Shown: in pieces, positions 1 to 64,000 of the stretch
Position numbering within the stretch: position 1 is the stretch's first letter
How the letters are laid out: the number at the start of each line of letters is the position of its first letter
Assembly: GCA_030950285.1 (NCBI GenBank)
Contig: JAUZRR010000033.1
Location: 1 to 64,000, forward strand
Reading direction: 5' to 3'
Origin: Planctomycetota bacterium
GTDB taxonomy: Bacteria; Planctomycetota; Phycisphaerae; Phycisphaerales; UBA1924
DNA: 64,000 nucleotides
Notes under the pieces: model-generated
What the model saw: the letters and a program-made list of their open reading frames with translations, nothing else
Database searches by the model: none
Told to the model about the DNA's origin: nothing
Made by a program: the position numbers and the translations under genes

Positions 1-462
1 GACCGAGTAGACGGTGCCGTTGGCGGTGGTGCCGTTCCATGTAAGTTTGATGCCGCCGGAGTTGAGGAGCAAGGCCTGCAAGCTGGTCGCGGGCGTCGGC
101 GCGGCCAGCGGGCTGGCGTCGTTATACGGCGAGAGGTTGGCGGCGGTGTAGACATCGGCAAACGCCGCGTCGCCCTCGAGCTGTCCTGTGGCGTCGGCGA
201 AAGCGCGGATGGTGGCGACGAGCGCCGTGCCCAGGCCCATCATAGTGTCGATGGCGGTGTCCTGGGCAAAGATAAGGTTTCGGGTGTCCTGCTTGCTCTG
301 CTGCGCGGCGGTATAGCTGCTGCGGGCGTCGATGACAAGCGACGCGAGTGCCGCGACCTGGTCGGCGGTGAGGCCAACTGCGGCCGGGTCGGCGACTCAC
401 TGGGGGAGCCGTTGCTCGAAGTACTCGATCTTGCCATCTTTGTCGTTCGGAAATGAACTCAT
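1..462 (-). pseudogene. Planctomycete hypothetical protein, broken by an in-frame TGA; 3' part outside window
   Basis: The ATG at 462 follows a good AGGAGA ribosome site and encodes MSSFPNDKDGKIEYFEQRLPQ, then hits TGA (399-397). The same frame stays open to the window edge and looks fully coding (VADPAAVGLTADQVAALASL, later TAANLSP and GGIKLTWNGT). A tryptophan (TGG) would fit the position, so a single G-to-A nonsense change is the simplest reading. I recall similar proteins of unknown function being common in Planctomycetes, with an N-terminal helical part and a C-terminal beta segment. Many genes in this window use TGA as their stop, so recoding to Trp is unlikely. Restart at the internal MMGLGTALV is possible. 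The ORF track lists these pieces as parts of unrelated ORFs that run into the CRISPR array. Confidence 0.6.
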
Positions 463-706
463 CGCGATTCTCCTGTCGTGCGGCTGGGGGGCTCCCAGCG
501 GCCGGTTGTCTGCCCGTATCACGGCGGTTCGAGGGCGCGACCGGGCGGGTGTGCCGAGGACATTCCACGGCGTGCGGAGAAGATTTCGGGGCTTTGCCGG
601 GGCGGCTTGAGCGGCTGCACGGATTGTGCGGCAAGATTCCCGGGCTTTCTGCGATTCTGTGACGAGGCACGACGGGCTTCCTCTCAACCGTTCCAGACTT
701 GCCATG
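463..706. other. Trailer-side flank of the CRISPR array, no gene seen
   Basis: This 244-base stretch lies between the broken gene and the first, most degenerate CRISPR repeat. ORFs in the track that cross it continue into the array and are artefacts. I see no tRNA, promoter or hairpin that I can defend. Confidence 0.4.
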
Positions 707-1599
707 CCCTCAACGCGCTCGCAAAGGCGGGCCGGAGCCACCGCCCCGCCGCGTGATGCTCTACGGCACGCACTGTCAACGCGCTCGCAAAGGCGGGCCG
801 GAGCCACCTGCATGCTCAATCTGCCGCGCGATCTTTGCCTGTCAACGCGCTCGCAAAGGCGGGCCGGAGCCACCGCGCATGGCCGACTCCAAGGTCGCCA
901 ACACCTGTCAACGCGCTCGCAAAGGCGGGCCGGAGCCACCTTTGGCACTCTTCGAGACGCTGCTGACCGGCCGTCAACGCGCTCGCAAAGGCGGGCCGGA
1001 GCCACCTCTCGGCACTGGACAAGGGACTCGGCGACGCTGTCAACGCGCTCGCAAAGGCGGGCCGGAGCCACCAACTCCCTCGACCACCCGCACTGCCTAC
1101 CCCTGTCAACGCGCTCTCAAAGGCGGGCCGGAGCCACCCCAACCCTGCTGGTGTCGCGGGTTCAGTTGCTGTCAACGCGCTCGCAAAGGCGGGCCGGAGC
1201 CACCGCCGAGGACGAAATTGAAGACGACGAGCCCTGTCAACGCGCTCGCAAAGGCGGGCCGGAGCCACCCTGCTCGACCGCATGATTTTCTTGCAACAGC
1301 TGTCAACGCGCTCGCAAAGGCGGGCCGGAGCCACCGGGAATGGGGTGGCACTACCGACGGGCATACTGTCAACGCGCTCGCAAAGGCGGGCCGGAGCCAC
1401 CGTCACGAAGAGTGACAAGTCCAAGACCTGCCTGTCAACGCGCTCGCAAAGGCGGGCCGGAGCCACCGCGTGTGGCCACCGGCAACTTGTCGCACGCCTG
1501 TCAACGCGCTCGCAAAGGCGGGCCGGAGCCACCTCAGTTCGTAACCATCCGACGGAGCGCAGACTGTCAACGCGCTCGCAAAGGCGGGCCGGAGCCACC
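707..1599 (-). CRISPR. CRISPR array, 14 repeats of 36 nt and 13 spacers (type V locus)
   Basis: Fourteen copies of a 36-nt repeat start at 707, 773, 839, 905, 971, 1037, 1103, 1169, 1234, 1300, 1366, 1432, 1498 and 1564. On the plus strand the repeat begins CTGTCAACGCGCTCGC and ends GGGCCGGAGCCACC. Spacers are 30 nt except one of 29 nt (1205-1233). Copy 1 differs at its 5' end (CCCTCAAC), copy 5 starts CC instead of CT, and copy 7 has CTCTC for CTCGC. The degenerate copy at the low-coordinate end suggests that this is the old, trailer end, so the leader would lie on the cas12 side. The crRNA strand would then be minus, with repeats ending GCGTTGACAG before each spacer, co-oriented with cas12. 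Spacer targets were not searched. Confidence 0.97.
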
Positions 1600-1649
1600 C
1601 CGACAGGTCGTAAACCGTGTTCATTGCACGATTTCCAACGCGTGGCATG

Positions 1650-1800
1650 CATAAAAACCGACAATGGAACATCAGAACTCCGGTCTTCGGACCATTTTGG
1701 GCCGATTCTGTCCTTGCCCGACATGCCAAAGAGCCCTGGCCACGGGGCCAACACGCCTTTCTGAGTGCGTTCGTCCGGCTGACAGAAAGCCCCACCCGGG
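1650..1800 (-). ncRNA. Putative tracrRNA of the type V CRISPR locus
   Basis: On the minus strand, 1785-1780 reads CTGTCA and 1770-1748 reads ACGCACTCAGAAAGGCGTG followed by TTGG. Both blocks match the complement of the crRNA repeat: CTGTCA can pair with its 3' TGACAG, and the second block pairs with CGCCTTTGCGAGCGCGT with only a few mismatches. The blocks are separated by nine extra bases (GCCGGACGA) that would bulge out. Downstream on the same strand are small hairpins (GGCC-CCGT-GGCC; GGTC-CGAA-GACC) and a run of five T near 1655, a possible 3' end. The outer limits given are estimates. A tracrRNA is expected for several Cas12 subtypes, including Cas12b, e, f and g. The anti-repeat is directly seen; transcription is inferred. 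Confidence 0.75.
1748..1785 (-). repeat. CRISPR anti-repeat, split by a 9-nt insert
   Basis: This is the segment that aligns with the repeat. Block A (1780-1785) matches 6 of 6 bases. Block B (1748-1770) matches 15 of its first 19, with two further G-U-compatible positions and then GG. The 1771-1779 insert (TCGTCCGGC on the plus strand) has no counterpart in the repeat. The match is far longer than the background expected for a roughly 400-base interval, and it is on the strand that would pair with the crRNA. Confidence 0.8.
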
Positions 1801-2019
1801 CACAAGGCTCGGGGGGTATTGGGCAGAGATCAGGCACGAGTGCCATTCACCTGCCACGCCGATTCTGACTCGACAGCACCGGACGGTCCGCCGCCGGGCC
1901 TGTAGCCGGGCGGCCGCGCCGGGATGTTCTCCCGGTAGCATCACAAGCATACTGCAAAGCGGTGGTTCCGGCAAGAGGGGCGGGCGAGGTGCCCACCCCA
2001 CGGGTGCCAGATACCTGCC

Positions 2020-4233
2020 TCAGAAAGGCGTCTCGGGCATAGGCTCGCCGGCCGGGTCAAGACCCAGCACCCGCTGCGCCCCAGTCTCGATGGTGTCCTT
2101 GTCGACCTCATGCCCATTGACCCTCCACACATAGGCCCGGCCGTTGCGGTTCTTGCTCTTGACCGTGGCTGTCTTGGGGAACAGCCCGAGCAGCACGCGG
2201 TGCAGGTTCTCGCTGGCGTTGATGTCGGCGTGGACCTGTCGCTCACAGGCCGGGCAAACGAACCAGTGGCCAAGGTGATGCAGGTGCGGGGTGTTTCGCA
2301 GGGCGTCTCCAGACTTGCCTTCGAGTACCTTGGCCCGCTTGGCCCGCCACTTGGGGGCACCCCGATCAAACCGGATGCCCATCGCGTCACACGCGGCGCA
2401 GATTCGGCTCGTGAAGTACGAAGGCACCTTGAAGACACGCAACCCATAGGTCTCGGCGGCCTGCTCGGCAAAGCCCACGATCGCGCCGCGGTTCCAGCTC
2501 GAAAGAGCCGCGTTGATTCCGCGATCGTTGGCCGAGTCGGGGTTGAGCATCTTGAGGTCCTCGAAGATGACCGCAGCGGCCCCGTAGTGGCGGGCATAGC
2601 AGAAGATCGCCGCGACGCCCTTCTTGAACCGGTCCTCCTGCATGTTGCGGTAGTGGGCGGCCATGCGGGCGCAGGATTCCTTTCCCGGGGCCATTTTGCC
2701 GGTAGCGCGGCGCATGCGGCGGAGTTGCTTCTTCACGCGGGCGACCTCGGACAGCGAGGGAATGTTGATCGCCCGCTCGCGGCCCTCGCCGAGGAAGAAC
2801 CGGTTGTGGAGGACGCGGCGGGCGATGATCTCGCTCGTCCAATCCTTTGTCTCGGGGTCGAGCACGCTGCGGGCGATGCTGGCTGCGCCAAGATCGCGGA
2901 TGCCCAGATCGACGGCGCAGGTCAGCAGCGGCTCATCGGGCGTCCAGTCCTGCTTGGCGAGTTCCTTCTGCTGCCAGGAGACGGCGTACTTGCCGGCGGA
3001 CTTCTGGGCGATTCCGATCGCGCAGGGCGGGGGGGCGATCTCGAAGGACACGAGCAGATGCCACCCCCCACCCGACCCGTCACGTTTGACGAGTTTCAGG
3101 CCCTGCGGCTGGGCGGGGACGGTGTCACCGGCAGGTGTCTGCCACTCGTAGTTGAGAGTCTTCCTCTTGCCCTCGGTGATCTTGATCGGCTCGGCCAGTC
3201 GTCGCAACGCCCGGATGCGGCGGTCGGCGACAAACGAGACCCGTGTCCACTTGCCCTTACCTTCCTCGTATAACGCAAGCTCGACAGTCCCGGCATCAAG
3301 GCAGAGGTTCTGCCAACCCTCGCCCCCCTTGAAGCGCGGCCAGTCGGGGTGTTTCTCGATGCTTGGCAGCGTGAAACTCGGTCGGTGGCGGAAGCCGTCG
3401 GGGTGGCGGCGCTTGGCGCGGCGACGCACATACTCCCGCTCGTAGGAGTTGTGCTCGCGGTCGAACGCCGCCAGCTCGGGATTGAGCTTGAAGACCAATC
3501 CGTTGAGCGCGCCGGCCACCTTCTTCCTCGGCTTCTTTTGGATGATCTCGTCGATCTGCTCCTGTGTCGGATGGACAGCCCGCGTGCCCGGTGTCTGCCA
3601 CGACACTATCTCGGGCGAACCGAGCAGGAAGTCACACCACGCCGTCCAACGCACACGCGACCCACGGGCCGCGCCCCGCTCACGCTCGAATGCCTCAACC
3701 AGCGGGCGGACCTTCATGTAGTCCGGGTGCTCGTCTTCCCACTTCTGCTTCGCCTTGATCCACTCGGCGTGCTCTGATTGCCAGAGTTTGTGCAGTTCTT
3801 CGTACGACTTGATGTACTCGATCGACCGGCGGTGCATCTGGCCCCACATCCCGTTGGGGATCGAGTCACGCACGGCCGACAACTGCGAGTGGCCCCCGTC
3901 GTTGTCATGGTTTTTGGTCTCCGCGTGCTCGACACGGTATTGTTGTGACAAACTGAACTTGTCGGTGTCCTTAGGCGGATCTGGCAACGGCTTGGTCAGC
4001 CAGGTGAGCGGGTCGGACTGGACATTCTTCGCGCAGTACGCCCACATGGCCCGCCCGCTCGGCCCCAGCCGCCCCGCCCGCATGTCCATCAGCACCGCGA
4101 CAGTTCCCGCCACCGCTTCGTTCCACTGGGCCAGCCGCCGGTCGAGCAGTTCGGCCAGTTCCGGCCTGTCCACATGCACCTTCATCTGCCAAGTCTTCTG
4201 TGCCATGAACCTAAGTGTACGGGGTTCGTTCAC
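2020..4233 (-). CDS. Compact Cas12 effector nuclease, Cas12g-like (type V CRISPR)
   Basis: Predicted RNA-guided nuclease of 737 aa from GTG 4233, or 728 aa from ATG 4206 (MAQKTWQMKVHVDRP), which has a weak AGG in front. RuvC-I is CAVDLGIRDLGAAS (D442), RuvC-II is VIFEDLKML (E558) and RuvC-III is HADINASENL (D670). A zinc site is formed by ICAAC (612, 615) and VCPAC (660, 663). The N-terminal 400 residues are mostly helical, including a charged segment near 150-170 (WQSEHAEWIKAKQKWEDEHP). That helix, the beta-rich part ahead of RuvC and the total length recall Cas12g, which is RNA-targeting and tracrRNA-dependent, rather than the much larger Cas12a or Cas12b. TnpB proteins are shorter. It lies upstream of the tracrRNA and array on the same strand, with no adaptation genes nearby. 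Nuclease activity is inferred from intact catalytic residues; the subtype call is from memory, not alignment. Confidence 0.88.
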   Translation of the reverse strand: MNEPRTLRFMAQKTWQMKVHVDRPELAELLDRRLAQWNEAVAGTVAVLMDMRAGRLGPSGRAMWAYCAKNVQSDPLTWLTKPLPDPPKDTDKFSLSQQYRVEHAETKNHDNDGGHSQLSAVRDSIPNGMWGQMHRRSIEYIKSYEELHKLWQSEHAEWIKAKQKWEDEHPDYMKVRPLVEAFERERGAARGSRVRWTAWCDFLLGSPEIVSWQTPGTRAVHPTQEQIDEIIQKKPRKKVAGALNGLVFKLNPELAAFDREHNSYEREYVRRRAKRRHPDGFRHRPSFTLPSIEKHPDWPRFKGGEGWQNLCLDAGTVELALYEEGKGKWTRVSFVADRRIRALRRLAEPIKITEGKRKTLNYEWQTPAGDTVPAQPQGLKLVKRDGSGGGWHLLVSFEIAPPPCAIGIAQKSAGKYAVSWQQKELAKQDWTPDEPLLTCAVDLGIRDLGAASIARSVLDPETKDWTSEIIARRVLHNRFFLGEGRERAINIPSLSEVARVKKQLRRMRRATGKMAPGKESCARMAAHYRNMQEDRFKKGVAAIFCYARHYGAAAVIFEDLKMLNPDSANDRGINAALSSWNRGAIVGFAEQAAETYGLRVFKVPSYFTSRICAACDAMGIRFDRGAPKWRAKRAKVLEGKSGDALRNTPHLHHLGHWFVCPACERQVHADINASENLHRVLLGLFPKTATVKSKNRNGRAYVWRVNGHEVDKDTIETGAQRVLGLDPAGEPMPETPF

Positions 4234-4390
4234 GCGACGAGGCAGACGAATCTGCTCTCGGATGCAGTGTCAAGGCGGAATGAAGCTCGGGGAGTTGAAT
4301 ATGGAAACCGAACGCCCGCCAACTACGCCCTACGTTCTCGGACGAGCCCATAAAAACGGCCGTTGGAGGCCGCTCGTGCATGGTGCCTCG

Positions 4391-4621
4391 CGAATCGTCG
4401 CACGATTCGGCCGAATCGTCCCACGAAACGCGCGGATCGTTCCACGAAACCGGCGGATCGTTCCGCGATTCGGGCGGATCGTGCGACGAAACGGCCCAAT
4501 CGTTCCGCGAATCGCCTCCATCGTCCCACGAAGGAGCCTCTCCGCGCCACGAATCGACGCCTTCGTGCCGCGATGGAGCCGCTTCGTGCGACGGATCGAC
4601 GCCTTCGTTTCGGGAATCGGT
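4391..4621. repeat. Eleven-unit 21-bp degenerate tandem repeat
   Basis: Consecutive 21-base units run from 4391 (4391, 4412, 4433, 4454, 4475, 4496, 4517, 4538, 4559, 4580, 4601). The best conserved core is ATCGTnCCACGA, a short interrupted palindrome (TCGT...ACGA). Later units drift toward CTTCGTGC. All plus frames and at least two minus frames stay open, giving seven-residue periodic peptides such as RIVPRNR on plus and RGTIRPN on minus. It begins about 160 bp upstream of the cas12 start. It could be a decayed coding repeat, a DNA-binding array or a structural repeat; the sequence does not decide. Confidence 0.8.
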
Positions 4622-4628
4622 ATGCCGT

Positions 4629-4725
4629 CATGGCCACCCAAAGCTGTGGCCATGGCACCCGCCACCCAAAGCTGTGGCCATGGCACCCGGCACCCGGCAC
4701 CCGGCAGAGCCATGGTCATGGCACC
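4629..4725. repeat. CATGGCCAC palindrome cluster
   Basis: CATGGCCAC-CCAAAGCT-GTGGCCATG (4629-4654) is followed by a partial second copy (4661-4682) and by short CACCCGG repeats. An almost identical 37-base copy with the same flanks (CCGTC before, GCACCCG after) is at about 61209-61245. This identifies a dispersed hairpin-forming element. Confidence 0.8.
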
Positions 4726-4864
4726 CTGCCCCCTCGGCCGAGCAGTGCATGCTGACGACCCGTTGTGCTGTCCCCGGGGCACCATGGCATCTATACTGCC
4801 TTCCGGGACCGGGACGCTGGCGGCTGTCGCCGGGGCTCACGGTCGCGGCGGAGCCGCTCCCCTG

Positions 4865-5770
4865 ATGTCAACCACCCCATTCCCCATCGAACTCGCAACC
4901 GACGGCCCCTTCGGCGGGATCTGCACCATCCGGCTCGACCAGCCCGGGCGGCCGGTCGTCGTGCTTGATGAGCCGCTGATCCGGCGGCTCGACGCCACGC
5001 TCGACGCCCTGCCCGCCGGGTGTACGGGGCTTGTGCTGGCCTCGGCGAGCCCGAAAGTCTTTGTCGCCGGGGCCGATCTCAAGACCATTGTCGAGCTCGA
5101 CGACGAGCCCCTCGACCGCTACCTCGCCTTCGGCCAGCGGGTGTTCGGCAAGCTCTCGCAGCTGCCCTTCCCCACCGCCGCGGCGATCAACGGGGCGGCG
5201 CTCGGCGGCGGGCTCGAGGTCGCGATGCACTGCGACGCGCTCGTCGCGGCACCCGCAGCCGGCGGCAAGCCCTACCCGGTCGGCCTGCCCGAGGCCGGGC
5301 TCTCGATCTGCCCCGGCTGGGGCGGGACCAACCTGCTGCCCGCACGGATCGAGCCGGGCGAGGCGGTCCGCCGCACCGCGACGGGCAAGCCGATGAAGTT
5401 TGACCAGGCCCGCGAGGCCGGGATGTTTGACGCGGTCGCCGACTCGCCGGACGACCTGCTCGACGAGGCCCGGCGGTGGGTCGCGGCGAGGATCAAGGCC
5501 GGCGCAGTCGTGCGCGACGGGGCGCCTTCCCGGTGGATCGGTCGCAGCGCCTGCGCGGCGGCGTGCCTCAGGGCGTTTGACACGGTGCGGGGCGAGCTGC
5601 CCGCGACCGAAGCCGCGGCGGCCGTCGCCGACGCGGTCAACGCCGGCCTGACCGAAGGCTGGCAGGCGGCGCTGGACTGCGAGCGCCGGCATCTGGTGCG
5701 GTTGCGGCGGACCCCCGATGGGGCGGCCGCGATCCAGACGTTCTTCGAGCGATCGGCGGCCAAGGCTTGA
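4865..5770 (+). CDS. Enoyl-CoA hydratase/isomerase (crotonase) family protein
   Basis: A crotonase-fold protein of 301 aa, probably acting on an acyl-CoA thioester in the cytoplasm. The start is ATG 4865 (MSTTPFPIELATDG); the track ORF begins far upstream only because the repeat region is open. Seen: VFVAGADLKTI (oxyanion-hole region, near residue 63) and AAINGAALGGGLEVAMHCD (the second conserved crotonase block), then GLPEAGLSICPGWGGT. In hydratases the catalytic Glu pair lies in and after these blocks; here GLPEAGL keeps one Glu. The C-terminal third (about 180-301) is helical and less typical, resembling the hydratase part of multifunctional fatty-oxidation enzymes. The acyl-CoA dehydrogenase gene follows 128 bp downstream, which fits a beta-oxidation pairing. 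The exact substrate is unknown. Confidence 0.82.
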   Translation: MSTTPFPIELATDGPFGGICTIRLDQPGRPVVVLDEPLIRRLDATLDALPAGCTGLVLASASPKVFVAGADLKTIVELDDEPLDRYLAFGQRVFGKLSQLPFPTAAAINGAALGGGLEVAMHCDALVAAPAAGGKPYPVGLPEAGLSICPGWGGTNLLPARIEPGEAVRRTATGKPMKFDQAREAGMFDAVADSPDDLLDEARRWVAARIKAGAVVRDGAPSRWIGRSACAAACLRAFDTVRGELPATEAAAAVADAVNAGLTEGWQAALDCERRHLVRLRRTPDGAAAIQTFFERSAAKA

Positions 5771-5898
5771 TACAAGCCGGGGCCCGACCCAGGCCGGGAG
5801 CCGATGTTCGTCTCGTCAAGCCCGGTGTTGAGTGACATCGAGCTGGATCGAACAACCTAGACAGTGCCTGCCGCGAGGGTGGGTGAGGAGTGTGAACG

Positions 5899-7824
5899 AT
5901 GGCTGATCTGAAATCGATGAAGGGTGTCTCAGACAAGGACCGCCGGATGATCGAGGAGGCCGAAGACCTGCTCGGCCCGGAACCCGATGCCATGGGGTTT
6001 ATCAAGAACCTCTTCTGGGGGCGATTCCGCGAAGACCTGGTGATGCCCTACCCGCAGGTCAGCCCCGAGGAGACCGCCCGCTGCGACCAGCTTGTCGCCG
6101 AGCTTGAGGACTACCTCAAGAACGAGCACCCGTCGATTCAGATCGACCAGGAGCAGGAGATCCCCCGCTGGGTTGTCGACAAGCTGTTCAAGCTGGGCGT
6201 GCTGGGGATGACCATCACCCAGGAATACGGCGGCGGCGGGTTCGGGATCACCAGCTACAACCGCGCGCTCGAGACCATCGGCAAGTACTGCGGCTCGACC
6301 GCGGTCATGGTCAGCGCCCACCAGTCGATCGGGTGCAAGGCGCTCATGCTCTTTGGCACCGACGAGCAGAAGAAGCTGTGGCTGCCCCGGCTGGCAACCG
6401 ATCAGCTCAGCGCGTTCTGCCTCAGCGAGCCCAACGTCGGCTGCGACGCCGGCGGGCAGGAAACCATGTGCGAGCTGTCCGAAGACGGCGAGCACTACAT
6501 CATCAACGGCGAGAAGAAGTGGGCCACCAGCGGCGCGCTGGCCGGGCTGTTCACCGTGATGAGCAAGCAGAAGATGCCCGACGGCAAGATCAAAGTCACC
6601 GCGCTGGTCTGCACGCCGGACATGGAAGGCATCGATATCTTCGAGAAAAACCGCTCGAAGTGCGGCATCCGCGGCACCTGGCAGGCGCGGATCAGATTCA
6701 CCAACGTCAAGGTTCCGAAGTTCAACCTCATGCACAAAGAGGGACGCGGGCTCAACGTCGCGCTCACGTGCCTCAACTACGGCCGCTGCACCCTCAGCGC
6801 CGGGATGCTCGGCGGGGCCAAGCGGGCGATGGACCAGGCGATCAAGTGGGGACAGACCCGTTACCAGTTCGGCGACCCGCTCGCCGAGAAAGAGCTGGTC
6901 CGTCAGCGGATCGCCAACATGGCGGCGCTGACCTACGCCAGCGACGCGGTGCTCTACATGACCACCGGCATGCTCGACCGCGGCGACAAGGACATTATGG
7001 TCGAGACCGCGGTCTGCAAGGTCTTTTGCTCGGAGATGGGCTGGCGCGTCGTCAACGATGCGCTCCAGATCATGGGCGGCGAAGGGTACATGACCGAGAA
7101 CGAGGTCGAACGCATCTTCCGCGACTCGCGGATCAACCTCGTCGTCGAAGGATCCAACGACCTGATGTGGTCGTTCATCTTTGCCTATGGCGGCAAGCAG
7201 CTCGGGGAGTGGATGCTCGGCGTGCGCGAAGCGCCGATCGGCAAGAAGCTCTCGATGCTGCCGCAGATCCTGCCGCTCGCTGCCGAAGTGTTCCTCGGCA
7301 TCCGCAAGGCGGCGCCCAAAATCACCGGCGTCGATGCGTCGTTGCGTTCTCCCGCCGATCGGCTGGGCAAACTCATCAGCGAGTTCACCTACCAGTTCAA
7401 GCAGGCGAGCAAGCGGTACGACGCGGCGATTGTCAACCGGCAGGTGGTGCAGACCCGGCTCGCGCTGATCGCGATCCAGCTGCACGCCTGGAGTTGCACG
7501 CTCTCGAAACTCAACCGCGATCTCAAGACGCACGGGACCAACGGCGGAGTCGAGTTTGCCCGCGACAAGGCGGCGGCGATGCACTTCTTCGACCTCGCCG
7601 AGCTCGAGATCCAGAAACTGTTCCGCGACCTCTACTACCACGCCGACGACACGATGTTTGCTGCGGCCGACGCGGCGATCGCGTTCAGCGACACCCAGCC
7701 GGCGTCGGACTTTATCATCCCCGAGCGGACCCCGACCGACCTGCGCGGCAAGGGTCGCACCCCGGACCGGTCGGCGGTCAAGCAGTTCCCCGGCGTCGGC
7801 CGCGAGGCGACCAAGACCGAGTAA
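5899..7824 (+). CDS. Acyl-CoA dehydrogenase with C-terminal extension
   Basis: Predicted FAD-dependent acyl-CoA dehydrogenase of 641 aa, longer than the usual 380-400 aa and similar in size to the VLCAD/ACAD9 type with an extra helical C-terminal domain. Seen: ITQEYGGGGFG in the N-terminal helical domain, FCLSEPNVGCDAGG (a family signature in the beta-barrel domain), GEKKWATSGALAG, and ALQIMGGEGYMTENEVERIFRD followed by NLVVEGSNDLMW. The Glu in VEGSND sits where the catalytic base of VLCAD-type enzymes lies. Residues about 430-641 form the extension. It follows the crotonase gene, so both may act in fatty-acid or branched acyl-CoA oxidation, reducing an electron-transfer flavoprotein not found in this window. 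Confidence 0.92.
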   Translation: MADLKSMKGVSDKDRRMIEEAEDLLGPEPDAMGFIKNLFWGRFREDLVMPYPQVSPEETARCDQLVAELEDYLKNEHPSIQIDQEQEIPRWVVDKLFKLGVLGMTITQEYGGGGFGITSYNRALETIGKYCGSTAVMVSAHQSIGCKALMLFGTDEQKKLWLPRLATDQLSAFCLSEPNVGCDAGGQETMCELSEDGEHYIINGEKKWATSGALAGLFTVMSKQKMPDGKIKVTALVCTPDMEGIDIFEKNRSKCGIRGTWQARIRFTNVKVPKFNLMHKEGRGLNVALTCLNYGRCTLSAGMLGGAKRAMDQAIKWGQTRYQFGDPLAEKELVRQRIANMAALTYASDAVLYMTTGMLDRGDKDIMVETAVCKVFCSEMGWRVVNDALQIMGGEGYMTENEVERIFRDSRINLVVEGSNDLMWSFIFAYGGKQLGEWMLGVREAPIGKKLSMLPQILPLAAEVFLGIRKAAPKITGVDASLRSPADRLGKLISEFTYQFKQASKRYDAAIVNRQVVQTRLALIAIQLHAWSCTLSKLNRDLKTHGTNGGVEFARDKAAAMHFFDLAELEIQKLFRDLYYHADDTMFAAADAAIAFSDTQPASDFIIPERTPTDLRGKGRTPDRSAVKQFPGVGREATKTE

Positions 7825-7863
7825 AGGGCTGCCAAGCCCGGACCGGCTATGCTGTAGGGCCTA

Positions 7864-7882
7864 AGGCCCCTTCGGGGGGCCG
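7864..7882 (+). terminator. GGCCCC-TTCG-GGGGCC hairpin between acyl-CoA dehydrogenase and E1alpha
   Basis: A GC-only stem is closed by a UUCG loop, a very stable RNA tetraloop, 40 bp after the acyl-CoA dehydrogenase stop. No T-run follows, so it is not a textbook intrinsic terminator. It may stabilise the upstream mRNA end or attenuate transcription. Confidence 0.4.
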
Positions 7883-7929
7883 GGCGGTACTTGCCGAGAG
7901 ACCTCGGACGTGAGCATTCGGAGAGAACG

Positions 7930-9054
7930 ATGCCGAAGAAGACCGTGTACGAAGCCAAGATCGAGTACATGCAGATCCTCAACGAAGAGGGAAAGCTCGA
8001 CGACAAACTCGCCAAGGACACACTCACCGACGAGCAGGTGGTGTATCTCTACGAACAGATGTCGATCGGGCGGCAGTACGACGAAATCGCGTTCAAGCTC
8101 CAGCGGTCCGGCCGCATGGGCACCTACCCCCAGAACAAGGGGCAGGAAGCCAACGCGGTCGGTGCCGGGCTCGCGCTCGAGAAGGGCAAGGACTGGCTCA
8201 TCCCCTGCTACCGCGAAAACGCGGCGCTCTTCATGCACGGGCTGCCCATGCACTACGTCCTGCTGCACTGGATGGGCGACGAGCGCGGCAACCAGATCCC
8301 TGAGGACTGCCGCATGACCCCCCTCTCGATCCCGATCGGGACGCACATGCTCCACGCGATGGGCATCGCCTGGGCCAACAAGCTCCGCGGCGAAGACTCG
8401 GTCGTCACGACGTTCTTCGGCGACGGCGCGACCAGCGAGGGCGACTTCCACGCCGCGATGAATTTCGCGTCGGTCATGCAGGTGCCGGTGATCTTTTACT
8501 GCCAGAACAACCAGTGGGCGATCAGCGTGCCCCGCGAGAGCCAGATGAACTCGGCGACCGTCGCGCAGAAAGCAATCGCCTACGACATGCCCACGATCCA
8601 GATCGACGGCAACGATATCTTCGCGACCTACAAAGCCACCAAGGACGCCGCCAAGCGTGCCCGCGAGGGCGGCGGCCCGAGCTTTATCGAAGCGGTGACC
8701 TACCGCCTGGGTGACCACACCACCGCCGACGACGCCCGCCGCTATCGCGACCAGGCCGAGGTCGACGCGTGGAAAGCAAGAGACCCGCTGATCCGAACGC
8801 GGATCTATATGGAGAAGAAGGGCCTCTGGAGCGACAAGCACCAGACCGAACTCGAGGACCGCGCCAAGCGGATCGTCGACGAGGTTGCCAAGACCGCGTT
8901 CGAGATCGAGGCGCCGGCGGCCGCCGACTTCTTCGACCACATGTTTGCCACACTCCCGGACGCTCTTGCCCGCCAACGCGACACGATGCGGACTTCGAGC
9001 CTCGGGCTTGATCCGGACCAGATCGGGCTCGCAGCCCGCACTCAACGCGCCTAG
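7930..9054 (+). CDS. pdhA: 2-oxoacid (pyruvate-type) dehydrogenase E1 component, alpha subunit
   Basis: The thiamine-diphosphate-binding half of E1, 374 aa from ATG 7930, with GGAGAGAACG just upstream. It decarboxylates a 2-oxoacid and passes the acyl group to the lipoyl arm of E2. Seen: the ThDP motif starting FGDGATSEGDF (residues 163-173) and closing QNNQWAIS (192-199), and TYPQNKGQEA (65-74) near the active-site entrance. The phosphorylation-loop region reads RLGDHTTADDARRYR, with the histidine of this loop retained. Genes for E1beta and E2 follow in the same direction; no E3 gene is in the window. A branched-chain 2-oxoacid complex cannot be excluded from sequence alone, given the acyl-CoA dehydrogenase next door. 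Confidence 0.93.
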   Translation: MPKKTVYEAKIEYMQILNEEGKLDDKLAKDTLTDEQVVYLYEQMSIGRQYDEIAFKLQRSGRMGTYPQNKGQEANAVGAGLALEKGKDWLIPCYRENAALFMHGLPMHYVLLHWMGDERGNQIPEDCRMTPLSIPIGTHMLHAMGIAWANKLRGEDSVVTTFFGDGATSEGDFHAAMNFASVMQVPVIFYCQNNQWAISVPRESQMNSATVAQKAIAYDMPTIQIDGNDIFATYKATKDAAKRAREGGGPSFIEAVTYRLGDHTTADDARRYRDQAEVDAWKARDPLIRTRIYMEKKGLWSDKHQTELEDRAKRIVDEVAKTAFEIEAPAAADFFDHMFATLPDALARQRDTMRTSSLGLDPDQIGLAARTQRA

Positions 9055-9090
9055 CCACCACGCGCCCCCCCCCGGGGCAGGAGACGCACC

Positions 9091-9300
9091 ATGTTCGTCC
9101 AGCTGACAACAACCGACGGCATGAACGTCGCGGTCAACCCGATGGCAATTGCGGTCATCATGGAGCGCGACGCCGAGGTCACCGCGATCGAGACCACCGA
9201 CGGCAACGAGTACACCGTCGCGGAAGGCTTCCGCGACGTCAAGGTCAAGCTTGAAAGCGCGCTCAACGAACGCTACCGGCGCCAGCAGATCAATCACTGA
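9091..9300 (+). CDS. FlbD-like small protein inside the 2-oxoacid dehydrogenase operon
   Basis: A 69-aa protein encoded between E1alpha and E1beta, 36 bp after the first and 10 bp before the second. The start ATG 9091 follows GGGGCAGGAGACGCACC, a good ribosome site (AGGAG). The pattern MFVQLTTTDGMNVAVNP...IAVIMERDAEVTAIETTDGNEYTVAE is a small all-beta layout like the FlbD family (named from flagellar operons): a residue-to-maintain segment followed by T-(T/N)-G-x-x-Y-x-V. The C-terminus is a short charged helix (KLESALNERYRRQ). No role in the dehydrogenase complex is known to me. Co-translation with E1 subunits suggests assembly or regulation, but this is inference. Confidence 0.75.
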   Translation: MFVQLTTTDGMNVAVNPMAIAVIMERDAEVTAIETTDGNEYTVAEGFRDVKVKLESALNERYRRQQINH

Positions 9301-9310
9301 CGGAGTTCCC

Positions 9311-10285
9311 ATGCCTCAACTTACACTGGTCCAAGCAATCAACACCGCCCTCGCTCAGGAGATGGAACGCGACGACCGCGTCCTTATCCTCGGCGAAGAC
9401 GTCGGCCCCAACGGCGGCGTCTTTCGCGTCACCGAAGGGCTGCAAGACAAGTTCGGGAAAGACCGCGTTGTCGATACCCCGCTCGATGAGTCGGGCATCA
9501 TGGGCAGCGCCATCGGGCTGGCGATCGGCGGGATGCGACCCATCCCCGAGATCCAGTTCGAGGGCTTCCTCGGCCCGGCGTACGACCAGCTCGTCAACCA
9601 CGCCGCCCGGATGCGCACTCGCACACGCAGCGCGATCACCGTCCCGATGACCGTCCGGGTCCCCGTCGGCGGCGGCATCCACGCGCCCGAGTTGCACTCA
9701 GACTCGCCCGAAGCGATCTACACCCACTCGCCTGGGCTCAAGGTGGTCATGCCCTGCACGCCCTACGACGCCAAGGGGCTGCTGCTCAGCGCGATCCGTG
9801 ACCCCGACCCGGTCATCTTCTTCGAGCCCAAACGCGTCTACCGCAGCTACCGCGAGGAGGTGCCCGACGAGGACTACACCATCCCGATCGGCGAGGCCAA
9901 AGTCGTCAGCGAAGGCGACGACATCACCGTCGTGACGTGGGGCGCGCCGGTGTTCCAGTGCCTGGGCGCACTCGACAACCTGCCCGAGGATGTCAGCGTC
10001 GAACTCATCGACCTGCGTTCGATCTACCCGCTCGATGTCGACACGATCGTCGAGAGCGTCAAGAAGACCGGCCGATGTGTGGTCGTCCACGAAGCGCCCA
10101 AGACCGCGGGGATGGGCGCCGAGATCAGCGCACTTATTCAGGAAAACTGTTTCCTGTACCTCGAAGCACCGGTGCAACGGTGTGCCGGGTTTGACACGAT
10201 TATGCCGTACTACAAGCTCGAACTCGAGTACCTCCCCGAGACCCCCCGCATCCAGAACGCGATCGAGGAATGTCTCGCGTACTAA
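9311..10285 (+). CDS. pdhB: 2-oxoacid (pyruvate-type) dehydrogenase E1 component, beta subunit
   Basis: The transketolase-like partner of E1alpha, 324 aa from ATG 9311 (MPQLTLVQAINTALAQEM). Seen: the N-terminal block DDRVLILGEDVGPNGGVFRVTEGL, DTPLDESGIMGSAIGLAIGGMRPIPEIQF (pyrimidine-binding region, with the conserved Glu of EDVG contacting ThDP in homologues), HAPELHSDSPEAIYTHSPGLKVVMP, and the transketolase C-terminal domain from about 190 (VELIDLRSIYPLDVDTI). The length matches the family. It lies ten bases after the FlbD-like gene and 59 bp before E2. Confidence 0.94.
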   Translation: MPQLTLVQAINTALAQEMERDDRVLILGEDVGPNGGVFRVTEGLQDKFGKDRVVDTPLDESGIMGSAIGLAIGGMRPIPEIQFEGFLGPAYDQLVNHAARMRTRTRSAITVPMTVRVPVGGGIHAPELHSDSPEAIYTHSPGLKVVMPCTPYDAKGLLLSAIRDPDPVIFFEPKRVYRSYREEVPDEDYTIPIGEAKVVSEGDDITVVTWGAPVFQCLGALDNLPEDVSVELIDLRSIYPLDVDTIVESVKKTGRCVVVHEAPKTAGMGAEISALIQENCFLYLEAPVQRCAGFDTIMPYYKLELEYLPETPRIQNAIEECLAY

Positions 10286-10344
10286 GGCACGCCGCAACCG
10301 GCACAAGATCGCAAAGATGAAGATGGACAAGGACTGAACCAGAC

Positions 10345-11778
10345 ATGGCGAACACAAAGTCAACCAACCCCAACGAGTTCATCCTTCCCGACCTGGGCGA
10401 GGGTGTCCACGAAGCCGAACTCATCAAGTGGCGCGTCAGCGTCGGCGATCAGGTGAATGAGCACGACATCCTCGCCGAGATGGAGACCGACAAAGCGCTC
10501 GTCGAGGTGCCCAGCCCCCGCGCCGGCGTCATCAAAGCACTCAACGGCGAAGAGGGCGAGATCCTCAACGTCGGCAACGTCCTCGTCGAGTATCAGGACA
10601 ACGGCGAGAGTCCGGCCGCCGCGCCGACAGAGCCCGAAGCGCAAGCGAGGAGCCAACCCGAAACCGAATCCACCCCCGAACCCGCCGCAGCCGAAGAACG
10701 CGAAGACGCCGGCACCGTCGTCGGCAAGGTCGGCGGCTCGCTCGCGGGCATCTCGGCCGCGGAAGGCAAAGCCCTCGCAACCCCCGCGGTCCGACGCATC
10801 GCCCGCGACCTGGGCATTGACATCAACACCGTCCCCGGCAGCGGCATCGGCGGCCGGGTGACCGAGAAGGACGTTCGCGCGTTCGCCCAGAGTGGCGGTT
10901 CATCGGCCCAAGCCGCGCCCGCGCAACGCGGGCAAACCACCCCACCGCCGCAGCCGACCGCGCCCCCGGCATCATCCGGCCCCGCCGCGGGTTTCGTCAT
11001 GCCCTCAGCGCCCGCACAGGCCGGCGCGTCGAGCGTCGTCACTCCCAACCAGTCCCCCGCGCTCGCGCCCGGCGCAGACTCGGCGCGGGTGCCTTTCCGG
11101 GGCGTCCGCCGCACCATCGCCAACCGCCTCCGCGAGAGCGTCGATACCTCGGTCCACTTCACCGTCATGGACGAAGCCGATGTCTCCGACCTTGACACGC
11201 TTCGTAAAAAGCTCGCCGCCGCGAGTGGGGAGAAGGTCAGCTTCCTGCCGTTCGTTTGCTCGGCGGTCGCCCGCGCGCTCTCCGAACAGTTCGGCGTCCT
11301 CAACGCGACGGTGGACGACCCCAACTCCGAGATCATTCAGCATCGTTCGGTGCACCTGGGCATCGCGACCGACACCGAGACCGGGCTGATGGTGCCGGTG
11401 ATTCGTGATGCCGACCGGATGGGCGTGCTCGAGATCGGCCGCCAGATCGGCGCGATCGCCGCGGCCGCCCGCAACCGCTCCATCCCCCGCGAGCAACTCA
11501 TGGGCTCCACCTTCACGATCAGCAACGTCGGCAGCTACGCCGGCCGCTTCGCCACGCCGATCATCAACTACCCCGAGGTCGGCATCCTCGCCGCCGGCCG
11601 GGTCCGCGAGGGGATGGTCGTCGGCAAGGGCGGCTGGTTCCGCGTCGGCAAACTGCTGCCGCTGAGCCTGGCGTGCGACCACCGCGTCGTCGATGGCGCA
11701 ACCGGGGCGCTGTGCCTGGCAAGGATCATCGAGCTGTTGCAGGAGCCCGAGCAGCTTTTGGGACCGGCGCGTGCCTGA
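10345..11778 (+). CDS. pdhC: Dihydrolipoamide acyltransferase (E2) of the 2-oxoacid dehydrogenase complex
   Basis: The core acyltransferase, 477 aa. Domain order: one lipoyl domain (about 8-85) with the lipoylation motif EMETDKALVEVP (K50); an acidic/Ala-Pro linker; an E1/E3-binding domain ATPAVRRIARDLGIDINTVPGSGIGGRVTEKDVRAF (about 147-180); a Pro/Ala-rich linker; and the catalytic domain from about 245, ending with LACDHRVVDGATGAL, where His and Asp of DHRxxDG are the catalytic residues. It transfers the acyl group from lipoyl-lysine to CoA. The stop overlaps the region where the next gene may start (GTG 11771), so the deaminase gene may be coupled. Confidence 0.95.
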   Translation: MANTKSTNPNEFILPDLGEGVHEAELIKWRVSVGDQVNEHDILAEMETDKALVEVPSPRAGVIKALNGEEGEILNVGNVLVEYQDNGESPAAAPTEPEAQARSQPETESTPEPAAAEEREDAGTVVGKVGGSLAGISAAEGKALATPAVRRIARDLGIDINTVPGSGIGGRVTEKDVRAFAQSGGSSAQAAPAQRGQTTPPPQPTAPPASSGPAAGFVMPSAPAQAGASSVVTPNQSPALAPGADSARVPFRGVRRTIANRLRESVDTSVHFTVMDEADVSDLDTLRKKLAAASGEKVSFLPFVCSAVARALSEQFGVLNATVDDPNSEIIQHRSVHLGIATDTETGLMVPVIRDADRMGVLEIGRQIGAIAAAARNRSIPREQLMGSTFTISNVGSYAGRFATPIINYPEVGILAAGRVREGMVVGKGGWFRVGKLLPLSLACDHRVVDGATGALCLARIIELLQEPEQLLGPARA

Positions 11779-11803
11779 CCAAGCTGACCAGAACCCTGCG
11801 CCC

Positions 11804-12259
11804 ATGCATCTCGCCATCGCCTCCGCCCGCGCCAGCATCGCGGCCGGGCAATCGCCGTTCGGTTCGGTCATCGTGCGCAGCGGCAGTGGCCAAGTCATCG
11901 CGACCGGGCACAACCACGTCTGGGCGTGGACCGACCCGACGGCGCACGCCGAGGTGGTGTGCATCCGCCACGCGGCGCGGATGCTCGGCACGATCGACCT
12001 GCGCGGCTGCGAGCTCTACTCGACCTGCGAGCCCTGCCCGATGTGCGCGTCGGCGATCCACTGGGCCAACCTCGATGCGGTGTATTTCGGCGCTCGGATC
12101 GCCGACGCCGAGGCAGCCGGGTTCCGCGAGCTTTCGCTCCCGATCGAGACGATCTACCGCGAGGGCAAGAGCAGCGTCCGCGTCCACGCCGACGTAATGC
12201 GCAATGAGTGCGCAGCGTTGTTTGCCGAATGGAAACAGGCGAGCGGGCGGGCGTACTGA
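11804..12259 (+). CDS. Cytidine-deaminase-fold enzyme, guanine deaminase-like
   Basis: A zinc-dependent nucleobase deaminase of 151 aa from ATG 11804 (MHLAIASARASIAAGQSPFG); an alternative GTG at 11771 would give 162 aa and overlap the E2 stop. Seen: TDPTAHAEVVCIRHA, supplying the zinc His and the proton-shuttle Glu, and STCEPCPMCASAIHWA, supplying two zinc cysteines. The segment VYFGARIADAEAAGFRE and the length resemble bacterial guanine deaminase (GuaD) more than TadA, which has a different C-terminal helix. The 3' end of the gene is antisense to the tail of the GNAT ORF. Confidence 0.8.
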   Translation: MHLAIASARASIAAGQSPFGSVIVRSGSGQVIATGHNHVWAWTDPTAHAEVVCIRHAARMLGTIDLRGCELYSTCEPCPMCASAIHWANLDAVYFGARIADAEAAGFRELSLPIETIYREGKSSVRVHADVMRNECAALFAEWKQASGRAY

Positions 12260-12930
12260 AAACGCCGGCGGTGTCCCCTCGCTCGCGCGAGGGGCTCTAT
12301 CTCTTGCCTCGCTTGCGCGAGTCGCGCTACGCCTTGCTCGCTCTCGATCGTCGAGACATCGCACCCGCGTTCCAGGCCGAACGCCATCCGGTGCGCGAGC
12401 ATCGCCTGCTGGAGGCCTCTGCGCCGGAATGGCTCGGCGACAACCGCGCCCCAGAGCGCAGCGGACCGCATCCCGCCGTGCTCAAAGAGCTCCATGCCGC
12501 ACGCACCGGCGGGCTCGCCGTCGATCAACGCGAGAAACCCCGCCCCCCGCGGGTGCACAATCGAGCGAATCCATATCGCGATATGTTCCTCGGGGATCGG
12601 CTCGGGCATGAACCCCTTCATGACGAGGATTGCGTGCTCGCAGCACATCGCGTCATCGTTCGGATCGACCCGGATGATCTTCAGCCCCTCCGCGGGCGGG
12701 CGCGACATGCTGGCGAAGGGGTCTTCGCCCTTGTGCAGCCGACGGAGAAGAACGTTCTCAAACTCTTTGATGACAAAGTGCCGCTTTGCGAGGCTCGCCA
12801 GGAAGGGTTCGGTCGCAAAGTTGGTGATCTCGATCTTCGGGTTCTCGCCGCGCTCGGCAAGAAACGTCGCGAAACGGTCGAGTTCCTCAGGCACGTCCCG
12901 ACCGAACCCGACCATCGTCGCACGGTTCAT
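12154..12930 (-). CDS. GNAT-family acetyltransferase with repeat-replaced C-terminus
   Basis: An ORF of 258 aa from ATG 12930. Residues about 75-205 form a GNAT domain: GFMPEPIPEEHIAIWIR, RGAGFLALIDGEPAGACGMELF (beta4), then AALWGAVVAEPFRRRGLQQAMLAHRMAFGLERGCDVSTIE, where RRRGLQQA is the acetyl-CoA P-loop. The normal GNAT ending (last helix and beta strands) is missing. Just after CDVSTIE the reading frame enters a dispersed palindrome (12273-12300) and continues through junk into the antisense of the deaminase gene. The gene therefore looks truncated or re-tailed by the repeat; function may be lost. The start overlaps the stop of a 40-aa ORF (ATGA). Confidence 0.65.
   Translation of the reverse strand: MNRATMVGFGRDVPEELDRFATFLAERGENPKIEITNFATEPFLASLAKRHFVIKEFENVLLRRLHKGEDPFASMSRPPAEGLKIIRVDPNDDAMCCEHAILVMKGFMPEPIPEEHIAIWIRSIVHPRGAGFLALIDGEPAGACGMELFEHGGMRSAALWGAVVAEPFRRRGLQQAMLAHRMAFGLERGCDVSTIESEQGVARLAQARQEIEPLARARGHRRRFQYARPLACFHSANNAAHSLRITSAWTRTLLLPSR
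12273..12300 (-). repeat. GAGCC-stem-GCGA palindromic element (copy at the GNAT 3' end)
   Basis: On the minus strand this reads GAGCCCCTCGC-GCGA-GCGAGGGGAC: an eight-pair stem with a GCGA (GNRA-type) loop. A decayed second copy follows at about 12303-12330. It interrupts the C-terminal coding region of the GNAT gene. Confidence 0.85.
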
Positions 12931-13049
12931 CCACGCCCCCCCCCTGGAACAGGTGACGACTCTTCGGCGAGATCCTGCGTCACCTGCCGATGACGCAACT
13001 CATTGAACCGGGCGACCAGAAGAGTCTCGAACGGCGTATCGGTGGTCAT
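12927..13049 (-). CDS. 40-aa ORF translationally coupled to the GNAT gene
   Basis: ATG 13049 is preceded by GCAGGAGTCAGGA, an excellent ribosome site. It encodes MTTDTPFETLLVARFNELRH...SSPVPGGGRG (40 aa). Its stop TGA overlaps the GNAT ATG in an ATGA junction, a common sign of coupling. The PGGG segment is encoded by a run of nine G; gain of one G would fuse this ORF in frame to GNAT. It is too short for the ORF track on its own and I do not recognise a family. It may be a leader peptide, or the true N-terminus of the GNAT protein after a homopolymer indel. Confidence 0.5.
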   Translation of the reverse strand: MTTDTPFETLLVARFNELRHRQVTQDLAEESSPVPGGGRG

Positions 13050-13131
13050 TCCTGACTCCTGCGCGGCATCGGAAAGAACGACAGACCGCCTCTCAGCCCC
13101 GATCATACACTCTGCCCATGGAGGACCCGCC

Positions 13132-14769
13132 ATGCACCGACCGCCCTTGCTGCTGACCTGCCTTGCACTTGTGCTGACGAACTGCTTGACGAGCGCCGTC
13201 CATGCGCAGCGTGGCCCCGTGCCTCGCGTCGACACGTTCGCCAACCCGCTTGATGTCCAGGCTGCCGATCCGCACGTGCTCTTCGAGGACGGCGTCTATT
13301 ACATGTACGCGACTTCCCGCGCGGGCGTCGGCTTTGTCGTGTGGACCTCGCGCGACCTGGTCCGCTGGCAGCGGCGCCGGCTCGCGTTTCGCAAGACCGA
13401 GCAGAGCTGGGGGCAGAGAGATTTCTGGGCGCCGTGCGTCATCAAGGACGGCTCGCGCTACCTGATGTACTACAACGCCCAGCCCGAATGGGCGGGCGAA
13501 GACGCGTCGGCCCACCGCATCTGCGTTGCCGAGGCGTCGAGCCCGCTCGGCCCGTTCACGGATATCGCGGCCCCCATGTTCGACACCGGTCGTATGGCGA
13601 TCGACGCGCACGTGCTGATCGACAACGACGGGCGCGGCTACCTCTATTACGTCATCGGCAGCGTGATGGGTGTCGCGCTCGACGACACGCTCACCAAAAT
13701 CGTCGGCGACCCCGTCCTCAGCCTCTCCCCGACGCAGCCTTGGGAAGAGAACTGGACCGAGGGGCCGTACGTCCTGCGCCACGACGACAAGTACGTCATG
13801 TTCTACTCCTCTCCCGGGTACAACCTGCCGCAGTACGCGGTCGCCTACGGCATCGCCGACTCGCCGCTCGGGCCGTTCGTCAAGCCGTACGGTGCTCCGG
13901 TCCTTACTCAGTCCCAGCTCGTCTCCGGCCCGGGGCACAACGGCATCACCGTCTCTCCCGACGGGACCGAGATGTTCATCGTCTACCACACCCACCAGCA
14001 ACCCAGCGCCGGAGACCCCAGACAGATCGCGGTCGACCGCATGCGCTTTGTCGATGATCCGGTGTTCGGTTTTCGGATCGAGATCGACGGGCCGACCACA
14101 CTCGCCCAGAAGCTCCCCTCGGGCGCTCCGGCCCCGAGCCCCGCAATCACCGACGAGTTTGACCGCCCGCGCCTGGATCGTTCCCGCTGGACCATCGTCA
14201 GCGAAGACGGCAGCACATGGAAACTCCGCAACGGCAAGCTGGTCATCACCACCCAGCCGGGCAACGTGTGGGGAGAAAAGTACGACCTGCGAAATCTCTT
14301 TCTCCAGCCTACCCGCCCGGGCGATTTCGAGATCATCACCAAGACCGATTTCAAGGTCCGGCAGGGGTACGACCAGGTCTCGCTGGTGGTCTGGCAGGAC
14401 CACAACAACTACATCCGCCTGAGCAATGTCTACGCCGGGGGGCGTCGCTGGCAAGCGGTCCGTGAGCTTGGCGGCAAGCCGGTGCTCAACGAGATCCCCA
14501 ACACCATCGGCGACGACGTCTGGATGAAAATCACCCGGCGGGGTCGCACCTATTCCTGCGAAGTCAGTGTCGATGGCGAGACATGGTGGCTGATCGGTCC
14601 CCCGCTCGCAGCCGACTTCACCGAAGTGCAGGTCGGCCTGTGGGCGGGCTCGCCCGGCAACGGACGCCGCGCCGACGCCGAGTTCGAGTTCTTCCGTGTC
14701 GGTGTACCCGCGCCGCTCGCAACGCCGACACTCGGCACGCCGTCGGTGCCGAATGTGCCGCCTCGATAG
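13132..14769 (+). CDS. Secreted glycoside hydrolase family 43-like enzyme with C-terminal lectin-like domain
   Basis: A predicted exported polysaccharide-degrading enzyme, 545 aa. ATG 13132 is chosen for its GGAGGA site and the signal peptide MHRPPLLLTCLALVL...AVHAQ. A five-bladed propeller domain (about 35-335) carries the three GH43 acidic residues: D46 in AADPHVLFEDGVYYMYAT (base), D158 in AIDAHVLIDNDGRGYLYY, and E210 in NWTEGPYVLRHDDKYVMFY (acid). From about 350 a concanavalin-like domain follows (FDRPRLDRSRWTIVSEDGSTWKLRNGKLVIT...SLVVWQDHNNYIRLSNVY), of DUF1349 type. Arabinan or xylan side chains are typical substrates of the family; the actual one is unknown. Confidence 0.88.
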   Translation: MHRPPLLLTCLALVLTNCLTSAVHAQRGPVPRVDTFANPLDVQAADPHVLFEDGVYYMYATSRAGVGFVVWTSRDLVRWQRRRLAFRKTEQSWGQRDFWAPCVIKDGSRYLMYYNAQPEWAGEDASAHRICVAEASSPLGPFTDIAAPMFDTGRMAIDAHVLIDNDGRGYLYYVIGSVMGVALDDTLTKIVGDPVLSLSPTQPWEENWTEGPYVLRHDDKYVMFYSSPGYNLPQYAVAYGIADSPLGPFVKPYGAPVLTQSQLVSGPGHNGITVSPDGTEMFIVYHTHQQPSAGDPRQIAVDRMRFVDDPVFGFRIEIDGPTTLAQKLPSGAPAPSPAITDEFDRPRLDRSRWTIVSEDGSTWKLRNGKLVITTQPGNVWGEKYDLRNLFLQPTRPGDFEIITKTDFKVRQGYDQVSLVVWQDHNNYIRLSNVYAGGRRWQAVRELGGKPVLNEIPNTIGDDVWMKITRRGRTYSCEVSVDGETWWLIGPPLAADFTEVQVGLWAGSPGNGRRADAEFEFFRVGVPAPLATPTLGTPSVPNVPPR

Positions 14770-14820
14770 TCGGTGCGAGAGTCGCTGCCCAACCGTGCGC
14801 TCACCGGATACCATCCATCC

Positions 14821-15810
14821 ATGCATGATGTTCGCTACCGCTGGAAACTGCTCAACGCCGGCCGCCTCCTGCTCGACGGCGGCTCGATGTTCGGCGTCGT
14901 GCCCCGCGTCGTCTGGTCGCGGATGGTCACACCCGACGACCAGAACCGCATCAGGGTCAACCACAACTGCCTGCTGCTCGAAAGCGAACACCCCGATCCA
15001 AAGCTCGGCCGGACCAGGCGCATCCTGATCGAGACCGGCACCGGAGACAAGCTCGACGCCAAGATGCGTACGATCTTCGGCCTTGAGGACCGCACGATCG
15101 AGACCGCGGTCAACGAAGCCGGGCTCGACACCGCCGAGATCGACGCGGTGGTCGTCACCCACCTGCACTTTGACCACGCCGGCGGCCTGACCCGGCGCTG
15201 CCGACCCGGCGAAAAGCCGGACTGGACCGCAAGCCCCGGCGAGGCGTCGGGCGACGCGACCGACCTCAAACTCACCTTCCCCAACGCAGCGGTGTGGGTG
15301 CAATCGCGCGAATGGCGCGACGCGATCGCCAACGATTCGGTGATGACGCGGACCTACTACCGCGACCACCTGCTCCCGATCGAGCCAAAGCTGCGGCTGG
15401 TCGAGTCAGTGCCGCCCTTTGCGCCCGGGCACACCCCCCACCGCGACGAGCCGCCTCGGGTCGCCGCTCAGCTCCGCCGCACCGAGACCGAGCCGGGCAT
15501 CTGGGTCATGCTGACACCCGGGCACACCTGGGGGCAGCAGGCGATTGGGTTCACCGATGTCGAAGGTCGCACGATCGTGTTCACGCCCGACGTGCTGCCG
15601 ACGGTCTGGCACGTCGGGTCGGCCTACAGCCTTGCCTACGACGTCGAGCCTTACACCAGCATGGTGACTCGGCGGTGGTATCTTGACGCCGCGGCCCGCC
15701 TGGGGTGGACGCTGATGCTCGACCATGAACCGAACACCCCGGTCGTCACAGCCGTACCGAACACCAAGGGGTGGTACGACCTCGTACCCGAGGCGATCAC
15801 CGGGGCGTAG
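14821..15810 (+). CDS. MBL-fold metallo-hydrolase
   Basis: A metallo-beta-lactamase-fold hydrolase of 329 aa from ATG 14821 (MHDVRYRWKLLNAGRLLLDGG); a GTG at 14773 would add 16 residues. The metal-binding motif THLHFDHAGG gives H114, H116, D118 and H119; later ligands are in MLTPGHTWGQQ and the closing MLDHEPNTP. The N-terminal part DAKMRTIFGLEDRTIETAVNEAGLD is typical of quorum-quenching-lactonase-like and related hydrolases, but the substrate cannot be read from sequence. It stands 51 bp after the GH43 gene and may share its transcript. Confidence 0.85.
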   Translation: MHDVRYRWKLLNAGRLLLDGGSMFGVVPRVVWSRMVTPDDQNRIRVNHNCLLLESEHPDPKLGRTRRILIETGTGDKLDAKMRTIFGLEDRTIETAVNEAGLDTAEIDAVVVTHLHFDHAGGLTRRCRPGEKPDWTASPGEASGDATDLKLTFPNAAVWVQSREWRDAIANDSVMTRTYYRDHLLPIEPKLRLVESVPPFAPGHTPHRDEPPRVAAQLRRTETEPGIWVMLTPGHTWGQQAIGFTDVEGRTIVFTPDVLPTVWHVGSAYSLAYDVEPYTSMVTRRWYLDAAARLGWTLMLDHEPNTPVVTAVPNTKGWYDLVPEAITGA

Positions 15811-15903
15811 ACGGGTTGGGGGCCCGCCAAGCGTACTGCCACCTCCCCCGCTGCTCTTCCAGCCCCGGGACCACCGGCGTACCATGCTCAGAGAGATAGC
15901 CCA

Positions 15904-16608
15904 GTGACAACCCCGCACGCCACCATCCCGGAATCGACCAACGGCACCGCCGACCAACCCGACACGGGTTCCGCCGCGCCCAAAGCACCCACCCAGGCTC
16001 CGGCGACCGCCGCGCCCGAAGCGCCTCCCGTCGTCCAGATCACTCCCAAGCCCCAACCCAAGCGTCGCAAAGGACGCAAGCCCAAACGCTCGTTGTTTGT
16101 CAAAGCCGAGGCGTTCGTCAGCAGGCTCAGCACACGCAACACCTTCTGGCACCGCGTCTGCTCGCTGATCTGGCTGCCGTATGCCTTCCACTCCGGCATC
16201 AAAATGAAACGGCTCGACGGGCAGACCTTCCAAGCGGTCCTCCCCTTCCGCCGCTTCAACCGCAACTGGTACAACGCGATGGCCGGTGCCGCCCTCTTGG
16301 GCAACTCCGAGATCGCCGGCGGCAGCTACGTCTTCGGGTTCTGCGGCAGCGACTACACGGTCGTCTGCAAACACCTCGAGTACAAGTTCCTCCGGCCCTG
16401 CCTGGGGCCGGCGGTCTACCGCATCAAACCCCGCGACGACATCGAGGAACAGGTCAGAAGCGGCACTGAGTTCAACGCGGTCCTCGAGATGAATATCTTT
16501 CAGGCGATCACCAAGCCGGGCGCCAAAGAACGCCGCGTCGGACGCTGCACCGCGACGTTCCACATCACGCCCAAGACGCAGCAGCGGAGCAAGGGCCGGC
16601 TCAAGTAG
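15904..16608 (+). CDS. Hotdog-fold (DUF4442-like) hypothetical protein
   Basis: 234 aa from GTG 15904. The first ~60 residues are a low-complexity, Pro/Ala-rich then Lys/Arg-rich segment (PKPQPKRRKGRKPKRS). The rest has one folded domain: NRNWYNAMAGAALLGNSEIAGGSYVFGFCG, then YTVVCKHLEYKFLRPCLGPAVYRIKP and a C-terminal beta pair. This N...G..A.LG..E pattern followed by a long strand resembles hotdog-fold thioesterase-like proteins of the DUF4442 group. No catalytic residue is obvious. The basic N-terminal tail is unusual for the fold. Confidence 0.6.
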   Translation: MTTPHATIPESTNGTADQPDTGSAAPKAPTQAPATAAPEAPPVVQITPKPQPKRRKGRKPKRSLFVKAEAFVSRLSTRNTFWHRVCSLIWLPYAFHSGIKMKRLDGQTFQAVLPFRRFNRNWYNAMAGAALLGNSEIAGGSYVFGFCGSDYTVVCKHLEYKFLRPCLGPAVYRIKPRDDIEEQVRSGTEFNAVLEMNIFQAITKPGAKERRVGRCTATFHITPKTQQRSKGRLK

Positions 16609-16624
16609 CACCCTAGACATCAAC

Positions 16625-16701
16625 GAGCCCCGAGCGCAAGCTCGGGGTCGAAAATGGTTGATTTTTACGGGCAATCAATCCTGTGCTCGCGCACAGGGCT
16701 C
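16625..16701. repeat. Two GAGCC-stem-GNRA palindromic elements with different stems
   Basis: 16625-16649 reads GAGCCCCGAGC-GCAA-GCTCGGGGTC. 16680-16701 reads, on the minus strand, GAGCCCTGTGC-GCGA-GCACAGG. Both keep the GAGCC prefix and a GNRA loop, but their stems differ from each other and from the common GAGCCCCTCGC version with compensating changes on both arms. They fill the gap between the hotdog-like gene and the next membrane protein gene. Confidence 0.85.
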
Positions 16702-16792
16702 ATAAATACGCACGCAGTTCTTTGGTGAGCCCTACCACAGATCCGCAGCACACCAGACGAGGGAACCGCCGCCGTTCTAGACTTGCACCCCA

Positions 16793-17968
16793 GTGAGCAC
16801 CCCCCCCCACCAGAACCCCGCCACCCTCCGCACAGCACTCGGCTGGGCGCTCTATCTCGGGTGCTCGTGGACCTGGTGCATCGGGATGTTCCTGCCCGTG
16901 CTCCTCCTCGGCGACTACGGCCTGTGGGGGTTCGTCGTCTTTGCGGTGCCCAACGTCGTCGGCGCAGCAGCGATGGGCTGGGTGCTCACCACCTCGGGTG
17001 CCGCCGAACGCATCCTGAAAGAGCACGCATTTGCCTGCGGCCTGTTCGCCGCCGTCACGATCGCGTTCCACCTCTACTTCCTGCAATGGATCGGCACCCG
17101 CCTCACCGGGCTGTGGTGGATCGGCGCTCTGGTCGCCATGCCGATCGTCGGTGCGTTCGCCCTCCGCCTCTCACAGCGCACCGCGCGCACGGTCGCGGCC
17201 CTCGTCTGGCTCGTCTCCATCGCGACACTCGCGTCTGTCCTGCGCGATCGCACCGCTGCCGGTGACTGGTCGCTCGGCAACACCACGCCCCCGATCGACC
17301 TGCTCTGGCTCGCCCCGGTCTGCGTGTTCGGCTTTGCGCTCTGCCCCTACCTCGACCCCACCTTCCTCCGCGCACGCCGTTCCTGCTCGCCCGCGCATGC
17401 CAAGGTCGCGTTCGGCGTGGGTTTCGGGCTCGTCTTTGCCGCGATGATCGTCCTCACACTTCTCTACGCTGCGCTCTTCCCGGTGGACAGCTTCGCGGTC
17501 GGCTTTGCGAGTGCCGCGACACTCGGCCTGCTCGCCGCCCACTTCGGCACCCAAGCCATCTACACCTGCGCCCTGCACTGGAAAGAAGGCCTCCCCCTCG
17601 GCGGCCGCCTCCTCTTTGTCGTGCCGCTCATCGGCCTGCTCCTCGGGCTCCCCGTCTTTCACGGCTGGTCGATCGCGGGGGCCTCCTCCTACGAGGTCAT
17701 CTACTACAGCTTCATGGGGTTCTACGGCCTGGTCTTCCCGGCGTACGTCTGGCTGTGCCTTATCCCCACCGCCGACGGGCACGCCGGCCTCCGCGGCCCG
17801 CGCGGCAAACACAAACTCCGCGTCTGGTGCGCCACCGTCGGCGTTGCTGCCCCACTCTTCGGAATGGGCCTGATCGCGATGGAAGAGCTCTTCCTCGTCC
17901 CCGGCCTCGGAATCGTGCTGCTGGCGAGACTGGCGGTCAGGCCCCGGGCATCGCGTCGAGCCGCCTGA
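16793..17968 (+). CDS. Polytopic membrane protein of unknown function
   Basis: 391 aa from GTG 16793, with roughly ten or eleven hydrophobic segments (for example ALYLGCSWTWCIGMFLPVLLL, LLFVVPLIGLLLGLPVF and VWCATVGVAAPLFGMGLIAM). There are no large soluble domains and no transport motif that I recognise. The number and spacing of helices fit a transporter or permease, but no substrate is suggested by neighbours. Its 3' end overlaps the 3' end of the convergent queG gene by 32 bases. Confidence 0.7.
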   Translation: MSTPPHQNPATLRTALGWALYLGCSWTWCIGMFLPVLLLGDYGLWGFVVFAVPNVVGAAAMGWVLTTSGAAERILKEHAFACGLFAAVTIAFHLYFLQWIGTRLTGLWWIGALVAMPIVGAFALRLSQRTARTVAALVWLVSIATLASVLRDRTAAGDWSLGNTTPPIDLLWLAPVCVFGFALCPYLDPTFLRARRSCSPAHAKVAFGVGFGLVFAAMIVLTLLYAALFPVDSFAVGFASAATLGLLAAHFGTQAIYTCALHWKEGLPLGGRLLFVVPLIGLLLGLPVFHGWSIAGASSYEVIYYSFMGFYGLVFPAYVWLCLIPTADGHAGLRGPRGKHKLRVWCATVGVAAPLFGMGLIAMEELFLVPGLGIVLLARLAVRPRASRRAA

Positions 17969-19067
17969 GCCCGTCGCGCGCGGTCTTGCGCACAAGCTCG
18001 GGCTCGCCAGCGTCCCATGCAATGTCGACGAGCCGAGTGCGAAACCGATCGCGCAGTTTCATATCCTGCGCCACACGGCCCGGATCGCAACTCTCCATCT
18101 GCCCCACGCCGATGAGGATCGCGTTGCGCTTTATCTGCGACAGTGTGACACGTTTCATCGCGCTGCTGGCAAAGCGAGCGCGACGGGATTCCTCGTCCCA
18201 GCCGAGCACCTCCAGCAGATCAAACCCGTCGCGCCTCGGTGTCAACTCAGGATGGGCCATCCCGGGACCGCTCATTGATTGATGACCGTTTCTGCGCGCC
18301 GAGTTGTGCGGGCACACCTCCTGGCACACATCGCACCCGACCAGCCAGTCGCCCATCCCAGCCGCAAGCGTCGGCTCGATCTCGCGTTCGTGCTCGATCG
18401 TCAGGTAGCTGATGCACCGCGAACCGTCCACGCTGTAGGGCGTGATGGCGTTCGTCGGGCAGGCGTCGATGCACCGCGTGCAGCTGCCGCAGTGGTCGGG
18501 CTCGAGGCGTTGGCTCGCGGGCGCGTCGAGTTCCAGCGTCGTAAAAAACCCGCCGAGCACCATCCAGCTGCCGTGCGTCGGGTGGATGAGCAGCGTGTGC
18601 TTGCCGATCCACCCCAGCCCGCACCGCAGCGCCATCTCGCGCTCGAGCACAGGTGCCGAATCGCAGAACGCCCGCGTCGCTGCGCCCGGAAACGTCTCCC
18701 GCACCCGATCGCAGACCCGGTGCAGCCTGCGCTTGAGCACGGTGTGGTAGTCCCGTCCGCGGGCGTACCGCGCGATGCGACCACTCCCCAGTCGGGACTC
18801 CTCCGCCGCCACGCCCCGCCCCGCGTAGTACTCTGCCACCATCACGACAGACCTTGCCCCGGGCAAGAGCCGTGTCGGGTCGAGACGTTCTTCGACAGTG
18901 TCAGCGAGCCACGCCATCTCGCCGTGCTTGCCGGCATCGAGCCATTCGCGGAGCGCCTCGGCGTGCTCGATCGGCTCGATCGGCGCAGCCCCCACCAGAG
19001 CAAAGCCCTCGTGCCCGCACATCTCCAGCACCAGGCTGAAAACTCCGCCTCGGTCGTTTGTGCTCAT
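17937..19067 (-). CDS. queG: Epoxyqueuosine reductase
   Basis: The final enzyme of queuosine synthesis, reducing epoxyqueuosine in tRNA anticodons with a cobalamin and two 4Fe-4S clusters. 376 aa from ATG 19067 (MSTNDRGGVFSLVLEMC); the track ORF starts too early. Seen: RYARGRDYHTVLKRRL, the active-site block FCDSAPVLEREMALRCGLGWIGKHTLLI (D136 expected as proton donor), and ferredoxin motifs CGSCTRCIDACPTNAI (193-207) and GCDVCQEVCPHN. A C-terminal helical repeat section follows (SSAMKRVTLSQIKRNAILIG). It lies 28 bp downstream of the isomerase-like gene on the same strand, likely co-transcribed. Confidence 0.94.
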   Translation of the reverse strand: MSTNDRGGVFSLVLEMCGHEGFALVGAAPIEPIEHAEALREWLDAGKHGEMAWLADTVEERLDPTRLLPGARSVVMVAEYYAGRGVAAEESRLGSGRIARYARGRDYHTVLKRRLHRVCDRVRETFPGAATRAFCDSAPVLEREMALRCGLGWIGKHTLLIHPTHGSWMVLGGFFTTLELDAPASQRLEPDHCGSCTRCIDACPTNAITPYSVDGSRCISYLTIEHEREIEPTLAAGMGDWLVGCDVCQEVCPHNSARRNGHQSMSGPGMAHPELTPRRDGFDLLEVLGWDEESRRARFASSAMKRVTLSQIKRNAILIGVGQMESCDPGRVAQDMKLRDRFRTRLVDIAWDAGEPELVRKTARDGLRRLDAMPGA

Positions 19068-19095
19068 ATCCAGCTGCGCCCCGGAGGGGTGAGCC

Positions 19096-19995
19096 TCACG
19101 CGCCCGCCGCAGCAGGGGCCGCCGCGTCGGTCGATGCCCCGCTGTTGCAGCACGCGCCGCTTCCACAGCCTGCTTCGAGAACCCACGTTTCAACAGTTTC
19201 GAGCGCCCGCCGCAGCACACCCTCGGGCTCGGCGAGTTCCGGACGCCAGTGCTTCATCCACTCGACCACGAGCCATCCCGGATAGTCGAGCCGCGCGAGG
19301 TGCTTGACCCCCCGTTCGAGCGGCATCTCGCCGTGCCCGATCTCGACCGGCTGGGTGCCTTGCATGTCCTTGAGCTTGACGGTCACCAGGCGCTCGCCGA
19401 GCAGGTCGATCGCCTCTTCGACATGGTCGCCGTCGCGCGCACCGACGGTGATGTTGTACGCCGCGCCCAGCCACGGGCTGTCGCACTCGTCCAGCACTTC
19501 TGCGACCTGCGCCGCGTGGCTGAACGCGCCGCCGTTCTCGAGTGCGAGCGTCACCCGGTGCTTGCTCGCGACGGCCAGCAGCTCCTGCAGCCGCTCGACG
19601 ACGCGGGCCACCGTCCGGCTGCGCTTCTCGCCCTTGGGTGAGTCAAAGCCGAACACGCGCAGGTGCGGACACTCCATGTCGTTGGCCAACGCGATGAACC
19701 GCTTGGCGTCTTCGAGGTTGCGGTCGTGCCCGGGCATCGCCCGCCCCATGACCGGCGGCCAGACCGGCGCATCAAACCGCAACGAAGTGCCCAAGCACAT
19801 CACGTGCGTGCCCGACTCGATCGCAAGACGACGCACTTTCGTCGAATCGGTCAACGCCGGGTCGCACGCAAAGTCCGTGCAGCTCCATCCAAACGTACGG
19901 AGCTCAACGCCCTGATATTCCGCGTCGTCAGCGAAACTCATCACGCGCTCGAGCGTCCAATCAGGACAGGCGACGGTGCTGAAAGCAATCTTCAT
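19096..19995 (-). CDS. Sugar phosphate isomerase/epimerase-like TIM-barrel protein
   Basis: 299 aa from ATG 19995 (MKIAFSTVACPDWTLERVMSFADDAEYQGVELR). The fold is the xylose isomerase-like (AP-endonuclease-2) TIM barrel: metal-binding positions are suggested by TLALENGGAF (Glu near 150), YNITVGARDGDH, KLKDMQG and VVEWMKHW. The last ~20 residues are Cys-rich (GCGSGACCNSGAS) and probably outside the fold. Substrate unknown; such genes often act on inositol or hydroxypyruvate-type compounds. It heads a probable two-gene operon with queG, whose functions do not obviously connect. Confidence 0.82.
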   Translation of the reverse strand: MKIAFSTVACPDWTLERVMSFADDAEYQGVELRTFGWSCTDFACDPALTDSTKVRRLAIESGTHVMCLGTSLRFDAPVWPPVMGRAMPGHDRNLEDAKRFIALANDMECPHLRVFGFDSPKGEKRSRTVARVVERLQELLAVASKHRVTLALENGGAFSHAAQVAEVLDECDSPWLGAAYNITVGARDGDHVEEAIDLLGERLVTVKLKDMQGTQPVEIGHGEMPLERGVKHLARLDYPGWLVVEWMKHWRPELAEPEGVLRRALETVETWVLEAGCGSGACCNSGASTDAAAPAAAGA

Positions 19996-20284
19996 GGCAA
20001 GGATCTCACAACCAAACTCATCGACTATGCAAGGGAACCGATCGCATCGTAGCGGCGCACAGTCTGGCCCGCCCGCAGGGTTCTCGGCCCCACGCCCCGT
20101 GCCCCCACACCCCGCACGACCCCCCCAAACCGTACAAACCGCGGCACACCCGGCCGAACCCGAGCAAATCCAACCAGACACACTCGCACAGCGATGCTTT
20201 CGCTGGGCGAACCCCGGTTCTGAATCCGATTATCAACCAGTGCGGGGCGGGCATCAACGTGTCCGAAGCCTGAAGGGATTGTCT

Positions 20285-20536
20285 ATGGCCATTCGTCAGT
20301 CACTCAAGACGGCGGGGCAGGGGACCGTGGTTGTTGTTGTCGTGCTTGCTGCGAACGGGTGCGCCACCGGCTCGGCGCGGACCGACTATTTCGTCGCACG
20401 CAGCGCTGCCCACCAGGCAACCCAGGGCGACGGCTCGCTCGTCGAGTTCACACCAGACGCGACCAACCCGACGTGGTCGGCCTCCCTCACCTACGTCCCG
20501 ATTCTCGATGCGGGTGATCTTGCCGACATCAGGTAA
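20285..20536 (+). CDS. Small putative lipoprotein
   Basis: 83 aa from ATG 20285 (MAIRQSLKTAGQGTVVVVVVLAANGCATGSA). The N-terminus is positively charged, followed by a Val-rich hydrophobic stretch and a plausible lipobox ending in Cys at about residue 26. The remaining 57 residues (YFVARSAAHQATQGDGSLVEF...VPILDAGDLADIR) have no recognised family. Upstream, 19996-20284 is a 289-base gap shared with the divergent isomerase gene. It converges on the sensor kinase gene 18 bp away. Confidence 0.5.
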   Translation: MAIRQSLKTAGQGTVVVVVVLAANGCATGSARTDYFVARSAAHQATQGDGSLVEFTPDATNPTWSASLTYVPILDAGDLADIR

Positions 20537-20554
20537 CTCGAACGCCCATGAGCA

Positions 20555-21496
20555 TCACGCCTCGGGACCCTCGGCCAGCGGTGCAACACCCGGCAGCGTG
20601 ATCTGAAAGTCCGTCCCCCGCCCCGGTTCGGTGTGCAGTTCGATCCGTCCGCCGTGGGCCTCGATAATCCGCCGCGCGGTGGAAAGCCCGAGCCCGGTGC
20701 CGCCGGACTTGGTCGTAAAGTACGGCTCGAAGATCCGCTGCGCCGCGTCGGCCTCAATGCCAGGACCGGTGTCGATGACGTGCAGCACCGCTGTGGGCCG
20801 ACGTTGCTCGTCCTCGCTGCGGTTTGTCCGCAGGATCATCTCGCGGGGCTTGCCCTCGGGCTGCCCGGCCATCGCCTGCACCGCGTTGAGCACGAGGTTC
20901 AGCACCGCCTGCTTGATGAGGTGCGGATCGCACCAGGCGATCAACTCACCCGGCGACAGGTCACTCCGCACGCGCACCCCCTGCTGCTCGGCCTGAGGCA
21001 GGAAGAAATCGATCAGCTCGTCGACAGCCGCGTTCAGGTCCGCCCCGCGAGGCTCAAACCGCAACTCGTCGGCGTACTCAAGGAAATCCGTAAGAATCCC
21101 CCGCAAGCGCTCGGCCTCACGCCCGAGTGAGCCCAACCGACGCAACAACGGCGCACGCGACTCATCATCAATCGGCAGGTCTTCCACACCCTCAGCCAGC
21201 AGCTGCACATTCAGCCCGATCGTCGAGAGCGGGTTCTTGATCTCGTGTGCGAGCCCGCGTGTCATCGAACCGAGCTCGGCAAGCCGTTCGGCACGACGGG
21301 CCCGGGCGTCGGCTGCGCGAACCCGACGGACGTACCGCCGCACGAGGTGCGTCACCACCGCAGCGGTCAGGAGCGTTCCGATCGCAAACCCGACCAGCAC
21401 GCCACCAACCCAGGGCGACACCGCCCCCGTCGGCTGCGCACCAACGCGCAGCAGCCAGCTCACCTCACCCGGGAAACCTGCACAAAGCCACGGCAT
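20555..21496 (-). CDS. Membrane-bound sensor histidine kinase
   Basis: 313 aa from ATG 21496 (MPWLCAGFPGEVSWLLRVGAQ). One membrane helix (about 30-52, VGGVLVGFAIGTLLTAAVVTHLV) with almost no periplasmic part, then a dimerisation/phosphoacceptor helix RGLAHEIKNPLSTIGLNVQLL with H84 as phosphoacceptor, and a GHKL ATPase domain: N-box LNLVLNAVQAM, G1 VIDTGPGIE, F-box IFEPYFTTK and G2 GGTGLGLSTARRII. No cognate response regulator is adjacent; the cold-shock gene lies 52 bp upstream on the same strand. Confidence 0.9.
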   Translation of the reverse strand: MPWLCAGFPGEVSWLLRVGAQPTGAVSPWVGGVLVGFAIGTLLTAAVVTHLVRRYVRRVRAADARARRAERLAELGSMTRGLAHEIKNPLSTIGLNVQLLAEGVEDLPIDDESRAPLLRRLGSLGREAERLRGILTDFLEYADELRFEPRGADLNAAVDELIDFFLPQAEQQGVRVRSDLSPGELIAWCDPHLIKQAVLNLVLNAVQAMAGQPEGKPREMILRTNRSEDEQRRPTAVLHVIDTGPGIEADAAQRIFEPYFTTKSGGTGLGLSTARRIIEAHGGRIELHTEPGRGTDFQITLPGVAPLAEGPEA

Positions 21497-21548
21497 GGAC
21501 AAGTCTACGGACCCCACGCCGCGACGCGCGATGCTCCCGGCTCGCACC

Positions 21549-21833
21549 TCACCGCCGGGGCGTCCGCGTGTACTGCCGCTTGGGCACAACGACCGTCGGC
21601 TCGGTCAGCTGCACCCGCGTGGCTTTCCACCCCTTGTCGGTTTCCTCGGCGTCGTAGTTCACGTGGGCGTCGTCGTTGAGCACCCGGAACCCATCGCCCA
21701 CGATGCACGAGAAATGCACGAAGATGTCCTGCCCATCCGGCCCGACAAGAAAACCGAACCCCTTGCGCGGGTCGAACCACTTGACCTGACCATCAACACC
21801 ATCAAGCCGGCCCGGCGTTTCCTGGCTGCTCAT
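21549..21833 (-). CDS. Cold-shock domain protein
   Basis: 94 aa. The CSD holds both RNA-binding motifs, [14 protein letters not shown] (RNP1) and DIFVHFSCI (RNP2), flanked by a short N-terminal tail and a basic C-terminal tail ([12 protein letters not shown]), so it is longer than the usual 65-70 aa Csp. It is predicted to bind single-stranded RNA or DNA. The preceding 290 bases (21834-22125) contain its promoter region and the pnp terminator. Confidence 0.92.
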
Positions 21834-22044
21834 GGATCACCCCCAAACCTTTGCCCCACGCCAGCACAGGACGGAGGCCGGCACAAACCCGGCAACCCGC
21901 GACCGCGTGGAAAGCTCGCCCGAACACCCAGAACGGGCGGCAGAATCCGCGACCCGACCGGGATGCGACACGAGAACGCGAATCCGGCCGGACACCGCAG
22001 ATTACCAGAATGCGCGCCCACGTCAACAAAGGTCCGAAAAGCAA

Positions 22045-22072
22045 AGCCGGGTGCCCACGTGGACACCCGGCT
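22045..22072 (-). terminator. Probable pnp terminator
   Basis: On the minus strand AGCCGGGTG...CACCCGGCT forms a nine-pair stem followed by TTTGCTTTTCGG, 50-80 bases after the pnp stop at 22126. Confidence 0.7.
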
Positions 22073-22125
22073 GTTCGGAGTTTGTATTGTCGAACTCTCA
22101 GCCCATCAGGCCGAGTGATGCGGGG

Positions 22126-24294
22126 TTACGCCTCGACGGTCTCGGCCTTTTTGTCCATCTCGACAGCCTTGCGGCTGAGCTTGATGCGGCCTTGCTCGTC
22201 CACCATGATGACCTTGACCTTGACGATATCGCCGATCTTGACCACCTCATCGACGCTCTTGACAAAGCCGTCGGCGAGTTCGGAGATGTGGCACATGCCG
22301 TCGGTGCCCGGGGCGAGCTCGATGAACGCGCCGAAGTCTTTGACAGAGACGACTTTACCGTCGTAGACGGTCCCGACCTTGATCTCTTCGCAGAGCGCCT
22401 GGACCTCGGCGAGCGCCGCCTCGACCGCCGGGCCGTTGGAGCTGGAGATCATCACGGTACCGTCGTCCTCGACGTCGATGTTGACCTCGTGCTTGTCCTG
22501 GAGGGCGCGGATGACCTTGCCCCCCGGGCCGATGAGCTTGCCGATCTTCTCGACCGAGATTTTGAGGGTGACCATCATCGGGGCATAGGGCGAAATCTTC
22601 GCCCGCGGCTCGGCGATGCACTTCTCCATGGTCTCGATGATCTCGAGCCGCCCTTCACGGGCCTGAGCAAAGATGACCTTGATCTGGTCGAGATTGAGCC
22701 CGCGGGCCTTGAGATCGAGCTGGATGCCGGTGATTCCTTCGCGGGTGCCGGAGACCTTGAAGTCCATGTCGCCGAAGAAGTCCTCTTCGCCGAGGATGTC
22801 GGTGACGAAGACCTCGCTGCCGCCGTTCTCATCGGTGAAGCGTCCGACGGAGATGCCGGCACAGGTCCCGGTGATGGGCACGCCGGCGTCCATGAGCGCG
22901 AGGCACCCGCCGCAGACCGACGCCATCGACGAGGAGCCGTTGCTCTCGGTGATGTCGCTGACCAGGCGGACGGTGTAGGGGAAGTCTTCGGGGTTGGGCA
23001 GGATCGCCATGAGCGACCGCTCGGCGAGGGCACCGTGGCCGACCTCGCGGCGGCCGGGACCCATGATCCGCTTTGCTTCACCCGTGCAGAACGGCGGGAA
23101 GTTGTAGTGGAGGGTGAACTTCTTGGAGTACTCGGGCAGCAGACCGTCGACGATCTGCTCGTCGCGTGCGGTACCGAGCGTGCAGGTCACCAGGCTCTGA
23201 GTCTCGCCGCGCTGGAAGAACGCCGAGCCGTGGGTGCGGTGGAAGACACCGACCTCGGCCTCGATCGCCCGGATTTCCTTGAGCGCGCGCCCGTCGGCGC
23301 GGCGGTGCTTCTCGGCGATCAGCTTTCGGGTGGTCTTTTTCTCAAGCGTGCGGAACGCCTCTTTGGCTTCGCTGCGGAGCTTGACGCTCTTGGCGTACTC
23401 GGCGTAGGTGCCCGACTCGTTGATCGGGAAGTGCTCGTCGAGCAGCTTGGTGCGCAGCTCGTTGACGCGGTTGTGGCGTTCCTGCTTGCCGCTGATCTGA
23501 CGGGCTTCGAGCATGTCCTCGCCACAGACCTCGCGGACCTTGGCCACCACCTCATCACTCGGCAACGCGAGAGAGTTGATGATCTTCTCCTGCCCGACCT
23601 TGCCGACCAGCTCTTCGATCAGGCCGAGGATCTGCTTGATGTACTCGTACCCGAACTCGATCGCGGCGTGGACATCATCATCAGGCACCTCGGCGGCACC
23701 GACCTCGATCATGTTGATCCCGTCGGCGTGCCCGGCGAGGACCAGGTCCAGGTCGGAGAAGTCCATCTGCGACACCGTCGGGTTGATGACAAAGACCGGC
23801 CCGTCGTCGGTGTGGATGCGGCCCACGCGAACGGTCGCGGTCGGGCCGTCAAACGGCGCATTGCTGATCGCCAGCGCCGCCGAGGCAGCCGTCGCCGCGA
23901 GGACATCGGTGTCGTTCTCGGCGTCGTGGCTCATCACCCAGCACTGGATCTGCACCTCGTCGATAAACCCGTCGGGGAAGAGCGGGCGGATCGGGCGGTC
24001 GATCATCCGCATCGTGAGAACTTCCTTCTCGTTGGGCGGCCCCTCACGCTTGCGGAACCCGCCGGGGAACTTGCCGCCCGCGGAGAGTTTCTCGCGGTAA
24101 TCGACTTGCATGGGGAAGAAGTCGAGCCCTTCGCGGGGCTTGTCGCGGACGACGGTCGCGAGCACGGTGCTGTCGCCGTAGGTCGCGATCACCGCGGACG
24201 TCGCCTGTCGAGCGACCTTGCCGGTCTGCAGGGTCAGCGTGCGGCCGCCGATTTCGCGCTCGATGGAGACGTTGCCGAGAGGTTTGGCTGTCAT
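22126..24294 (-). CDS. pnp: Polyribonucleotide nucleotidyltransferase (PNPase)
   Basis: A 3'-5' phosphorolytic exoribonuclease, 722 aa from ATG 24294 ([30 protein letters not shown]). Domains: a first RNase PH domain (about 10-150, with [26 protein letters not shown]), an all-helical linker, a second RNase PH domain ([57 protein letters not shown]), KH ([18 protein letters not shown]), and S1 ([20 protein letters not shown]). The length is normal. It follows rpsO on the same strand, the classical rpsO-pnp arrangement, with a hairpin between. Confidence 0.98.
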
Positions 24295-24487
24295 GATGTG
24301 TTCTGCCTTCTGACTGCGCCGCAGCCGATCCTCAGCCACACGCCGAGCGACCAGTCGCGGCTGACCCACGACCCCGCACAGCCCGAGAGGCAGAAGGCAT
24401 GACGCAGTCCCGAAAGGCTGCCCCGTGCCGACTGCCGCGTCGTGCACCCCGCGAGGGCCGCGGATCCCGTTGTGGATCCAAAACGAA

Positions 24488-24513
24488 CACCGCCGACGTT
24501 TCCGTCGGCGGTG
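24488..24513 (-). promoter_or_regulatory. Hairpin between rpsO and pnp
   Basis: CACCGCCGACG-TTTC-CGTCGGCGGTG, an 11-pair perfect stem, starts ten bases after the rpsO stop. In E. coli this junction holds an attenuating terminator and RNase III processing sites that control pnp; a similar role here is inferred from position only. On the minus strand it is followed by TTCGTTTT, so partial termination is plausible. Confidence 0.6.
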
Positions 24514-24522
24514 CGTGATGCG

Positions 24523-24792
24523 TTACTTGCGCAAACCGAGCTTTGCGATCGTCGCCAGATACGCCGGGCGGTCTTTCCGAGCCAGGTACCGAAGCAACCG
24601 ATTGCGACGGCTGACCATCGCCAGCAGCCCGCGCCGCGAGTGGAAGTCTTTGCGGTGCTCGCGCAGGTGCCCGGACAGCTCGGCGATCCGCCGCGTGAGC
24701 AGCGCGATCTGGACCTGCGGCGAACCGACGTCGCCGTCGTGGGTCGCAAACTCGGAGATGATTTCGGAACGAACTTCAGGAGCCGTCGGCAT
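24523..24792 (-). CDS. rpsO: 30S ribosomal protein S15
   Basis: 89 aa from ATG 24792 ([33 protein letters not shown]). The characteristic [38 protein letters not shown] block and the RRNRLLRYL ending identify uS15, which binds 16S rRNA early in 30S assembly. The length is standard. The ATG 24792 start removes the unrelated 49 codons in the track ORF. Confidence 0.98.
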
Positions 24793-25032
24793 CAGCAATC
24801 CTCTGCCTGGTCGAGGGGGAAACTCTCGATGGGATAGACAAAAATGACAAGAACGAAACGCCCGGCAGCCCCGCGAGAGCGGCTTGGAACCACCCACGGT
24901 TCGGAACCGGGTCGGACGACCAATACTAGCCGCCCCCAAACCCCGATCAATCGCCAGCCGTCACCGGACCAACCCCGAACCGGTCGCATTCGCGCATCCC
25001 CCCCCCCGCTCCCGGCGGATATCGTTCAGCCT

Positions 25033-26304
25033 ATGAGCGCCACCACCAACGGACTTTCGGTCTCAGCACGGGTCGGGTCGATCAAACCCTCGGTCACCGT
25101 TGCCTTTGGTGGCAGGGCCAAGGCGATGAAGGAGGCCGGGATCGACGTCCTGAGCTTTTCCCTCGGCGAGCCCGACTTTGACACCCCCCAGCCGATCAAA
25201 CAGGCCGCGATCGACGCCCTGCTGGCCGGGCAGACCAAGTACATGCCGACCCTCGGCGACGCCCGCACCCGGGCCGCGATCGCTGAGAAGCTCACCCGCG
25301 ACAACCACATCCCCGGCCTGACCGCCGACCACATCGCCATCTCGGCCGGGGGCAAGCACTCGCTGTTTGTCTGCTGCCACTGCCTGCTCGATCCGCCCAA
25401 GCCCGGCGAGCCCGCCCAGGAGGTCCTGCTCCCCGTGCCCTCGTGGGTGAGTTACGCCCCGATCGCCCGGCTCGCCGGGGGGCGGGTCGTCGAGCTGCCC
25501 ACCGGGCCGGAGGTTGACTTCAAGATTTCGCCCGAACAGCTCCGCGCCGCGATCACGCCCCGCTCGCGGCTGCTGATTCTCAACAGCCCCAGCAACCCCT
25601 GCGGCACGATGTACTCGCCCGCCGAGCTGCGTGCCCTGGCGGCGGTGGTTGCCGAGGCGGCCGCGACTGTCGCGCCGGGCCTCATCGTCATCTCCGACGA
25701 GATTTACGAGCGCATTGTCTACGGCGGGATCGAGCACTTCTCGATCGGGTCGGTGCCCGAGCTCGCCGACCGGGTGGTCACGCTCAACGGCATGAGCAAG
25801 GCCTACTCCATGACCGGGTGGCGGATCGGGTACGCGGCGATGCCGGGCGATTTCGGCCGCACGCTCATCAAGGCGTTCGGCACGCTGCAGGGGCAGATGA
25901 CCACCTGCATCACTTCGTTTCTCTACCCTGCGATCCGCACGGCGCTTGCCGAGTGTGACGCGGAGGTCGAGCGGATGCGCCGGGCGTTTGCCTCCAGAGC
26001 CGAGGTGATCTTCCAGCGCCTCAACGCCATCGACGGCATCCACTGCCCCAGGCCCACCGGCGCGTTCTATGTCTTTCCCGATATCTCGAAGTTCTTCGGC
26101 ACCACCTCGGGCAACGGCCGGGCGATCAACTCGGCGCTCGACTTTGCCGAGGCGTTGCTCGAGGAGGCCCGCGTCGCGCTGGTCCCCGGCGAAGACTTCG
26201 GCGGCTGCGGCGAGCGCTGCGTGCGGATCTCGTTTGCGTGCAGCGAGGAGCAGATCAACGTCGGGATGGATCGGCTCGAAGCGTTCTTGGGCAAGCTGCG
26301 GTAG
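25033..26304 (+). CDS. Class I pyridoxal-phosphate aminotransferase (aspartate aminotransferase-like)
   Basis: 423 aa from ATG 25033 (MSATTNGLSVSARVGSIKPSVTVAF). Seen: SFSLGEPDFDTP, SAGGKHSLF (phosphate-binding turn), SPSNPCGTMYSPAEL (Asn contacting PLP), VISDEIYERIVY (Asp for the pyridine nitrogen), and NGMSKAYSMTGWRIGY with Schiff-base lysine K256. The C-terminal Arg block CVRISFACSEEQI binds the substrate carboxylate. It belongs to the prokaryotic aspartate/prephenate aminotransferase (I-gamma/beta) subgroup, but substrate specificity is uncertain. It is divergent from rpsO. Confidence 0.92.
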   Translation: MSATTNGLSVSARVGSIKPSVTVAFGGRAKAMKEAGIDVLSFSLGEPDFDTPQPIKQAAIDALLAGQTKYMPTLGDARTRAAIAEKLTRDNHIPGLTADHIAISAGGKHSLFVCCHCLLDPPKPGEPAQEVLLPVPSWVSYAPIARLAGGRVVELPTGPEVDFKISPEQLRAAITPRSRLLILNSPSNPCGTMYSPAELRALAAVVAEAAATVAPGLIVISDEIYERIVYGGIEHFSIGSVPELADRVVTLNGMSKAYSMTGWRIGYAAMPGDFGRTLIKAFGTLQGQMTTCITSFLYPAIRTALAECDAEVERMRRAFASRAEVIFQRLNAIDGIHCPRPTGAFYVFPDISKFFGTTSGNGRAINSALDFAEALLEEARVALVPGEDFGGCGERCVRISFACSEEQINVGMDRLEAFLGKLR

Positions 26305-26352
26305 CGCGAGCCGGTCGGTGTCGGACCGGTGGGGCGGGTGCTGCGGGTGGTT

Positions 26353-26431
26353 GTCCCCTCGCTTGCGCGAGGGGCTCTAGTAGAAAACGCACGCACACGG
26401 AACGTCGAGCCCCTCGCGCAAGCGAGGGGAC
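26353..26431. repeat. Inverted pair of GAGCC-stem-GCAA palindromes
   Basis: 26353-26380 (minus orientation) and 26407-26431 (plus orientation) carry the same GAGCCCCTCGC-GCAA-GCGAGGGGAC element head to head, filling the gap between the aminotransferase and scpA stops. The two convergent genes may use it as a bidirectional termination or RNA-end element. Confidence 0.85.
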
Positions 26432-26473
26432 AATCGACATCGCCAAGAAAAGCCCAAGACCCGGCGCTGCCGC

Positions 26474-27313
26474 TTAGGGCTCCTGGGTTGTGGAGTCTGC
26501 TTCGTCTGGCCGGGAATCCGCGTCTTCCCGCAGCTCCAGCACGATCTCGCCTGATTCCTTCTCCTGCCTGACCCGCACTCGCCGGTTGCGCACCAGTTCG
26601 AGCAGGGCCAGGAAGAGTCCGAGCATTTCGTGCCTTGGGCGTCCCTCGAAGACCCGCCGCAGCGTGAGGGTTGCGTCGTCTTGGCCCGGGTTTGCTGCGC
26701 CGCGTCGGAGTGTGTCGAGCATGTCCTCGGCGTAGAGCTCGATGGGCGTCTCGTCGGAGATGACTTCGTGCTCGCCGAGCCGGTCGAAGTTGATGGTTTC
26801 GCAGATATTCGAGAACGCCTCGAACAAATCGCCGACCGACAGGTCTTCGATGTCCAGTTCGCGGTCTTCGGCGATGATGGCGCGGGTCAGTTCGGTGTCG
26901 TAGCCGGTGCGGCCGGAGGGATGCCGCTTGCCCCACTCCTCGAACCGTCGTTCGAGCGCGTCGGCGGCGTCTCGGAACTGCTTGTATTCGAGCAGTTGGG
27001 CGACGAGTTCGGCCAGCGGGTCGGGCTCGTCGGAATCGTTCTCGGTGTCCTGGTTTGTTTCCCGTTCGCCGGCGGCCTCGGCGCCGAGGATGCGCGACTT
27101 GATCTCGGTGAGCGTCGCGGCCATGACGAGAAACTCTCCGGCGCGGTCGATATCGACCCGTTCGATCCCGTCGAGATAGTGCATGTACTGGTCGGCGATG
27201 GTGGCGATGGGGATGTCGGTGATGTCCACCTCGGCCTTGCGGATGAGAAAGTAGAGCAGGTCGATCGGCCCCTCGAAGGCGTCCAGCCGAACGGTGTACT
27301 CGGTCGCGGTCAT
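26474..27313 (-). CDS. scpA: Segregation and condensation protein A
   Basis: The kleisin subunit that bridges SMC heads in chromosome condensation, 279 aa. Seen: the N-terminal block YTVRLDAFEGPIDLLYFLIRKAEVDITDIPIATIADQYMHYL, the middle FLVMAATLTEIKSRIL, an acidic linker (about 85-100), and a C-terminal winged-helix segment (TLRRVFEGRPRHEMLGLFLALLELVRNRRVRVRQ...GEIVL). The length is near the family norm. No scpB or smc is in the window. Confidence 0.93.
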   Translation of the reverse strand: MTATEYTVRLDAFEGPIDLLYFLIRKAEVDITDIPIATIADQYMHYLDGIERVDIDRAGEFLVMAATLTEIKSRILGAEAAGERETNQDTENDSDEPDPLAELVAQLLEYKQFRDAADALERRFEEWGKRHPSGRTGYDTELTRAIIAEDRELDIEDLSVGDLFEAFSNICETINFDRLGEHEVISDETPIELYAEDMLDTLRRGAANPGQDDATLTLRRVFEGRPRHEMLGLFLALLELVRNRRVRVRQEKESGEIVLELREDADSRPDEADSTTQEP

Positions 27314-27676
27314 CGGGAGCTCCGGGGGAAAAGGAGAGTATACGCGGAGGGGCCTCGCCCCAGAGCCGAGCCCGACGCGTCAGCGAGGCGCCTCCCGCCA
27401 TCAGAACCATGCACCACGCACCGGCGTGCCGGGCCGCGCGGCCCGTGGCTGCGCGAGGCCGGGGGCGGGGCGCAGGCCCGCCTTCCCCTGCCGCGGGACC
27501 GCTTTCCAGGCGGTGCGCACCGGGTGGAAGCCGGTCCCACCTTCCAGAACCCAAGCCCGCGCCGGCGGGTTGGGCCTTTTTCCTCGGCGCGCGGTGCCGC
27601 CGGGGGCCGCGGTCGTGCCGCCGGGGGCGGACGGCCCTTCTCCCCCCGCTCGCGCGGGGGGCTCTACCCTCTATTC
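27314..27676. other. Repeat-rich gap between scpA and kdsD
   Basis: 363 bases with no gene. It holds several short dispersed motifs: AGCCCGACGCGTCAGCGAGG (27368-27399; a sequence I recall as repeated in planctomycete genomes), a CACCGGGTGGAAGCCGGT palindrome near 27515-27540, repeated GTGCCGCCGGGGGC, and a GAGCC/GCGA palindrome at 27641-27666, 11 bp ahead of the kdsD ATG. Confidence 0.7.
27641..27666 (-). repeat. GAGCC-stem-GCGA palindrome upstream of kdsD
   Basis: On the minus strand GAGCCCCCCGC-GCGA-GCGGGGGG. The stem is all C/G and differs from the other copies by matched changes on both arms. Being 11 bp from the kdsD start, it would be in the 5' UTR on the transcript. Confidence 0.8.
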
Positions 27677-28912
27677 ATGCCCGCGACCCCCCACCAGCAA
27701 AGCCAAACCCCCGACCAGCAACGCCCCACCACCACCCGTGGCACCGGCTTCCACCCGGTGGACCCCGCAAACCCCACCAGTGGCCCCGCCACCGACGAAC
27801 TCGACTACGCCCGCGGCGTCTGCCACGCCGAGATGCGGGCGATCGGGGCCACCGCCGACCTGCTCGGCTCTCCCTTCCTTGAGGCCGTCTCCCTCATCGT
27901 CCGTTGCGCCGAGGCCGGGGGCACGGTCCTCGTCACCGGGCTGGGCAAGAGCGGCCTGATCGGGGCGAAAGTCTCCGCGACGCTCGCCTCCCTGGGCATC
28001 CCCAGCCACCCGGTCCACCCCGCCGAGGCCGCCCACGGCGACCTGGGCCGTTTCCGCTCGACCGACACCGTCATCTGCCTGAGCCGCTCGGGAGAGACCG
28101 ACGAAGTGGTCAACCTCGCGGCGATCCTGCGGCAGGACGGGCTCCCGATCATCAGCATCACGGGCGGAACCCCCACGAGCCAAGACAGCAACCCCACCAA
28201 AAAAGACAACCCCGGCCGCGCCCCCAGCAGCCTCGAACGCCTCGCGAGCGTCTCCCTCCACCTCGGCGACTTCGACGAAGCGGGCACGAGCGAAACGTCC
28301 CCGACGCAGGGAGCGACCGCCCCGACCCAGGCCCCCACCGCCTCGACCGCCGCCACACTCGCCCTCGGCGACGCCCTCGCCCTCACCGCCGCACGCCGAC
28401 GCCGCTTCACCGACGCCGACTTCGCCCGTCGCCACCCCGGAGGCACCCTCGGCGGCCTGCTCCGCCCGGTGGTCGACATCCTCCGCGTCCGAACCGGGCA
28501 CAACTGCCCGACCGTCCGCGAGACCACCCCCATCCTCGACGCCATCGCCGCCGGGGACGGTCGCCGCGCGGGGGCGGTCCTCGTCGTCGCCGCCGACGGC
28601 ACGCTCGCGGGCATCTTCACCGACGCCGACCTGCGGCGGAAACTCTCGGAACTGGGGCCGGGCGACGACCGTGCCGCCCGTGGCGGATGGATGCGCGAAC
28701 CCATCGAATCGGTCATGACCAGAAACCCCGTCTCGCTGCCCGACTCGGCTCTCGTCCGCGACGCGGTGCTCCTCACCCGCGAGCGAAGACTCGACGAAAT
28801 CCCCATCGTGGACAGCCAGGGCAGGCCGATCGGCGTCCTCGATGTCCAGGACCTCATCGCGATGCGGCTGGTCCGCGACGAAACCGACGGCCCCCAAGAC
28901 CCCCACGCCTGA
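27677..28912 (+). CDS. kdsD: Arabinose-5-phosphate isomerase (SIS plus two CBS domains)
   Basis: Predicted to convert ribulose-5-phosphate to arabinose-5-phosphate for Kdo synthesis. 411 aa from ATG 27677. The N-terminal ~35 residues are low complexity and include RGTGFHPVDPANP, encoded by a dispersed GGCACCGGCTTCCACC repeat. The SIS domain (about 60-245) has VLVTGLGKSGLIGAKVSATLASLG, HPAEAAHGDLGRF, CLSRSGETDEVV and the TADFARRHPGGTLG-type ending DADFARRHPGGTLGGLL. Two CBS domains follow (TPILDAIAAGDGRRAGAVLVV; RDAVLLTRERRLDEIPIVD). An extra ~50-residue Ser/Thr/Pro-rich insert (TSQDSNPTKK...TASTAATLA) splits the SIS domain. The LptC-like gene follows 71 bp later, as in the proteobacterial kdsD-lptC order. 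Confidence 0.88.
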   Translation: MPATPHQQSQTPDQQRPTTTRGTGFHPVDPANPTSGPATDELDYARGVCHAEMRAIGATADLLGSPFLEAVSLIVRCAEAGGTVLVTGLGKSGLIGAKVSATLASLGIPSHPVHPAEAAHGDLGRFRSTDTVICLSRSGETDEVVNLAAILRQDGLPIISITGGTPTSQDSNPTKKDNPGRAPSSLERLASVSLHLGDFDEAGTSETSPTQGATAPTQAPTASTAATLALGDALALTAARRRRFTDADFARRHPGGTLGGLLRPVVDILRVRTGHNCPTVRETTPILDAIAAGDGRRAGAVLVVAADGTLAGIFTDADLRRKLSELGPGDDRAARGGWMREPIESVMTRNPVSLPDSALVRDAVLLTRERRLDEIPIVDSQGRPIGVLDVQDLIAMRLVRDETDGPQDPHA

Positions 28913-28983
28913 CCAGCCCCCCCGCCGACCCGATCCGAACCCAGAACCCGCCCGGCAGCGAACACGGGTACCATCCCTGCGCC

Positions 28984-31900
28984 ATGCCCCCCCCGCCGCC
29001 AGCAACGCCCCGACCACCCAAGCCGCCGCGCCCGCTGAGCTTCCATCTCGCGGTCGGGGCCGCGGCCCTGTGCCTGCTCGCGGTGGGGTTCATCCTCGTC
29101 CGCGCCCTCACCACCGCCCCCGCCACCAGCCGCACCGACGCCGAAGGGGCGTTCGCCAGCGGGACCGACTCGACGCTCCTCGGACAAGACTCAGGGGCCC
29201 GGGGCCTGCAGATCCAGGTCATGGACCGCACCGACCCCAACCGCCTCTCGGCCGAGTTCCGCTCCGAGACCATCACCCCGCTGCAGGCCCAACGCTACGA
29301 AGTCACCCAGCCCCGGGCGACCTTCTACCTCGACGACGGCCGGATCGCCCACATCCGCGCCGACGGCGGCACCATGGTCATGCCCGACCGAACCCAAACC
29401 CCAGAAACCGGGACGCTCCGCGAGCACGTCGTCGTGCGGCTGTTCAACGTCCCCCACGGCGGCGGATCGCCCGACCCCGACCGAGACGAGCCCGCGATGG
29501 TCTGGACCGGCAAGTCGCTCACCTTTGACACGACCCTCGGCGAAGTTTCGACCACCGAACCCTTTGTCCTCACCTCGCCGGGGTATGAGTTCAGCGCCCA
29601 GGACGCCAAGCTGCTCATCAACCAGGCGCTCCAACGCCTCGAGCTGCTCACCGTCCGCCGGGGCGGGAGACTCGTCGCCTACGCGATCGAGGACGCCCCC
29701 GACCCAGAGCCCGAGCCGGAAACCCAACCCGCGACCGAACCCGAGCCCGACGATCCCTCAGCCAACCCCGACACCGACGGCCCCGACGCGGTGCTCAGCC
29801 CGCCCCCGCCGCCGATCGAGACGCTCTATCAGGCCGTCATGCGAGACGAGGTCCGGCTCGACCGGGCGGGGCAGTTCATCGCCAGCGATCGGCTGGATAT
29901 GTTCGCCCGGACCATCGACAACGCACTGCCCGAGGGCGCGATCACCAGCGTGGATTTCAAGCCGCCAGAACACACCGAAGAACCCCAGCCGCCCACCGAC
30001 CCCGAGAGCCCGGACGACGAGAACGCTGCCGACCAGCCGCCCGCCACCGACAGCCCATCGCGCTCGAACACCTCCGACCCCTCGGGCACCCCGCCCGCCA
30101 ACGCCGACCAGCCCGAGCTCCCCACCGCCGACGCGGTGCTGAGTTGGGCCGGCGTGCTCGAGATCCGCCCGCTGGCCTCGCCCCCGGCCGAACTCGACAC
30201 CAACGACCTGGTCGCCCGCTTCACCGCCGAACGGACCGGGGTGGTCACCTTCGCCGACCAGCCGTCCGAAGCCCACGGCCAGGCCGCGACCGTCGAGTAC
30301 GGCTTTACCACCCAGGACCTCATCCTCAGCGGACCCTCGCAAGAAAGCAGCGTCTTCCTGACCTCGCCGGCGATCGGCGAAGCCACCATGGGCCGGCTCG
30401 AACTCAACCTCGGCACCGGCAGCGGCGTCGTCCCCGGGCCCTTCAGTGTCGTCGCCGGCGACGGGGTCAGCCGCCTCGACGCCCGCGAACGCACCACGCT
30501 CCTCTTCGCCGCCCGCGACGGCCGCGTCACCGGCGAGCTGCGCGAGGCGATCTGCGAAGGAAGCGTCGTCGCGTCGGACGCTGACTCCTCGCTCAAAGCC
30601 AACTTCCTCCACGCCTACTTCGATGTCGGCGAGACCGGCGGCTCCAACCTCCGCCGCCTCATCGCCCGTGACTCGGTCCGCCTCGACGACGGGCAGGGAA
30701 ACGGCGGCACCTGCGACACCCTCGACGTCGCGTTCGCCCTCAACACCGACGAACCCACGCCGACGTCCTTCGATGCCCAGGGCCGCGCCGGCTTCCGCGA
30801 CCGCACCGCAAAGATCGACGCCGAACACCTCTACGCGACACTCCGCACCCCCGAGAACGGCAGCCTCGAAGTCGTCAAAGCCTGGGCCGACGGCGAGGTC
30901 CGCTTCCGCCGCTACACCGACCAGATCGATATCCAGGGCGAGCGGCTGTTTGCCGACCTCGACGCCGAACTCCTCGAAGTCGAGCACGAGGGAGGCATGG
31001 CGCGAGTCGCACGCGGGGCCACCATCATCGACGGCGAATCGGTCACACTCCACGGCCTCGAAGGCACCGCGATCGTCACCGGGCCGGGCCGGTTCGACCA
31101 CCGCGCAGGCAAGGGCAACACCGCCTCCCGCGTCACCGCGCACTGGACCGAGGGCATGGCGTTTGACGATGCCAGCGGCCTGCTCGAAGCTGCCGGCGAG
31201 GTCAACGCCGTCAACCGCCCCGATCCGTGGACCCGCGAGACGATCACCGCCGCCCAGCTCCGTGTGCAACTCGAACCCGCAGCCGAAGCGACCGAACCTC
31301 TCGCGGTTGATGAGGATTCCGATTCCCCGCTCGATTCACTCGGCAACGAGGACCGCGCGATCCGCACCGTCTACGCCGCGAGTGATGCGTTCCTCGGGCT
31401 GGGTGACGGGCTTGCCACGATCGAGTCCGCCCGCTTCACCGCCCCCCTGCCCGAGCCCCGTGAACCCTCTGAAGCGGTCGAGGGCGAGCCCACCGAAGCG
31501 CAATCCGAGCCTCCGCTCGAACGCGCCTTCCGGCTCAGTGGTGTCGAGATTCTCTCCGACAACCAGGCGGGCACGCTCGATGTGCCCGGCCGCGGGCGGC
31601 TCTTTCTTGCCGACCTCCGTGTCGAAGAGGCGGACACCCCCGACAGCGGAGACACACCCGAGGATGCCGCACCAGCCTCCGGCAACGACAACCAACGCGG
31701 CGCAGCCCTCTTTGACTGGGTCGGCTCGTTCCACGCCGACCGCGCGCTCGGCACCGCCGAGATGCTCGACAGCGTCCAGATGAGCCACTTCAACGCCAAC
31801 GACGGGTCCAAAGCCGTCCTCGAATCCAACCGCCTCCGCATCAACTTCGCGCCCGGAGAAAGCGACAACCCCGAAGACCTCTTCGGCGGCCTCCGCTCGG

Positions 31901-32133
31901 CGATCGCGCAGGAGAACGTCTACCTCCGCTCCGACACCCGCGAACTCAGCGCGGACATCATCGAGTACGACCCCGACGCCGGGATCGCCCGTGCGCTCGC
32001 GGAGGGGTTCGGCGTGGTCCGAATCCTCGACCGCCTCACCGGCTCACCAACGACAGCCTCGGCGATCGTCTGGAACCTGACCACCGACCGCGTGGACGTG
32101 GTCGATCCGAGCACGATTGTTATCCCACGCTGA
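28984..32133 (+). CDS. Very large LptC/OstA-like LPS-transport protein
   Basis: 1049 aa from ATG 28984 (MPPPPPATPRPPKPPRPLSFHLAVGAAALCLLAVGF). A single N-terminal membrane anchor (about 19-42) is followed by an LptC-like beta-jellyroll stretch (PRATFYLDDGRIAHIRADGGTM; GEVSTTEPFVLTSPGYEFSAQDAKLLINQALQRLELL). After an acidic/Pro linker come several more beta-rich OstA-like repeats (ARFTAERTGVVTFADQPSEAHGQAATVEYGFTTQDLILSGPSQESSVFLTSP; YATLRTPENGSLEVVKAWADGEVRF; GEVNAVNRP). LptC is normally ~190 aa, so this looks like LptC fused to multiple LptA/OstA-like units that could span the periplasm alone. Adjacent kdsD supports an LPS role. The assignment is from beta patterns and context, not close motifs. 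Confidence 0.65.
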   Translation: MPPPPPATPRPPKPPRPLSFHLAVGAAALCLLAVGFILVRALTTAPATSRTDAEGAFASGTDSTLLGQDSGARGLQIQVMDRTDPNRLSAEFRSETITPLQAQRYEVTQPRATFYLDDGRIAHIRADGGTMVMPDRTQTPETGTLREHVVVRLFNVPHGGGSPDPDRDEPAMVWTGKSLTFDTTLGEVSTTEPFVLTSPGYEFSAQDAKLLINQALQRLELLTVRRGGRLVAYAIEDAPDPEPEPETQPATEPEPDDPSANPDTDGPDAVLSPPPPPIETLYQAVMRDEVRLDRAGQFIASDRLDMFARTIDNALPEGAITSVDFKPPEHTEEPQPPTDPESPDDENAADQPPATDSPSRSNTSDPSGTPPANADQPELPTADAVLSWAGVLEIRPLASPPAELDTNDLVARFTAERTGVVTFADQPSEAHGQAATVEYGFTTQDLILSGPSQESSVFLTSPAIGEATMGRLELNLGTGSGVVPGPFSVVAGDGVSRLDARERTTLLFAARDGRVTGELREAICEGSVVASDADSSLKANFLHAYFDVGETGGSNLRRLIARDSVRLDDGQGNGGTCDTLDVAFALNTDEPTPTSFDAQGRAGFRDRTAKIDAEHLYATLRTPENGSLEVVKAWADGEVRFRRYTDQIDIQGERLFADLDAELLEVEHEGGMARVARGATIIDGESVTLHGLEGTAIVTGPGRFDHRAGKGNTASRVTAHWTEGMAFDDASGLLEAAGEVNAVNRPDPWTRETITAAQLRVQLEPAAEATEPLAVDEDSDSPLDSLGNEDRAIRTVYAASDAFLGLGDGLATIESARFTAPLPEPREPSEAVEGEPTEAQSEPPLERAFRLSGVEILSDNQAGTLDVPGRGRLFLADLRVEEADTPDSGDTPEDAAPASGNDNQRGAALFDWVGSFHADRALGTAEMLDSVQMSHFNANDGSKAVLESNRLRINFAPGESDNPEDLFGGLRSAIAQENVYLRSDTRELSADIIEYDPDAGIARALAEGFGVVRILDRLTGSPTTASAIVWNLTTDRVDVVDPSTIVIPR

Positions 32134-32160
32134 CACGTCATGATGTGAGACAACAACAAA

Positions 32161-32187
32161 ACCGCCCGGCCATGAAGACCGGGCGGT
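32161..32187. terminator. Bidirectional terminator hairpin
   Basis: ACCGCCCGG-CCATGAAGA-CCGGGCGGT has a nine-pair stem. It is 28 bp after the LptC-like stop on plus, and about 38 bp after the PEP-CTERM-like stop on minus, where it is followed by TTTTGTTGTTG. It therefore serves the convergent pair, more clearly the minus-strand gene. Confidence 0.75.
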
Positions 32188-32224
32188 CTGATTACAGATC
32201 AACAACCGATCGCAAGATCAGCGA

Positions 32225-32824
32225 TCAGGCGCGACGACGACGCACAACAACGAGGCCGCCCATCGCAAGCAGCGCCGCCCCGGCCGGCGCCGGGATGGTG
32301 TAGCCGATGTCCACGACGCCGTACTGGAAGCCGTCGAGGGTGCTGGTCGGATAGCTCTCGAACCCGTTGTTGTGGAACCGCATAGTGGTGTACTCGATGT
32401 CACCGGTCGGGTACCACTCGTCGCCGAGGTCCCACGAGAAGAAGTAGTCTGCGGTGCCGACAACGCGCATCCCGACGACGTAGGTGCCGCCGTTGGCGAG
32501 TGCGACATTGGGAATGTCGTAGTACATCCACGAGTTGCCGTGAGTCGTCGCGGCGGTGGAGGACAGCAGCGTCTGGGTGTTGCTGTCCCAAAGCTCGAGC
32601 GTCGCGGCCTGCCCGGTGGCCGGGGTACGCATTCCGATCTCCACCGCGGTGATGCCGTCGGCGTTGACGTTGAACTCGTACCCACGGAACCAGTCGGTCG
32701 GATTGTTGGTGTGGAAGCCCGAAGGATCGAGACCCTCGAGCGGGTGAATCTGGGCGGTCGCAGCCTGACCAGCCAACAGAACGGAAACCGCACAGATCGT
32801 GGCTTTGATAAGCAAACTCTTCAT
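32225..32824 (-). CDS. Secreted protein with PEP-CTERM-like sorting tail
   Basis: 199 aa from ATG 32824, chosen for AAAGGAGATCAT directly upstream. The signal peptide is MKSLLIKATICAVSVLLAGQAATAQ. The body is one beta-sandwich (FRGYEFNVNADGITAVEIGMRTPATGQAATLELWDSNTQTLL; GTYVVGMRV), resembling DUF4082-type ligand domains. The C-terminus IPAPAGAALLAMGGLVVVRRRRA combines a Pro-rich motif, a membrane helix and Arg cluster, as in PEP-CTERM proteins sorted by exosortase; PAPAG replaces the strict PEP. The start region and its upstream 220 bases are clearly AT-richer than the surroundings. Confidence 0.8.
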   Translation of the reverse strand: MKSLLIKATICAVSVLLAGQAATAQIHPLEGLDPSGFHTNNPTDWFRGYEFNVNADGITAVEIGMRTPATGQAATLELWDSNTQTLLSSTAATTHGNSWMYYDIPNVALANGGTYVVGMRVVGTADYFFSWDLGDEWYPTGDIEYTTMRFHNNGFESYPTSTLDGFQYGVVDIGYTIPAPAGAALLAMGGLVVVRRRRA

Positions 32825-33047
32825 ATGATCTCCTTTCTTCTTATGGCGCAAACATTCCCACGCGACACCGGGCGGACCGGTGGGCCCCGTAGAGATACCC
32901 AGTTTGCGACATACCAACACAGAACGCAAGGAATATTTTGTAAAATTGCTCCGATATCTCTTTTCCCGTACTAACCCGCGAGAGTCTCTCTCTATCCACA
33001 GTCTCTGTGGGCGGAGACGGACACAAGCAAATAGCGAACAAAGAGGT

Positions 33048-33617
33048 TCAGGAGGATGTTCGATCCAGCACCCGGTAGCTCTCCCGCTCGCCTCGGCCCC
33101 GCAGCGGATAGTCCTTCCGCAGCGGGTGGGCGGGGTAGTCTTCCCACGTCAGGATCCGCCGCAGGTCCGGGTGGTTGCGGAAGCGGATGCCGAACATGTC
33201 GAACACTTCGCGTTCGGTCCACTCTGCACCCGGCCAGATGTCGGTCACCGAATCAACGAACAGCGCCGGGTCGGCCTCGGTGCCGTCGGTCGGGATCGAG
33301 GGGTCGAGGAAGGTTTTGACGATCAGTCGATCGTCGCGGTCGTGGCTCAGCAGGTTGTAGACCACCGCGAATCGGCCGGGCATCTCCTGGGGATAGTGCA
33401 GATAGTCCACCGCGGTCACGTCGGAGAGGAAGTTGTACGTGCACGCGGCGTCGTCCCGCAGGAACTGCATGATCGGGTGCAGGTCGGCCGGCTCGACGAT
33501 CAGCGTCACCTGCCCGCGGAACTGTGTCGCCCGCAGGCGGCGGTCGCGGAACGCCTCCTTGACCCGTGCGAGGGCGGGGTGGTCGATCGGGGCGGTGGCG
33601 TCGGTCGGTGCTGCCAT
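33048..33617 (-). CDS. nuoC: NADH-quinone oxidoreductase subunit C, isolated
   Basis: The 30-kDa subunit of complex I, 189 aa from ATG 33617. Seen: YNFLSDVTAVDYLHYPQEMPGRFAVVYNLLS and the signature DIWPGAEWTEREVFDMFGIRFRNHPDLRRILTWEDYPAHPLRKDYPLRG, plus RESYRV at the end. Typical for the family in length and motif. No nuoA, nuoB or nuoD lies next to it, so the operon is broken up in this genome or this copy is an orphan. Confidence 0.93.
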   Translation of the reverse strand: MAAPTDATAPIDHPALARVKEAFRDRRLRATQFRGQVTLIVEPADLHPIMQFLRDDAACTYNFLSDVTAVDYLHYPQEMPGRFAVVYNLLSHDRDDRLIVKTFLDPSIPTDGTEADPALFVDSVTDIWPGAEWTEREVFDMFGIRFRNHPDLRRILTWEDYPAHPLRKDYPLRGRGERESYRVLDRTSS

Positions 33618-33920
33618 CGTGTACGGCTCCTTCCAGAGAGAGACACAGGATAGGGCAGGAAGAGGCGCAAGACTCGCCAGCCGGACGACACGAATGCCAT
33701 ACCCGGAATAGCGGCAAAAAAACTTTCGCCCGCGACCCACTACCACGAGTCGAGTCCGGGCCGTTCCGACTCCCCATCCCTTGTGGCATGCGCAAGAATG
33801 CGTAGCCCAAACACCCTCGGTGCGCAAGGTCCGCCGATGTTACAGGGTGTGCGCATCCGCGGCTGCGCGTCGATCGGTCTGGTGCACCACGACCGAGAAC
33901 CCGCCGAGGAGGACGACCCC

Positions 33921-34217
33921 GTGCAACTGCTGCTCCGCCGATCCAACCCGCAAGCCTCCTCGACGACCCCGACCATCCCGAAGACATCCCCCCCTCCGAC
34001 TGAGACCGGCGAACGCCCGCCGCTCGACAGAATCGGCCTGGTCAACGGCATCATGGCGCTCAACCCCACCGCGAGCGAGGCGTACCTCGGGTCGTTCACC
34101 GACCGCTCGCTGACGATGTACCTCGCCCACCTTGAATCGGCGGGCACACCGCGAGGCACCCGGTGGGAGCGTCCCTGCGACTCGCCCGCGATCATCGGCC
34201 GCGAATCGGCCGAGTAG
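33921..34217 (+). CDS. Small conserved-looking hypothetical protein
   Basis: 98 aa from GTG 33921, chosen because GAGGAGGACGACCCC is an excellent ribosome site; the track ORF begins earlier at 33783 without one. After a Pro/Ser/Thr-rich first third, DRIGLVNGIMALNPTASEAYLGSFTDRSLTMYLAHLESAGTPRG looks like a compact helical domain. I have seen similar short planctomycete proteins but cannot name a family. A GC hairpin (34225-34249, GCCGGGGCAT...ATGCCCGGC) follows the stop and may terminate it. Confidence 0.55.
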   Translation: MQLLLRRSNPQASSTTPTIPKTSPPPTETGERPPLDRIGLVNGIMALNPTASEAYLGSFTDRSLTMYLAHLESAGTPRGTRWERPCDSPAIIGRESAE

Positions 34218-34224
34218 AGCCCGC

Positions 34225-34249
34225 GCCGGGGCATACTCGAATGCCCGGC
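34225..34249 (+). terminator. Hairpin after the 98-aa gene
   Basis: GCCGGGGCAT-ACTCGA-ATGCCCGGC pairs nine bases with one bulged G, just after the stop at 34217. No T-run follows. Confidence 0.4.
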
Positions 34250-34380
34250 CCCCGAGAACTTCGCAGGTTTCCGGTTACTGGACTCAACACGCCGTGCTGC
34301 CGGGCCGATGTGGACCCAAGCACGGGAAGATTCGGCCGGCACGGCCTCTCCCGAGCCCAACCTGCTCTCGGGAGGTAACC

Positions 34381-35574
34381 ATGCACGCCGACGCGATCTC
34401 ACACCGCACACGTACCGCCGTTCTCGTTCTGACCGCCGGGCTCGGCGCAGGACTGCTGGCCGGGTGCCACACCCACGACTCCACGATCTACGCCGAGGCA
34501 CAGCCCCCGGCCGAGACCGAAACTGCCGACGCGCCCCAGGTGACCGCCGACCTGATGCTCTTCGGCGAAGAGGAAGGTGCATGGGCTTCGCCCTCGGCGC
34601 TCCCGGCCGATCCGGTCCCGCTCACGGCGTCCCCCGACTCGGCCGACGTGTCGCGGGTGACCACCGCCGAGCAGGGTGCAGACTTTGACCCGACCATCTC
34701 TGCCGACGGCCGCTACATGGTCTTTGCAAGCACCCAGCACAATCTCAACGCCGACATCTATCTCAAACGCACCGGCAGCAAGGTCATCACCCAGCTCACC
34801 AGCGACCCCGCCCGCGACGTGATGCCCTCGATCAGCGCCGACGGCGAGTGGATCGCGTTCGCCAGCGACCGCGTCGCCAACTGGAACATCTACGTCATCC
34901 CCACCACCGGCGGCCGCCCGGTCCAGATCACCTCCAGCCCCACCGCCGAGCTGCACCCGACATGGTCGCCCGACGGCTCCCGCCTCGCATACTCCAAGCT
35001 CGGCAGCAGCTCGGGCAAGTGGGAAATCTGGGTCACCGAGGTCTCCAACACCGCGACCCCCCACTTCATCGGGTACGGGCTCTTCCCCGAGTGGTGCCCC
35101 AAACCCGGCACCGGACCGACCGGCGGCGATCTGCTCCTCTACCAGCGCTCGGCCGAACGCGGCGACCGCGCCTTCGGCATCTGGACTCTCGAATACAAAG
35201 ACGGCGACGTGGGCAACCCCAGCCAGATGGCCGGCAGCGCCACCACCGCGTACATCAACCCCACCTGGTCGCCCGACGGCTCGTATATCGTCTTTGCCTC
35301 GGTCGAACAGCCGCAGGCGGTGCAGTCGATCAACTCGCTCCGCTTCAGCGACAGCGACCTCTGGATGATGTCGGCTGACGGGGCGACCCGGGTCAGCCTG
35401 ACCACCGGCGGGGCGTCGGACCTGATGCCCGCCTGGGGGAGCAACGGCAAGATCTACTTCGTCTCGACCCGTACAGGCAACGACAATATCTGGTCGATGG
35501 ACGCGAGGGAGGCAATGTTCGCCGCCGGGCTGAGTCCATCGCAGCCGTACGCCACCGTGCCCGAAGGCGAGTAG
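34381..35574 (+). CDS. TolB-like beta-propeller lipoprotein
   Basis: 397 aa from ATG 34381, with GGGAGGTAACC immediately upstream. The lipoprotein signal is HRTRTAVLVLTAGLGAGLLAGC (lipobox LAGC). From about residue 90 come repeated PD40/WD40-like blades: FDPTISADGRYMVFAS, VMPSISADGEWIAFASDRVANWNIYV, LHPTWSPDGSRLAYSKLG, INPTWSPDGSYIVFAS, LMPAWGSNGKIYFVSTRTGNDNIW. This resembles the C-terminal propeller of TolB; the TolB N-terminal domain is absent. Probably membrane-tethered in the periplasm. The next gene is another lipoprotein in the same direction 134 bp later. Confidence 0.85.
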   Translation: MHADAISHRTRTAVLVLTAGLGAGLLAGCHTHDSTIYAEAQPPAETETADAPQVTADLMLFGEEEGAWASPSALPADPVPLTASPDSADVSRVTTAEQGADFDPTISADGRYMVFASTQHNLNADIYLKRTGSKVITQLTSDPARDVMPSISADGEWIAFASDRVANWNIYVIPTTGGRPVQITSSPTAELHPTWSPDGSRLAYSKLGSSSGKWEIWVTEVSNTATPHFIGYGLFPEWCPKPGTGPTGGDLLLYQRSAERGDRAFGIWTLEYKDGDVGNPSQMAGSATTAYINPTWSPDGSYIVFASVEQPQAVQSINSLRFSDSDLWMMSADGATRVSLTTGGASDLMPAWGSNGKIYFVSTRTGNDNIWSMDAREAMFAAGLSPSQPYATVPEGE

Positions 35575-35708
35575 ACGAAACCTCGCTGCGGTGTGTAGCC
35601 CGAAGGGGCCGACCGCCGATCAATACATGCCGCGCCGGGTGAAAGAGACCGGCCCGGAACTTGCTTCGCGATGGTGGAATCCTCGCGTATAACCCCCGGC
35701 AGGACGCC

Positions 35709-36524
35709 ATGACAAGTGTACAGACCATGCTCGCAAATACCACACCCGTGCGGTGCGCCGTTCTTGCGCTCGCGGTTTCCCTCGTTTCCTTTCTCGGGTG
35801 CGAGCGTTTCCAGAAGCCCGACGAACTCACGCAGCCTCGGGTGACCCAGGCGCCGTACGACGCCTCTTTGGGTGAGGTGCTCTGGGCGGTCATCCCGCTC
35901 GCGAATGAATCGGGCACCGAACTGGTCGACCCTCTCGTCGTCAGCGACAAACTCGTCGCGGCTGCTGAGGAGGTCCGGGGGGTTCGGGCCGTGCCTCTCA
36001 ACCGCACCCTGCAAGCGATGAACGCGCTCGGGCTCAAGGGTGTACGGACACCGGCCGAGGTCAGGCAACTGGCCGCGGCGATGGGTGTTGACGGGATCAT
36101 CCTCGGCAGCATCACCGCGTACGACCCGTACGACCCGCCGACGATCGGCCTCTCCCTTGCGCTCTATGCAAGGACATCGGCGATGGAATCGTCCGACGCC
36201 GGCTCATCGCTCGATCCGAGAACCCTGACCGCCTCGCCGACCGAGACCCGGCCACCGCCGGCGAGCCTCGGCGATCGGCCCGCCGCGGTCGTGAGCGCCA
36301 ACCTCGACGCCAACGACCACAGCGTGCTGATCGCACTCCGCGAATACGCCGAGGGTCGGCACGACCCGGTCTCGGCCCTGGGCTGGAGACGCTACACCGC
36401 GAGCATGGACCTGTACACGCAGTTTGCAGCCCAGCACCTCGTGGCGGCCCTTGTGGAACAAGAGCACCAACGCCTCGCCCCACCACCGCTGGCCGAAGAC
36501 GACGAAGACCCCCCCGCGCCTTAG
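35709..36524 (+). CDS. Putative lipoprotein, LpoB/CsgG-like fold
   Basis: 271 aa from ATG 35709. Lipoprotein signal MTSVQTMLANTTPVRCAVLALAVSLVSFLGC. The mature domain starts VLWAVIPLANESGTELVDPLVVSDKLVAAAEEVRGVRAVPLNRTLQAMNALGLKGVRTPAEVRQLAAAMGVDGIILGSITAYDPYDPP. That is a beta-alpha pattern of the LpoB/CsgG/TolB-N type (strand with P-(F/L)-x-N-x-S, helix, strand with V-P, helix, GVDGIILGSI). The C-terminal ~90 residues are less ordered and end acidic. It may pair functionally with the preceding propeller lipoprotein, since together they resemble the two halves of TolB. Confidence 0.65.
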   Translation: MTSVQTMLANTTPVRCAVLALAVSLVSFLGCERFQKPDELTQPRVTQAPYDASLGEVLWAVIPLANESGTELVDPLVVSDKLVAAAEEVRGVRAVPLNRTLQAMNALGLKGVRTPAEVRQLAAAMGVDGIILGSITAYDPYDPPTIGLSLALYARTSAMESSDAGSSLDPRTLTASPTETRPPPASLGDRPAAVVSANLDANDHSVLIALREYAEGRHDPVSALGWRRYTASMDLYTQFAAQHLVAALVEQEHQRLAPPPLAEDDEDPPAP

Positions 36525-36573
36525 AGACCGGCTCTGCCCGGCCTCACCAGAAAGGCCGGATCGGAGCAGAAAA

Positions 36574-36870
36574 GTGGCACGGACGCCAGAACACGACACC
36601 CCCAACGAGCACAAGCCGGGAGCGCCCGAGGCGCTGCGAGTCGTCACGCTCATGCACGGGCGGCACCGCTGGCGGTTCAGTTGCCACCACGGCGAAGAAC
36701 GTTCGCTCGTCGCGGCGGTCGCAAGAGCTGCGCTCCGCGGGCAGGGCGGCCTGGACCTCGCCGACGCGGCGATCCTGGCCCGCCGGCTCGACGCGTGGCC
36801 GGCCTCGAACCGCCCGAACGGCCCGAGCCCAGACCCACGACCAGACACCGGACCCACCACCCAGTACTAG
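36574..36870 (+). CDS. Small hypothetical protein before the Xer gene
   Basis: 98 aa from GTG 36574 with GGAGCAGAAAA just upstream. The central segment EALRVVTLMHGRHRWRFSCHHGEERSLVAAVARAALRGQGGLDLADAAILARRLDA suggests a small strand-helix-helix domain, flanked by disordered Pro-rich ends. No known family. It is 37 bp ahead of the Xer recombinase gene, so is likely in the same transcript. Confidence 0.5.
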   Translation: MARTPEHDTPNEHKPGAPEALRVVTLMHGRHRWRFSCHHGEERSLVAAVARAALRGQGGLDLADAAILARRLDAWPASNRPNGPSPDPRPDTGPTTQY

Positions 36871-36907
36871 AAACCCCGCCCCTGCGCGGGCTGCGAACCG
36901 GAGACCG

Positions 36908-37942
36908 ATGATGTCCACTCTGCCGATCACCAAAGCGTTTGCCTCGTACCTCACCGACGAACGCCACTTCAGCCCCTACACCGCACGCTGCTACGGCGCG
37001 GACCTCCGGCAGTACGTCGAGTTCCTGTGCGATGACACCGGGATCGAACTCAACGACGAAGCCGAGCAAGATGCTCTTGCCCGGCGTGAGGCAGCCTCGG
37101 ACAGCACCGGTACCGAGGTCGTCGGATCGATCGGCCCCAAGACCATCACCGAGATCGTCTGCAACGCCGACGCCGACCTGATCCGGCAGTTTCTTGCCCG
37201 CCTGGCTGAGGAGCAATACTCCCCCGCCACCCTGGCCCGCAAGATCGCCACGCTGCGGTCGTTTTACAAGTGGAGCGAACGCCGCGGGCTGGCTTCGACC
37301 AACCCGATGACGCTGATCCGCACGCCGCGCCAGAGCAAGAGACTTCCCAAGGCGATCACCGTCGAACAGGTCGAGAAGTTGCTCTCGGCCCCGAGCCAGG
37401 GCGACGTGCTCGGGCGTCGCGACCGCGCCATGCTCGAGACGCTCTACTCCACCGGCATCCGCGTAAGCGAGCTGGTCGGGCTCAATGTCACCGACCTCGA
37501 CGTGCCGGGCGAGGCGCTCCGGGTCCGGGGCAAGGGCAAGAAGGAACGGCTCGTCCCGCTGGGCACGCACGCCCTCGCGGCGATCGCGTCCTACATCGAG
37601 ATGGTCAACGCCGACAGCAAGCACTCGCAGGCCTGGCAGGGCGACAACCGCCACGAGGCGGCGCTCTTCATCAACAAGCACAGCGGCCGGCTCAGTTCGC
37701 GGTCGGTCCGCCGCAAGCTCGACAAGTATCTCCGCGAGGCCGGGCTCGACTCGACCATCAGCCCGCACACCCTCCGCCACAGCTTTGCGACCCACCTGCT
37801 CGACAACGGTGCCGACCTGCGCAGCGTGCAGGAGTTGCTCGGGCACCAGTCGCTGAGCACCACACAGGTCTACACGCACCTCTCGAGCCAGCGTTTGCAG
37901 GACGCCTACAAGGATGCGCACCCGCGGGCCGAGGCCGGGTGA
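36908..37942 (+). CDS. Tyrosine recombinase XerC/XerD
   Basis: A site-specific recombinase that resolves chromosome dimers at dif, 344 aa (ATG 36908; a second ATG directly follows). N-terminal SAM-like domain ITKAFASYLTDERHFSPYTARCYGADLRQYVEFL, carrying a ~40-residue acidic insert (DDTGIELNDEAEQ...). The catalytic domain has the active-site set: Arg in YSTGIRVSELVGL, Lys in RGKGKKERLVPL, HxxR in SPHTLRHSFATHLL, His in LLGHQSLSTTQVY, and the nucleophile Tyr in TQVYTHLS. Full length and intact, so a housekeeping Xer rather than a decayed integrase; XerC versus XerD is not resolved. Confidence 0.93.
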   Translation: MMSTLPITKAFASYLTDERHFSPYTARCYGADLRQYVEFLCDDTGIELNDEAEQDALARREAASDSTGTEVVGSIGPKTITEIVCNADADLIRQFLARLAEEQYSPATLARKIATLRSFYKWSERRGLASTNPMTLIRTPRQSKRLPKAITVEQVEKLLSAPSQGDVLGRRDRAMLETLYSTGIRVSELVGLNVTDLDVPGEALRVRGKGKKERLVPLGTHALAAIASYIEMVNADSKHSQAWQGDNRHEAALFINKHSGRLSSRSVRRKLDKYLREAGLDSTISPHTLRHSFATHLLDNGADLRSVQELLGHQSLSTTQVYTHLSSQRLQDAYKDAHPRAEAG

Positions 37943-37946
37943 GTGC

Positions 37947-39722
37947 TCAGTCGAAGAGCATGACCTGCGGCATCACCGCCTGGACGGGCTCGTCGCGGAA
38001 GTTGAGCAGCGCCCGCCCGGCGTTGGAGACCTGCCGCCAGGCGCGATCGCCGAGCAGCTCGCGCACCGCCGACGCGATCGCGAGTTCCGACCGCACGGGC
38101 GAGTGCATAAACCCGCCGAGCATCTCGCCGATGATCTCGTCAAAGCCCTTGGGGCCGGGGTAGTTCATCACGTCGTACCGGGTCATGTCGAGCGAGGCGG
38201 CGAGATCGGTGACGGCGTCGTCGAGTGAGCCGAGCTCGTCGATCATGCCCAAGCCGATCGCTCGATCGCCCGTGAACAGTCGGCCCTCGGCGGTGCTGGA
38301 AATGTCGATCCCGGGGCGTCCGGCTTTGACACGGGACACGAAGAGGTCGTAGGTCTCGGTCATCTTTGCCCGGACGAACGCGCGATCGCTTTCGTTCCAC
38401 GGCGTAACGGTCGAGAACAGCCCCGAACGCGGCCCGCGCGAGCGCGACACGATGTTCACGTGCAGCTTCTCGTAGAGCTCGCCCATCGAGAACTTGCCCC
38501 CCACCACGCCGATCGACCCGACGATGCTCGAAGGGTTGGCGTAGATCTTCTCGCCGCCGACCGCGGTGTAGTACCCGCCGGACGCGGCCATCGACCCGAT
38601 GCTGACCCAGACGGGTTTCTCAGCCGCGACCCGCTGCATGCCTTGCCACATGACTTCGCTGGCGATCGCCGACCCGCCGGGTGAATCGATGCGGACGACG
38701 ACACCCTTGATGAGGTCCTCGGCGAGGATGTCCTCGAGCGCACGGCGGATGGTGCGGCTGCCGACCGACTCGCCGCCGAGCAGGCCGCCCGAGGTCGAAT
38801 CGCCGTCGATGATCGTACCAACGATGTGCAACACCGCGATCGTTTCGCCCTTGGGCGAGTGGTCGGGCGGCGTGGTGAGCATGCGGAGCATGGCGAACGG
38901 GTTGGCCGGATCGAGCGCCGTCGAGGTGCTGGGCTCGACATCCGACCACGCGATCTCGTCACCGTAGACCTCTTCAAGGTGTTCGGTGAGCATCGGGAGA
39001 TCGACCACCGCGTCGATGAGGCCGGACTCGATCGCGTCCTCGCCGCCGGAGAGCCACCCGGCTTCCATCGCGGCGTCGAGCTGGGCGTCGCTGAGCGAGA
39101 GATTGTCTTTGAGCGTCGAGCGCATGCCGTCGTAGATGCTGTCGAGCAGTTGATTGATGTTCTGGTCCCAGGGCTCGCTCGGCCCGCTGTTCATGTACAT
39201 CTCGTTGGCGCCCTTGTAGTCGCCGATCTGCACAAAGTCTGCCTTGATGCCGATCCAGTTGAGGGCGTCTTTGAGGAACATCTCCTGCATGTACAATCCG
39301 CTGAGCGACACCATCCCGCCGGCTTGCAGGATCGCTTCGTCGGCGTACGACCCGAGCATGAGTTCGCCGTTGCCGTAGTTTTCGGCAAAGACGTGGACCC
39401 GCTTCCCGGCGGCGCGAATCTCCGCGAGCGCTGCGCCGATCTCCTGAATCTGGCTCGTCGTGAGCGCAGCATCTTTGAGGCGGATGACCAGCGCGTCGGT
39501 CTGCGAATCCTCCGCGACCTCGTGCAGCGCCGCGACGACATCCGCGAGAGTGCCGAAAGAGCCGGAGGCTTCGAGCCACGCCATCGGGCTTGGTTGCTCG
39601 GCGAGGCTGCCTTCGATCTCCATCATCGCCACGTCGGTCTGGGCGTGTGCGGTGCCGCACGCCATCACCGCCGCGACAACTCCAACCGCCATCCCCGCGA
39701 GGGTCCGTGTTCTGCTCTGCAT
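37947..39722 (-). CDS. sppA: Signal peptide peptidase SppA (67-kDa type)
   Basis: 591 aa from ATG 39722. An N-terminal signal or anchor (MQSRTRTLAGMAVGVVAAVMACGTAHAQ) and two tandem crotonase-like protease domains. The catalytic lysine is in QIGDYKGANEMY (K170, first domain) and the serine in VSIGSMAASGGYYTAVGGEKIYA (second domain), with SSIVGSIGV after it, matching the Ser-Lys dyad split of long SppA. It would cleave leftover signal peptides in the membrane. Its stop lies four bases from the convergent Xer stop. Confidence 0.92.
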   Translation of the reverse strand: MQSRTRTLAGMAVGVVAAVMACGTAHAQTDVAMMEIEGSLAEQPSPMAWLEASGSFGTLADVVAALHEVAEDSQTDALVIRLKDAALTTSQIQEIGAALAEIRAAGKRVHVFAENYGNGELMLGSYADEAILQAGGMVSLSGLYMQEMFLKDALNWIGIKADFVQIGDYKGANEMYMNSGPSEPWDQNINQLLDSIYDGMRSTLKDNLSLSDAQLDAAMEAGWLSGGEDAIESGLIDAVVDLPMLTEHLEEVYGDEIAWSDVEPSTSTALDPANPFAMLRMLTTPPDHSPKGETIAVLHIVGTIIDGDSTSGGLLGGESVGSRTIRRALEDILAEDLIKGVVVRIDSPGGSAIASEVMWQGMQRVAAEKPVWVSIGSMAASGGYYTAVGGEKIYANPSSIVGSIGVVGGKFSMGELYEKLHVNIVSRSRGPRSGLFSTVTPWNESDRAFVRAKMTETYDLFVSRVKAGRPGIDISSTAEGRLFTGDRAIGLGMIDELGSLDDAVTDLAASLDMTRYDVMNYPGPKGFDEIIGEMLGGFMHSPVRSELAIASAVRELLGDRAWRQVSNAGRALLNFRDEPVQAVMPQVMLFD

Positions 39723-39741
39723 CGTGTGCTCCTTGGTCGCA

Positions 39742-40146
39742 TCAGCCGTAGCCGAGGCGTTCGAGGTCTTCCTCGTCGAGCCCGAAGTGATGTCCGATCT
39801 CGTGGAGGACCGTGATTCGTATTTCGTCGGCGAGCGCACGCTCGTCGAGCCAACCGCCCGCGGCGCGGACTGTGCCGCGCCGGAAGAGGTGTATCTGCTC
39901 GGGCAACTCGCCCGAGGCTTCGACGCTGCGTTCGAGCACCGAATGCCCGGAATACAGCCCGCACAGCGTACGCGCCTCGGTCGCCCACTGTTCGGGCGGC
40001 ACGTCGAGCGAGCGGAGCAGGCCCGGGGTGGGCTCATCCATGACGATCAGCGGCACCTCGTCAAGCAGCGCCACCACTCGCGCGGGGAGCTCGGCGAGCA
40101 CCGCTTCGAGAAGAGTGTCAAACCTCGCGCGCTCGGCATCGGTCAT
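39742..40146 (-). CDS. Zincin-type metallopeptidase-like protein
   Basis: 134 aa from ATG 40146. The C-terminal half carries ADEIRITVLHEIGHHFGLDEEDLERLGYG, an HExxH-xx-H-type zinc site as in the small bacterial zincin family (DUF1025-like, for example TTHA0227-type). The N-terminal half is helical (TLLEAVLAELPARVVALLDEVPLIVMDEP). Its ATG overlaps the stop of the upstream zinc-ribbon membrane protein (ATGA), so the two are translationally coupled. It lies 19 bp ahead of sppA. Confidence 0.85.
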   Translation of the reverse strand: MTDAERARFDTLLEAVLAELPARVVALLDEVPLIVMDEPTPGLLRSLDVPPEQWATEARTLCGLYSGHSVLERSVEASGELPEQIHLFRRGTVRAAGGWLDERALADEIRITVLHEIGHHFGLDEEDLERLGYG

Positions 40147-41144
40147 GGGCCGACCCCGTCTGCGCCCGTGTCGATCACATCGCCGATTGCTAACGGGCGA
40201 TAGAGCACCGCCGGGAGCAGCCGAATCGTGTCCACCACCGTGCCGAGCACCCCGAGCGTCAGCAGCACCACGCCCAGGCCGACCAGCACCGCCGAGAGCA
40301 ACCCCAGGGGGGCCGCCCAATCCCCCATCAGCCCGACCGCCAGCCCGAGCGCGTCGCCCGTCGCGGCGATGAGCATCGCCGCGATCGTTGCGGCGATGGT
40401 CTGGCGATCCACACGCTTTGAGCGCAGCACGAGCGAACGCAACGCGAGCAACCTCAGGTTTGGTCGCAAGAGCCACGCCCCAAGCGCAAGTGTGAGCCAG
40501 AGGCAGAGACGCTCGACCCGCCACCGAGAGACCGCCGCCTCTTCAACCCACACCGCCAGAAGCGACGAGCCCCACCCCGGAGAGGCGTACAGCCCCACGT
40601 CGGCGTAGAGCTTGACCGAGATCGGGTAGAGGAGCGCGGCGAAGACCGAGGCCGCGATCCGCCGACGCGAGATCCCGCCGTGCGGCCGCACAATCGCCAA
40701 CGCCCCGAGACCCGACGCCCCCAGCGCACCTGCGCCGACCAGCACCAGCGTCACCCGCGCCCCTGCGTCGAGAAAGCCTCCGATGGTGATCCCGGTCCAG
40801 ACCACAAGCCCGATCGCGACTGCCAGCAACGACCCGAGCGACCAGAGCAGCACCCCCGCCGCCACGAGCTTCGGACGCTTGACCGGCTGCAACTCGATCG
40901 CCTGCGGGTCAACCGTCCGCAGCAGCGTCGCCCGAACCGGGAGCCCGCACTCGGGGCAGTTGCCTTTGATACTCAGCCCCTGAAGCTCGTACCGGCATGA
41001 GACGCATCGCAGCGGGCCGGTGAGTTCGTGCGCGATGGGCAGCTCAGAGCCCGAGCCCCAATCATCCCCCGCACCCACCGGCGCGGGGACAGTTCCTCCC
41101 GCGGGTGTGGCTGGGGGTTCGGCTTGGTCTCTGTGCTCCGACAC
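40143..41144 (-). CDS. Membrane protein with N-terminal zinc ribbon
   Basis: 333 aa. Residues 47-70 hold a zinc ribbon, CVSCRYELQGLSIKGNCPECGLPV (two CxxC pairs), a frequent feature of planctomycete membrane proteins. This is followed by about seven hydrophobic segments (KLVAAGVLLWSLGSLLAVAIGLVVW; VTLVLVGAGALGASGLGALAI; TIAATIAAMLIAATGDALGLAVGLM). Function unknown. First gene of a likely three-gene unit with the zincin gene and sppA. Confidence 0.7.
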   Translation of the reverse strand: MSEHRDQAEPPATPAGGTVPAPVGAGDDWGSGSELPIAHELTGPLRCVSCRYELQGLSIKGNCPECGLPVRATLLRTVDPQAIELQPVKRPKLVAAGVLLWSLGSLLAVAIGLVVWTGITIGGFLDAGARVTLVLVGAGALGASGLGALAIVRPHGGISRRRIAASVFAALLYPISVKLYADVGLYASPGWGSSLLAVWVEEAAVSRWRVERLCLWLTLALGAWLLRPNLRLLALRSLVLRSKRVDRQTIAATIAAMLIAATGDALGLAVGLMGDWAAPLGLLSAVLVGLGVVLLTLGVLGTVVDTIRLLPAVLYRPLAIGDVIDTGADGVGP

Positions 41145-41268
41145 CGGGACAACTCTCCTCTGCCCGCGGGCTTCCCTGTTCGCTCAGACGATCATATCGT
41201 CCCCGGGCAACCCGCCATCGGTATACTCCGCGTCCCCACGCCATCGCCGAGCGTGCCCTCCACACACC

Positions 41269-42204
41269 ATGAAGATCAACCCGCAAATCGGACGCCTCAA
41301 AGAGTCTATCGCCAGCGTCTTTGTCGGCAACGATGCGGCGATCGACCGCGTCATCTGTTGCATTCTCGCCCGCGGACACATCCTCATCGAGGACGTCCCC
41401 GGTGTCGGCAAGACCATCCTCGCCGCCTCGATCGCCAAGAGCGTCCGCTGCTCCTTCAGCCGCGTACAACTCACCCCCGACATGCTCCCGGCTGACCTCC
41501 TGGGGGTCACCGTCTACAACCGCGACACCGGCGAGTTCGTCTTCCGCCGCGGGCCGATTTTCGCCAATATCGTCCTCGCCGACGAGATCAACCGCACCAC
41601 CCCCCGCACCCAGACCGCGCTGCTCGAAGCGATGAACGAATCCAGCGTCTCGATCGACGGCACGCCCCACCGGCTCGACCAGCCATTCATGGTCATCGCG
41701 ACGCAGAACCCCTACGACTTCGAGGGCACCTACCCCCTGCCCGAGAACCAGCTCGACCGGTTTCTCATGCGGCTCAGCCTCGGCTACCCCAAGCCCGAGG
41801 ACGAGCGGCAGATCCTCAACACCCGCCCGGCGACCACTGTGCTCGATCAAGTCGAGCCGGTCATCTGCGGCGCTGAACTCGTCGAACTGCAAGCCAAGAC
41901 CGACGAGGTAAAGATCGATTCGGCGATCCTCGACTACATCGTCGGGTTTGCCGCGACCACGCGCGACGACGACCGCCTACGGCTCGGGCTCTCGCCCCGT
42001 GGCTCTCTCGCGCTGGCGCAAGCCGCCCGCGCCACCGCGTTCTTTCACGCCCGCGAGTTCGTCATTCCCGAGGACGTGCTGGACAACATCCACGCGGTGT
42101 GCTCACACCGGATCGTCCCTCGCGCGACCCCCGAGGGCGCAGAGCTTGCCGCCGCCGAGCACATCCTGACGAGCATCGTGCAATCGCTCGAAAGCCCTGT
42201 CTGA
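41269..42204 (+). CDS. MoxR-family AAA+ ATPase
   Basis: 311 aa from ATG 41269. Walker A EDVPGVGKT (K48), Walker B IVLADEINRTTPRTQTALLEAM, sensor 1 FMVIATQNPYDFEGTYPLPENQLDRFLMRL, and sensor 2 in GLSPRGSLALAQAARATAF. The MoxR hallmark ATQNP...G.YPLPE.QLDRF is intact. These ATPases act as chaperones or maturases, usually next to DUF58 and von Willebrand-A genes, but none follow here. The next gene is a CDGSH protein 42 bp away. Confidence 0.95.
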   Translation: MKINPQIGRLKESIASVFVGNDAAIDRVICCILARGHILIEDVPGVGKTILAASIAKSVRCSFSRVQLTPDMLPADLLGVTVYNRDTGEFVFRRGPIFANIVLADEINRTTPRTQTALLEAMNESSVSIDGTPHRLDQPFMVIATQNPYDFEGTYPLPENQLDRFLMRLSLGYPKPEDERQILNTRPATTVLDQVEPVICGAELVELQAKTDEVKIDSAILDYIVGFAATTRDDDRLRLGLSPRGSLALAQAARATAFFHAREFVIPEDVLDNIHAVCSHRIVPRATPEGAELAAAEHILTSIVQSLESPV

Positions 42205-42246
42205 GCCCCACACTTCACCCGCACCCAAACCGAAAGACCAACACCT

Positions 42247-42456
42247 ATGGCCCGCCTTATCCGCAACGAACACACCGGCCCCTACCGCATCGAGCCCGAA
42301 GACTTTCCTGTCGGAAAGCCGATGTTTATCTGCGCGTGTGGACTCTCGAAAAACATGCCCCGTTGTGACGGCTCGCACAAAGCTTGCAAGTCTGAAGAAA
42401 GCGGCAAGGTGTACACCTACGAGGGTGACGATCGCAAGGAAGTCACGGGAATCTGA
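42247..42456 (+). CDS. CDGSH iron-sulfur domain protein
   Basis: 69 aa. The motif FICACGLSKNMPRCDGSHKAC gives the three-Cys, one-His ligand set (CxC, C-DGS-H) for a 2Fe-2S cluster of the mitoNEET type. Short single-domain form, cytoplasmic. Role probably in redox or cluster transfer; nothing in the context specifies it. Confidence 0.92.
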   Translation: MARLIRNEHTGPYRIEPEDFPVGKPMFICACGLSKNMPRCDGSHKACKSEESGKVYTYEGDDRKEVTGI

Positions 42457-42485
42457 ATCGCGTTGTGGCCGGGGTGCAGTTCGCT

Positions 42486-45400
42486 TCACGCCAACCGTGA
42501 TGCGAGCCACTCGACCGGATGCAGCGCACGCTCGCCCGTGCCGTCGGCGATCTGGTGCCGACAGGACGTGCCCGCGGCGAGAACAACCGATCCCTCGCCA
42601 CGTTCCCGCACCGCCCGCACCGCGGGCAGTAGCGTCATTTCTCCGATCCGCATCGACAGGTCGTAGCGTTTTGCCGCGTACCCGAATGCGCCGGCCATGC
42701 CGCAACAGCCCGAGTCGAGCACGCGCAGCCCATCGCCCGCGACCCTTTGCAAGACCCCCGTGTGCGCATCGTTGCCCCAGAGCGCTTTGGCGTGGCAGTG
42801 CCCGTGGTAGAGCATCTCGCGCTTTTTGTCTTGTTTTTCCAGGTCTTCACGCCACTCCGGCGTTTGCGGGTGCGCCTGCCACCCCGATTCCAGGAACGCC
42901 TCGACGCTTGTGGTCTTTGCTGCGATTGCGCGCACGTCGGCCGCGGGTGTCGATGAGCGCAGGTCCAACCAGTCGTCGCAGATCGCCGACTGGCACGAGG
43001 GCTCGGCGACCACGATCGCTTGCACCCGCTCGTCCCGCACCCATGGCATCAGCCGCTCGACCGTGTGCGGCATCGAGCGTGATGCCTCACCGAGCAACCC
43101 GAGCGAGATCATCGACCGCCCGCAACACCCGGCGTCGGCGAGCCCCACGCTGTACCCGAATGCTCGCAGCAGCCGCACCGCCGCCATCCCGATGCCCGGC
43201 TCGTTGTACATCGTAAAGCAGTCGCCGAAGAGGACAACCGCCGGCGCTCCCTCGGGCAAGTCCGTCGGCTGCCGCGCGACGTGGCGATCGACCCGGCGCG
43301 CGAGCGAACGCTCGAACGCGGGCAGGTTCCGTCTTGTGTCGATCCCCAGCAGCCGCAGCGCGAGGGCCTTGCCCATCGGCGAACGCGCCATCGCGTTGGC
43401 AACACCCGGCATGAGCGAACCGAGCCGATTCAGCGTGCGCACGTTGCCCATCAGACGTGCGCCCAGCGGCGCGCCGCCTCTTGCTGCATAGCTCTGCGCG
43501 GTGTACTCGGCCTTGAGCTTTGCAACGTCCACGTTGCTCGGGCACTCGGCTTTGCACGCCTTGCAACTGAGGCAGAGATCGAGCGTGTCGAGGGTGTCGG
43601 GGTCGTTCCAGTTGGGTGGCGCGAGCACTGGGCTGTGCCCAGTGGCACCCGGGTGTTGCCCTCGTCGTTTCGGCGAAATGTCCAGCTGCCCGGTAATCGC
43701 CAGCCGCAGCGCGTTGCCCCGGCCGCGGGTTGAGTGCCGCTCGTCGAGCGTGGCCTGATAAGACGGGCACATCGTCCCGCCGCGGCGCTTTCGGCAGACG
43801 CCCGCGCCGTTGCACATCTCGACCGCACCGCCGAACCCATGCGAGTCCGCGAACGCGAAATGCGTCCATATCTTTGGCACCCCGCGTTCCCTGTCCTCGG
43901 GGATGAGCCTTGTTTTCTCGCTGATTGACTCGATCCGCCGGGGCAAAGGCTCGCCCTCCAGCGGCGCAACGATGTTGCCGGGGTTCATCAATCCGTGCGG
44001 GTCAAAGAGCGACTTGACCTCGCGCATCGCGCCGATCAGTTCCGGGCCGTAGAACCGCTCGAGCAACGGCGACCGCAGTTTCCCGTCGCCGTGCTCGCCG
44101 GACATCACGCCGCCGAGCTCTTTGGCAAGATCCGCGACCTCGACCGCGATCGCGTGCATGACCTTGCGATCGCGCGGCGAGTGCGGATCAATCAACGGCC
44201 GCACATGCAGCACGCCTACTGACGCGTGGGCATAGAACGCCGCTTCGGTCCCGTGCCGCCGCACGATCTTGCGGAACCTTCGGACAAACTCGCCAAGCCG
44301 CTCGACCGGGACCGCGTTGTCCTCGACAAACGTGATCGGCTTGCGTTCGCCCGCGATGCCGTGCAACAACGGCTCGCCCGCTTTGCGCAGCGCCCACGCC
44401 CGCTGCATCGAGTGCGCGTCGGTGTGGACTGACATGCCGGAGGACCGAACAACACCCCGCAGCGCCTCGAACCGTTCGGCCAGCTCCGCACCATCCCGCT
44501 CGGCGAAGTACTCGACATACAGCACCGCCCGCACCTCGCCCCTCGGCAAGCCGGGCAGGAGCGCGACGTCGCGGCGATACTCACGGTTGGCCCGCGCCAG
44601 CCCGATCACCATGTCGTCGAGCAGCTCGACCGCGCTGGGCTGGGTTTCGAGGATCGCGGGCACCGCGTCGATCGCGGCATCGACACTCTCGAACGCGACC
44701 ACCGCCAGGCCCCGCGCCGTCGGAAGGCGGTGCAGCTTCAACTCGGCACCGAGCGTGAAGGCCAGCGTGCCTTCGCTGCCGCAGAGGAGCGGCGTGAGGT
44801 CGAGCCCCTCTGCCGGGACGCCCGCGTCGAGCTGAGCGAGGATCATGTCCAGGGCATAGCCGGCGTTACGGCGGAGGGTCCTGGGAAATCGCTCGCGGAT
44901 GAGGCGTTCGTGGCGGCGGACGATGTCGGCAACGGCGAGGCTGAGGTGTCGCGGGCTGGAAAGCCCGCCCCCCTGTGCGCGCAGCGAGTTGGAAAGCCCG
45001 CCCTCCCCATGCGCAGCAGATGAGCGGGCCGAGACATCGCCGAAGCGCACCCGCGAGCCATCCGCGAGACACACCTCGATCCCGTGAAGGTTCTCGCTTG
45101 TCCTGCCGTAGCGGATCGACCGCGCCCCGGCCGCGTTGTTGCCGATGCACCCGCCGATGCAGGCGTGCCGACTCGTCGCGGGGTCGGGCGCAAAGAACCA
45201 GCCGGTCGGCGCGAGTTCGGCGTTGAGGTCGTCGATGGTGACGCCCGGCTCGACGACACACCGGCCTCGCTCGGCGTCGATACTCCGCACCGCGCAGCAA
45301 TGCCGCGACGTGTCGATCACCACCGCCCGGTTGGTGCACTGCCCCGCGAGGCTCGTCCCCCCGCCGCGGGGCAGGATCGGCACCCCCCGCTCGGCGCACA

Positions 45401-45650
45401 CCGCGACCGCGCTCGCTGCGTCGTCGATCGTCTCGGGGATCACCACGCCCAGCGGCTCGACCTGATACATCGAGGCATCCGTCGCGTAGAGCATCCGATC
45501 ATGCCGGCCGAAACGGATATCACCCCGCACCCGGCTGCGCAGCGCGGCTTCCAACCCGGCAGGCGTGCCCACCGCATCGGGTGCGCCGCCCGCGCCGGTT
45601 CGCTGGTCGAGCACCGGAAGCGAGACTTTGTTGGCGTCTCGAGTCACCAT
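42486..45650 (-). CDS. FAD-linked oxidase fused to an Fe-S/CCG domain (GlcD-GlpC type dehydrogenase)
   Basis: 1054 aa from ATG 45650 (GTG 45680 would add ten residues). An FAD-binding PCMH domain (VPILPRGGGTSLAGQCTNRAVVIDTSRH; FFAPDPATSRHACIGGCIGNNAAGARSIRYG), a FAD-oxidase C-terminal domain (VMSGEHGDGKLRSPLLERFYGPELIGAMREVKSLFDPHGLMNPGNI), then two 4Fe-4S motifs (CNGAGVCRKRRGGTMCPSYQ; CLSCKACKAECPSNVDV) and two CCG domains (ADAGCCGRSM; DSGCCGMAGAFGY). This is the layout of long D-lactate or 2-hydroxyacid dehydrogenases. Two inserts come from dispersed repeats: GEGGLSNSLRAQGGGLSSP and PGATGHSPVLAPP. The enzyme probably feeds electrons to the membrane; exact substrate unknown. Confidence 0.9.
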   Translation of the reverse strand: MVTRDANKVSLPVLDQRTGAGGAPDAVGTPAGLEAALRSRVRGDIRFGRHDRMLYATDASMYQVEPLGVVIPETIDDAASAVAVCAERGVPILPRGGGTSLAGQCTNRAVVIDTSRHCCAVRSIDAERGRCVVEPGVTIDDLNAELAPTGWFFAPDPATSRHACIGGCIGNNAAGARSIRYGRTSENLHGIEVCLADGSRVRFGDVSARSSAAHGEGGLSNSLRAQGGGLSSPRHLSLAVADIVRRHERLIRERFPRTLRRNAGYALDMILAQLDAGVPAEGLDLTPLLCGSEGTLAFTLGAELKLHRLPTARGLAVVAFESVDAAIDAVPAILETQPSAVELLDDMVIGLARANREYRRDVALLPGLPRGEVRAVLYVEYFAERDGAELAERFEALRGVVRSSGMSVHTDAHSMQRAWALRKAGEPLLHGIAGERKPITFVEDNAVPVERLGEFVRRFRKIVRRHGTEAAFYAHASVGVLHVRPLIDPHSPRDRKVMHAIAVEVADLAKELGGVMSGEHGDGKLRSPLLERFYGPELIGAMREVKSLFDPHGLMNPGNIVAPLEGEPLPRRIESISEKTRLIPEDRERGVPKIWTHFAFADSHGFGGAVEMCNGAGVCRKRRGGTMCPSYQATLDERHSTRGRGNALRLAITGQLDISPKRRGQHPGATGHSPVLAPPNWNDPDTLDTLDLCLSCKACKAECPSNVDVAKLKAEYTAQSYAARGGAPLGARLMGNVRTLNRLGSLMPGVANAMARSPMGKALALRLLGIDTRRNLPAFERSLARRVDRHVARQPTDLPEGAPAVVLFGDCFTMYNEPGIGMAAVRLLRAFGYSVGLADAGCCGRSMISLGLLGEASRSMPHTVERLMPWVRDERVQAIVVAEPSCQSAICDDWLDLRSSTPAADVRAIAAKTTSVEAFLESGWQAHPQTPEWREDLEKQDKKREMLYHGHCHAKALWGNDAHTGVLQRVAGDGLRVLDSGCCGMAGAFGYAAKRYDLSMRIGEMTLLPAVRAVRERGEGSVVLAAGTSCRHQIADGTGERALHPVEWLASRLA
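43623..43650 (-). repeat. CACTGGGC palindrome inside the dehydrogenase gene
   Basis: CACTGGGC-TGT-GCCCAGTG followed by GCACCC, in frame between the two ferredoxin motifs (encodes GATGHSPVL). A related element, with a GCGA loop, is at 53512-53543. Confidence 0.7.
44951..45005. repeat. GCGGGCTGGAAAGCCCGC repeat pair inside the dehydrogenase gene
   Basis: One palindrome, GCGGGCT-GGAA-AGCCCGC, and one half copy (GTTGGAAAGCCCGCC) lie in frame within the FAD domain. They add GLSNSLRAQGGGLSSP, which reads as an insertion between DVSARSS and the helix AVADIVRRHERL. The loop GGAA again fits GNRA. Confidence 0.7.
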
Positions 45651-45936
45651 CCCGCGTTCGTCTGTGTCCGGTCTGCTCACGTTCGGACTATAAAGCAATC
45701 GCGGGTACTTCGCCTCGCGTGCCACGGCCATCCTGGCTGTGCGATCGCCCCGGATGCCTGCCCGCACGGCTTACAGAGCCGTGGCACACAGCACACCCAT
45801 CCACCATCCCTCCACACACACCGCACGCCACCACGCCCCGCTCTGTCACGGCTGTGTCACAGCCCCTCTCCATCGCGGCACTTTTGGCAAGCCCGCCGGT
45901 CTATCTAACCGAGCTAACACCCAAGGAGTCCACCAC

Positions 45937-48096
45937 ATGCCCCGCACGCAGAACACCACCCCGAGCCGCCAGCCCCGCCACCTCACCACCACCACCGCTC
46001 TGGCCCTCGCGGCCGGGCTGTGCGCCAGCCTCGCGTCGCCAGTTGTCGCGGCTTCCCCCACCATCAACACAGCCGTCAACCCCGCTGCCGACCCGGGCGA
46101 CCTGCCCGTCAGCCGCATCACCCTCTACCGCTCCGGCGTGGGGTCGTTCGTGCGCGAGGGCGTCGTCGAGGGCAACGCCAACGTCCAACTCCGCTTCCGC
46201 ACCGACCAGATCAACGACATTCTCAAGTCGATGATCGTGCTCGACCTCGACGGCGGACGGGTCGAGGGCGCGACCTACGGCTCAAAGGAACCCCTCAGCC
46301 GCCGCCTTGCCAGCTTCGCGGTGGATATCTCCGACAACCCCAGCCGCGCCGAGCTGCTCGGCCGCCTTCGTGGCGCTCGCGTCTCGATCCGCACCTCCGA
46401 AGGCACGCACGAAGGCTCGGTCCTCGGCGTCGAACAGCAGAATGTCGTCTATCCAGAAGGGCAGGAGCAACGCCGCTCTACCGTCAGCCTGGTCACCGCC
46501 GAGGGCATCTGGTCGGCCGACGTTGACAACATCCTCAGCTTCCGCATCCTCGATGAAGAACTCGCAGCCGAACTGAACAAGGCGCTGGTCGCGCTGGCCG
46601 AGCACCGGGCCGACAACGTGAAGACGCTCGACCTCAACTTCCAGGGCACCGGCTCGCGCGACGTGATGGTCGGCTATGTCCACGAGACGCCCGTGTGGAA
46701 GACCAGCTACCGGCTGGTGATGCCCGAAGAGGCCGGCGATCGGCTCCTGCTGCAAGGCTGGGCGATCGTCGAGAACACGACCGACGAGGACTGGGAGGGC
46801 GTCAGGCTGTCGCTGGTCGCCGGGCAGCCGGTGAGCTTTACGATGGACCTGTACGAGCCGGTCTACATCACCCGGCCGAATGTCCCGGTCCCGACCGCAA
46901 CCGGGGCGAAGCCGCGGTCGTACAGCGGCGGCGGCAGCCCGTTCAACAACATGCAGAGGGAAGATCGTGAGGAGGGGTTTGCCGATAGCGGGCGTGCTGC
47001 TGCTCCTCGCTCTCGAGCAGAGGCACGTCCTCTCGTAGCCGCAGACTCGTGGGAAACCAGCGCGGGAGCCGCGGAAAAGGCTGTCGCATTCGGTGCAGCA
47101 ATGCGCAACTCCGTCGCCGCCGCGGCCTCCGGCGAATCCGTCGGTGAGGTCTTCCAGTTCACGCTCGATGCCCCCGTCACCGTCGGGCGTCAGCAGTCGG
47201 CGATGCTCCCCATCATCGCCGGCGATATCGAGGGACGCCGCGTCAGCATCTTCAACCAGAGCGACGGCCTGACCCACCCCATGCGCGGCGTCGAGATCAC
47301 CAACGATACCGGCCTCCAGCTCATGCCCGGCCCGATCGCGGTCTACGACGGCGAGGCCTACGCCGGCGACGCACAGATCAACCACGTCTCCCGCAGCGAC
47401 GAACGCCTGCTTGCCTACGCGGTTGATCTCGCGGTCGATGCCCGCGTCGAGCCCGCCAGCACCAGCACCGTGCAGAAGCTCAGCATCGTCCGAGGATTGC
47501 TCCGCCAGCAGATGATCGAAGAAACCCGCGCGACCTACTTCTTCGAGAGCAACGACCAGTTCCGCGACCGCACCATCATCGTCGAACACCCCAGGCTCAT
47601 CGGCTGGGACCTTGTCGACTCGCCCAAACCCGAAGAGATCGCCGGCGAGCTCTACCGCTTCGAGGTCGAACTCGACCCCGGCGCCAAGACCAAGCTCGGC
47701 ATCACCCAACGCCGCACCCGCTACGACCAGGTCGCGCTGCTCAGCTACGACACCAACACACTCCTGCGGTACTCCCGCGACGGGAAGGCGTCCAAGGCGG
47801 TCATCGACGCCTTCCGCGAGGCGCACCGGCTCCAGACCCGCGTCCGCGACGCCGAGCGCACGCTCGCCGAACTCGCGACCGAACGCAACGAGATCGGGAA
47901 GGACCAGAGCCGCATCCGCTCGAACATGGGCTCGATCGACCGCAACAGCGACCTCTACGCCCGCTACATGCAGAAGCTCGCCGAGCAGGAGACCCGGCTC
48001 GAACAGATCGTCGAGTTGATCCAGTCAACCACCGCCGAGCGCGATGCGCGAAGGCAGGAACTCCAGGAATATCTCAACAACCTCAACGTGGAGTGA
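45937..48096 (+). CDS. Exported DUF4139-type protein with C-terminal coiled coil
   Basis: 719 aa from ATG 45937, preceded by CCAAGGAGTCCACC. Signal peptide TTTTALALAAGLCASLASPVVAA. The first part (ITLYRSGVGSFVREGVVEGNANVQLRFRTDQINDILKSMIVLDLDGGRV) and the middle (VMVGYVHETPVWKTSYRLVM...LLLQGWAIVENTTDEDWEGVRLSLVAGQPVSF) match the layout of DUF4139 proteins. A disordered acidic/Ser segment (about 325-385) is followed by a beta-rich second half and a coiled coil (about 630-715, FREAHRLQTRVRDAERTLAELATERNEIGKDQ). Probably periplasmic or surface; molecular role unknown. Confidence 0.78.
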   Translation: MPRTQNTTPSRQPRHLTTTTALALAAGLCASLASPVVAASPTINTAVNPAADPGDLPVSRITLYRSGVGSFVREGVVEGNANVQLRFRTDQINDILKSMIVLDLDGGRVEGATYGSKEPLSRRLASFAVDISDNPSRAELLGRLRGARVSIRTSEGTHEGSVLGVEQQNVVYPEGQEQRRSTVSLVTAEGIWSADVDNILSFRILDEELAAELNKALVALAEHRADNVKTLDLNFQGTGSRDVMVGYVHETPVWKTSYRLVMPEEAGDRLLLQGWAIVENTTDEDWEGVRLSLVAGQPVSFTMDLYEPVYITRPNVPVPTATGAKPRSYSGGGSPFNNMQREDREEGFADSGRAAAPRSRAEARPLVAADSWETSAGAAEKAVAFGAAMRNSVAAAASGESVGEVFQFTLDAPVTVGRQQSAMLPIIAGDIEGRRVSIFNQSDGLTHPMRGVEITNDTGLQLMPGPIAVYDGEAYAGDAQINHVSRSDERLLAYAVDLAVDARVEPASTSTVQKLSIVRGLLRQQMIEETRATYFFESNDQFRDRTIIVEHPRLIGWDLVDSPKPEEIAGELYRFEVELDPGAKTKLGITQRRTRYDQVALLSYDTNTLLRYSRDGKASKAVIDAFREAHRLQTRVRDAERTLAELATERNEIGKDQSRIRSNMGSIDRNSDLYARYMQKLAEQETRLEQIVELIQSTTAERDARRQELQEYLNNLNVE

Positions 48097-48121
48097 TACC
48101 GACCACCCAGCACTCGCGGTT

Positions 48122-48225
48122 TTCCCCTCGCTTGCGCGAGGGGCTCTATGGGGACAAGACATGCCCGTAGAGCCCCTCGCGCAAGCGAGGGGACGGGATA
48201 GAGCCCCTCGCGCAAGCGAGGGGAC
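48122..48225. repeat. Three GAGCC-stem-GCAA palindromes
   Basis: One minus-oriented copy (48122-48148) and two plus-oriented copies (48170-48194 and 48201-48225) fill the 177-base gap between two convergent genes. All have the GAGCCCCTCGC-GCAA-GCGAGGGGA form. Confidence 0.88.
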
Positions 48226-48273
48226 ATCGGTTCGTCGATCAAGCCGGGCACGCGAGAAACACCCGCGTCCGTA

Positions 48274-49266
48274 TCAGTCCCAAAAAAGCGCCACCCGCGG
48301 GTCGTCGACATCGCTGTCGATCGTCACGTTGCCCCACGGCCGCAGGTAGGCGTTGGTCCACCGGCCCGGGCGGTCCTGATCGCCCGCAGCGTTGGCGGTC
48401 GCGTCGTTGTCGTTCTCGTTATAGAACACATTGTCGGCGAACGACGACGTATTCGACCCCGTGCCGAATGACATTTTGAGCCCCACCGGGTCGGGCTGTT
48501 TGGTGAACTCGACCCGCCCGTCGCCGTACGCGAGATGCCCGTTCCATTCGTTGTCGGCACCGTAGAACCGCAGCGTGTTCGAGTTGACGCCGAGTGTCAG
48601 GTGCAGCCTCCAGTTGCCCGGCGTGCCCTGATAGATCGGCCCGCGGTTGCCGGCGACCACGGAGTTGCCCGCAAAGTCGCTGTTCCATGCTGCCGAGCGC
48701 TCGCCGAAGGGGAACGCGGTCGCGTAGCTGGTGTGCCCGACGGCTTCGCCTGATTCGCCCTTCCGCCTCCCGTTGCTGGGCACGCCGGAGAACGAGTCCT
48801 GCTCGCCGGGGAAGCCCGCGAATCCGGGGTCCCAGAGAGCGAGTTCGGGTCGGTTTGCCAGCGACGCCTCGTCCTTTTCGTATTCGGTGTCGCGCACGAT
48901 CAGTTCGTTGGTCTCGGCGGGGCTGATGGCTTGCTGGGCTTCGAGCATGCCGTTGAAGATCAACACCGACAGGATGTTGCCGGTGTTGTCTTTGACGAGC
49001 CCGGGGTTGCTGCCCGAGTCGATCGTGTTGCCCGCAAGGTCGATCGAGCTGGGGCGTGGGAAGTCCCCGTCGTGCTGGCCGGCCCAGACGATCATGCCCT
49101 GCACGATCGAGCGGACGTGCGTCGAGTCCTTGGCTTGCAACGCGTAGCGGCGAGCCGCCCCGAGCGCCGGCACCAAGATCGCGATGAGGATCGCGATGAT
49201 CGCGATCACCACGAGCAGTTCGATGAGTGTGAAACCCCAACGACGCCGCGACTGTCCTAGCAACAT
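48274..49266 (-). CDS. Pseudopilin-like protein, paralogue 1
   Basis: 330 aa from the first ATG. A prepilin-type leader and helix are clear: [38 protein letters not shown], with cleavage expected before F. The C-terminal globular part ([50 protein letters not shown]) belongs to the planctomycete type of secreted pseudopilins whose function is largely unknown. The paralogue sits 160 bp upstream on the same strand with the same WDPGF and D.V.F.K.PDP.G blocks. Confidence 0.85.
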   Translation of the reverse strand: MLLGQSRRRWGFTLIELLVVIAIIAILIAILVPALGAARRYALQAKDSTHVRSIVQGMIVWAGQHDGDFPRPSSIDLAGNTIDSGSNPGLVKDNTGNILSVLIFNGMLEAQQAISPAETNELIVRDTEYEKDEASLANRPELALWDPGFAGFPGEQDSFSGVPSNGRRKGESGEAVGHTSYATAFPFGERSAAWNSDFAGNSVVAGNRGPIYQGTPGNWRLHLTLGVNSNTLRFYGADNEWNGHLAYGDGRVEFTKQPDPVGLKMSFGTGSNTSSFADNVFYNENDNDATANAAGDQDRPGRWTNAYLRPWGNVTIDSDVDDPRVALFWD

Positions 49267-49348
49267 GACGCTTCCCTCCGGCCCCGCTTGCGAGCCCTCG
49301 CTGCCCTCGGTGAGTACTTCTCGAATCTGATACGTCCCAGAATCAAAG

Positions 49349-49378
49349 CGGGTCCGCCGCCGTGAGGCGACGGACCCG
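49349..49378 (-). terminator. Terminator hairpin after pseudopilin paralogue 2
   Basis: CGGGTCCG-(CC)-GCC...GGC-(GA)-CGGACCCG forms a long interrupted stem 49-78 bp after the stop at 49427 on the minus strand, followed by CTTTGATT. Confidence 0.6.
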
Positions 49379-49426
49379 TGCGTGTGCGATGTCCGGGAAT
49401 CTGCTCCCGGCAGATTTCGCGTGGAA

Positions 49427-50425
49427 TCAGTCGTAGAAGACGTCGATGTTGGCGCCCGAGTTGTTGCCCGTGCTGTAGTTCCTCACGAAGAACGAGCGGA
49501 GGTAGGCGTTGGCGTTGTTGGCGTTGCCGGTCAGGTTCTCGCCGTCCTGCTTGGTGCGATCGCTGTCCTTTTCATTGACGAAGAGGTTGTCACGCTGCGA
49601 GCGGCTCTGCGGGGCAAGCATAGAAAACGTGTAGACGATGCCCTCGGGGTCGGGCGACTTCTCAAAGCTGACGTGGCTGTCGTTGTAGCCGATGTTGCCT
49701 TCCCACTTGGTGCGGGTGCCGTGGATGAGGAGGGTGTTGGAGGTAAGGCCGACCTCGGTGTCGTAGGTGTTGTTGTTGCCGCTGTCCTGAATGAGCTGCC
49801 ATGTGCCTGTCTCGGCACCGCCAATCAGCTCGTAGCTCGGGCCACGGTTGCCCAGCGCGGCTTCGGTCGAGGTGAAGGTGTTGGCCCAGCGAGCGCGGCG
49901 CTTGCTGAAGGGCATGGAGTGGGCGTACGAGAAGCCGCCAGCGCCGGGCAGCCCGGTGAAGCGGCTGTCGTCCTCGTCCTCGGGAGTGGCGCGGAAACCG
50001 GGGTCCCAGAGCGCCAGCTTCTTGTCGCTGCCGGCGGCGGCCTGGGGCTCGTCGAACTCGTACTCGTCGTACTCACGGATATCGCCGTTGACCTCGGCGG
50101 GGCTCACGAGCATCTGGGTCGGGAAGAACGCGTTCCAGATGAGCACGGAGATGATGTTGCGGGTGTTGTCCTTCAGCTGGGTCTCACCACCGTCAGCAAC
50201 GGTGTAGTGAGATTTGTCCAGCTTGCCGGGCAGGGGGTAGTTGTCGTCGTTGTTCTGGGCGAACAACGCCATGCCCTGCATCATGCCACGGATCTGGCTG
50301 GAGTCCTTGAGCTGGCGGGCGGTGGCGCGAGCCTTGCCGAGCGCGGGCAGAAGGATGCCGATGAGCAGCGCGATAATCGCGATGACCACCAAGAGTTCGA
50401 TAAGGGTAAATGCACGATTCTTCAT
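49427..50425 (-). CDS. Pseudopilin-like protein, paralogue 2
   Basis: 332 aa from ATG 50425, chosen for ACAGGAGTGCATCAC upstream; the track start at 50434 adds only MHH. Leader [38 protein letters not shown]. The globular part shares the order of motifs with paralogue 1: [70 protein letters not shown] and a final [26 protein letters not shown]. Presumably processed by a type IV prepilin peptidase and exposed in the envelope. Confidence 0.85.
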
Positions 50426-50848
50426 GTGATGCACTCCTGTGCGTTGCGTCCCGTCGGCACACCCCGAGGGAACAGATACAACTCAGACTCTTCACAGGGT
50501 GCCTCAATCACCTCTCGGACACACCGCCCGAGATCGCGGAGACAACCCACCAACGACCATTTCGGCAAACCCCTCAACACGACGAAGGACACGGTGTGGG
50601 TGCCCATGCGGCGAGCGAGAAAGCTGCCCGAGTTGTCGGCAGGCTGTCAATCCCCGGTCGGGACGAGAATGGCGGCCGATGAAATCAGCCGCGAAAAAGG
50701 ACGTTTGGAAACAACGCCGACCGAGACTTGCACACGCCTGCCTTCGCACGTGCGACATGCGATACGCTATCAACTGATATCCGGCTGTCAAGCCCTCTAT
50801 GTTCCCATAGCGCTGCGATGTTCCCGAAGTTCTCAGGAAAACCAAACA
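50426..50848. other. Divergent intergenic region
   Basis: 423 bases between pseudopilin paralogue 2 and ridA, presumably holding both promoters. ORFs listed here (for example 50504-50860 minus) have no motif or ribosome site and I consider them spurious. I see no RNA gene. Confidence 0.4.
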
Positions 50849-51334
50849 ATGACCGATCAAACGTCAGCCGAAAGCCGAGTCAAAGAGCTCGGCATCAAAC
50901 TTCCAGCCCCCCCGACACCAGTCGCAGCCTATGTCCCGGCCCGTCACGTCGGGGGGCTCCTCTTCGTCAGCGGCCAGATCCCCATCGCCGATGGCACCCT
51001 GCTCGCCACCGGGCGCGTCCCCGATCAAGTCGGCGAAGAGCTCGCCCGGGCCTGCGCCCGCCAGTGCGCGCTCAACGGCCTGGCGGTCGTCAAAGCCGCG
51101 CTCGGCTCGCTCGATCGCGTCAAGAGCGTCGTCCGTGTCGGGTGCTTTGTCGCGTCCGAGCCCGGGTTCGGCGGCCAACCCGGGATCGCCAACGCGGCCA
51201 GTGAGTTGCTCGTCGAGGTCTTCGGCGACGTCGGCCGCCACGCCCGGGCGGCGATCGGGGCGGCCTCGCTGCCCTTGAACGTACCGGTGGAGATCGAGTT
51301 CGTCTTTGAGGTTGACGCTGTTGCTGGCGAATAG
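50849..51334 (+). CDS. RidA/YjgF-family protein
   Basis: 161 aa from ATG 50849 (CAGGAAAACC upstream). An N-terminal extension, then the YjgF fold: AAYVPARHVGGLLFVSGQIPIADGTLLATGRVPDQVGEELARACARQCALNGLAVVKAALGSLDRVKSVVRVGCFVASEPGF, ending RAAIGAASLPLNVPVEIEFVFEVD. It is of the longer ~150-aa YjgF-like subgroup rather than the 125-aa RidA; the Arg that binds 2-imino acids in RidA appears replaced by ARAAIGAASLPL, so deaminase activity is uncertain. Confidence 0.9.
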   Translation: MTDQTSAESRVKELGIKLPAPPTPVAAYVPARHVGGLLFVSGQIPIADGTLLATGRVPDQVGEELARACARQCALNGLAVVKAALGSLDRVKSVVRVGCFVASEPGFGGQPGIANAASELLVEVFGDVGRHARAAIGAASLPLNVPVEIEFVFEVDAVAGE

Positions 51335-51364
51335 TGGCTCAAGCACGACCGCTACGCTCTGCGT

Positions 51365-51994
51365 ATGAGTACCGAAGAACCAAAGCCCGGCAAGAAACGT
51401 GCCTCGGGGCCGCCCAACGTGATGGCCGACCTCTTGAGCAAGTCCAAGGTCGCCGACGCCACCCCCTGCCCGAACTGCAAGAGCTACATGACCGGCGAGA
51501 GCGTGATTTGCACGCACTGCGGCTACAACTCGCAAACCGGCAAGAACATCAACACCCGAGTCATCGACGCGCCGAAACAGAAAAAAGTCAAAGCGCAGCG
51601 CGGCTCCTCCTTCAACTTTGACCCGATGCTCACGGTCTGGGCCATGGCGCTCTTCTACGGTGCGATGAGCGTTGGTATCTTTCTGTTGCCCGACCTCTTC
51701 ATAGCACTCGTGCTCATCGTCGCGGTCGCCGGCCTGATCGTCGGCATCACCGTGCTGGTCACGACCTTTCTCGACGGCGATATCTTCTGGGGCATCGTCA
51801 TGCTGATCCCTGTCATCAACATCGCCTCGATCTACTACGTGCTCGTGATCTACCAGCGCCCCGTACTCAGAGCCCACTGGATTCTCGCGGTCGGCGCCAA
51901 CATACTCGTCGCCGTGCTGGCGACGTCGTACGGCCCGGAAGTTGCCGAGACTGCAAAGGCGGTTTCCGCTGTGTTTTTCAGCCACTTGGCGTAG
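51365..51994 (+). CDS. Zinc-ribbon membrane protein
   Basis: 209 aa. A zinc ribbon CPNCKSYMTGESVICTHCGYNSQTGKNI (about 35-62) is followed by a basic linker and about four hydrophobic helices (PMLTVWAMALFYGAMSVGIFLLPDLFIALVLIVAVAGLIVGITVLVTTFL; IVMLIPVINIASIYYVLVI; ILAVGANILVAVLATSY). The same ribbon-plus-membrane design occurs at 40143-41144. Function unknown. It follows ridA by 30 bp. Confidence 0.72.
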   Translation: MSTEEPKPGKKRASGPPNVMADLLSKSKVADATPCPNCKSYMTGESVICTHCGYNSQTGKNINTRVIDAPKQKKVKAQRGSSFNFDPMLTVWAMALFYGAMSVGIFLLPDLFIALVLIVAVAGLIVGITVLVTTFLDGDIFWGIVMLIPVINIASIYYVLVIYQRPVLRAHWILAVGANILVAVLATSYGPEVAETAKAVSAVFFSHLA

Positions 51995-52036
51995 AGCGAT
52001 TGACGTGCTTTGTTTCTCTGGATTTGGATAGTAGTT

Positions 52037-52115
52037 GTCCCCTCGCTCGCGCGAGGGGCTCTGCTTAAGGTGTCGCGCGTACGGAGAAAGGAGTCTCTCG
52101 CGCGAGCGAGGGGAC
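52037..52115. repeat. Inverted pair of GAGCC-stem-GCGA palindromes
   Basis: 52037-52063 (minus orientation) and 52091-52115 (plus orientation, with mismatches GTCTCTCGC versus GCGAGGGGAC). The pair sits between the convergent zinc-ribbon and thrE-like genes, the same placement as at 26353-26431 and 48122-48225. Confidence 0.82.
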
Positions 52116-52178
52116 GTGCGATTTTTCTGAAAGCCAGAAATGACAAGGGGCGTGTCTTCAATACACGTGCAAGACGCC

Positions 52179-53450
52179 CTACAACGGCCGCCTCGGGCTC
52201 AGCGCCGCGTTGGCCAGCAGCAGCCCGGTCACCAGCCCGACCGCGACCAGCACCATCGCAAACGCCGCTTCCACGCCGCCGATGGTGTCGTTGTGGACGA
52301 ACGAATCGACGCTGCGAAACCCGAGTGATCCGGGCACGAGCAGCATGATGCCCGGGACCGACAGCACCGCCGAGGGGCGGTCGGCGATCCGCGCCCAGCC
52401 GTTGGCGGCGAGCCCGACCACAAACGCACCGAGGCACGCCCCGATCTCCGGGCCAAGCCACTCTGCGCCGAGGCGGGCGCCAGCAAACCCCAACGCGCCC
52501 GCGGGCAAGATCACCGGCAAGTCGCGCGGCTTGGCCCGGAACAGCACCCCGAGCGCCAGCGGCGCCACGAGCAGCGCCCCGGCCAACGCGACACCCGGCA
52601 GCGGCACCACCGGGTCGCTCGCCACGCCGTAGAGCCCGATCGCCGCCCGCTGCCCGATCGCCACCCCAAAGCCCAACGCCACGAAGATGGTGAGCGCGCC
52701 CATGAGCCGCGCGGTCCCGGCCGCCAGGTGCCGGGTTGCGAGTTCGGCGACCGCGGTGGTCAGCGTCAGCCCCGGCACCAGCGCGATCACCGCGGCCAGC
52801 GCGACCAGCGACGCCGACATCGGCGTCATCGCGGTCGCCAGCGCCCCAGCCAGGAACGCCGCGACGAACCCCACCACGAAGTCCATCAGCCGCGCCAGGT
52901 GCCGGTGCCGCGCGACAGCCTGCAGCACAACCCCCACGACAAACCCGACCAGCGCCGCCCCGACCACGTCGCGCCACCCGCCGCCGAAGAAGACCCCCGC
53001 GGTCGCCGACGCCGCTGCCTGGGCCATCACCATCGCCAGCGGGCCGTACCGGGAAGGCTCGACAACAACCGCGTCGAGCCGGGCCAGCCCCTCGGCAGCC
53101 GTCGCCTTGTCGTCCAGCACGTCCCGCAGCACCGCGTCGATCTGCGATTGCTTTTCGAGGTTGACCTCACCGGATTCGAGCCGCAGCAGGTGGGTGCGTT
53201 GCTCGCCGTCGGACCCGATCGCGGCAAAGACCGCGGTCGGGGTGGCAAAGAACTGGGCTTCCATGCCGAGGTGTTTGGCGCAGCTCATCGCGGCGTCTTC
53301 GAGCCGGTGGGCGGGGATGCCGAACGCCGCCATGAGCAACGCCAGCCGCAGCACGAACCGCTCGGAGACCGCCGCGTCCGGCGTGGGGGGCGTGGGGGGC
53401 GTGGGGGGCGGTGCGTGGGGTGGCCGAGATTGCGGGGCTGGTGTGTGCAT
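52179..53450 (-). CDS. Threonine/serine exporter family protein (ThrE-type)
   Basis: 423 aa from ATG 53450. The N-terminal ThrE domain (about 28-240) has FVLRLALLMAAFGIPAHRLEDAAMSCAKHLG, VFAAIGSDGEQRTHLLRLESGEVNLEKQSQIDAVLRDVLD and five hydrophobic helices with GLTLTTAVAELATRHLAAGTARLMGAL. A second half with about five helices (PVILPAGALGFAGARLGAEWLGPEIGACLGAFVVG; SVPGIMLLVPGSLGFRSV) matches the ThrE_2 (DUF3815) part, so both halves are fused as in actinobacterial ThrE. The N-terminus contains TPPTPPTP from a GGGGGGCGT microsatellite (53381-53411). Confidence 0.88.
   Translation of the reverse strand: MHTPAPQSRPPHAPPPTPPTPPTPDAAVSERFVLRLALLMAAFGIPAHRLEDAAMSCAKHLGMEAQFFATPTAVFAAIGSDGEQRTHLLRLESGEVNLEKQSQIDAVLRDVLDDKATAAEGLARLDAVVVEPSRYGPLAMVMAQAAASATAGVFFGGGWRDVVGAALVGFVVGVVLQAVARHRHLARLMDFVVGFVAAFLAGALATAMTPMSASLVALAAVIALVPGLTLTTAVAELATRHLAAGTARLMGALTIFVALGFGVAIGQRAAIGLYGVASDPVVPLPGVALAGALLVAPLALGVLFRAKPRDLPVILPAGALGFAGARLGAEWLGPEIGACLGAFVVGLAANGWARIADRPSAVLSVPGIMLLVPGSLGFRSVDSFVHNDTIGGVEAAFAMVLVAVGLVTGLLLANAALSPRRPL
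53381..53411. repeat. GGGGGGCGT microsatellite in the thrE-like N-terminus
   Basis: Three to four tandem copies of a nine-base unit encode PPTPPTPPTP ahead of the conserved ThrE domain. In-frame copy number changes would only lengthen a disordered tail. Confidence 0.7.
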
Positions 53451-53829
53451 CACGAGCCCTGATGCTAGAGCACCCGCATGGCAGGTATCGCGCTCGGGTG
53501 GGTTGGAAGTTGGGTGCCACTGGGCGCGAGCCCAATGGCGCCCTGCCTGCCCCGCGAGGTGTGTTCAGGATGCCGCCCGCACCAAAACAACCAGCAGAAA
53601 CGCGACCACGCCGAGCAGGACGAAACCACCGACGAAGAAACCGAGGGCCGCCGCACCCAACCGGCCACTGGGACTCTTTGTACGCGGCTGCTTGTCCCCG
53701 CGCCGAGGATCAGATCATGCGTGCCTGGCATCACGGGCAATCTCCCTCCCGCGTGCTGCGATGTAGCCGGATCGTCTGAAATCAGGCCCCCGATTGCACT
53801 GCATGCAGACACCCGCGGCGCGCCGCCCG
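53451..53829. other. Gap between thrE and prfB with a palindrome and a possible membrane mini-ORF
   Basis: 379 bases. 53512-53543 is a CCACTGGGC-GCGA-GCCCAATGG hairpin. On the minus strand, 53660 down to 53565 encodes, from a TTG, GAAALGFFVGGFVLL...VLVRAAS, a convincing single membrane helix, but there is no ATG or ribosome site and the frame is open for only ~49 codons. I leave it unassigned. Confidence 0.4.
53512..53543. repeat. Palindrome with GCGA loop
   Basis: GTGCCACTGGGC-GCGA-GCCCAATGGCGCC pairs about 11 bases with one mismatch. It is related in its CACTGGGC arm to the element at 43623-43650. Confidence 0.7.
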
Positions 53830-54937
53830 TCACGCCTTGACTGACCGCCGCCGCTGCAACTCGGCACTCACGAACGGCTCGATGTGCCCTTGCAACACCT
53901 TCTCGTAGTTCGATTCCTCGTGCCCGGTGCGGTGGTCTTTCACCCGGTTGTCGTAAAAGACGTAGCTGCGGATCTGCGTCCCCCAGCCGCGCCCGACGTC
54001 GCCGCCCTTGGCTTCCATCAGCTCGGCCGCCCGCTTGTCCTCTTCCAACTGTTCGAGCTTGGCTTGCAGGAGCGTCATTGCCTGGCGTTTGTTCTGGGAC
54101 TGTTCGCGGTGGGTGCTGGCGACCACCATAAACCCCGTCGGCTTGTGCACAATGCGGCACGCCGACGCGACCTTGTTGACGTTCTGCCCGCCCGGCCCAG
54201 ACGACCGCGCAAAGAACGTGAAATCAAGCTCGGTCTCGGGGATCTCGAGCTTTGATTCTTCAAACTCGGGCGTCACATCAACCGTCGCAAAGCTCGTCTG
54301 CCGCTTGCCCTGCGCATTGAACGGCGACACCCGCGCCAGCCGGTGCGTCCCGTGCTCGCACGCCAGGTTCCCGTACGCATACGGCCCCTTGATATGCAGC
54401 GTCACGTGGTCCACCCCGACCTCGGTGCCGTAGGTCTTGGACAGCTCCTCGACCTTGAACCGCATCCGCTCGCAGTAATAGAGGTACATGCGGAAGAGCA
54501 TCTCGGCCCAGTCGTTGGCCTCGGTCCCGCCGTCCCCGGCCGAGATGGTCACGAAGCAGTTGCGGTGGTCGTGCTTGCCCGAGAGCAAAGACTGCAACTC
54601 GACCCGCTCCATCAGGCCGCGGAGCGAGAACAGCGCCTCGTCGGCCTCGACCAGGAGGTCCTTGTCGCCCGACTCCTTCGCCATCTCGTAGGCGACCTGC
54701 GCATCGTCAAACTGCTCGATCACCGCCTTGAGCGGCTCGATCTGGGCCTTGGTCAGCTTGAGCTTTGCGACGGTCTCCTGCGCCTTGTCGGGGTTGTCCC
54801 AGAAGTCCATCGCCGACATCTGCTCTTCGAGATCGGCGAGGGTCGAGAGTTTGGTGTCGTAGTTAAAGAGAGTCGCGGATCGTGACAATCCGCGCCTCAA
54901 GATCGTCGATCACCGGCTGGTGTGCGTCGAAATGCAT
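53830..54937 (-). CDS. prfB: Peptide chain release factor 2, expressed through a +1 programmed frameshift at a UAA codon
   Basis: Terminates translation at UAA and UGA. Frame 0 starts at ATG 54937 (MHFDAHQPVIDDLEARIVTIRDSL) and stops at TAA 54865-54863. The rest of RF2 is in the +1 frame: GACTCTCTTTAACTACGAC gives DSL then NYDTKLSTLADLEEQ. This corresponds to RF2 of E. coli, where CUU UGA C gives L-D at the same place; here CUU UAA C gives L-N. Downstream features are intact: SPF anticodon-like tripeptide (RVSPFNAQGKRQTSF) and GGQ (SSGPGGQNVNKVASACRI). The total is about 368 aa after the shift. I see no strong Shine-Dalgarno-like AGGGGG before the slip site. Coordinates span both frames. Confidence 0.95.
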
Positions 54938-55126
54938 GGGCGAGCCTCCTGAAACGTGCAGGCAGTCTAGGCGAGAGGCCAATCCGGGCGGCTTGCCAGC
55001 GGGCTTTTTCCGATCAATGCGCCGAAACCAGAACCCGGCGGCGTTGTACACAGACAAGGGCCGTCCGCCCGCACCATCAACGCCCCCACCGGCTCACCCC
55101 CGCTCACCCCGCTCAGGAGATCACCC

Positions 55127-56332
55127 ATGCGTATGAACCGCCTCTTCGTGCTGCTCGCTGTTGCCAGCTGCTCTGCTGCGATCGCTTCGTCCGCCTGGGC
55201 GCAGGACTCACGCCGGTCCGAACTCGCACAACGCGTCGCATTGGAACGGCTCGCTGCCGAGCAGGCCAATCAAGACAAAGTACTCGTCTCGCTCGACTTC
55301 CCCGGCGGCACGCTCACCGAGTGGGTCGTCGCCCTCACCCAGGCCGCCAAACCGGACCCCGCAAACATCATCCTCCGTGGCGATGCCGACCGTATCCCCA
55401 TTGAGCCAACGAAGCTCGACAACGTGCCTCTCTCCGCGGCGATCGACGTTGTTTCGGGTGACTACCAGGTCGGCGACGCCAGCTACATCGTCTCGAACAG
55501 GGAATACCAAGAAGCCGCTGGGCGTTCTGTCTTTGCGCTGCAGGTGATCAATGCCGGCCGCCGGACACCGAGAGGCACCCAACAACCCAACTCCCGCGAC
55601 ATCATCGTCCTCCAAATCAAGGAGCTCACCACCGCGCTGCCGGGCGATCCACCCGAGGCCGTCGTTCCTGCCGAAACCATCCTGACCGCGATCGAGACCG
55701 TCCTCGAAGTCGCCGCCGACGACGGCAAAACCGACATGAAGTACCACGCCCCCTCCGGTCTCATCATGCTCGCCGGCCCGGTCCCCTCACTCCGGGCTGC
55801 GCAGGAAGTCGTCGATCAGATGGCAAGTGACATGAGCTTCCGTCGCGACCGGTCCCGCGAGTTGCAGAACAGCCAGGGGCTCGGCCGGCCCGAGTTGCTC
55901 GAACGCGACCTTGCCGAAGCCGTCGCCGATCTGGAAATGGCCCGCGTCCAGTTGCAGATGGCGACCAAGCGGTACGAAGTCGTTGCCCAAAGCCTCAAAG
56001 AGGCCGAGAGGCTCAAGGCCGGGGGGTTCGTTTCCGACGGTGAGGTCAGCACCAACCAGCTCCGGCTGATCGAATCCCAAGCCGAGATCGAGAAAGGCCG
56101 TATCCAGGCCGAGCTCAAGCAGCAGATCGTCGAACAGCTCCAACGCTTGCTCGAACGCTCCCGCACCATCGCGACCGGTGGCAACACCTCCGACGAAATC
56201 CACGCACTCCGTGCCGAGAACACCATGCTTCGTGATAGACTCGCCGCGATGGAGGCCGAACTCGGCAAGCTCAGGGATCTCTTCGCCGCACCGCCCGCCA
56301 GCCGTAACCGCTCGGGCGGTGGCAGCCGCTAA
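55127..56332 (+). CDS. Secreted coiled-coil protein of unknown function
   Basis: 401 aa; signal peptide MRMNRLFVLLAVASCSAAIASSAWAQ. Residues about 40-230 form a mixed alpha/beta part (VLVSLDFPGGTLTEWVVALTQAAKPDPANIILRG; IPIEPTKLDNVPLSAAIDVVSGDY; GLIMLAGPVPSLRAAQEVVDQM) that resembles the short N-domains of secretins. Residues 240-385 form a long coiled coil (LLERDLAEAVADLEMARVQLQMATKRYEVVAQSLKEAERL...EKGRIQAELKQQIVEQLQRLLE). Followed at 56333-56367 by a C-rich microsatellite. The gene is divergent from prfB and may be co-transcribed with the sigma factor downstream. Confidence 0.7.
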   Translation: MRMNRLFVLLAVASCSAAIASSAWAQDSRRSELAQRVALERLAAEQANQDKVLVSLDFPGGTLTEWVVALTQAAKPDPANIILRGDADRIPIEPTKLDNVPLSAAIDVVSGDYQVGDASYIVSNREYQEAAGRSVFALQVINAGRRTPRGTQQPNSRDIIVLQIKELTTALPGDPPEAVVPAETILTAIETVLEVAADDGKTDMKYHAPSGLIMLAGPVPSLRAAQEVVDQMASDMSFRRDRSRELQNSQGLGRPELLERDLAEAVADLEMARVQLQMATKRYEVVAQSLKEAERLKAGGFVSDGEVSTNQLRLIESQAEIEKGRIQAELKQQIVEQLQRLLERSRTIATGGNTSDEIHALRAENTMLRDRLAAMEAELGKLRDLFAAPPASRNRSGGGSR

Positions 56333-56418
56333 ACCCCAACCCCCCACCCCCCCACCCCCCACCCCGCGTGCCCGACGCACCACCACACCACGAGACCGGG
56401 CAGAAAGAGCAGCAGCAC

Positions 56419-57087
56419 GTGAGCGGCACCCCCGGCACCCCCGCCATCCCACTCACCACGCTCCCTGCATCGCTCCCCAGCCACGGGTCCGCGGCCGACG
56501 ACACGGCCGCGTTGACCCGTGCTGCGGCGCGCGGCGATGCCGCCTCGTTCGCCACGATCTACGAACGCTGGTTCGGCCGCGCGCTCACCGCCGCCCACCG
56601 ACTCACCGGCCGCGACGAGGCGTTCTGCCTCGACGTCGTGCAGGACGCGATGCTCCGCGCCGCCCGCCGCATCCCCCCGCTGCCCAGCGAGGCAGCACTG
56701 GGCGCGTGGCTCTGCCGGGTTGTCCACCGCGCCGCCCTCGACCGGCTCCGTGCCGAGCGCCGCCGCGCCGCCCGCGAACGGGCCACAGCACCACACTCAC
56801 GCGCCCCAGCCCACGCCCCAACCCACGCCCCGGACGCCACGCCATCTGACTCCCTCGACGACGAGATCGCCTGGCTGCGAGCGCGGTTGCGAGAGTTGCC
56901 ACCCGACGAGAGCCGCCTGCTCGGCGCCCGCTTCGCCCACGGCCACACACTCGCGCAGGTCGGTGCGGCGCTGGGCATCACCGGCGACGCCGCCCACGGG
57001 CGTCTCCGCCGGGTGCTCAAACGGCTCGCCCGCCAAAGCCCGACCGACCCCCGCCCGCCCGCAGACCGACAGGACCATCAGCCATGA
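56419..57087 (+). CDS. ECF-type RNA polymerase sigma factor
   Basis: 222 aa from GTG 56419 (GTG 56368 would add 17 low-complexity residues). Sigma2: DAASFATIYERWFGRALTAAHRLTGRDEAFCLDVVQDAMLRAARRIPPLPSEAALGAWLCRVVHRAALDRLRAERRR. An Ala/Pro/His-rich linker (THAPDATPSD) leads to sigma4: LRELPPDESRLLGARFAHGHTLAQVGAALGITGDAAHGRLRRVLKRL. It directs RNA polymerase to a specific promoter set. Its stop overlaps the next start (ATGA), so it is coupled to a putative anti-sigma gene. Confidence 0.88.
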   Translation: MSGTPGTPAIPLTTLPASLPSHGSAADDTAALTRAAARGDAASFATIYERWFGRALTAAHRLTGRDEAFCLDVVQDAMLRAARRIPPLPSEAALGAWLCRVVHRAALDRLRAERRRAARERATAPHSRAPAHAPTHAPDATPSDSLDDEIAWLRARLRELPPDESRLLGARFAHGHTLAQVGAALGITGDAAHGRLRRVLKRLARQSPTDPRPPADRQDHQP

Positions 57088-57722
57088 CCAACACCCCGCA
57101 CACAACGCCCCCTCGCATCGACTCGCTCGACGGGCTCGGCTCCGACCTGCTCTCGCCCGCCGCCCGCGCCCGCCGGGACGCGCTCCGCCCCGATGTCGAG
57201 GCTGTGGTCCGTGCCCGAGGCATCCGCCGCGTGGTTGTTCGGTCTGTCGCGGCGGTCGTGCTGCTCACGTCCGCGACCACACTCGCGGTCGTCGCCAACC
57301 GGGGCACACCGCCCCTGTCCACTCCACAAGGCACGCCCGCCAACCCGGGGCCGTCAAGCCCTCTCGCGCAGGGAGACCAGCTCCCCCACCCGGCAGCATC
57401 TCCCAACAACACCCCAACCCCCACCCTCTCCCCCACCATGTCCCCCGCTGTCCGCTCCCCCACCCTCGTCGGCTACGTCGTTGACGACCCCTCGGTGCTT
57501 GATCGGTTCGCAGCGAGTGACACCCCCTCGCGGGTCACGACGCTGGACGACCGCGAGCTGCTCGAGGAACTGCGGGCGGCCGGCCTGCCCGCGGGGCTGA
57601 TCCGCACCAACGGCCGCACCCGCCTGGCGTTCCACAACGCCCGACCCGCCCCCACCGCCGTCCCCACCGCTCCCCCCACCGCTCCCCCCACCGCCGTCCC
57701 CGGGGCCGACCCCATACCATGA
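57084..57722 (+). CDS. Putative membrane anti-sigma factor or regulator
   Basis: 212 aa. N-terminal cytoplasmic ~45 residues (IDSLDGLGSDLLSPAARARRDALRPDVEAVVRARGIRRVVV), one membrane helix (SVAAVVLLTSATTLAVV, about 54-71), then a Pro/Thr-rich periplasmic linker and a small domain (LVGYVVDDPSVLDRFAASDTPSRVTTLDDRELLEELRAAGLPAGLIRTNGRTRLAFH). Overlaps the sigma gene by four bases. No ZAS (HxxxCxxC) motif is present, so the anti-sigma role rests on position and topology. Confidence 0.6.
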   Translation: MTNTPHTTPPRIDSLDGLGSDLLSPAARARRDALRPDVEAVVRARGIRRVVVRSVAAVVLLTSATTLAVVANRGTPPLSTPQGTPANPGPSSPLAQGDQLPHPAASPNNTPTPTLSPTMSPAVRSPTLVGYVVDDPSVLDRFAASDTPSRVTTLDDRELLEELRAAGLPAGLIRTNGRTRLAFHNARPAPTAVPTAPPTAPPTAVPGADPIP

Positions 57723-57726
57723 CCGC

Positions 57727-58029
57727 GTGCCGACCCAGACCACCGAACCCCCGCCCGCTGCCACCACGACCACCGCCCCGGCCCCGGCTCCCGGGCTGGA
57801 CCCGACCACCAAGCAGGCGGTGAGCCAGGTCTCGGCGACCGCGATGGTCTCGTTGCTCCTGGTGCTCGTGGTCACCTGCGTGCTGGTTCTGCTCATGCTG
57901 CGACGCCGCAGCCGCGCCGGGCGAAAGGGCCGCAAGACCGACCTCCGCACCGACGCCTGGGCCGAGGCCGCCCGCCGGGTTGATCTCGAAGACCACCCCG
58001 ACATCCCCCGCGAGCCCGGCACCGAATGA
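57727..58029 (+). CDS. Small single-pass membrane protein
   Basis: 100 aa from GTG 57727. A Pro/Thr/Ala-rich extracytoplasmic N-terminus, a helix AMVSLLLVLVVTCVLVLLML (about 40-60), then a basic cytoplasmic tail (RRRSRAGRKGRK) and a short acidic end. Four bases after the previous gene and overlapping the SDR start, so part of the same unit. No known family. Confidence 0.55.
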   Translation: MPTQTTEPPPAATTTTAPAPAPGLDPTTKQAVSQVSATAMVSLLLVLVVTCVLVLLMLRRRSRAGRKGRKTDLRTDAWAEAARRVDLEDHPDIPREPGTE

Positions 58030-58919
58030 GCACCCCCCCCACCCCCGCCACCTCGCCCCGCATAGAGCCCCTCGCGCAAGCGAGGGGACACCCGCACCCC
58101 GCGCTCGGCCCGCTCCCTTTCGCCGGCAAGCGCCCGATCGCGTGCGTCACCGGCGGGGCCCGCCGCGTCGGCCGGGCGATCGCGCTCGAGCTGGCGGCCC
58201 GCGGGCTCGACGTGCTGCTCACGTTCAACACTTCCGAACACGACGCCCGCGCCACCTGCGACGCGATCCGCGGGCTCGGGGTGGACGCCGCGGCGGTCGC
58301 CTTCGATCTGGCCGACCCGCCCGCGACACTCGCCCGCGCCCACCAGCTCGCCGCCGCGTTGCCCCGGCTCGATGTCCTCGTGCATAACGCCTCGACCTAC
58401 GAGCCCTCGCCGCTGGTGCCTGTGGAATCGCTCGACCTCGACGCCGCCGCCCGGCAGCACGCGGTCAACGCGCTCTCGCCCTTAGCGCTCAGCGCCGCGT
58501 TGGCTCCGCTGCTCGGTGCCGCCGGCACCGGCGCGATCGTCGCGATGCTCGACATCCACACCGAGCCCGCCCCCCCACTCCCCCCACCCGTGGCACCGGC
58601 TTCCAGCCGGTGTGCCCCCCGCCGCGACCACGCCGCCTACGCGATGTCCAAGGCGGCGCTCGGGGCGATGGTCCGCGCGCTGGCGGTTGATCTGGCTCCC
58701 CGCGTCCGTGTCAACGGCATCGCCCCGGGCGTGATCGCCTGGCCGGAGTCCGGCCCCGAGGCCGACCCCGAGATGCAGGCCCGCTACCTGTCGCGGGTCC
58801 CGCTCAGGCGGACGGGCACGCCCGAGGACGCGGCCAAAGCCGTGGCGTTTCTCGCCCTCGACGCGGCATACACGACCGGGCAGGTGCTGGCGGTAGACGG
58901 CGGGCGGGCGCTGCGGTAG
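58026..58919 (+). CDS. Short-chain dehydrogenase/reductase, pteridine reductase-like, with repeat-derived inserts
   Basis: 297 aa. The Rossmann motif TGGARRVGRAIALELAARGLDVLLTFN (cofactor loop TGGxRRxG as in pteridine reductases), DVLVHNASTYEPSPL (NAS), and the catalytic YAMSKAALGAM (YxxxK) are present; the catalytic serine position is unclear (VAMLDIHTE follows the strand, as in FolM/PTR1-type enzymes). Residues 13-22 (IEPLAQARGH) are encoded by a GAGCC/GCAA palindrome, and PPPVAPASSRCAPRR just before the catalytic Tyr is encoded by a CACCGGCTTCCAGCCGGTG palindrome. The first adds to a disordered N-terminus; the second lengthens an active-site loop. Confidence 0.82.
   Translation: MSTPPTPATSPRIEPLAQARGHPHPALGPLPFAGKRPIACVTGGARRVGRAIALELAARGLDVLLTFNTSEHDARATCDAIRGLGVDAAAVAFDLADPPATLARAHQLAAALPRLDVLVHNASTYEPSPLVPVESLDLDAAARQHAVNALSPLALSAALAPLLGAAGTGAIVAMLDIHTEPAPPLPPPVAPASSRCAPRRDHAAYAMSKAALGAMVRALAVDLAPRVRVNGIAPGVIAWPESGPEADPEMQARYLSRVPLRRTGTPEDAAKAVAFLALDAAYTTGQVLAVDGGRALR
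58065..58089 (+). repeat. GAGCC-stem-GCAA palindrome inside the SDR gene
   Basis: An exact copy of the common form, in frame, coding for EPLAQARG near the SDR N-terminus. It is in the sense strand of the mRNA, so would form its hairpin 40 nt into the coding region. Confidence 0.88.
58586..58612 (+). repeat. CACCGGCTTCCAGCCGGTG palindrome inside the SDR gene
   Basis: Preceded by CCCGTGG and lying in frame before the catalytic tyrosine. Related copies are at 27515-27540 (between scpA and kdsD) and 27738-27764 (inside kdsD). Confidence 0.75.
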
Positions 58920-58943
58920 ATGCCTCTGGTGGGTTGCCCGCGC

Positions 58944-59762
58944 CTACGCCTTCACGTCTGCAACCGCTTCCACCGCCGCCTTGAACATCGCCAGCCCCGG
59001 CGTCTCTCCCCGCTTCACCCCCGCGGGCAGCCGGGTCCACCACGGGTGCCGATTCCAGTCGAGGTACCGCTCGGGGTGGGGCATCAGCCCGAAGATTCGC
59101 CCCGTGGTGTCGCAGACGCCCGCGACCGCGCCCTGCGAGCCGTTGATGTCGGTGCGGGAGCGGAGCGCCACCTGCCCGTCGGCTTCGAGTGCCGCCAGCG
59201 TGGCTTGGTCTTTGGCGACAAACCGCCCCTCGCCGTGGGCGACCGGCAGGATCAGCACCTCGTCGGCCCCGTGCTGCTGCGCCATCTCGACCAGCGGCGC
59301 GGTCCAGATGCAGGGCGACCCCTCGACCGCCTCGACCCCGACCCAGTCGTCGACAAATCTCGCCGAGGCGTTGTCGGTCAGCGTGAGCGTGGGCTCTGGT
59401 GCGACCTCCGGCCAGGCCTCCCCGGCCCCCGGCCCGGGCAAGAGCCCGGCCTGCACCAGCACCTGGAACCCGTTGCACACCCCGAGGATCGGGCACCCTC
59501 GCTCGGCCGCCGCCCGCAGCCTGGGGTAGACCCGCTCGCGGAGTTTGACCGCGAGGATGCGGCCGGACGCGATATCGTCGCCGTAGCTGAACCCCCCGGG
59601 CAGCGCGATGAGGTCGGCGGCGTCAAGCACCGCCGGGTCGGCGAGCACCGCGTCGACGTGGACCAGCTCGGGCGTCGCCCCCGCCAGGGCAAACGCCCGC
59701 AGCAGTTCGACCTCGCAGTTGGTCCCGGCGGTGCGTACAACAAGAGCCTTTGGCATGGGCAT
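58944..59762 (-). CDS. purQ: Phosphoribosylformylglycinamidine synthase, glutaminase subunit
   Basis: 272 aa (MPMPKALVVRTAGTNCEVELLRAFALAGATPELVHVDAV). A class I glutamine amidotransferase supplying ammonia for FGAM formation in purine synthesis. Seen: LIALPGGFSYGDDIASGRILA, the nucleophile Cys in ILGVCNGFQVLVQAGLLPG, PVAHGEGRF and the His/Glu of GLMPHPERYLDWNRHPWWTRLP. The length and the TNCE block match the small-PurQ group. purL and purS are not in the window. Confidence 0.95.
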   Translation of the reverse strand: MPMPKALVVRTAGTNCEVELLRAFALAGATPELVHVDAVLADPAVLDAADLIALPGGFSYGDDIASGRILAVKLRERVYPRLRAAAERGCPILGVCNGFQVLVQAGLLPGPGAGEAWPEVAPEPTLTLTDNASARFVDDWVGVEAVEGSPCIWTAPLVEMAQQHGADEVLILPVAHGEGRFVAKDQATLAALEADGQVALRSRTDINGSQGAVAGVCDTTGRIFGLMPHPERYLDWNRHPWWTRLPAGVKRGETPGLAMFKAAVEAVADVKA

Positions 59763-59810
59763 AGCCTATCCCCGACCGCACGCATCCGCTTATCGAAAGG
59801 GGTTCTGCCC

Positions 59811-61154
59811 ATGCCTCAGATCTTTCCGTTCTCGCCGTTCCAGTACGCCCACGGCCGGGGCGATGTCTCGGCCGTGATCGCCCCGCCCTACGACGTGCTC
59901 GGCGAGCCGGACAAGGCCGCCCTGCTCGAGCGTGACGGACACAACGTCGTCGCGGTTGATCTGCCGCACGTGCCGCCCAAGGAGCTGGGGCCGAAGGAAT
60001 GCTACGGAACGGCCGCCGCGACGCTCGAGCGGTGGATTTCGACGGGCGTGCTGGCGCGGCAGGAGCCCCCGGCGATCTTCGCCTACCGCCAGTCGTTCGA
60101 GTTTCTCGGCAGGGCGTACCAGCGCTGCGGGATGGCGTGTACGGTCGAGACGATGCCATTTGGCCCGCGCAAGGGGGGCGGGGTTCTGCCTCACGAGCAG
60201 ACGTTCAGCGGCCCGAAGGAGGACCGCTTCGCGCTGATGACCGCGACCAGGGCCCAGCTCTCGCCGATCTTCGGGCTGCACGCCGACGACTCGGGCGACG
60301 CGACCGCGCTGACACGCAGGCTCATGGACGCCAGCGACCCGGACATGACCGGCACCACCAGTGACGGCGTGCGGCATGAGGTCTGGACGATCACCGCCCC
60401 CGATTCGATCGCGGCCTACCGGGAGGCGCTGGCCGGCGAGGATGTCTTTATCGCCGACGGGCACCACCGCTACACGACGGGGCTGAACTATCTGGCGGCG
60501 CTGGAGAAAGAAGGCCCGGTGCCGGCCGACCACCCGGCCCGGCGGTGCATGATGGTGCTGGTGAGCATGTCCGATCCCGGGCTTGCGATCGGGCCGACGC
60601 ATCGGGTGCTGGGGGGGATGGCTGACTACTCGATCGAGCGGTTCATCGAAGCGGCAACGCACGACCTGGCGATCAGGGAGGTCGCAGCAAACCCGTCAGC
60701 GCTCGAGCACGCGATCGAGCAGGCGGCCGTTGGGGTCGGGCACAACGCGCTGGGCCTGATCGACTTTGCCAGCGGGCGGTGTTTCGTCGCCACGACGCAC
60801 GAGCCCGACGCCCTCGCGGTGATGTTCCCCAAGAAGCCGCCCGCCTGGCGGACGCTGGATGTCGCGGTGATCCAGCACCTGATCGTCGAGAAGATATGCC
60901 AGCCCAAACTCAACGCGGGCGAGCCGGTCAAGTGGGCGTTCCCGCATTCGGTCGAGGAGGTCATGGCGATCGGGACCGGCAAGGAGACGGGGGCCGGCGG
61001 GGGCCGCGGCTTTGCGCAGCTGGCGGTGATCGTGCGGCCGACGCCGCTGGACGCGGTCCGCGAGATCAGCCGGGCCAACGAGTTGATGCCGCAGAAGTCG
61101 ACCTACTTCTACCCCAAGCTGGCGACGGGGCTTTTCGTAAACCCGCTGGCGTAG
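59811..61154 (+). CDS. DUF1015 family protein
   Basis: 447 aa from ATG 59811, with GAAAGGGGTTCTGCCC upstream; the track ORF begins in the antisense of purQ. Blocks typical of the family: VIAPPYDVLGEPDKAALLERDGHNVVAVDLP, VLPHEQTFSGPKEDRFALMTATRAQLSPIFGL, VFIADGHHRYTTGLNY, and the ending MPQKSTYFYPKLATGLFVNPL. The family is related to uncharacterised bacterial and archaeal proteins that fold as a conserved cytoplasmic unit; I know of no secure biochemical role. Confidence 0.88.
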   Translation: MPQIFPFSPFQYAHGRGDVSAVIAPPYDVLGEPDKAALLERDGHNVVAVDLPHVPPKELGPKECYGTAAATLERWISTGVLARQEPPAIFAYRQSFEFLGRAYQRCGMACTVETMPFGPRKGGGVLPHEQTFSGPKEDRFALMTATRAQLSPIFGLHADDSGDATALTRRLMDASDPDMTGTTSDGVRHEVWTITAPDSIAAYREALAGEDVFIADGHHRYTTGLNYLAALEKEGPVPADHPARRCMMVLVSMSDPGLAIGPTHRVLGGMADYSIERFIEAATHDLAIREVAANPSALEHAIEQAAVGVGHNALGLIDFASGRCFVATTHEPDALAVMFPKKPPAWRTLDVAVIQHLIVEKICQPKLNAGEPVKWAFPHSVEEVMAIGTGKETGAGGGRGFAQLAVIVRPTPLDAVREISRANELMPQKSTYFYPKLATGLFVNPLA

Positions 61155-61183
61155 AGGCAGAGCGACCGACCGCCGAGACAACC

Positions 61184-61245
61184 AAGCCCGACGCGCCAGC
61201 GTGAGCCTCCGTCATGGCCACCCAAAGCTGTGGCCATGGCACCCG
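61184..61245 (+). repeat. AAGCCCGACGCGCCAGCG motif plus CATGGCCAC palindrome
   Basis: 61184-61211 carries the planctomycete-type AGCCCGACGCG(T/C)CAGCG repeat also seen at 27368-27399. It abuts the CATGGCCAC-CCAAAGCT-GTGGCCATG palindrome (61213-61238), which matches the copy at 4629-4654 base for base. Confidence 0.8.
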
Positions 61246-61291
61246 GCGTTTGGTGTCGGACCCGGAAGACCATGTCCCCCGCGCCGGACCA

Positions 61292-61747
61292 TCAGCCGCC
61301 GGAGTCTTCCAGCCAAGTCAGCAGCTTGCCGGCCGAGAGGGCACCGGTGCGCCTTGAGACCTCGACGCCCTTGCTGTCGAGGAGGACGAGCGTGGGGAAG
61401 ACCTCGATCCGGAGCAGCCGCAGATCGTGCTGGGTCTGTTCGAGCTCGGCGTCGGTGCCGTCGACGTAGGCGGGGACGACGTGCGCACCGATCCAGTCGG
61501 TCACCCGCGGGTCGGCGAGCGCGCCGCGCTTGAGCGACTGGCACGGGCCGCACCAGTCGGCGGTCACCAGCGCCAGCACCGGCTTGCCGGTCTCGGCCGA
61601 CTCGGTGAGCGCAGCGTCGAGGGTCGTGTGCGCCGCAAACGACGCGGGGGTCTCGGCCACGCCGCCGAAGCGGGAGCGAAGCACGCCCAGAATCGCCACC
61701 ACGACCACCAACATCACGATCGGCCCGAACCAGTTGCGTTTCTTCAT
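61292..61747 (-). CDS. Thioredoxin-fold membrane-anchored protein
   Basis: 151 aa; membrane anchor MKKRNWFGPIVMLVVVVAILGVL, then a thioredoxin domain with the redox motif TADWCGPCQSLKRG (CGPC), the cis-Pro in RLLRIEVFPTLVLLDSKGVEV, and a C-terminal helix. It would act outside the cytoplasm as a thiol-disulfide reductase, similar to DsbD-gamma-like domains. Single gene, convergent with the DUF1015 gene. Confidence 0.88.
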   Translation of the reverse strand: MKKRNWFGPIVMLVVVVAILGVLRSRFGGVAETPASFAAHTTLDAALTESAETGKPVLALVTADWCGPCQSLKRGALADPRVTDWIGAHVVPAYVDGTDAELEQTQHDLRLLRIEVFPTLVLLDSKGVEVSRRTGALSAGKLLTWLEDSGG

Positions 61748-61837
61748 CGCGGCCGTCTCCTGTCGGCGTGTGGGGGGCGGGACACGCCGGGGCCCGGCGT
61801 CGGGTGCCTCCCCAATCTCTCCCAGATGCCCACGTTC

Positions 61838-62470
61838 CTAGGCACCGATTTGTTCCAGCATCCGCTCGATGTACCGCCAGGCGTTGAGCTGCCGTTGAAT
61901 CTCGGCGAGATTCTCGGGCGGTACCGATGCTCCCCCCACTCCCTCTTTCACCCCCACATCCCCCACCTCCACCACATCCCCCATCTCCACCACCTCTCCC
62001 ATCTCCCCCACATCCCCCACCTCCTGCACCTCCTGCACCTCCTGCACCGCAGCAAACAGCCCCCCCAGCCGCTCGATATACCGCTCCCGCTCGGCCGCCA
62101 CCCAGTCACGCCAGCGGGCCATCTCGGCAGCATCGCCCGAATCGGCCGCCTCCTCGACCGCCATGCGGGTTTCCATGATCTCCATGAGAAAGCCGTCGGG
62201 CAGCTCCCGCCCGTCGCCCAACCCACCCCCACCACCCCCACCGAGCCGCTCGAGCAAGGCCCGGGCCCGGGTTTCGGGGTCCAGGAGGGTGGCCTTTGCC
62301 GTGTTCAAGGCCGCCGAGCGTCGGTCGGCCTCGGCCACCCGCTCCGGATCGGCACCCACCAGGTCCGGGTGGCAGGCCGCCGCCCGCAGCAGGTAGGCCC
62401 GCTGGATATCCGCCGGATCGAGATCGAACCTCGCCTCGAACCCTAGTGTGTCGAAAGGATCGCTCGCCAT
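61838..62470 (-). CDS. HscB-like co-chaperone with low-complexity insert
   Basis: 210 aa from ATG 62470. J domain DPFDTLGFEARFDLDPADIQRAYLLRAAACHPDLVGADPERVAEADRRSAALNTAKATLLDPETRARALLERLGG with the HPD motif, followed by the HscB C-terminal helices (LPDGFLMEIMETRMAVEEAADSG...ERERYIERLGGLFAAVQ) that bind the IscU scaffold. Between these and the last helix (ENLAEIQRQLNAWRYIERMLEQIGA) lies a ~40-residue insert (VQEVQEVGDVGEMGEVVEMGDVVEVG) encoded by a C-rich microsatellite. No hscA or isc genes are nearby. Confidence 0.82.
   Translation of the reverse strand: MASDPFDTLGFEARFDLDPADIQRAYLLRAAACHPDLVGADPERVAEADRRSAALNTAKATLLDPETRARALLERLGGGGGGGLGDGRELPDGFLMEIMETRMAVEEAADSGDAAEMARWRDWVAAERERYIERLGGLFAAVQEVQEVQEVGDVGEMGEVVEMGDVVEVGDVGVKEGVGGASVPPENLAEIQRQLNAWRYIERMLEQIGA
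61930..62050 (-). repeat. CCCACATCTCCACC-type microsatellite inside the hscB-like gene
   Basis: Imperfect tandem units of CCCCACCTCCACCACATC and CTCCTGCAC, multiples of three, keep the frame and encode repeated VQEV/GDVGE/MGDVVEV peptides on the minus strand. Expansion or contraction would change insert length without disrupting the fold ends. Confidence 0.8.
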
Positions 62471-62572
62471 GCCAAACTCTATCGCTGCCATTGACACCGA
62501 CCCGGTCTTGCCCGACGATGGGCGGGAAGGCTTCTGCTTCTGTGGCTCTCGCCGGCAGGAAAGGATTTCGCC

Positions 62573-63265
62573 ATGAGCGGACACATCGGGATCGCCGGCG
62601 TCAGCCCCGAGGGCGCGGCCCTGTTCTTCCAATCGGCCAACCGCCACCTGGCCGAGACCGGGCGGGACTCGCGGCACTGGCCGCGGATCACGCTGCACAA
62701 CGAGCCCTTCGGCATCTATCTCGACGCGGTCCGCGACCGCGACTGGATGCGGGTCGGAGCGCTGCTCCGACGCTCGGCCGACAAGCTCGCGGGGTGCGGG
62801 GCGACGTTCTGCCTCACCCCCGACAACGCGGTCCAGCACGGGATCCACGTCGCCGAGGTGGGCTCGCCCATCCCTTGGATCAGCATGCCCGAGCTCATCG
62901 CCGACGCGCTGGTCGAGGCCGGGTGCAAGACCGTCGGCATCATCGGGACCAAACTGGTCACCACCGGCTCGACCTACCAGACGATGCTCGGGCTCCGCGG
63001 CATCCACCTGCTGGCCCCGGAAGACGACGAGATCGAGGACCTCGATTCGATCATCTACCAGGAGCTGATCTTCGGCCGCTGCTCCTCCAGATCCCGCGAC
63101 CGGGTGATCGGCGTGGTCGAGCAGTTCCAGAAACGAGGCTGCGAGGGGGTGATCCTGGGGTGCTCCGAAGCCCCTCTGGTGATTACGCCTGACATCTCGC
63201 CGATCGCGGTGTTTGACGCTGCCCAGATCCTCGCGGTGGGGGCTGTCGAGCGGGCGGCGGGGTGA
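62573..63265 (+). CDS. Aspartate/glutamate racemase family protein
   Basis: 230 aa (MSGHIGIAGVSPEGAALFFQSANRHLAE). The two catalytic cysteines of the cofactor-independent racemase fold are expected in ATFCLTPDNAVQHG and VILGCSEAPLVI; both are present. AGCKTVGIIGTKLVTTGSTYQ matches the second-domain start. Substrate could be aspartate or another amino acid. Starts 26 bp after the end of an ORF-free stretch shared with divergent hscB. Confidence 0.9.
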   Translation: MSGHIGIAGVSPEGAALFFQSANRHLAETGRDSRHWPRITLHNEPFGIYLDAVRDRDWMRVGALLRRSADKLAGCGATFCLTPDNAVQHGIHVAEVGSPIPWISMPELIADALVEAGCKTVGIIGTKLVTTGSTYQTMLGLRGIHLLAPEDDEIEDLDSIIYQELIFGRCSSRSRDRVIGVVEQFQKRGCEGVILGCSEAPLVITPDISPIAVFDAAQILAVGAVERAAG

Positions 63266-63814
63266 TTGTGCTGCAAGAATCTTGATCTTTTGGCAGATTG
63301 GGGCATCAAGACGGGGCGATTCCGTGTATATTGAGCAAAGGATCGGGCTCCCGGGCCCCAGCCGAGTATGTCTCGGCCAGGTGCCGCGGCCTGGGAAAGA
63401 CCCGACCCGCGTCCGGCCGAGCAGGCCGAACGTGACCAAGCACTGTTCATCCACATAGGCTGGACGAACAGACGAGCCATATGGTAAGCTAGTACCCGGC
63501 GGTGATCGGTGCCCAAGATGGGGGAGGCCCCAGAGTTGGAACACCAGAGCCGGGGAGTGAGAGCCGGGTGCGGATGCCGTCGCGAGCGGGCCGTGCCTCC
63601 AGATGGTGGGCCGTGTGATCGGCCCACAGAACGCCGCCTTCGCCGACCCCGTGTCGGCGGGACCATGCCGACCCGGGTCGGCGAGACCGACCATGCCGAC
63701 CTGGGTCGGCGAGACCGACCATGCCGACCTGGGTCGGCGAGACCGACCATGCCGACCTGGGTCGGCGAGACCAAGGAACAGCCGCCCCGAGGACCGGGGC
63801 TTGGGAGCAGAGCA
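63266..63814. other. Gap upstream of the giant surface protein gene
   Basis: 549 bases without a supportable gene. 63266-63600 has moderate GC with no hairpin family I recognise; it probably holds the promoter of the following gene. The last third contains a 28-bp tandem repeat (63637-63776). Long ORFs on both strands here (for example 61838-63694, 63055-63996) are read-throughs of the repeat. Confidence 0.5.
63637..63776. repeat. Five-unit 28-bp tandem repeat with internal palindrome
   Basis: Units start at 63637 (variant), 63665, 63693, 63721 and 63749 and read ATGCCGACCTGGGTCGGC plus GAGACCGACC. Each unit contains GCCGACC-TG-GGTCGGC. The array ends 38 bp before the next start codon, so it would be in the 5' UTR or promoter of that gene. 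Its peptides (for example VGLADPGRHG) appear in the track only because of the repeat. Confidence 0.88.
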
Positions 63815-64000
63815 ATGAGCATCACCGACCGTCGCTCGTGGTGGAATCGTCGTCGCAACACACGGACCGCTGCCGTCCTCCTCAAGGACGCAGGACGCGC
63901 CCAGCTCTCGAGCCTCGAAGAGCTCGAAAGCCGCGTGCTGCTCAGCGACCCCGGCTCGACCTTCTCCGACGCCCAGGAGCTGATCCTCGACGGCAACGGG
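63815..64000 (+). CDS. N-terminus of a probable giant planctomycete surface protein (partial)
   Basis: ATG 63815 with GGGAGCAGAGCA upstream; 62 codons before the window ends. MSITDRRSWWNRRRNTRTAAVLL, then AQLSSLEELESRVLLSDPGSTFSDAQEL. The FE(A/E)LE(S/P)R(V/L)LLS motif marks the N-terminus of very large secreted planctomycete proteins, where it is thought to serve export or sorting. The rest lies beyond the window, so size and domains are unknown. Too short for the ORF track because it runs off the end. Confidence 0.75.
   Translation, partial: MSITDRRSWWNRRRNTRTAAVLLKDAGRAQLSSLEELESRVLLSDPGSTFSDAQELILDGNG

Follow-up and report, generated by a model that had tools for sequence, protein, structure and literature searches.

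A probable tracrRNA of a compact, Cas12b-like system in a planctomycete, with an internal stem where a bulge had been proposed

The window, the whole stretch of 64,000 nucleotides that was analysed, starts at one terminus of a 77-kb contig of a Planctomycetota bacterium. In minus-strand order it holds a Cas12 gene, a stretch of about 420 nt in which no plausible gene is seen, and a CRISPR array.

2020-4233, minus strand: gene for a compact Cas12b-like effector, listed with 737 aa
707-1599, minus strand: CRISPR array of 14 repeats (36 nt each) separated by 13 spacers (29-30 nt)

In the orientation of cas12 the repeat sequence is GGTGGCTCCGGCCCGCCTTTGCGAGCGCGTTGACAG, and each of its 14 copies ends in TTGACAG. 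The array is nearly uniform; the repeat at 707-742, the most distant from cas12, is degenerate at its TTGACAG end, and this position on the side away from cas12 fits a leader at the cas12 side. Type V-B systems have a T-rich PAM and cut dsDNA; neither a comparison of the 13 joined spacers with phages nor two scans of viral contigs for exact matches gave a protospacer. The interval that separates cas12 from an enoyl-CoA hydratase-like gene contains degenerate 21-nt and 42-nt tandem repeats (4389-4608, unit near CGAATCGTCCCACGAAACGG), after which two copies of 28 nt stand at 4633-4695.

By sequence comparison the effector is closest to Cas12b, and it appears to be of a compact, V-B2-like kind. 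The short Cas12b models of PADLOC match it at 4e-88 over residues 10-693 and are matched by all 11 members of the family; the next family in the profile search is Cas12f (9e-12). The NCBIfam Cas12b equivalog NF033949, a model of full-size Cas12b with 1,253 positions and a cut-off of 150 bits, gives 63.1 bits and covers the C-terminal part only, and with this score below the cut-off the protein is not a canonical long Cas12b. An AlphaFold2 model of moderate quality (pLDDT 68.7) has the Cas12b structures 5wti and 5wqe as its top Foldseek matches (TM 0.52), with Cas12g close behind. The RuvC residues D442 and E558 are invariant in alignment A2, and D670 is present in those members whose sequence covers this position. 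Homologs suggest that translation probably starts at the ATG of residue 10, near 4206.

Relatives at 26-36% identity (L010/L013, L011/L014, L012/L015, L017, L018, L052, L053, L054, L055 and L056) come from planctomycete genomes and from one MAG labelled Afipia (L018), and the effectors of the family measure about 690-800 aa. L017, from Planctomycetes bacterium RBG_13_46_10, is 30% identical to the window effector. Three loci have a neighbouring Cas1-like gene, and the two tested, L017 and L056, encode a Cas4-Cas1 fusion; Cas1 was not found in the genome of the window, which is 94.55% complete. The effector was absent from 400 sampled genomes of the same order, its own genome excepted, and searches of viral contigs, phages and plasmids returned no useful relatives. 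The Afipia-labelled protein (L018:1330-3555) is without the stretch that holds the first zinc-ribbon cysteine pair of the other members, either through an in-frame loss or through an assembly fault.

Between the Cas12 gene and the array, the minus strand reads CTGTCA (1785-1780), GCCGGACGA (1779-1771) and then ACGCACTCAGAAAGGCG; positions 1770-1752 are ACGCACTCAGAAAGGCGTG. The features that bear on the interpretation of this spot are as follows.

1780-1785, minus strand: CTGTCA, which complements the end of the repeat but has no counterpart here in any of the seven homologs
1754-1771, minus strand: putative long anti-repeat (LR/AR), AACGCACTCAGAAAGGCG, pairing with the repeat middle
1872-1876, minus strand: putative short anti-repeat (SR/AR), CTGTC, pairing with GACAG at the repeat 3' end
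1878-1885, minus strand: predicted stem a, 5' strand, CGTCCGGT, pairing with 1779-1772
1772-1779, minus strand: predicted stem a, 3' strand, GCCGGACG, the bases formerly read as a bulge, pairing with 1885-1878

A sequence-only reading had placed a tracrRNA anti-repeat here, on the minus strand, and this is very probably what the spot is; the proposal that separate blocks address the 3' end and the middle of the repeat is likewise supported. Of the 18 bases in the long anti-repeat, 15 pair with the repeat middle, and the long duplex begins exactly five bases from the repeat 3' end in the window as well as in L018, L053, L054 and L056. Taken alone, the duplex between repeat and intergenic region is not significant in DNA this rich in GC, since 39 of 200 dinucleotide shuffles score equally. 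CTGTCA is the exact complement of the last six bases of the repeat, and finding it no more than 20 nt from the anti-repeat is rare by chance (15 of 5000 shuffles, in a test that was picked post hoc). The anti-repeat (1748-1765) also shows an 18-nt inverted match of 89% to the 3' end of cas12 (2019-2036, encoding ETPF and the stop). We considered a regulatory, repeat-like site, but a cause at the protein level is likelier, as most members' proteins end in TPF or PF.

Conserved anti-repeats, which the sequence-only reading expected of homologous loci, are present there, and cas12, the tracrRNA region and the array share one strand in every locus with an assembled array. Seven homologs have both an array and a tracrRNA region (L014, L015, L017, L018, L053, L054 and L056). 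All seven carry a site that can pair with the final 5 nt of their repeat; it lies 91-99 nt 5' of the long anti-repeat, and none of them has such a site adjoining the long anti-repeat. Their repeats all end in GACAC and the short site is GTGTC (GTGTT in L014), with a second, weaker site at 102 nt in L017. The window repeat ends in GACAG, and the window holds CTGTC twice, at 1876-1872, 105 nt from the long anti-repeat, and at 1785-1781, 14 nt from it. Repeat end and short site thus change together, from GTGTC/GACAC in the homologs to CTGTC/GACAG in the window, and the G-C pair of the former against the C-G pair of the latter amounts to one compensatory change. Because only the window varies, the short duplex is not demonstrable by permutation alone (653 of 5000). 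The complementarity of CTGTCA to the repeat end holds; its proposed role as the short block at that place is not supported, the homologs using the upstream position.

The locus L013 (genome G145) does not fit neatly: its array is split over two contigs (L013 and L057) and the end of its repeat is unclear, and it was left out of the short-duplex comparison. The repeat has a run of 7-9 C and ends in CTGTG, unlike the GACAC of the family, and the tracrRNA of this locus is without a clear short site. A proximal TGTCC-8 nt-TTCGCG in L015 resembles the arrangement first proposed for the window; it lies far from the conserved tracrRNA and near the array, and was taken as chance.

The nine bases between CTGTCA and the long block had been described as lacking a partner, and it was suggested that the resulting bulge forms an element recognized by the effector. 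Eight of them can pair gaplessly with CGTCCGGT at 1885-1878, through seven Watson-Crick pairs and one G-U, and the ninth, A1771, is the first base of the long anti-repeat and pairs with the repeat. Most homologs show a comparable pairing, between the bases immediately 5' of the long anti-repeat and those immediately 5' of the short site, as GCCGTCG/CGACGGC, GCCTTCG/CGAAGGC, TTTTCGG/CCGAGAA, GCGAT/ATCGC and others; in L014 an inserted hairpin interrupts the stem. The strands of stem a pair at 100% when both come from one locus and at 35% when they come from different loci, with up to four pair types per position, and the long duplex at 98% against 42%; the helices in these permutations were picked by eye, which makes the figures flattering, and an architecture search is the fairer test. 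In that search the place of the long anti-repeat was given, the short site and stem a were searched for, and the result was scored against shuffles. For the window the best solution is the layout listed above, equalled by 0 of 300 shuffles and by 31 of 5000 in a larger run. L015, L017, L018 and L056 each gave 0 of 300, L054 2, L053 5 and L014 28 of 300. Judged from these comparisons, the supposed bulge is one strand of a conserved, covarying internal stem, and a role as an unpaired recognition element is not borne out.

Folding calculations point the same way. When the tracrRNA is linked to the repeat, stem a and the long duplex form in the unconstrained fold (-120.3 kcal/mol); enforcing both while leaving the short site open for the knot gives -119.1 kcal/mol, and enforcing the arrangement with CTGTCA beside the long block gives -115.6 kcal/mol, differences that are small relative to the error of such energies. 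Of the checks that had been proposed for that arrangement, co-folding yields the long anti-repeat/repeat duplex and finds the arrangement itself less stable, and covariation across related loci is seen for the long duplex and stem a. It is improbable that CTGTCA at 1785-1780 acts as the short anti-repeat beside the long one, with a nine-base bulge, as a rearrangement specific to the window. Its six exact pairs with the repeat end and its rarity by chance speak for it, as does an isolated duplex with the repeat end that is more stable than that of CTGTC at 1876-1872 (-6.3 versus -4.7 kcal/mol); it is opposed by the conservation of the distal site in every homolog compared and of the proximal site in none, by the covariation of the stem that takes up the bulge bases, and by the less stable fold.

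The RNA was also predicted to be about 140 nt long, to lie 3' of the anti-repeat from 1785 and to end near 1655. Its conserved features instead run 5' to about 1935 and end in a 3' element at 1732-1718, so that most of the RNA would lie 5' of the anti-repeat, from about 1945 to 1718.

1718-1945, minus strand: putative tracrRNA, about 220 nt, both ends predicted
1946-1974, minus strand: TTGCCG-17 nt-TATGCT, a weak promoter-like candidate upstream of the tracrRNA, from its sequence
1919-1935, minus strand: hairpin P2, CCGGGAGAACATCCCGG, in the free minimum-energy fold
1890-1914, minus strand: hairpin P3, GCCGCCCGGCTACAGGCCCGGCGGC, containing the family motif GGCTAYAGG
1863-1867, minus strand: stem P5, 5' strand, CAGAA, counterpart of GTGCTG in the homologs
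1783-1787, minus strand: stem P5, 3' strand, TTCTG, overlapping the CTGTCA block
1738-1749, minus strand: hairpin GGCCCCGTGGCC, a short way past the 3' end of the long anti-repeat, resembling GTTGGCCCCGTCGGGGCC of L054
1718-1732, minus strand: conserved 3' element, TCTTTGGCATGTCGG (TCTTTGACAAGTCGG in the homologs)

The promoter-like pair has 8 of 12 consensus bases and falls under the threshold of the promoter scan. Across the family, the anti-repeat is preceded on its 5' side by the GGCTAYAGG hairpin, stem a, the short site, P5 and inner hairpins, and followed on its 3' side by one hairpin and the TCTTTGACAAGTCGG element. None of 1000 shuffles scores as well as the window's 3' element in its place. 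A scan for terminators found none, and a longer precursor may reach the T-run near 1655. An Rfam search returned nothing, and covariance models built from the relatives without the window (R1, from 4 loci, and R2, from 8) did not recover the window core; with the intergenic region alone (424 nt), only P3 appears in the family models, at an E value of 0.05. R1 recovers L017 strongly (2e-11) and finds L013, L014 and L015 in the right place but weakly (0.016, 0.044 and 0.43). As the models miss the window core, the window RNA is divergent, and it was assigned by its layout, its spacing, stem a and two motifs, not by overall similarity.

Other pairings and blocks were noted in the same region. The conserved TCTTTGACAAG element could pair with a TGTCAA short site in several homologs, as if covering that site before the crRNA binds; this pairing, between TTTGACA of the 3' element and TGTCAA, is not kept in the window or in L056 and was rejected. 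Pairing of TTCTGTC (1787-1781) with a downstream GACAGAA is possible and was set aside, being without comparative support. A second conserved, hairpin-like block, GCGAGTGCGAYGGT...GCACGCTCGC, lies between tracrRNA and array in L053, L054, L056, L017 and L018, and L054 and L056 have further copies of GCGAGTGCG up to the first repeat; these are perhaps leader elements for spacer uptake.

In our view the element is very probably the 3' portion of a tracrRNA that serves a compact CRISPR-Cas12b system of type V-B (V-B2-like). The sequences, their complementarity, the conservation of the layout in homologs and the covariation of stem a and the long duplex were computed, and from these the following model can be drawn. 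A tracrRNA would be transcribed in the cas12 direction, extending from about 1945 to about 1718, and would be processed. Its 5' half would form hairpins, after which stem a (1885-1878 with 1779-1772) would close a domain. Just inside stem a, CTGTC (1876-1872) would form the short duplex with GACAG, the five bases that end the repeat, and just outside it, AACGCACTCAGAAAGGCG (1771-1754) would form the long duplex with the repeat middle. The resulting pseudoknot would set the crRNA spacer in register in the bound effector, which would then cut target DNA with its RuvC site.

Use of both CTGTC sites, for example with one of them serving while the tracrRNA is free, or with the repeat end switching between 1876-1872 and 1785-1780, would suit their symmetrical position on either side of stem a in the window and their shared match to the repeat end; it is not conserved in the homologs, its proximal block overlaps a strand of P5, and we regard it as very improbable. 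Equally little credit can be given to a degenerate or dead locus with accidental complementarity and no functional tracrRNA, a reading that would agree with the non-significant long duplex, the Cas1 not found and the core missed by the family models, and that is contradicted by an open 737-aa effector with conserved RuvC residues, a nearly uniform array of 14 repeats, and the conserved architecture and 3' element.

If the tracrRNA model is correct, it provides a testable guide-RNA design for small, little-studied Cas12b relatives of planctomycetes (about 690-800 aa) and fixes the bases that a single-guide RNA must keep. It also illustrates how an apparent bulge in a single sequence becomes a stem once homologs are compared. 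More speculatively, and we think this unlikely, the extra hairpins of the V-B2-like tracrRNA of about 220 nt (the GGCUAYAGG hairpin, P5-P7 and the conserved 3' UCUUUGACAAG element) might replace lost parts of Cas12b, with the proximal CTGTCA of the window as an alternative docking site for the repeat end. Cas12f is a small effector that depends on a large RNA, and if extra RNA domains do replace protein parts here, the group would be another example of this kind. Our literature search found no paper on the tracrRNA of the compact Cas12b group, which is not proof that none exists.

The combination of a long duplex, a 5-bp short duplex and a pseudoknot is a known design, the published scheme of types V-B, V-F and V-G, whose guides have LR/AR and SR/AR duplexes with a pseudoknot and often a bulged long stem (PMC11246509). 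Among known systems, type V-B Cas12b (AacCas12b, BthCas12b and BhCas12b) resembles the window in that its tracrRNA maps between cas12b and the array (PMC6342934), and in its long duplex, guide-adjacent short duplex of 5-7 bp and pseudoknot (PMC11246509), which in the window were obtained by computation. The window differs from canonical Cas12b in its effector of about 740 rather than about 1,100 aa, in a predicted tracrRNA of about 220 nt that has additional hairpins as well as the conserved 3' element, and in the family's repeat ends GACAC and GACAG. In AacCas12b, the stem CAACGGG/CCCGTTG is one that we take to stand in the position of stem a. Type V-G Cas12g is similar in effector size, depends on a tracrRNA, has short and long duplexes and is the second-best fold match, but its profile matches the window effector far more weakly (1.7e-11 versus 4e-88 for Cas12b). 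The compact planctomycete Cas12b group, which includes L017 and which we presume to be subtype V-B2, shares with the window its effector family, gene order and tracrRNA scheme. Within this group a Cas4-Cas1 fusion lies upstream in L017 and L056, whereas the window stands apart by the most divergent RNA core and by a genome in which Cas1 was not found.

Follow-up and report, generated by a model that had tools for sequence, protein, structure and literature searches.

The textbook example of +1 recoding is the synthesis of release factor 2 (RF2) by frameshifting in prfB, and the Shine-Dalgarno-like (SD-like) element at the slip site of this gene is regarded as mechanistically critical. In E. 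coli and most bacteria the prfB site reads AGGGGG UAU CUU UGA C. The SD at this site has been called almost universal, and among 8,164 frameshift-bearing genomes the stop codon is UGA in 98.6% and UAA in 1.4%, with UAA occurring here and there and in no case broadly fixed within clades (Prince et al. 2025, PMC12421855). FSDB (PMC3500957) also lists CUU UAA C, and UAA at the RF2 site is already known as a rarity, hence not new. On 70S ribosomes in vitro, an engineered hairpin upstream of CUUUGA reached about 60% of the +1 stimulation exerted by the SD, an effect that depends on the stability of the hairpin and is seen only without RF2 (Huang et al. 2018, PMC6321510). Our search of the literature on prfB frameshifting in Phycisphaera and planctomycetes, and on natural hairpins upstream of RF2 sites, returned nothing on point; older papers may nonetheless mention such a hairpin.

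The prfB gene described here was read in a stretch of 64,000 nucleotides (the window) from a member of the order Phycisphaerales, class Phycisphaerae, phylum Planctomycetota. Its frameshift site has in common with the E. coli-type site the gene, the position, the CUU codon, the C after the stop and a tRNA-Leu(GAG); its codon -1, UCU, is a known favourable spacer, and relatives of the same order also use UGA. In contrast to the E. coli-type site, an SD-like element is lacking, a covarying hairpin occupies overlapping positions, and the stop is UAA, both here and in most members of the family. In reading CUU UAA C the site resembles the UAA prfB sites of PMC12421855 and FSDB (PMC3500957), but it differs from those of PMC12421855 in that UAA dominates much of the order and the SD is absent. 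Like the constructs of PMC6321510, the hairpin stands just 5' of the slip site; unlike them, it is a natural, conserved and covarying element of prfB itself and not an artificial stem in a reporter, and it is shorter (7 pairs plus 3, against an engineered stem of 12 bp). The real novelty lies in the hairpin, conserved and covarying, that accompanies the loss of the SD.

The prfB gene and its slip site

An earlier note on this DNA had proposed that the RF2 gene is split between frames at the classical position, giving no strand. The window, read directly, carries this feature on the minus strand. An AGGAGG for prfB initiation (54950-54945), complementary to the canonical anti-SD in the 16S rRNA of seven relatives, precedes the zero-frame part (54863..54937), which consists of an ATG start (54937-54935), 24 codons in all (MHFDAHQPVIDDLEARIVTIRDSL) and an in-frame TAA as codon 25 (54865-54863). 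The slip site (54862..54868) is made up of CUU, expected in the P site, the in-frame UAA and a C, so that CUU is followed by U and the stop by C (CUUUAAC), the stop being one that RF2 can read. The +1 frame, which begins with AAC (the N of NYD) at 54864, stays open as far as its stop at 53830 (53830..54864), and both the split and the context CUU UAA C are thus as the note had described them.

The joined product of 368 aa scores 404 bits against the NCBIfam prfB model TIGR00020, above the curated cut-off of 370, and both the SPF and the GGQ motifs are found in the translated +1 frame. Since the +1 part alone, itself above the cut-off, scores 394 bits, 10 bits less than the joined protein, the upstream piece of 24 residues is genuine RF2 sequence. 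The genome of the window (G000) also encodes a tRNA-Leu with anticodon GAG (locus L399).

The homologous site was read in 60 genomes and in 15 further genomes of the order, with 74 usable order genomes. CTTTRAC stands at the identical place in 67 of these 74, and therefore in every frameshift-bearing member, and the frame is uninterrupted in the other 7. In the rest of the class a CTTTRA site is present in 68/68 sampled genomes, and in other Planctomycetota in 47/59.

The region upstream of the slip site

Nothing within -13..-2 of the slip site of the window pairs well with the anti-SD, and no SD-like element is found 3 nt before CUU, in agreement with the earlier note; the median duplex energy in the order is +0.2 kcal/mol. 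The mean anti-SD pairing energy is -0.37 kcal/mol in the order, -3.23 in the rest of the class and -5.73 in other classes of Planctomycetota, in which the SD-like element is mostly retained and the hairpin absent. In most order members CUU is preceded by AUCCGCGACUCU. An altered anti-SD able to pair with GCGACUCU was considered and ruled out, given that the 16S tails of seven relatives are canonical, with CCUCC present and ending in GGATCACCTCCTTT; therefore, an SD could have functioned in these organisms. No 16S match was found in the genome of the window itself. With the SD absent, the site appears to work like the prfB frameshift family but with a different stimulator.

The candidate for this role is a hairpin whose core (54874..54894) is formed by the arms CGCGGAU (54894-54888) and AUCCGCG (54880-54874), separated by seven bases, and which is extended (54870..54898), beyond a G.A mismatch, by the pairing of GAG (54898-54896) with CUC (54872-54870). 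The 3' arm of the core spans -12..-6 relative to CUU and the extended hairpin ends just 5' of this codon, so that a stable stem directly precedes the E-site region of this codon, as in the engineered stimulator. With the outer pairs the predicted energy is -17.5 kcal/mol, versus -7.7 kcal/mol for shuffled sequences (z -4.29). The outer GAG/CUC pairs occur in most of the order but have not been preserved elsewhere in the class. In order and class alike the loop is fixed and the distance between hairpin and CUU is constant, both alignments (A1 and A2) being gapless. No known RNA family reached its gathering score within the window.

All seven core pairs are kept in 64/66 order members, 52/68 members of the rest of the class and 1/47 other Planctomycetota, with means of 6.97, 6.60 and 2.55 pairs, respectively. 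Nevertheless, the peptide [AS]RI..IRD dictates five of the seven pairs irrespective of codons (four through RI..IR and a fifth through A/S and D), and the test therefore lies in the two pairs that join third codon positions. The silent pair -25/-7 is kept in 132/134 sequences, compared to a mean of 67.6 and a maximum of 85 in shuffles, and is found as G-C (71), C-G (50), G-U (6), U-A (3), A-U (1) and U-G (1). Likewise, the silent pair -22/-10 is kept in 127/134 (shuffled mean 113.6, maximum 120), and in the reduced class alignment 39 double-changed cells were counted, versus 14.4 after shuffling and no more than 12 when the partners were slid. Because the shuffle controls ignore relatedness, recurrences were also counted by family: compensatory types at -25/-7 recur in families f1, f6, f8, f11, f13 and f18, and -22/-10 is C-G in f1, f8, f12 and f22 and A-U in f9, f13, f18 and f23. 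In four loci (L032, L094, L107 and L133) a replacement of I by M or L supplies the G needed opposite CGC. Mean folding energies of the natural sequences and of their synonymous recodings are, respectively, -11.1 and -5.8 kcal/mol in the order, -11.9 and -6.4 in the class, and -7.8 and -6.6 outside it, where the difference is small. For a single order sequence about 8% of synonymous recodings pair equally well, and with so few silent pairs the case rests on recurrence across many genomes. Judged by these comparative data, the hairpin is conserved and covarying as an RNA in both order and class. The earlier note, whose reading of the split, the UAA, the missing SD and the possible RF2 feedback stands, had overlooked this element.

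A covariance model of the hairpin matches 349 of 397 class genomes, as well as 23 sampled genomes outside the class, mostly at a weaker score. Among the non-class examples fetched, a full stem, with GGGA, is present in family f73 and partial stems only in several others. One non-class family, f103 (L409 and L410, in genomes G548 and G446), combines an SD-less prfB site with the stem GUCGCGGA/UCCGCGAC, and the hairpin is accordingly not an exclusive feature of the class. Some class members have a GGGA, which constitutes a weak SD, inside the stem, so that hairpin and SD are inseparable as stimulators there. A scan of genome_contigs with the exact hairpin pattern returned at least 118 stretches; among the matches listed, 78/80 directly precede prfB in the correct frame, and nearly all are labelled Planctomycetota, many of them Phycisphaerales. 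Where prfB is uninterrupted, in seven genomes of the order, only 2-5 of the 7 core pairs are left, and in two of these genomes (L060 and L077) the IRDSL peptide is still present despite the lost pairs. Within the order, members that lost the frameshift have also lost the hairpin.

As a separate observation, the hairpin loop contains a stop codon of the RF2 (+1) frame, either TGA or TAA, in 56/66 order members, 10/68 other class members and 1/47 genomes outside the class. This stop, located at -17..-15 before CUU in the order loci (L004-L078) and absent from the window (54885-54883), shuts the RF2 frame shortly upstream of the slip site. The loops of order relatives (-19..-13 before CUU) often read YUURAC, resembling the slip site CUUURAC, possibly by chance.

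Proposed mechanism and alternative explanations

We consider it probable, at about 0.78, that RF2 regulates its own synthesis at this locus in the ordinary way, through +1 frameshifting, with the hairpin as a replacement for the SD-like stimulator. Both the step from hairpin to frameshift stimulation and the regulatory response to release factors are what we infer; since an engineered hairpin stimulates frameshifting at CUUUGA (PMC6321510), the natural one is best explained as a stimulator. The ribosome would read the 24 codons, melting the hairpin in passing; once CUU occupies the P site and UAA the A site, the hairpin may re-form behind it, in the mRNA exit channel. The re-formed 3' arm of the core, at -12..-6, would overlap the position of the SD-anti-SD duplex in E. 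coli prfB (-9..-4) and could strain the contacts in the E and P sites; with release factors in short supply, tRNA-Leu(GAG) would then slip from CUU to UUU. Slippage would yield full-length RF2, and plentiful RF2 would lead to termination at UAA and release of a peptide of 24 residues; the feedback by RF2 that the earlier note had regarded as still possible with UAA is compatible with this scheme. Whether the whole class swapped a stimulator that pairs with rRNA for an intramolecular, re-forming hairpin, with the order of the window wholly SD-less and UAA letting RF1 feed in, is a broader proposal to which we would give even odds.

If the main reading is true, this would be a natural instance of a stimulator that has until now been known from engineered constructs alone, and natural evidence that the ribosome responds to any duplex at the mRNA exit and not to rRNA pairing as such. 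The lineage supplies many natural variants, with different stem types, UAA or UGA, and with or without a weak SD. Motif surveys that expect an SD and UGA may miss or misannotate such prfB genes.

Several other explanations were weighed. The hairpin might serve a different purpose in the RNA, for instance as a transcription attenuator or as a binding site for a protein, the frameshift proceeding with no stimulator, and a terminator scan does flag the hairpin with its CUCUUU tail. However, in many class members the hairpin is followed by ACUGGCUUUGAC, with no U run (L132, L139, L140 and L143), and an intrinsic terminator was rejected, as it is not kept as such in relatives; together with the invariant distance to CUU and the disappearance of the hairpin along with the frameshift, this renders another function improbable. 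We find it very hard to sustain that the inverted repeat simply reflects the conserved peptide ARI..IRD and has no role as RNA: although this peptide accounts for most of the core pairs, it explains neither the covariation of the silent -25/-7 pair nor the M or L residues introduced where pairing with CGC demands them, the frameshift-free relatives retain IRDSL and not the pairs, and outside the class E, R, T or D mostly takes the place of A/S. In principle, ribosomes could start or restart within the +1 frame and make RF2 with no frameshifting, for instance from a TTG at 54900 in the window, but this codon has no preceding SD, the upstream peptide belongs to the RF2 family model, and in 53/66 order members no ATG, GTG or TTG separates the site from the preceding stop of the +1 frame. 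With start codons lacking in most relatives, internal initiation was rejected as highly implausible. Even less credible is a pseudogene or a sequencing error, the latter named by the earlier note as a possible refutation. The assembly of the window is fragmented (62 contigs), yet the identical site is found in independent genomes of the genus, the family and, in 67/74 cases, the order, and RF2 is intact apart from the split; the relatives with the same site refute this explanation.

UAA and UGA at the slip site

The remaining proposal concerns the stop codon, and adds to the hairpin reading without being an alternative to it: UAA might have been selected as a dual sensor, through which RF2 synthesis would track the joint pool of RF1 and RF2. 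RF1 could also terminate at a UAA in this position, and an RF1 with a PAT motif is encoded in the genome of the window, making a second control input via RF1 possible. UAA is found at the prfB site of two independent genomes of the same genus (L005 and L006) and in most of the family, and is therefore neither chance nor a base-call error. Among the 67 frameshift-bearing order genomes it is the stop in 45, in comparison with TAA in 3 of the sites elsewhere in the class and in none of those from other Planctomycetota. Accordingly, the order is an exception to the scattered pattern described in PMC12421855. General stop usage does not account for the presence of UAA at prfB, given that UAA is the rarest stop in the genome of the window (UGA 60.5%, UAG 23.3%, UAA 16.2%), as estimated from 253 genes sampled with a simple ORF picker in 20 stretches and the window. 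Against selection for a dual sensor, UGA accompanies the same hairpin in 22/67 order genomes, and on a maximum-likelihood tree of 59 order RF2 proteins, 55 of them from genes with the frameshift, at least 11 switches between TAA and TGA are needed among these 55, as near-neutral alternatives would show. Such repeated swaps, taken from the gene sequences, rather suggest that the two stops are nearly equivalent and interchangeable at the prfB site in this order, and we regard selection for a dual sensor as a rather doubtful, tentative addition to the hairpin-stimulated frameshift.

Some minor observations were also made. In genome G374, contig C180 carries two equal-scoring prfB copies (24239-25228 and 39451-40440), inverted and about 15 kb apart, which may represent a duplication or an assembly artefact. 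Downstream of prfB in the window, a hydrophobic ORF of 424 aa (52179-53453, minus strand) resembles, by eye only, a ThrE-type threonine/serine exporter. On the plus strand, an ORF of 239 aa (56368-57087), likewise judged only by eye, resembles an RNA polymerase sigma-70 family (ECF) factor, and the next ORF starts at 57084, overlapping it by 4 bases.
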